DNA of 17,676 nucleotides, taken from Candidatus Sumerlaeota bacterium. GTDB lineage: Bacteria; CG03; SLGR01. A program made the translations under genes and the position numbers. The stretch is taken from the NCBI GenBank assembly GCA_007136585.1, contig SLGR01000044.1, forward strand, positions 1 to 17,676, read 5' to 3'. Positions 1 through 17,676 of the stretch are shown here, one piece after another. Position 1 is the stretch's first letter, and each line of letters begins with the position of its first letter. Under the pieces are notes generated by a model that worked only from the letters and a program-made list of their open reading frames with translations, searched no databases and was not told where the DNA came from.

Positions 1-1578
1 GCCTATCTCCACCCTTCCGCCGCGGGCGTTTATCCCGGCGCTCCGGATATTCCAAACAACTGAATCATAATGAGCCTCCAGTTCCGCGGAGTAGAGACCG
101 TCAAGAGTAAAAGCCTCGGCTTTCAAAGTAGAACCCGTAAAAAAGGCACGCGCGGAAATATGGCCGAACTCTCTGCCGGGGAGTCGGAACCCGTCCAGGG
201 TAAGAGCGCTCCTGACCTCGGGAGAAGAGGCGTCTCCGGATACCCCTATGGAACTGCTGATCTCGCCAGATACGCCTCCGGGAAAATCAAGGTCGTCTAT
301 CTTTATCCCTGTTCCCTTCAATTGCATATCCACTTCTCCTCCGGGGTCCCAGGTCCCTTCCCACATAAGGCTGCCCCCGCCTATAAATGCCGAACCGGAG
401 CCTATTTCAATACGTCCGAGGCGGAACTCAGCGTAGGTCTCAAGCCTCTCAACATCAATACCGGCAACCTTTCCGGTCTCCATAAAGATATCTCCCGATG
501 CCCTGAGCTCCGAAACCTCCCCCTCCAGGGCGCCGTCAAACTCTATTTTCCCTGAAACGTTTTTTATCCCTGCTCTTTTCAGAGCTTTCCTCGCATCGGC
601 TTCACCTTTCGCCCGGAGATCCAGTCTCGGCCTGTCAAGGTAATCCCTGAGCGCGCCGCTTACGGTAAAAGTATTTCCATCCCAGTCCATAAGGCTCTCC
701 GTAACCAGTATCCTCTCCGGGGAAATATTCAGCACGGCCCTGCGGACAAGGATCTCTCCCATCCGGGCGCTCTCAACAATCACCTCTCCGTTCATTTTGA
801 GAACCCCTAAACCTTCCGTTATATTATTAATATTAGATCTTACTTTAAGGTTCACTGAGGCGCTCCCGGAATCAAAACCGGGAATATCCCCGGTTTCAAA
901 AAGCCGTGATACGGGCTCAAGCTCCGCCCCTCGGGCGCGCAGAACCCCTTCTATTTCGCCACTGATTAGATGAAGGCTCCCGTTTATCCTGAGATCCTGA
1001 ATGAAATCTTTTACGGTGAAAGATGCCGAGGCGGCGATCTCCGGGTAGCCTCCGGGAAGGATGCGCCCGTCAATACCCTCAAACTCATACTCGCTGTCGT
1101 TATGGATATACCGCACCTTACCGTTAAAAAGGTTTACCCTCCAGGGAGGAACTCTACCCGCTTCGCCGCCTTGGGCAGCGGCAAGAGCGTCAAGTCCGTC
1201 TATACTAAACCCTTCTGAACCGTGACGCGCCGTAAGGACGGGACCGTAAACAAACACCTCCCTGATGAGCTCCCGCAAGGCCGGCTTTTCACGCAAAAAA
1301 CGCATAAGGGAATACCGCACCCTTACCCTTCCTATCTCAAGGAGAGCCTCTTCTGTTCCGGGATCATTTATGTATATGCCGTGAACAACAATATTATTGA
1401 AAATATCGGTGGTTACCCTGTCTATCTCTACAGGCAGAGCTGTCTCACGCGTAAGCCTGTTTTGAAGGTATGTTTTTAAATGTTCAGTAAACCTGCGACT
1501 GCTCGCATAGATAAAGCCGGCGGATACCGTAAGAAGAAGCAGTATAAATATTTTAAGAAAAGTCTTAAGTTTCAGCAT
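1..1578 (-). CDS. AsmA/TamB-like envelope protein (3' end outside window)
   Basis: An open frame of 526 codons runs from an ATG at 1578 to the window edge without a stop, so the C-terminus is missing. The protein starts MLKLKTFLKIFILLLLTVSAG, a short basic segment followed by one hydrophobic helix (about residues 6-26), then a long soluble stretch with no further membrane segment. That stretch has many short alternating beta-like strands rich in G, D, L and V, such as LPVEIDRVTTDIFNNIVVHGIYI near residue 47 and repeated GxIxxxG and LxVSGAL patterns. This matches the AsmA/TamB/YhdP class: inner-membrane-anchored, periplasm-spanning proteins implicated in lipid transport or outer-membrane assembly. 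The assignment rests on pattern, not on a specific motif. It starts 100 bases after clpC; I see neither a terminator nor a convincing promoter in that gap, so co-transcription is likely. The Shine-Dalgarno is weak (CTGAGA). It could equally be a DUF748- or DUF3971-type relative. Confidence 0.7.
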   Translation of the reverse strand, partial: MLKLKTFLKIFILLLLTVSAGFIYASSRRFTEHLKTYLQNRLTRETALPVEIDRVTTDIFNNIVVHGIYINDPGTEEALLEIGRVRVRYSLMRFLREKPALRELIREVFVYGPVLTARHGSEGFSIDGLDALAAAQGGEAGRVPPWRVNLFNGKVRYIHNDSEYEFEGIDGRILPGGYPEIAASASFTVKDFIQDLRINGSLHLISGEIEGVLRARGAELEPVSRLFETGDIPGFDSGSASVNLKVRSNINNITEGLGVLKMNGEVIVESARMGEILVRRAVLNISPERILVTESLMDWDGNTFTVSGALRDYLDRPRLDLRAKGEADARKALKRAGIKNVSGKIEFDGALEGEVSELRASGDIFMETGKVAGIDVERLETYAEFRLGRIEIGSGSAFIGGGSLMWEGTWDPGGEVDMQLKGTGIKIDDLDFPGGVSGEISSSIGVSGDASSPEVRSALTLDGFRLPGREFGHISARAFFTGSTLKAEAFTLDGLYSAELEAHYDSVVWNIRSAGINARGGRVEIG

Positions 1579-1678
1579 ATGTGTCTCAGCTGCCGCCCGG
1601 GTTCCCGCGCTATCAATACAGCCGTATCTTCAGATCTCTCCAGGAAGACTTTTGACCGGCTCACTTTTATTTTCCGGA

Positions 1679-4120
1679 TTACTTTTTCCTGAACCGGATA
1701 GTTTCGTTATCCTCAAGCTCAGCCCGGATCTTGACAGGAGGGGTTATCTCCTGTTTAAGCATATCCTCGGCGAGAGGGTCTTCAAGATATTTCCTTATGG
1801 TTCTTTCCAGCGGCCTGGCCCCGTATTCTGGGTCAAACCCTTTCTTTACCAGGAACTTCTTCACATCGGCCGAGGTGTCAAAGGTTATTTTCTGATTTGA
1901 AAGCTTCTCCCTGAGCTCGTCAAGCATTATGGAAACAATATTAAGTATATGCTCTTTATTCAGGGGGTGAAAAACTATCAACTCGTCCACCCTGTTTAGA
2001 AACTCCGGACGGAATGTGCGCTTTGTCTCTTCCAGGACCTTATCTTTTATGCGCTTGTAGTCAAAATCCGGTTCTCCGCCCCGGGCAAACCCGAGACCCT
2101 TAGATTTAAGTTCGCGCGTTCCGAGGTTTGAAGTCATTATCACAACGGTATTCCGGAAAACAACCTTATGGCCGAGGTTGTCGGTTATCTGACCGTTATC
2201 AAATATCTGAAGAAGTATATTAAATACTTCCGGATGAGCCTTCTCTATCTCGTCAAGAAGAACCACAGAGTAGGGTTTGCGCCTTACCGACTCGGTAAGG
2301 GTCCCTCCCTCTTCGTAACCCACGTATCCCGGGGGTGCGCCTATCAGCCTGGAAACCGAGAACTTTTCCATAAACTCGCTCATATCCACCCTTATAAGCG
2401 CTTCGCGGTCTCCGAACATATAATCGGCCAGCGTCCGGGCCAGCTCGGTCTTTCCCACCCCGGTTGGTCCGAGAAAAAGAAAAGAACCTATGGGTTTCCG
2501 CGGCTCTTTAAGCCCTGTCCGGGATCGCCTTATCGCCTGGGAGACCCGCGTAACGGCCTCATCCTGCCCTACGATCCTCTTATGCAGCTCCGATTCCATA
2601 TTAAGAAGGCGCTGGGACTCTTTCTCCGTGAGTTTGGATACGGGGATACCCGTCCACTCTGAAACGACCACAGCTATATCCTCCTCATCCACGGTATCCT
2701 GCCCCTTCTGGATCCGCTGCTCCCAGTTCTGTTTCTCCCGGCTTATCTTATCCTCAAGTTTCTTTTCCTCATCCCGCAGGTCAGCCGCTTTCTCAAACTC
2801 CTGGGCGGCTATGGCAGCTTTCTTTTCTTTTGTCAGGGCGGCCTTTTCCTTCTCTATCTCTTTGATATTCTCAGGAAGCATTGTAGCCTTAAGCCTTGCC
2901 CGGGAACCGGATTCGTCAATTATATCTATGGCCTTGTCGGGAAGAAACCGGTCCGTGATGAAACGCTGAGATAGGGTGGCGGCTGCGACAAGCGCCGCAT
3001 CAGAAAATTTAACCTGGTGATGCGCCTCATACCTGTCTCTCAGGCCTTTGAGTATCTCAATTGTCTCATCAACCGATGGGGGATCTACCACAACCTGCTG
3101 AAACCTTCTTGAAAGTGCGGCATCCTTCTCAATATGTTTTCTGTACTCGTCCAGGGTTGTCGCCCCCACGCACTGAAGCTCGCCCCGGGAGAGGGCCGGT
3201 TTAAGTATATTGGAGGCATCCATGGCTCCTTCAGCGGCCCCGGCCCCTATAACGGTGTGAAGCTCATCTATGAAAAGGATAACCCTCCCCTGGGCGCTTC
3301 TTATCTCGTTCATAGCTTTCTTAAGGCGCTGTTCAAACTCCCCCCTGTACTTGGTCCCTGCGATCATAGCGGCAAGATCCAGCGTTACCACGCGTTTATC
3401 CATAAGTATCTCGGGAACCTTATTCTCGGTTATCTTCTGGGCCAGCCCCTCGGCTATGGCCGTCTTTCCCACCCCTGCGTCTCCTACAAGGACCGGGTTA
3501 TTTTTCGTTCTCCTGGAGAGTATCTGTATGACGCGCTGGATCTCCTTCTCTCTTCCGATTATCGGGTCAAGCTTTCCGTCGGAGGCAAGGGCGTTAAGGT
3601 CGCGCCCGTAAGTATCAAGAGCCGGAGTCTTGGAGGATTTTCTCCCTTTTACCCCCGGTCCGCCGGGACCGGGGTTAAAGGCTCCCTCCCCAAGGAGGTT
3701 CAGAACCGTATCCCGGACCTTCTCCTGGGAGAGTCCGGCCGAGACCATTACCTGGTTTGCCACCCCCTCCTCCTCCTTTATTAGCCCAAGAAGTATATGC
3801 TCGGTACCCACGAAATTATGCCCAAGCTCCTGCGCCTCCCTTACAGCCAGGGTTAGAACACGCTTGGAACGGGGGGTCATGGGCCTGTCCCCGGTAAGAA
3901 GAACGTTATCCCCTTCACCCACTATATCTATTACCTTCTTCCTCAGTTTTGAACGGTCAACCCCCATCACCTTGAGAGCCTCCGCCGCCACCCCTTCGTT
4001 AAGGGCCAGCAGACCCAGAAGTATATGCTCGGTCCCGACATAATCGTGACTGAGTTTCTTGGCCTCATCCTGCGCCAGGACGATGGCCTTCTGGGCTCTC
4101 TTTGTAAATTTATTAAGCAT
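1679..4120 (-). CDS. clpC: ATP-dependent Clp protease ATPase subunit ClpC
   Basis: This 813-residue Hsp100 unfoldase feeds substrates to the ClpP peptidase in the cytoplasm. Domains in order: a double Clp-N domain (about 1-145) in which YVGTEHILLGLL and FVGTEHILLGLI mark the two repeats; AAA1 with Walker A GDAGVGKT (213-220) and Walker B VILFIDEL (280-287); a middle coiled region with a UVR-type motif (about 427-461, AAQEFEKAADLRDEEKKLE); and AAA2 with Walker A GPTGVGKT (551-558) and Walker B VVLLDEI (619-625). The middle domain and UVR motif point to ClpC rather than ClpA or ClpB. In Firmicutes ClpC, McsB and McsA act together, and here mcsA and mcsB lie directly upstream. The start is supported by a strong ribosome site, AAAGGAGAAG, just before the ATG. 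A separate promoter precedes the gene in the 79-base gap after mcsB. Length is normal and no key residue appears to be missing. Confidence 0.97.
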   Translation of the reverse strand: MLNKFTKRAQKAIVLAQDEAKKLSHDYVGTEHILLGLLALNEGVAAEALKVMGVDRSKLRKKVIDIVGEGDNVLLTGDRPMTPRSKRVLTLAVREAQELGHNFVGTEHILLGLIKEEEGVANQVMVSAGLSQEKVRDTVLNLLGEGAFNPGPGGPGVKGRKSSKTPALDTYGRDLNALASDGKLDPIIGREKEIQRVIQILSRRTKNNPVLVGDAGVGKTAIAEGLAQKITENKVPEILMDKRVVTLDLAAMIAGTKYRGEFEQRLKKAMNEIRSAQGRVILFIDELHTVIGAGAAEGAMDASNILKPALSRGELQCVGATTLDEYRKHIEKDAALSRRFQQVVVDPPSVDETIEILKGLRDRYEAHHQVKFSDAALVAAATLSQRFITDRFLPDKAIDIIDESGSRARLKATMLPENIKEIEKEKAALTKEKKAAIAAQEFEKAADLRDEEKKLEDKISREKQNWEQRIQKGQDTVDEEDIAVVVSEWTGIPVSKLTEKESQRLLNMESELHKRIVGQDEAVTRVSQAIRRSRTGLKEPRKPIGSFLFLGPTGVGKTELARTLADYMFGDREALIRVDMSEFMEKFSVSRLIGAPPGYVGYEEGGTLTESVRRKPYSVVLLDEIEKAHPEVFNILLQIFDNGQITDNLGHKVVFRNTVVIMTSNLGTRELKSKGLGFARGGEPDFDYKRIKDKVLEETKRTFRPEFLNRVDELIVFHPLNKEHILNIVSIMLDELREKLSNQKITFDTSADVKKFLVKKGFDPEYGARPLERTIRKYLEDPLAEDMLKQEITPPVKIRAELEDNETIRFRKK

Positions 4121-4174
4121 TTCTCTTCTCCTTTATAATTAATTCAGGTAAACTCTTTAACTGTATCTATGATT

Positions 4175-4203
4175 ATAATAAACAAAACAGCAGGTGTTTT
4201 CAA
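4175..4203 (-). promoter_or_regulatory. Internal sigma70-type promoter for clpC
   Basis: On the minus strand TTGAAA (4203-4198) is followed after 17 bases by TATTAT (4180-4175). An overlapping TATAAT lies 3 bases further on, at 20-base spacing. The -35 box overlaps the end of mcsB and the promoter lies in the 79-base gap, so clpC can be transcribed apart from the operon. The -10 region shares ten bases (GATTATAATA on the plus strand) with the promoter upstream of lysS. No mapped transcript is available. Confidence 0.6.
4184..4200. promoter_or_regulatory. Palindromic candidate operator in the clpC promoter
   Basis: AAAACA and TGTTTT form a perfect 6-bp inverted repeat separated by 5 bases. 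It sits in the spacer between the -35 and -10 boxes of the clpC promoter and overlaps the -35. That is a classical repressor position. It resembles neither the CtsR tandem heptamer nor CIRCE, so the regulator is unknown. Short AT-rich palindromes do arise by chance. Confidence 0.4.
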
Positions 4204-5252
4204 ACCCCGCTTTTTCTAAGGGCGTTTCTTATAAGACGGGCTCTTGCTATATCCATTTCAGAATCGTTCATACAACTCCCCTCAATCTGCTGGATATGCG
4301 CGGGCTGTATTTTTATCATAAGGTTATTGAGAGTATTAAGGTCTCTCTTGATGATACCGTTATATACCCCGAACCTGAGGTTGCTCATAAAATCCATAGC
4401 TTCCTCAAAACTTATCTTATAGGCGTTTACAAGGACCCCGTGAGACCTGTATACTGAGTCTTTTACAGTCTCCTCCCCGGTTTCAAGAATCTTCGAGCTA
4501 ACTTTCCTTTCACGTTCAACCACCTGCACGACAAGACGTTTCAGGCTGTCTATAACCCTTGTCTCGGAAACCCCAAGGGTAACCTGGTTTGAGACCTGCA
4601 GAATATTCCCCATAACCCTTGTTCCTTCGCCGTAAATGCCCCTTACGACCATTCCCAGCTTATTTATATTCTCCATTGTGCCGCCCAGACTTCCTGTCAT
4701 GCCCAGACCCGGAAGATGAAGCAGGCAGGAGGCCCTCATTCCTGTCCCGGTATTGGTGGGGCATGAAGTAAGGTAACCCCATTTCCCGGAGTAGGCATAA
4801 TCCAGGAGCCCTCCCAGATCGTCATCAAGCCTGTTTATAACGTCCCAGGAGTCAAAGAGATTAAGCCCGGCGGAGATATACTGCGCCCTGAGGTGATCCT
4901 CTTCGTTTATCATTATGCTCATAAGTTCCCGGTCACCCAGGAGAATACCCCCGGGACGGGATGAGAATGCAAGACCCCGGCTTACCAGGTTCCTTTCCAA
5001 AAGAAGCTGACGGTCTATATCATCACACTCTTCCAGTCTTATATTTTCAGCTTTCTTAAGAAGTGATATACTTTTGCAGGCCCTGAATACCCTCTCCCTT
5101 ATCTTTCTGAGAGTCTCCGCAGGGGAGGTTGAGGGAAAGCTGAAACCTTTAAGGTTTCTGGCAAGACGTATCCTTGTGGATATTATGCAGGGGTTTCCGT
5201 CCCCACCCGAAAGCCATCCCACATCTCTCCGCGCTAACTCACTCAGGTTCAT
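4200..5252 (-). CDS. mcsB: Protein arginine kinase McsB
   Basis: This 350-residue protein belongs to the phosphagen (guanidino) kinase superfamily. McsB phosphorylates arginine side chains of proteins and so marks them for ClpC. Visible family motifs are STRIRLARN (25-33, nucleotide-binding arginines), NEEDHLR (116-122, the catalytic acidic loop), CPTNTGTGMRAS (164-175, with the conserved cysteine), and GEGTRVMGNILQVSNQVTLG (about 208-227), followed by VVQVVERERK. Length is typical of McsB (about 350-360). Its ATG lies 14 bases inside the end of mcsA (mcsA ends at 5239), and there is no strong Shine-Dalgarno, so it is probably translationally coupled to mcsA. The arrangement mcsA-mcsB-clpC matches Firmicutes except that no ctsR repressor gene precedes it. 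Confidence 0.96.
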   Translation of the reverse strand: MNLSELARRDVGWLSGGDGNPCIISTRIRLARNLKGFSFPSTSPAETLRKIRERVFRACKSISLLKKAENIRLEECDDIDRQLLLERNLVSRGLAFSSRPGGILLGDRELMSIMINEEDHLRAQYISAGLNLFDSWDVINRLDDDLGGLLDYAYSGKWGYLTSCPTNTGTGMRASCLLHLPGLGMTGSLGGTMENINKLGMVVRGIYGEGTRVMGNILQVSNQVTLGVSETRVIDSLKRLVVQVVERERKVSSKILETGEETVKDSVYRSHGVLVNAYKISFEEAMDFMSNLRFGVYNGIIKRDLNTLNNLMIKIQPAHIQQIEGSCMNDSEMDIARARLIRNALRKSGV

Positions 5253-5748
5253 CCGGGTGTTTTTCCATGGACTTTATCCGGTCCCTTATAACCGCCGCTC
5301 TCTCATACTCCTCCCGGTCAACGGCTTCCCTGAGTTCAAGCCTGAGCTTATCGATCTCGGTCTTCTTCTCAACCCCCGGAGGAACTTTACCGGAATGCTG
5401 GACAGAGCCGTGCACCCGCATCATAAGCGAGGTAAGGTTTTCGGCGAATGTTTCATAGCACCGATCGCACCCCAGAAGCCCGCTCTGCTGAAAACTGCTC
5501 AGGGTAGTTCCGCATCCGGGACAGCGGAGCGAACCGCCCGGGGCGTCAATTTTTTCCGCGTCGCTGAACCCGGCAAGCATATCGGATATACTGGAGAAAA
5601 AACCTTCATGTAACCCCTGGATCTTGATTGAACACTCCGGTGACCGGGCAGCGCATTTTTCGCATAAACGGTATCTTTTCTGCCTGCCGTTTTCAATCCT
5701 TGTTATGAAAACGGAGGCCGGGTTCTTCCTGCAGTCCTGGCAGAGCAT
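5239..5748 (-). CDS. mcsA: McsA, zinc-binding UVR-domain activator of McsB
   Basis: This 169-residue protein has CxxC pairs CQDC (3-6) and CEKC (29-32) at the N-terminus, and CPGC and CDRC in the middle, which gives two zinc-binding treble-clef-like units. It ends in a UVR motif (about residues 130-160, KLRLELREAVDREEYERAAVIRDRIKSM). This is the standard McsA architecture; in Firmicutes McsA binds and activates McsB and contributes to ClpC adaptor function. The gene begins 8 bases after the ilvE stop codon and overlaps mcsB by 14 bases, so it is internal to the operon. No clear Shine-Dalgarno is visible before the ATG. ClpC also carries a UVR-type motif. Confidence 0.93.
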   Translation of the reverse strand: MLCQDCRKNPASVFITRIENGRQKRYRLCEKCAARSPECSIKIQGLHEGFFSSISDMLAGFSDAEKIDAPGGSLRCPGCGTTLSSFQQSGLLGCDRCYETFAENLTSLMMRVHGSVQHSGKVPPGVEKKTEIDKLRLELREAVDREEYERAAVIRDRIKSMEKHPDEPE

Positions 5749-5756
5749 CGGCGGGT

Positions 5757-6632
5757 TTATATTTTATACCCTTCCATGGATGTAAGCCTCCTGAACCGGG
5801 ATATGAGGTCTTTTGTAACCTCCCCGGGGCGCCCGTCTCTTATGGGTCGTCCGTCAACCTTTATGACCGGGATAACCTCGGCCGCGGTCCCGGTCAGAAA
5901 ACACTCGGATGCGTTATATACCTCAAAAAGAGTAAAAGGGGTCTCCTTGACCCGCATACCCTGCTCACGGCAGAGCCTGATTATAACGTTGCGCGTAATC
6001 CCGGTAAGCGTGCCCACGTAAGGAGGAGGCGTAAGAACTATCCCTTCTTCTGTAATGACAAATATATTATCCCCGGTGCACTCTGCCACGTATCCGTCCC
6101 TGCTCAGCATTAACGCCTCCAGAACACCGCTGCGGTTAGCCTCTATCTTCGCCAGGATATTATTCAGGTAGTTCAGCGATTTTATCCGGGGACTCAGGGC
6201 CTCCGGGATGTTCCTTCGGGTGGAGGCCGTAACAACCTCAAGCCCGTTCTGGTAAAACTCCTCAGGGTAGAGCTCTATGGAATCGGCTATGCAAAATACA
6301 GTGGGTTGGGGGCATTTCCGGGGATCAAGGCCCAGGTCCCCCGGCCCGCGGGTGACCACAAGGCGTATGTACGCGTCGCGGAGGGAGTTTTTCCGGACCG
6401 TCTCGGCCACTATCTCCTCCATCTCGTCCAGAGGTATCTTTATATCAAGGGTTATGGCCCGGGCAGACATGTAAAGCCTTTCCAGGTGTTCTTTCAGCTT
6501 GAATATGTTTCCGTCATAAGCCCTTATACCCTCAAATACACCGTCACCGTAAAGAAGCCCGTGATCGAAGACAGAGACTACCGCCTTATCCTTTTCAACA
6601 AACTCCCCGTCAAGATAAATCAGTCTGCCCAT
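5757..6632 (-). CDS. ilvE: Branched-chain amino acid aminotransferase (class IV, PLP)
   Basis: A fold-type IV aminotransferase of 291 residues. It transfers the amino group between glutamate and the branched-chain 2-oxo acids in the last step of valine, leucine and isoleucine synthesis. Seen in the sequence: the N-terminal MGRLIYLDGEFVEKDKAVVSVFDHGLLYGDGVFEG block, the probable PLP lysine K151 in IKSLNYLNN, E184 in YVAECTGDN, and the phosphate-binding TGTAAEV (247-253). I chose the ATG at 6632 rather than one 17 codons upstream, which would overlap lolD, because AAGGAG sits 5 bases before it and the protein then begins where family members do. D-amino-acid transaminase and aminodeoxychorismate lyase share the fold, but the length and motif set favour IlvE. 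It lies 13 bases after lolD and 8 before mcsA. Confidence 0.92.
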   Translation of the reverse strand: MGRLIYLDGEFVEKDKAVVSVFDHGLLYGDGVFEGIRAYDGNIFKLKEHLERLYMSARAITLDIKIPLDEMEEIVAETVRKNSLRDAYIRLVVTRGPGDLGLDPRKCPQPTVFCIADSIELYPEEFYQNGLEVVTASTRRNIPEALSPRIKSLNYLNNILAKIEANRSGVLEALMLSRDGYVAECTGDNIFVITEEGIVLTPPPYVGTLTGITRNVIIRLCREQGMRVKETPFTLFEVYNASECFLTGTAAEVIPVIKVDGRPIRDGRPGEVTKDLISRFRRLTSMEGYKI

Positions 6633-6645
6633 ATTCTCTCCTTTT
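6633..6645 (-). promoter_or_regulatory. Ribosome binding site that fixes the ilvE start
   Basis: The 13-base gap between the lolD stop codon and the ilvE ATG reads AAAAGGAGAG then AAT. AAGGAG (6643-6638) sits 5 bases before the ATG, which supports 6632 as the start over the longer in-frame option at 6683. Confidence 0.8.
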
Positions 6646-7320
6646 TCAAATACCTCCGCGCACCTTTTCAAGTTTCCCGTCACTTATATTCAGGACAGTA
6701 TCTCCGGATTCCGCAAGTTCCCTTTCGTGAGTGGCCAGTACTATTCCTATACCGCTCCGTTTCCGCAGGTTCCTCATAAGCTCTATGGCGGAAGCCGAGT
6801 TCACCGAATCCAGGTTCCCGGTCGGTTCGTCCGCAAGAATAAAATCCGGCCTGTTTATCAGAGCCCTGGCCATAGCCACCCGCTGCTGCTCTCCTCCGCT
6901 CAGGGTTGCCGGGTTTCTTTTTATAAGGTCCTTGATACCCAGTATACCGACAAGCTCCCCGAACCATCCGTTATCCGGTGTTTTTCCCGCGACTCTTAGA
7001 GGAAGTTTTATATTCTCCTCAACGTTAAGGTCGTTTATCAGGTGAAAGAACTGGAAAACAAACCCTACGCTCCGGTTCCTCCACAGACTCAGCCGTCTGT
7101 CACCCATACCGTATACCGGAGCTCCGTCAAAGTAAACATCCCCCGAATCCGGTCTTTCCAGCCCCCCGGCCACGTTAAGCAGCGTTGTTTTTCCGCTCCC
7201 GGATGAACCGTATACCGTATACCACTCTCCTCTTTCAAAAGAGAAATCTATCCCTTTGAGCACAGCGGTCCGGGCGTTTCCCTGCCTGTAACTTTTCTCA
7301 ACGTTTCTCAACTCAAGCAT
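6646..7320 (-). CDS. lolD: Lipoprotein-releasing ABC transporter ATPase LolD
   Basis: A 224-residue ABC ATPase of the LolD/MacB/FtsE subgroup. It powers release of outer-membrane lipoproteins from the inner membrane to the periplasmic carrier. Visible motifs: Walker [10 protein letters not shown] (38-46), Q-loop [16 protein letters not shown] (from about 88, typical of the LolD/MacB group), signature LSGGEQQR (140-147), Walker B FILADEP (160-166), D-loop GNLD, and H-loop H198. It begins 27 bases after lolC, its partner permease. The ribosome site is weak; only AAAG is close to the ATG. A MacB-type efflux ATPase is possible from sequence alone, but the paired LolC-type permease and the lysS neighbourhood favour lipoprotein export. 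Confidence 0.92.
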
Positions 7321-7347
7321 ACTTTAAGTTTAATTCTTTTACTACTC

Positions 7348-8538
7348 CTACTCATTTCTGAGCTCTCCCGCAACTTCCATACGCCCGGCCCTTACAGCCG
7401 GGTAAAGGGTCGCAAGGAAACTCACGCCGAGGGTAACGGCGGCAACAAGGGCTATGTCGGAGAACTCTATTCTAACGGGCAGGGTGGATATCAGGTAAAC
7501 CTGGGGAGGCAGCTCTATGAACTGGTACCTGGCAACAAGAAAGGAAAGACCTATGCCCAGGAGAGTTCCGGAAACGGCCCCGAAAAACCCTATAAGAAGA
7601 CCCTTAAAGTTAAAGAGCAGCCTTATCTGTCTCCTTGTAGCCCCTACGGCTCTCATTACCCCGCAGTCCCTTGACCTTGTAACCGAGACCATTATCAGGG
7701 ACCCGGCAACGTTAAACATTGCAACTACGACTATCATTACAAGAACTATGAACATCATCGCCTTCTCAAGTTTAAGGGCGGCAAAGAGGTTGTAATTCCT
7801 CTCCTTCCAGGTCTGTACGCTTAAACTACCGGGAAGAGCCTCCCGGAGAAACCGGGCCTTCCCGCCGGCCTCAAACGGGTCTGAGATATAAACCTCGGTT
7901 CCAGCCGAAACAGCGTGCCCCCCTAACCCCTGCGCAGCCTCTATATCTATGTAAGCTAGCCCAGAGTCATACTCGTGTATCCCGCTGGAAAAAATACCTG
8001 AGACGTGAAACTCTTCCACACGGGGAACCATGGGAACCCCTATCCCCTCCATCTCCGGAATAACCAGGAATATCCTATCCCCCGGCGAAACCCGGAGCTT
8101 CCGCCCAAGTTCGGCTCCAATGATCATCCCGCCTTCCCTGAGATCCTCCCAGGTCCCTTCGGCAAGCTCAAGGGGTCCGGGCTCGGGCTCCACACCTTTG
8201 ATTACCGCCCCCTGGCTGGCATTTTCCCTGTACAGGAGAGCGTTGATAAATATAAAATCCGAAATACTTTCCACCGCCTCCGCTCCCTCAAGGGTTTCCT
8301 CAACCCTGCGGGTTGTCTCGTCGGCTCCCATCGGTCCCATAATAATGAGATGCGGGTTCAGAGCCAGAAGCCGCCGGGTTATCTCTGTATGGAAACCGTT
8401 CATTACAGATAAAGTAACCACAAGAGAGGCCACCCCAAGGGCTATCCCGGCTACCGATATCAGGACCATTACGCCCAGCACACCGCGGGACCATACCCTG
8501 CGGAAATATGACCAGGCCATTTTAAAACTGAAAAGCAA
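7348..8538 (-). CDS. lolC: Lipoprotein-releasing system permease LolC/LolE
   Basis: A 396-residue inner-membrane FtsX/MacB-fold permease. It has one N-terminal membrane helix (about 19-45, GVLGVMVLISVAGIALGVAS, ending in the family signature VMNGFHTEI), a large periplasmic domain (about 46-257) and three C-terminal helices (about 260-285, 305-335 and 360-380). It lies between lysS and lolD, which is a recurrent arrangement in diderms. The start appears to be TTG at 8538, with AAGGA 6 bases upstream inside the end of lysS. An ATG six codons later (8520) would lose residues preceding the conserved FKMAWSYFRR. Only one permease is present, so it may act as a homodimer or pair with a protein elsewhere. 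LolC and LolE cannot be told apart here. Confidence 0.92.
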   Translation of the reverse strand: MLFSFKMAWSYFRRVWSRGVLGVMVLISVAGIALGVASLVVTLSVMNGFHTEITRRLLALNPHLIIMGPMGADETTRRVEETLEGAEAVESISDFIFINALLYRENASQGAVIKGVEPEPGPLELAEGTWEDLREGGMIIGAELGRKLRVSPGDRIFLVIPEMEGIGVPMVPRVEEFHVSGIFSSGIHEYDSGLAYIDIEAAQGLGGHAVSAGTEVYISDPFEAGGKARFLREALPGSLSVQTWKERNYNLFAALKLEKAMMFIVLVMIVVVAMFNVAGSLIMVSVTRSRDCGVMRAVGATRRQIRLLFNFKGLLIGFFGAVSGTLLGIGLSFLVARYQFIELPPQVYLISTLPVRIEFSDIALVAAVTLGVSFLATLYPAVRAGRMEVAGELRNE

Positions 8539-8549
8539 TCTCTATCCTT
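8539..8549 (-). promoter_or_regulatory. Ribosome binding site supporting a TTG start for lolC
   Basis: AAGGA (8549-8545) overlaps the last lysS codon and its TAG stop codon, and lies 6 bases before TTG at 8538. This spacing suits the TTG and not the ATG at 8520. Confidence 0.6.
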
Positions 8550-9972
8550 CCGGGCGGAGCATCGGGAAAAGTATGACTTCCCGTATAGATTCGGCCCCGG
8601 TAAGAACCATTACAAGCCGGTCTATGCCTATACCCAACCCTGAAGCCGGGGGCATACCGTGCTCAAGAGCCTCCAGGTACTCTTCATCAACCCCTGACGG
8701 GATACCTTCCCGGGACTTCTCCCCGGCCTGGGCCTCGAACATCTCTCTCTGAATAAGGGGGTCGTTCTGTTCGGTGTAGGCGTTTCCTATCTCCTGCCCG
8801 TTTATGTAAAGCTCAAACCTCTCGGCAAATATGCCGTTATCAGGCGAACTCTTGGCAAGCGGAGAATCTTTTGCCGGGTATCCCGTAACAAATACAGGTT
8901 CGATAAGCTTATCCTGAACATGAGCCGAGAAGACCCTGTCTACAACCTTGGCGGCCGAGTCCTTCCCCGGGGGCACATCCAGAGAAGCCGCCTTCTTCTT
9001 GAGCTCTTCCAGCGAATCTTCCGGAGAGAACTCAACCCCCGTATGTTTCCGGATAAGCTCCCACAGGTTCTCTTTCTTCCACCCCGAGGAAACATCAACA
9101 GCGGGAGTAAAACCCTCCCCCAGTTTTGCGGCCGCGCTTAAAATGATTTCCCTGGAAAGGTCCATCATATAGGTGTAATCCGTATAGGACCGGTAGACCT
9201 CCAGCATCGTAAACTCCGGGTTATGCCTGGTGGATACACCTTCATTCCTGAAGTTGCGCCCTATCTCGAAGACCCTGTCCCATCCGCCTACAAGAAGCCG
9301 TTTAAGGTAGAGTTCCGGGGCTATCCTAAGGTAAAGCCCGGTATCGTAAACGTTATGATGCGTGGTAAAAGGTCTGGCTGCCGCCCCCCCGGGTATATTC
9401 TGGAGTATAGGGGTCTCCACCTCGGCGAAACCCTTTTCCTCAAGAAGGTTCCGGATTGAACCTATGATCCGGGAGCGGGCCCGGAGGAACTCCGAGGATT
9501 CGGCGTTTACAAGGGTATCCAGGTACCTTTTCCTGTACCGGAGTTCCTTGTCGCGGAGCCCGTGCCATTTCTCGGGCATTGGACGGAGCGCCTTGGAAAG
9601 GAAATCCATCTTACTTACCATTACAGTCTTTTCCCCGGTCCTGGTAGTGAAAACCTCACCCTCTACACCAATGAAATCCCCAAGATCAAGTTCCTTGAAG
9701 AGACCTAAAACATCCTCCCCAGCCTTATCTTTTCTTATGTAAACCTGCATTCTGCCGGCTGAGTCCTGGAGATGGGCAAAGGCCGCTTTCCCCATTAGCC
9801 TCCGGCTCATTATGCGCCCGGAGATCCTCACCTGCTGCCCGTCGTCAAGTTTAAGCGCTTCAGAGGTATCCGTCCCGGGATCACCGCAGGAAGGATAAGG
9901 GTCGATCCCCCGTCCTTTAAGCGAGTCAAGTTTTTCCCGTCTTATATCCGCCTGCTGGTTATCGGTTTCCAT
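8542..9972 (-). CDS. lysS: Lysyl-tRNA synthetase, class II
   Basis: A 476-residue class II aminoacyl-tRNA synthetase that charges tRNA-Lys. An N-terminal OB-fold anticodon-binding domain (about 47-120, RISGRIMSRRLMGKAAFAHLQD) is followed by the catalytic core. RYRKRYLDTL (about 145-154) precedes motif 1, motif 2 is FRNEGVSTRHNPEF (241-254), and motif 3 is GLGIGIDRLVMVL (445-457). Length is slightly below the common 490-510 residues, mainly in the N-terminus, with no motif missing. It is the first gene of the block running to clpC and beyond. A good promoter lies about 75 bases upstream, and AAAAAGGAGAA lies 12 bases before the ATG, a slightly long spacing. lolC follows after 3 bases. Confidence 0.97.
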   Translation of the reverse strand: METDNQQADIRREKLDSLKGRGIDPYPSCGDPGTDTSEALKLDDGQQVRISGRIMSRRLMGKAAFAHLQDSAGRMQVYIRKDKAGEDVLGLFKELDLGDFIGVEGEVFTTRTGEKTVMVSKMDFLSKALRPMPEKWHGLRDKELRYRKRYLDTLVNAESSEFLRARSRIIGSIRNLLEEKGFAEVETPILQNIPGGAAARPFTTHHNVYDTGLYLRIAPELYLKRLLVGGWDRVFEIGRNFRNEGVSTRHNPEFTMLEVYRSYTDYTYMMDLSREIILSAAAKLGEGFTPAVDVSSGWKKENLWELIRKHTGVEFSPEDSLEELKKKAASLDVPPGKDSAAKVVDRVFSAHVQDKLIEPVFVTGYPAKDSPLAKSSPDNGIFAERFELYINGQEIGNAYTEQNDPLIQREMFEAQAGEKSREGIPSGVDEEYLEALEHGMPPASGLGIGIDRLVMVLTGAESIREVILFPMLRPEG

Positions 9973-10044
9973 AATCTGAAGTTTCTCCTTTTTCTGTAAA
10001 AATCCCTAATTTAATTATAAGTATATCTGCGCCTTTTTGAGATT

Positions 10045-10073
10045 ATAATAAGATTGAAGGGACCTTATGTCAA
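10045..10073 (-). promoter_or_regulatory. Sigma70-type promoter of the lysS-lolCD-ilvE-mcsAB block
   Basis: On the minus strand a perfect TTGACA (10073-10068) is followed after exactly 17 bases by TATTAT (10050-10045). An overlapping TATAAT lies 3 bases further on. The region is AT-rich and is the only non-coding gap of note between comF and lysS. The leader to the lysS ATG is about 65 bases, with no structure that I recognise as a riboswitch or T-box. Confidence 0.75.
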
Positions 10074-10100
10074 ATACCCCTCTCCGAGATGCCTCTCCGC

Positions 10101-10128
10101 CCTTACCGGCCGTGGGCCACGGCTAAGG
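10101..10128 (-). terminator. Hairpin at the 3' end of comF, possible weak terminator
   Basis: On the minus strand GCCGTG and CACGGC form a 6-bp stem with a GCC loop. CCTTA and TAAGG extend it by 5 bp across a 3-base bulge. The comF stop codon lies inside the structure. There is no U-tract afterwards, so this is not a canonical intrinsic terminator. It may only slow or stabilise the end of the block A message. Confidence 0.25.
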
Positions 10129-10801
10129 CCCCTACTCGGAGCGCCCCGCTTTTTTTCAACGCGGCGGCACACTCTCTCAGTGTAGAACCTGTCGTTGCCA
10201 CGTCATCTATAAGAATAAATCTTCCGCCCGAGGCGCGGCGCGAAGCCCGGAATGCCCCGGATACGTTACCGGACCTTGACCTCCTTCCCAGAGAGACCTG
10301 GGCCATGGTCTTTCTTTCCCGGGTAAGTACCCCCCTGGAAACCGGCAGACCCGTGACCCCTGAGAGACGCCGGGCAAGCTCAAGGGACTGGTTATACCCT
10401 CTCTCACGCTGCCGCGTCTTATGTAGGGGTACAGGCAAGAGGAAATCAAACCCCCGGGGCTGAAGTTCTTCCCAGCACCCCGCAAGGATCTCAGAGAGTT
10501 CGCCGGCAAGGTACCGGCGTCTTCCGTACTTAAAGTTTATTATTATTTTTTTTACGTTTAATCCGTAAATACAAGCTATATAGAACGCATCAATATTAGA
10601 GGTTACCTCTAGTTGGCCGCATCTGCCGCAGAGCCCGGGACCCCTTACGGGGCGCCCGCAGTAAAGGCACCCGTAAGAGTTTATAACCTCCAGATTCATG
10701 CGGCACCCCGGGCATATATCTCCCTTATCTGATACTCTGATCTCAGAGCCGCAGCACGGACAGGAAACGGGAAGAAGGAGCTTTACTATCCTTCCCGGCA
10801 T
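10103..10801 (-). CDS. comF: ComF-family phosphoribosyltransferase-like protein
   Basis: This 232-residue protein has an N-terminal zinc-ribbon region with cysteines at 14, 16 and 17, 30 and 33, 45 and 48, and 58 and 61. A type I phosphoribosyltransferase domain follows, with PVPLHKTRQRERGYNQS (about 123-139) and the PRPP-binding loop FILIDDVATTGSTL (195-208). This is the ComF/GntX architecture; in naturally competent bacteria ComF takes part in DNA uptake and its early processing, though many family members are uncharacterised. Its ATG overlaps the stop codon of the upstream SprA-like gene by one base (TGATG), and no Shine-Dalgarno is visible, so translation is likely coupled to that gene. 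The family call is firm; a competence role here is not shown. Confidence 0.9.
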   Translation of the reverse strand: MPGRIVKLLLPVSCPCCGSEIRVSDKGDICPGCRMNLEVINSYGCLYCGRPVRGPGLCGRCGQLEVTSNIDAFYIACIYGLNVKKIIINFKYGRRRYLAGELSEILAGCWEELQPRGFDFLLPVPLHKTRQRERGYNQSLELARRLSGVTGLPVSRGVLTRERKTMAQVSLGRRSRSGNVSGAFRASRRASGGRFILIDDVATTGSTLRECAAALKKSGALRVGALAVAHGR

Positions 10802-13800
10802 CAGAACATTATGACAAGATCGGTACTCATATAGAAAGATATATAACTGTTTTCCGACAGGACCCTGTTATGCAGGTACTGACCGCCCAGCCCCAGTGTC
10901 ATTCTCATATTACTTGAAACATCCATCTCGGAACTGCCGCTCAGCATATACTTGTCATAGTTGGTCCTCTCAACATCAAGGCTGCTCCTGGAGAATTCAG
11001 CGTCCAGGGTGCCCCGGACCCTCATCCTTCCCATCGTAGCCACCTCACTCCCCAGAAAAGGGATATTCATCATCGGGGGGAGCTCCAGGAGCGCATCAAA
11101 ACTCAGACCCGGACGGTATGTTCTTCTGTCGGCCAGCGGGGTATCGCTTAAACTTGAGATCCTCTCGGTTTCCGACTGGGAGTACCTTGCTATCAGGTTC
11201 CAGTTCCGTTTAAGCGGCACCCGCACCTGCCCGCTGTAGGAAACACTTTCCTCAAGAGTATACGAGTCCTCTCTCAGGTTATCTTTCTTTGAGGTATCAC
11301 GTGAATATTCCACCAGCGTATCGTAATCCTTTAAAAAAAGAAACCGGCAGTTTGCCCCGTACCTCTTTTCCACGGTAAGATCCACCGGATCGGCATCGGA
11401 GAAACTGGATTCCTCCTTATGCCTGTACCTTGTCCTAAGCCGTATATCCCGGATAGCCCCGCCGGAAAACGGCAGCCGCTCAACCGACCCGTGGTTGAGT
11501 TCAAGGTCAGGCCAGTATCTTGTCTCGGTCTCAAGGACAGTTCCCCTGACATCTCTTCTGGACTCGGTGAAATTATAGACCCCCCGGACCGAGACTCCGC
11601 CCATAAGGTTCATAAGCCCCTTATCCAGTCCCAGGTGGGCAAACGGGCTCCAGTTTACCGTATGGCGTATTGAACTGCGGCTGGTAAGTGTCTCGGGGGT
11701 TTTCTCTGTATCGGTAGAGGGACGGAGTTCATAATAGGGGTTAAGCTTGTCAAAGACGGTATACCCTCTGTCCACTTCGTGCCAGGAATCCCCTTTCTCC
11801 GCCGAATACGAGGTGTTTATATTCAGGGTATCGGCGGCGCGGACGAATGGAAGCAGGTTCCTGGCCGGGACCCCGGCGCTTACGCTTCCCGTAAAGTTCC
11901 TGCTTATATCCTTTGTATCGGCCGGAACGCTTACGCTGTTAGTGGATACGAAGTTATAGTTCTCTATGATCCTTGCGCTCATCTGGCCGCTGGGCCTGAA
12001 CCAGTTCAAAAGGTTGAGCTGCGAGGACAACCCTATATCCTGGCTCTTTGACCAGGGTTCCCTAGGGCTCTCCCCTTTAAGCGGTCCGGAATAGTAATCC
12101 CAGGTCCGGTACTTCTCGTTCCGCGAGAACGAGGGCCTCAGTACAAGCAGCCTGCCCAGCCCAAGCTCCGTAGAGCCCGAATAGGCGAGCGTCTCCTCCA
12201 GCCTGTCCTCTTTTCCCCCGCCCGGGTTCTCTACTCTCTGATACTCTCTCCACTCCACCAGAGAGTCGGTCTTTCTTATATTACCCCTTATGTTACGGGG
12301 AAAAAGGGGCAGGGTGAAGGGAAAATTATAAGAAATATCCCCGCGGTAATTCTCGGTCAGGTCGGTCTTGCCGGTCAGGTTGGACTCGCTCAGACTCTTT
12401 GAATAGGAAGCGCTGAGCGCCGGCAGGTTCCTCATAGAAAACCTGGCGCTGAGGCTTAGCGAATCGGTAATAACCTCTCCCGCGTCCTCCTCCCTAAGGT
12501 AAGGGTTCCGCTGGGCGGGGGTTATACGGTCGGCAGGGGTTGTAACGCTCCTGCGGGAGAACCTCCCCTCCACCGGAAGATAAGAAAGAGCGGTAAGTCT
12601 GGCGTTGGCGGAGTACTCCACCCTGTCCTGGTTGCGCGGAGGCGTCACGATAGTCTGAAAATCCCTCTCCATCTTCTCGTAACTCCCGCCGAACTCAATA
12701 ACCCCGGGGATTGAGGAGGAAAGATCACCCCTTAAGGCCGTTCCTGTCCTGCGGTCAGGCTCCCCCATATGAACCTCGTTCACCCATATCCTTCCTGAAA
12801 TATCGTCAGTTCCGCTGTTATTTATGACCCCCGCCCTTATCTCCATTATGTTACTGACTGACGGGGAACCCGATATCTCCTTGAAATCATCCGGAAAGAT
12901 GAAAGTATACATATTCCATCTGCTCTCTATCTCGGAAGCATCTATGCGGGCAAAGTAATAGTTCTCATTGTTTCCTGAACCTGCTCCCAGCCACAACCCG
13001 AAATCAGCGTCCCGTCCCTCGTACCCGTATAAGAACAGGCTGATTTCCTTATGGCTGGAAAAATCCATGGCGCTGACATACCGGGAGTAGGCGTAGGCGG
13101 TGGCCCCGGCCCTGAGCGAGCTGTACTCAAGTTCAAGTGCCTGTTCCCTCTCGCCGGGGCTCCCCCCGACCTTATCATAGATCCGCTCGTAATCCCTGTG
13201 CCCTTTAAGTTCAATATACTCGTCGCTGTCGTAGTTGTTTATCGCCCTTATCTCCAGGTTATCTATACCTTCCCCCACCTCCCACCTGTTCCCGAGGGCC
13301 TCTATAGACATTATCCCTATACGTCCCGCGAAGCTCGTTCCGCGGCGGCCTCTGACCGTAAGCCTTACGTGCTTTACGGCGCTCCATATATCCTCGTCTC
13401 CGGCCAGTTCAATCGGAACGGTTATAAGGCGCCATCCTGTCCAGTCCATCTTAAGGTACCTAAGGTCAGGATCGGCGGGATCATACTCAAACCTGGCGAA
13501 GTTTTCTATGGTGTCAAGGTAACCGTCCCTGTCAAGGTCGTTGGAATCTATCCGGGCGTTCCTGGCCCCTATAGGGATCACCTCATCCCCGAACTCGAAA
13601 TCCCACCCTATATCCTGCCCGTGGTCAAGGGTCCCGCTGTTATTCACATCCTCTGTCTTCAGGATACCGGTTCCGTCGGCATCCTCGGATATGGTCCCGA
13701 GATCCATTATAAGCTCGGCCCCGCTTCCGTCACCCCTTACCCACATTGATATTGAATCCTTATCGCTCAGATCCGCCCCGGTCCTTGAAAGAACATATAC

Positions 13801-15984
13801 AACGGAGGCCTCCGGATCTATCCCGCTCTCAAGGGGGTGTTCCGAAGGAAGCCTGTAATCAAGGAGCAGCACCCTCCTTCTTTCGTCGTCCTCCCTCGCC
13901 ACCCTGGGGTTAACATCCCTGAGGTAAACCTCGTCCTCGTCCAGTCTCTTAAAGAGCCACTCGGGATGCGCGGGATACTGAGAGGTGCCTTCAGCCAGGG
14001 ACGGGGTGGCAGCTATCTGCCAGGAATCGGGGTTGGTGGATACCCCGTAACTCTGCCTGATCCCTTCCATATTGTCTATCATTGCCTTTCCGACGGTATT
14101 AGGGTTCTGGTTGCTGTAGGCAACCTCTCCGCTAAGGGAGGTGGGCATCGGGAAAAACCTGCCGGCGGGGATACGCAAACTCATATCGGAGTTCAGCACC
14201 AGGGCGCTCTCTGGGGTTGACCCTACCTGCGGTATATCCTGGGGAGTGCTTGACCAGTTGTAGAGCATGGTTCCTCCCATACTGAAGTTTCTGGAGAAAT
14301 CATACTCCCCCCGAAGGCCGACCAGGGTCTCTTTCATCTGCCCACCGAACGGCATATACTCGTATGTGACCTCTATCCGCGTGGTTTCGTCAATACGGTC
14401 CTCATCCAGAAAACTCAGGAACCCCGAGGTGTAATCTATTATGTAATCGGTATCCCGGGAGAGGACCCGGCCGTCAAGCATAACCCGCTCGCTTCCCCGG
14501 ATTATATTCGGCCTCAGGAAATAATTCCTGAGCATCCGTTTATACTCCACGTATATAATATACCGGTGCTGCGGGTTGGTCCTTCGGTATATATCCTTAA
14601 ACCCGCCCCGGTCGTACCCTTCCCCCTCGGGATGGTCCGGGTTATAGAACGGGGTATCGTCAGTAAACTCAAGTATCCCCAGGTCATAATCAACCCTGTA
14701 GGAACCTTCGGGAAGCTCGACCTCGTTCCTGTTAAGGTCAAGGAAACGCAGCACAAAATCCTCGCGCATTATCCTGGTCGCCCCCAGGCTGTACCGGTTC
14801 TTCAGCTCCGTGCTTACCGTCTCATCCACATTCTTTATCACCACGGGAAGTCCAGAATACCCCACCTCACCTGTCCCCAAGCCGTAATTGTACTCCACGG
14901 CTATAACATAATTTGAAGCTATATTGTACCTGAAATTTATGACCCCGTTAGAATTATCAATATAGTAGTCCCGCCCGGCCACAAGACGGTAGAAGCTTCC
15001 CGTGTAGGTCTCGGTGGAGCCTTTTATACGTGCGGTCATCGTTGACTTGTTCTTCTCAACCGCGGTGGTCGGATCCCTGTCATCTATATAGACCCGCAGG
15101 GTTCCGGGGTCAAGCGGAAGGTGCGCCTTATCTATAGCAGCCCTGTAATACCTCCGCCTGATATAAGAGGTATCCCTTATATCGGTTTTCTGGAAGGAAC
15201 TCTCCCCGTAGAACTCCTGGACCTCCGTCGTCCCCTTGGCCTGCGAACCTATGGCCATGAACCGAAGGTCGCGGTACTGCCCCCTTACGCTTGCTCCGAA
15301 TACGTTCTTGGAGTACCCGACAAACCGGGTTGCCGGGATATGAAGGTTTATATCGCCGAAAGCCGCCTCCTGGATTATCTCGTCGGGGTCACCCCTGTAT
15401 TTAACAGATATCTTCCGGGCATCCTCGTCGTAGGCCGGTTTTGTGTCGTCGTAATCCACGTTTACGGTTATCTTATCCCCCACCTCGCCCTGTATCCTCA
15501 CCCTGAGCTCCTGGTCCATCTCAAACCCGCTTGGAACCCCCGCCGGAACCCCCTCCGCCGTCCGTTCATCTTCGTCTCCCATATAGCTGAAGTGCCCGTA
15601 CTTGACCGAAATGGATTTTCTTCCGGTTATGCTCATACGGGCCTGGTAGGGTAACTCAGGGCGGGCCTCCGGATAGAACTCCGGGGCGGTAACCGAGGGG
15701 GTTGAGATATCCACGTCTTCAGTCACCGCCTCCGGTATCTCAAATGTATCATCCCGTTTCTGCTGTATTATATCCTTCCAGAGACAATCCTCGAACTCAA
15801 GCTGGATCCCGGTGTCAATAAACTCCCGGTACTCCTCAAGGAGGGTTGTAGGGGTTGAAGGCTCCACTGTGCAGAAATCAAGCTCCCCCTCTTCTATCAG
15901 CGAGAAGTCCCTCCCGTACGCCGCCCCCGCACACACCAAAATCACCACCAGGGGACGGATGTGAAAATGTGAAAGTTTTAACAT
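10801..15984 (-). CDS. sprA: SprA-like giant outer-membrane beta-barrel protein
   Basis: A protein of 1727 residues. Residues 1-24 form a signal peptide with h-region LVVILVCAGAA and probable cleavage after AAYG. Blocks resembling SprA, the barrel of the type 9 secretion translocon, follow: SVKYRGDPDEIIQEAAFGDI (193-212) then a GYSKNVFGASV segment; several modules of the form DYxIDYxxGxLxF...IxVxYxY (about 294-367, 428-483, 500-547); DNMEG (637-641) and SWQIAATP (654-661); two acidic calcium-type loops, EDVNNSGTLDHGQD (778-791) and DLDRDGYLDTIE (816-827); and IGIMSIEALGNRWEV (889-903). The last 600 residues are amphipathic strands, ending in a C-terminal phenylalanine as outer-membrane barrels usually do. 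It is shorter than Bacteroidota SprA (about 2400). It is joined to the transposase upstream and comF downstream by one-base TGATG overlaps. The first eleven residues are encoded largely by the end of the mobile element. Confidence 0.8.
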   Translation of the reverse strand: MLKLSHFHIRPLVVILVCAGAAYGRDFSLIEEGELDFCTVEPSTPTTLLEEYREFIDTGIQLEFEDCLWKDIIQQKRDDTFEIPEAVTEDVDISTPSVTAPEFYPEARPELPYQARMSITGRKSISVKYGHFSYMGDEDERTAEGVPAGVPSGFEMDQELRVRIQGEVGDKITVNVDYDDTKPAYDEDARKISVKYRGDPDEIIQEAAFGDINLHIPATRFVGYSKNVFGASVRGQYRDLRFMAIGSQAKGTTEVQEFYGESSFQKTDIRDTSYIRRRYYRAAIDKAHLPLDPGTLRVYIDDRDPTTAVEKNKSTMTARIKGSTETYTGSFYRLVAGRDYYIDNSNGVINFRYNIASNYVIAVEYNYGLGTGEVGYSGLPVVIKNVDETVSTELKNRYSLGATRIMREDFVLRFLDLNRNEVELPEGSYRVDYDLGILEFTDDTPFYNPDHPEGEGYDRGGFKDIYRRTNPQHRYIIYVEYKRMLRNYFLRPNIIRGSERVMLDGRVLSRDTDYIIDYTSGFLSFLDEDRIDETTRIEVTYEYMPFGGQMKETLVGLRGEYDFSRNFSMGGTMLYNWSSTPQDIPQVGSTPESALVLNSDMSLRIPAGRFFPMPTSLSGEVAYSNQNPNTVGKAMIDNMEGIRQSYGVSTNPDSWQIAATPSLAEGTSQYPAHPEWLFKRLDEDEVYLRDVNPRVAREDDERRRVLLLDYRLPSEHPLESGIDPEASVVYVLSRTGADLSDKDSISMWVRGDGSGAELIMDLGTISEDADGTGILKTEDVNNSGTLDHGQDIGWDFEFGDEVIPIGARNARIDSNDLDRDGYLDTIENFARFEYDPADPDLRYLKMDWTGWRLITVPIELAGDEDIWSAVKHVRLTVRGRRGTSFAGRIGIMSIEALGNRWEVGEGIDNLEIRAINNYDSDEYIELKGHRDYERIYDKVGGSPGEREQALELEYSSLRAGATAYAYSRYVSAMDFSSHKEISLFLYGYEGRDADFGLWLGAGSGNNENYYFARIDASEIESRWNMYTFIFPDDFKEISGSPSVSNIMEIRAGVINNSGTDDISGRIWVNEVHMGEPDRRTGTALRGDLSSSIPGVIEFGGSYEKMERDFQTIVTPPRNQDRVEYSANARLTALSYLPVEGRFSRRSVTTPADRITPAQRNPYLREEDAGEVITDSLSLSARFSMRNLPALSASYSKSLSESNLTGKTDLTENYRGDISYNFPFTLPLFPRNIRGNIRKTDSLVEWREYQRVENPGGGKEDRLEETLAYSGSTELGLGRLLVLRPSFSRNEKYRTWDYYSGPLKGESPREPWSKSQDIGLSSQLNLLNWFRPSGQMSARIIENYNFVSTNSVSVPADTKDISRNFTGSVSAGVPARNLLPFVRAADTLNINTSYSAEKGDSWHEVDRGYTVFDKLNPYYELRPSTDTEKTPETLTSRSSIRHTVNWSPFAHLGLDKGLMNLMGGVSVRGVYNFTESRRDVRGTVLETETRYWPDLELNHGSVERLPFSGGAIRDIRLRTRYRHKEESSFSDADPVDLTVEKRYGANCRFLFLKDYDTLVEYSRDTSKKDNLREDSYTLEESVSYSGQVRVPLKRNWNLIARYSQSETERISSLSDTPLADRRTYRPGLSFDALLELPPMMNIPFLGSEVATMGRMRVRGTLDAEFSRSSLDVERTNYDKYMLSGSSEMDVSSNMRMTLGLGGQYLHNRVLSENSYISFYMSTDLVIMF
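15952..15974 (+). repeat. Left inverted repeat of the transposase element
   Basis: The sequence is GGGACGGATGTGAAAA, then T, then GTGAAA. It matches the right copy at 22 of 23 positions on the opposite strand. It contains GTGAAA twice in direct orientation. Read on the minus strand it encodes about residues 4-11 (LSHFHIRP) of the SprA-like protein. Confidence 0.8.
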
Positions 15985-16907
15985 CAGATTTTTCTCAGGA
16001 TCCCGCCGATCAGTTCCCGGGGATCCTCCTTTCTTATCCTGCTCACCGCGTGCGATACGGCGGAGTGATCGTTATTAAGAAATTGGGCAATATCAACGGC
16101 CTTGTGGCCGCAGCAGACGCTGGCTATATAACAGAAAATAGCCCTCCCCCGTGAGACCCTTCTCTTGCCGCCGCGGGATCTCAGTTCCTGGGAAGAGACA
16201 CCGTATATACGACAGAACCTGTCTGCCAGCTCGTAAATAGGGAGCCTCAGGCTTTCGGGGGTCTTTCTGCGGAGTTTTTTTTCTTTTAGAACGACCGCCT
16301 TAAAAGTCTCGTCTCCGGCAACCGGAACCCCTGAAGCGGGATAAACTTTCTCCGGATCCGGATCTTCGTCCATCTCAATAAAATCCCTGAAATCCTCCGC
16401 CGGGGTGCCTTGCCCCGTTGAGAGAGCCTTCAGTACCTGCTCTGTATCTACCTGAAGTCCTCCGTCGCATCCCGTATAGTTGCCATAGGATGACCATTTC
16501 CAGCCTGATGGATGAGAGCAGAGCCCCGCCCGGACAGGGTTCCTGTGTATATACCTCACAAGCTGAAGGAAATAACTCTCCCGGTCGCATATGATTGACT
16601 GAAACCTGCTCTGAAAAAGATGCCCGCTCCTTCCGTACCTGCGGTTGTAGTTCACAGCATACCTTATGGAAACCGATTTCATTATCTCTGAGAGAGAATC
16701 CTGGCCTCGCTCAACAAGTATATGAAAATGATTGGGCATCAGGACATAACAGTAGAGAGAAAAAGAGTATTTTTCCCTGGCTTTCCTCAAGCAATCTATA
16801 AACTCCAGGTAATCGCAGCTTTTGCGGAATATCCTCTCTTTTCTTATTCCTCTGTTAAGAACATGATAGAGGGCCCCTTCAATATCTATTCTGGGTTGTC
16901 TTGGCAT
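15984..16907 (-). CDS. Y1 (IS200/RAYT-type) transposase with DnaA-like C-terminal domain
   Basis: A 307-residue protein. The N-terminal half is a Y1 HUH-type transposase: PRxxxxGALYHVLNRGI at residues 2-18, the metal-binding HxH in VLMPNHFHILVERG (about 56-69), the RxGHLFQSRF block (about 95-104), and the probable catalytic tyrosine in RYIHRNPVRAGLC (about 117-129). These are hallmarks of REP-associated tyrosine transposases. The C-terminal quarter (about 225-300) resembles DnaA domain IV: LADRFCRIYGVSSQELRS, an RGRAIFCYIA helix, then HKAVDIAQFLNNDHSAVSHAVSRI, which recalls the DnaA-box-recognising helix-turn-helix. The gene is intact. It is preceded by a good promoter lying outside the element and ends in a TGATG overlap with the SprA-like gene. 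No strong Shine-Dalgarno is visible. Confidence 0.9.
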   Translation of the reverse strand: MPRQPRIDIEGALYHVLNRGIRKERIFRKSCDYLEFIDCLRKAREKYSFSLYCYVLMPNHFHILVERGQDSLSEIMKSVSIRYAVNYNRRYGRSGHLFQSRFQSIICDRESYFLQLVRYIHRNPVRAGLCSHPSGWKWSSYGNYTGCDGGLQVDTEQVLKALSTGQGTPAEDFRDFIEMDEDPDPEKVYPASGVPVAGDETFKAVVLKEKKLRRKTPESLRLPIYELADRFCRIYGVSSQELRSRGGKRRVSRGRAIFCYIASVCCGHKAVDIAQFLNNDHSAVSHAVSRIRKEDPRELIGGILRKI

Positions 16908-16915
16908 AAAATTAT

Positions 16916-16938
16916 TTTCACTTTTTCACATCCGTCCC
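16916..16938 (-). repeat. Right inverted repeat of the transposase element
   Basis: Read on the minus strand this is GGGACGGATGTGAAAA, then A, then GTGAAA. It differs from the left copy at one position. It lies in the leader of the transposase gene, 8 bases upstream of the ATG and directly downstream of the -10 box. Confidence 0.8.
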
Positions 16939-16939
16939 T

Positions 16940-16968
16940 ATTATAATTGAAGAATTTGCAATATTCAA
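16940..16968 (-). promoter_or_regulatory. Sigma70-type promoter of the transposase-sprA-comF block
   Basis: On the minus strand TTGAAT (16968-16963) is followed after 17 bases by a perfect TATAAT (16945-16940). It lies just outside the right inverted repeat, so it belongs to the host locus and not to the element. It presumably drives the transposase, sprA-like and comF genes together. Confidence 0.7.
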
Positions 16969-16975
16969 TTAAAAC
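16947..16975 (+). promoter_or_regulatory. Weak candidate promoter for the LptF/LptG gene, overlapping the divergent one
   Basis: TTGAAG (16947-16952) is followed after 17 bases by TAAAAC (16970-16975), a poor -10 box. It overlaps the minus-strand promoter in mirror fashion, with arms AATTGAA (16945-16951) and TTCAATT (16964-16970). Transcription would begin about 10 bases before the ATG, giving an almost leaderless message. That would agree with the lack of a Shine-Dalgarno. Confidence 0.3.
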
Positions 16976-16990
16976 TTTTAAACTTTTTTT

Positions 16991-17676
16991 ATGAAAAAAT
17001 TAACCAGGTACTCGCTAAAACAGTTTACGCTCTATACCCTGGCAGGGCTCTTCCTCTTCACGTTTATACTTCTTATGGACAGGCTCTTTCAGCTGGCAGA
17101 GCTTGTCATTAACAAAGGGGTAGGCGCCGGAGCGGTCGTGGTCCTCCTTACATACTCAATGCCGATCATAGTCTCCCTAGCAATGCCCATGGCAGCCGTA
17201 GCCGGAGCCATAATGGCTTTCGGAAGAATGGCCTCCGACGGCGAAATAACGGCTATAAGAACCTCAGGCAGCACCCTGGCCCCTGTTGCCGCCCCTGTGA
17301 TAGCCGCAGCGGTTATAATAGGAATTCTTATGGTTCCTTTCAACTATTCCCTGGCCCCCGCGGCTCAGGCCCGGTTCAGGCAGATATTCATAAACCTGGC
17401 CGCTCAGGACCCAACCCTTCAGCTGGAAGAGAATATACTCATTGATATCCCTCCCTATACTTTCCTCTGCTATGAGATAGACAGGGATAACAGAAAACTG
17501 GGCGAGGTGCTTATTTTCAGGGAACAGGAAGGCGACGAGCCCGCCCTCTCCATAACAGCGCGCTCCGGGATCTGGGAGACCGGGGCCGACGGAACACTTA
17601 CACTTAAGCTCTTTGACGGCACAATAAAACATCAGGACCCCCGGGACCACAGAAAATTCAGTTCAATCATATTTGA
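16991..17676 (+). CDS. LptF/LptG-family permease, LPS export (3' end outside window)
   Basis: An open frame from ATG at 16991 to the window end gives 228 residues with no stop codon. The N-terminus KKLTRYSLKQFTLYTLAGLFLFTFILLMDRLFQLAELVINKG is the conserved first helix and loop of the YjgP/YjgQ (LptF/LptG) family. Further helices are at about 45-75 (VVVLLTYSMPIIVSLAMPMAAVAGAIMAFGRM) and 97-117. The family block MASDGEITAIRTSG (about 79-92) is also present, and a periplasmic beta-jellyroll begins at about 120. These permeases extract LPS from the inner membrane together with the LptB ATPase and pass it to LptC and the periplasmic bridge. LptF and LptG are hard to separate by eye; first position after a divergent promoter hints at LptF. 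No Shine-Dalgarno precedes the ATG, only an A/T-rich run. Confidence 0.88.
   Translation, partial: MKKLTRYSLKQFTLYTLAGLFLFTFILLMDRLFQLAELVINKGVGAGAVVVLLTYSMPIIVSLAMPMAAVAGAIMAFGRMASDGEITAIRTSGSTLAPVAAPVIAAAVIIGILMVPFNYSLAPAAQARFRQIFINLAAQDPTLQLEENILIDIPPYTFLCYEIDRDNRKLGEVLIFREQEGDEPALSITARSGIWETGADGTLTLKLFDGTIKHQDPRDHRKFSSIIF

Follow-up and report, generated by a model that had tools for sequence, protein, structure and literature searches.

How can a transposable element come to lie at the 5' end of a gene for an outer-membrane protein without destroying its signal peptide? The question is posed by a stretch of 17,676 nucleotides (contig SLGR01000044.1, hereafter the window) from the genome of a Candidatus Sumerlaeota bacterium (G000), in which a tyrosine transposase gene, tnpA, runs directly into a gene for an SprA-like protein. 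We use the wording "SprA-like" because this protein reaches 182 bits with TIGR04189 (T9SS SprA/Sov), under the curated cut-off of 200 bits. In window coordinates, the locus comprises the following features:

16963..16968, minus strand: predicted promoter -35 box TTGAAT, reading toward tnpA-sprA (TTGAAT-N17-TATAAT; activity predicted only)
16940..16945, minus strand: predicted promoter -10 box TATAAT, at a distance of one base from the right repeat's outer end
16916..16938, minus strand: right (5') terminal inverted repeat (TIR), GGGACGGATGTGAAAAAGTGAAA, with its end 8 nt upstream of the tnpA ATG
15984..16907, minus strand: tnpA, tyrosine (HUH/Y1) transposase with C-terminal DnaA-type helix-turn-helix, single copy (TIRYT / RAYT subclass 2.1)
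15982..15986, minus strand: TGATG, in which the tnpA stop and the sprA start overlap
15952..15974, plus strand: left (3') TIR, whose minus-strand reading is part of the sprA CDS
15952..15984, minus strand: SprA codons 1-11, MLKLSHFHIRP, start codon and n-region from the element, absent in element-free relatives
15919..15951, minus strand: SprA codons 12-22, LVVILVCAGAA, host-derived hydrophobic core from the element boundary on
10801..15984, minus strand: SprA/Sov-like outer-membrane protein gene, 1727 aa, intact

The repeats are complementary at 22 of 23 nt and bracket the 307-aa transposase ORF. The sprA ATG (15982-15984) and the tnpA TGA (15984-15986) have one base in common, the outer end of the left repeat is the exact end of SprA codon 11, and all three outward frames of the 3' TIR are free of stops. 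An earlier note, made from the sequence alone, had described a Y1 transposase gene between 23-bp inverted repeats identical at 22 positions, which was borne out by the sequence, Pfam and NCBIfam; it had also placed the left repeat inside the SprA-like frame, with residues up to about 11 supplied by the element and the core LVVILVCAGAA beginning where the repeat stops, and this held exactly. Its name for the protein was correct, with the refinement that the TIGR04189 cut-off is missed. The proposed insertion at the sprA 5' end, with the element donating start codon and n-region, is supported, function of the signal peptide not being shown. As to the claim that the frame is preserved and coupled, the frame and the TGATG overlap held, and translational coupling is inferred. 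Beyond that note, the arrangement was found to be old, a native promoter was predicted outside the right end, and about ten start captures by TIRs were detected in the phylum. At the sequence level, the SprA signal peptide is a chimera of a TIR-encoded n-region and a host h-region; neither SignalP nor an experiment attests to the function of this peptide.

The predicted transcription start would fall within the right repeat. A near-identical copy of this promoter-like stretch, TTTGAATATTGCAAATTATTCAATTATAAT, is found upstream of sprA in G001, a genome without the element; the element thus probably has the native promoter on one side and the signal-peptide core on the other. The two boxes just beyond the right end are accordingly likely to be the native sprA promoter, a prediction for which no activity data exist. 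Elsewhere in the window (1679-5748), ClpC-, McsB- (ATP:guanido phosphotransferase) and McsA-like (UVR) genes follow in a row, the set for arginine phosphorylation, and the genome that contains this set also encodes LptF and the SprA-like protein.

The transposase matches Y1_Tnp (PF01797; 44.7 bits, cut-off 23), Bac_DnaA_C (PF08299; residues 231-291, 41.1 bits) and REP_Tyr_transpos (NF047646; 84.6 bits, cut-off 80), aligns with TnpA_REP (PDB 4er8) at E=0.0017, and contains the motifs NHFHI and YIHRNPVRAG. Two of the TIRYT criteria are satisfied, namely a Y1 (HUH) domain related to TnpA_REP and flanking non-palindromic terminal inverted repeats, the latter likewise in G002, which represents another genus of the same family; so is the subclass 2.1 criterion of a C-terminal HTH (Bac_DnaA_C, HTH_23 or HTH_28). 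The RAYT criterion of GTAG-tagged palindromic repeats is unmet, inspection of the 23-mer GGGACGGATGTGAAAATGTGAAA revealing no GTAG and no palindrome. The left end, GGGGACGG, fits the GGGGWSAS core at 7/8 positions and the right end has only three Gs; the TIR cores of relatives read GGGGACGG, GGGGACAG and GGGGTCAG. The element belongs to a known class, the TIRtrons/TIRYTs of Di Nocera et al. 2013 (PMC3733652) and TnpA_REP subclass 2.1.2 of PMC6006769. For this subclass a Bac_DnaA_C domain has been noted, and such TIRs do not match DnaA boxes (PMC6006769). Loci of the same plan occur in other phyla, with a Y1 gene between GGGGACGG, GGGGACAG or GGGGACGT repeats; in addition, GGGGACAGGCTACTTTTT repeats were seen there as tight inverted pairs, 27-30 nt apart and REPIN- or MITE-like (L281, L285, L297; G053, G376). 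That the transposase acts on its TIRs, by binding, cleavage or mobilization, is inferred, with merely indirect support from solo TIRs at places where relatives have none.

Such solo copies are evident in G000. Allowing up to 3 mismatches, the 23-nt motif was found seven times in this genome and never with a reversed control, which argues against chance; as only one transposase copy is present, five of the seven are solo. The motif also flanks the orthologous transposase in G002, where solo copies exist as well, and it is absent elsewhere in the phylum genomes examined, except for one 3-mismatch match in G009. One solo TIR of G000 lies in the signal-peptide-like leader of a pcm gene (MKLKLIHIFTSVPLLMAA), for which G001 has its own, unrelated leader. 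Two others provide C-terminal codons and the stop, in a radical-SAM gene ending GTDVKM and a PorV-like gene ending WGRM. In the latter outer-membrane protein (L011, G000:C39:2415-2437), GRM replaces the C-terminal ARF of the orthologue in G003, a member of another family, and the terminal Phe typical of beta-barrel sorting signals is lost. In G002 a solo TIR supplies the C-terminus of alaS, and the same alaS-tRNA junction is found in G001 and G003 without a TIR. At the sequence level, solo repeats are thereby shown to form gene ends as well. Two intergenic solo TIRs of G000 (L012, G000:C172; L007, G000:C44) lie 2-5 nt upstream of predicted -35 boxes, behind which one nrd-like and one crp-like gene follow.

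These intergenic copies bear on a first rival explanation, according to which the TIR is kept as a regulatory operator or RNA element, with TnpA acting on the promoter-proximal TIR or pairing of the TIRs masking the sprA start. In its favor, the right TIR adjoins the -10 box, the TIR duplex closes the predicted fold of the tnpA-sprA mRNA, two solo TIRs are found beside the -35 boxes just mentioned, and TnpA has a DnaA-type DNA-binding domain. However, any inverted repeat yields a long stem, in a compact genome every intergenic repeat is near promoters, and there are no binding or expression data; we regard this reading as unlikely.

In relatives, sprA and lptF are divergent neighbors, which is the ancestral order, and a transposase lies in between only in G000, G002 and G003. 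In each of these it is oriented toward sprA, and the overlap of its stop with the start of sprA reads TGATG, TTGA and ATGA, respectively. The earlier note would have been refuted by transposase-free relatives sharing the first 11 residues and the 23-bp sequence at sprA, or by a motif absent elsewhere and unrelated to transposase genes. Neither is the case: both residues and 23-mer are missing at sprA of the transposase-free relatives G001 and G004-G007, and the motif does occur elsewhere, tied to the transposase in G000 and G002. The element-free SprA N-termini also differ (MRKVICLHISIMLL in G001, MRKIFFTICLLAI in G005, MFKPILTISLLLI in G007). The three sprA-linked transposases form one clade (support 97/99), the branching order of which is that of the SprA tree. 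In this tree, the element-free G001 and G004/G006 lineage is nested between G000/G002 and G003, and a single old insertion consequently requires losses. The simplest view is that of one early insertion with later losses, and repeated insertion remains possible. At least two genera, and probably a second family, have received the arrangement by descent; in G003 the transposase and the stop/start overlap are present, but a left TIR cannot be recognized. For sprA itself no same-genus empty site exists. In G001, the leader of the element-free sprA (L153 5259-5730) contains a stretch of 370 nt, the last frame of which is in GTGA overlap with sprA; a tnpA remnant was sought there by tblastn without a significant match.

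Between G000 and G002, sprA codons 1-498 share 64% DNA identity, and third positions at shared residues are 41% identical, near saturation, yet 29 nt covering the sprA TIR are the same in both, and no other identical run is longer than 14 nt. Protein sequence alone would not preserve the TIR codons. Our inference is that the TIR has been frozen at the DNA level, most likely by continued recognition by the transposase, for which binding data are lacking; conversion between TIR copies would also preserve it. A second rival accordingly holds that the identical TIRs reflect repeated homing to the same site, by re-insertion or gene conversion, and not inherited constraint. Solo TIRs show that TIRs have spread in both genomes, and a 29-nt identity is unusual within a saturated gene. 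On the other hand, the two transposases are only about 50% identical as proteins, and nevertheless both are found at the same site, both have a similar stop/start overlap, and their phylogeny agrees with that of SprA. We consider this rival unlikely, although gene conversion confined to the TIR could still have taken place in each genome.

Capture of gene starts is not restricted to sprA. Our survey of 16 genomes of the phylum, all of them drafts and probably metagenome-assembled, covered about two dozen related Y1 genes, 18 of which have a clear TIR pair. In 13 of these 18, a long downstream ORF begins within the element and exits via the 3' TIR, and none has a fusion on the 5' side. With orthologous sites counted once, fusions amount to 10/15 and represent ten independent events (10:0 for 3' versus 5' side, sign test p=0.002), their independence being based on different target genes and different TIR sequences. 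The same scan of 52 TIR-flanked Y1 loci from other organisms yielded five fusions on the 3' side (about 10%; Fisher p=2e-5 for 10/15 versus 5/52) and three on the 5' side, the latter resembling spurious antisense ORFs. The idea that TIR fusions are general in bacteria was rejected, as outside the phylum they concern only about 5/52 elements and 1-2/30 dispersed TIR copies. The captured genes, named by our reading of their sequences and not by database assignment, are:

sprA, in G000 and G002, 3' TIR fusion
tRNA nucleotidyltransferase, in G008 and also in G012 and G014, MSRPDPI followed by VEIKLIAEKYP (G008)
metH-like gene, in G006, MKNRTVPF followed by ILDGGMGTS
SpoIID-like gene, MEKEQKYKSITPT followed by LFLFLLVFGLTAA
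two O-antigen-ligase/TPR-like genes
four further genes with hydrophobic N-termini

A strongly hydrophobic stretch is present within the first 45 residues in eight of the ten events, compared to 40% of 175 background ORFs (p about 0.01). This background is small, rough and non-independent, and the enrichment of hydrophobic N-termini, modest as it is, can be called no more than suggestive. Similar O-antigen-ligase/TPR-like genes had their starts captured by two transposase subfamilies (L159, G002 C158; L226, G010 C12).

Four fusions have transposase-free orthologues in the same genus, with other N-termini and both flanks alignable. In the metH-like gene, 22 nt of G004, comprising the ATG and the first codons, stand at the place of the whole element in G006. 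At the site of element G010c, a native leader of 80 nt (MVKNKRFAQIAAVTVMLSGLTG) is present in G012 and G008, and the element with a TIR-encoded leader in G010. The same behavior is seen for element G008b against the empty site in G014, and for the tRNA nucleotidyltransferase (element G008a) against that in G010. Relics were observed as well, at two loci. At the first, G008 and G012 have no transposase but retain a TIR-like N-terminus (MKGCCHTALHRSLLY in G008 versus MKRYCHNVKHRPLLY in G010, which has the element there). At the second, a collapsed element in G012 is still enclosed by both TIRs of the G010d family, with MKKCRMSPFF still encoded before the core. TIR-encoded N-termini can hence outlast the transposase. 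Further TIR copies reside within signal peptides where no element is present. The signal peptide of a porin-like gene consists of several TIR pieces, with LRTSPF occurring twice in G010 (L228, C53) and TIRs of a different family in the orthologues of G012 (L273, C98) and G008 (L272, C85), and another copy (L317, G012:C177:16576-16600) encodes IVTMSTAVP within the signal peptide of yet another exported protein (MRRRALLGLAIVTMSTAVPLLCRAAA).

It could be objected that the fusions are coincidental ORF extensions, with translation of SprA truly beginning at a GTG or TTG within the hydrophobic core and the codons of the TIR being untranslated or irrelevant. Such codons are indeed present in frame 3 and 6 nt past the TIR, and the outward frames of the TIR are all stop-free. 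However, a start inside the core would strip all positively charged residues of the n-region, frame and sequence are kept in G002 despite large divergence, the next start in the tRNA nucleotidyltransferase lies 47 nt into the conserved region, and in other phyla only about 10% of elements were flagged by the same scan. This explanation is therefore very unlikely.

The explanation that we prefer, and which is likely to be correct as a whole, combines insertion of a TIRtron in sense, start capture, inheritance and recurrence. A TIRtron, consisting of a Y1 transposase gene and GGGGAC-type terminal inverted repeats, would have inserted at the sprA 5' end, between the promoter and the hydrophobic core of the signal peptide, and would have taken the place of the native start codon and n-region. 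The element would bring its own start at the tnpA stop, with the 3' repeat encoding a basic, hydrophilic stretch, and sprA would be translated from the element by stop/start coupling, for which there are no expression data. The same capture would have occurred about ten times independently in the phylum, mostly before signal peptides or membrane segments, regions that probably tolerate replacement of the n-region if frame, start and positive charge are supplied. After capture, the host gene would rely on DNA of the element, so that loss would be disfavored. What the sequences show is position, frame, overlap, replacement of the native N-terminus, inheritance and relics; it is inferred that an insertion survives when translation from the element's own start, close to the tnpA stop, continues in frame across a stop-free TIR. 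The main limit of this explanation is that it was inferred from sequence, without any data on expression or secretion and without proteomics.

The element class is known, and its recurrent start capture is apparently undescribed as far as open-access literature is concerned: our search of this literature, with subscription literature outside its scope, retrieved no account of recurrent capture of gene starts by TIRtrons, and none of a signal peptide that contains a frozen transposon end. Like the present element, described TIRYTs/TIRtrons combine a Y1/HUH transposase, a DnaA-type C-terminal domain, flanking TIRs with a GGGGWSAS-like core and dispersed TIR copies (PMC3733652; PMC6006769), but the relevant parts of these papers mention neither a neighboring host gene with a TIR as its start and N-terminus nor a transposase joined to such a gene by stop/start coupling. 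The RAYT/REP system (TnpA_REP) resembles our case in its single-copy, vertically inherited Y1 transposase and dispersed short repeats, whereas the repeats reported here are non-palindromic and lack the GTAG tag. Enterobacterial RU repeats are likewise fused to ORFs, and RU-2 forms part of a predicted signal peptide in YPO1552, a single noted case; however, they are non-autonomous, 103-168 bp long and isolated cases, without transposase-linked start capture, recurrence at the same signal-peptide point or DNA-level freezing across genera (Delihas 2007, PMC2759123). Rickettsia palindromic elements share the in-frame insertion of repeats in genes, but are palindromic, and no dedicated transposase is identified for them (PMC3733652). 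They are internal to proteins and do not supply start and n-region.

A bolder reading would be that TIRtrons persist via start capture, their 3' end being a portable start codon plus n-region; we regard this as possible, with the balance tilting slightly against it. If true, the element would replace the 5' ends of needed genes, chiefly those of exported proteins, without killing the host, clean loss would be costly, and the signal peptide would be under a second constraint, recognition by the transposase.

Why single-copy, vertically inherited RAYT/TIRYT transposases are retained is an open question, to which physical start capture offers a simple and testable answer for a subgroup. The locus and its counterparts provide a concrete, repeated case of transposon ends turned into protein N-termini. 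Signal peptides would be the usual place for this, because changes in their sequence are tolerated if charge and hydrophobicity are retained. Protein export and recognition by the transposase would then rest on the same piece of DNA.
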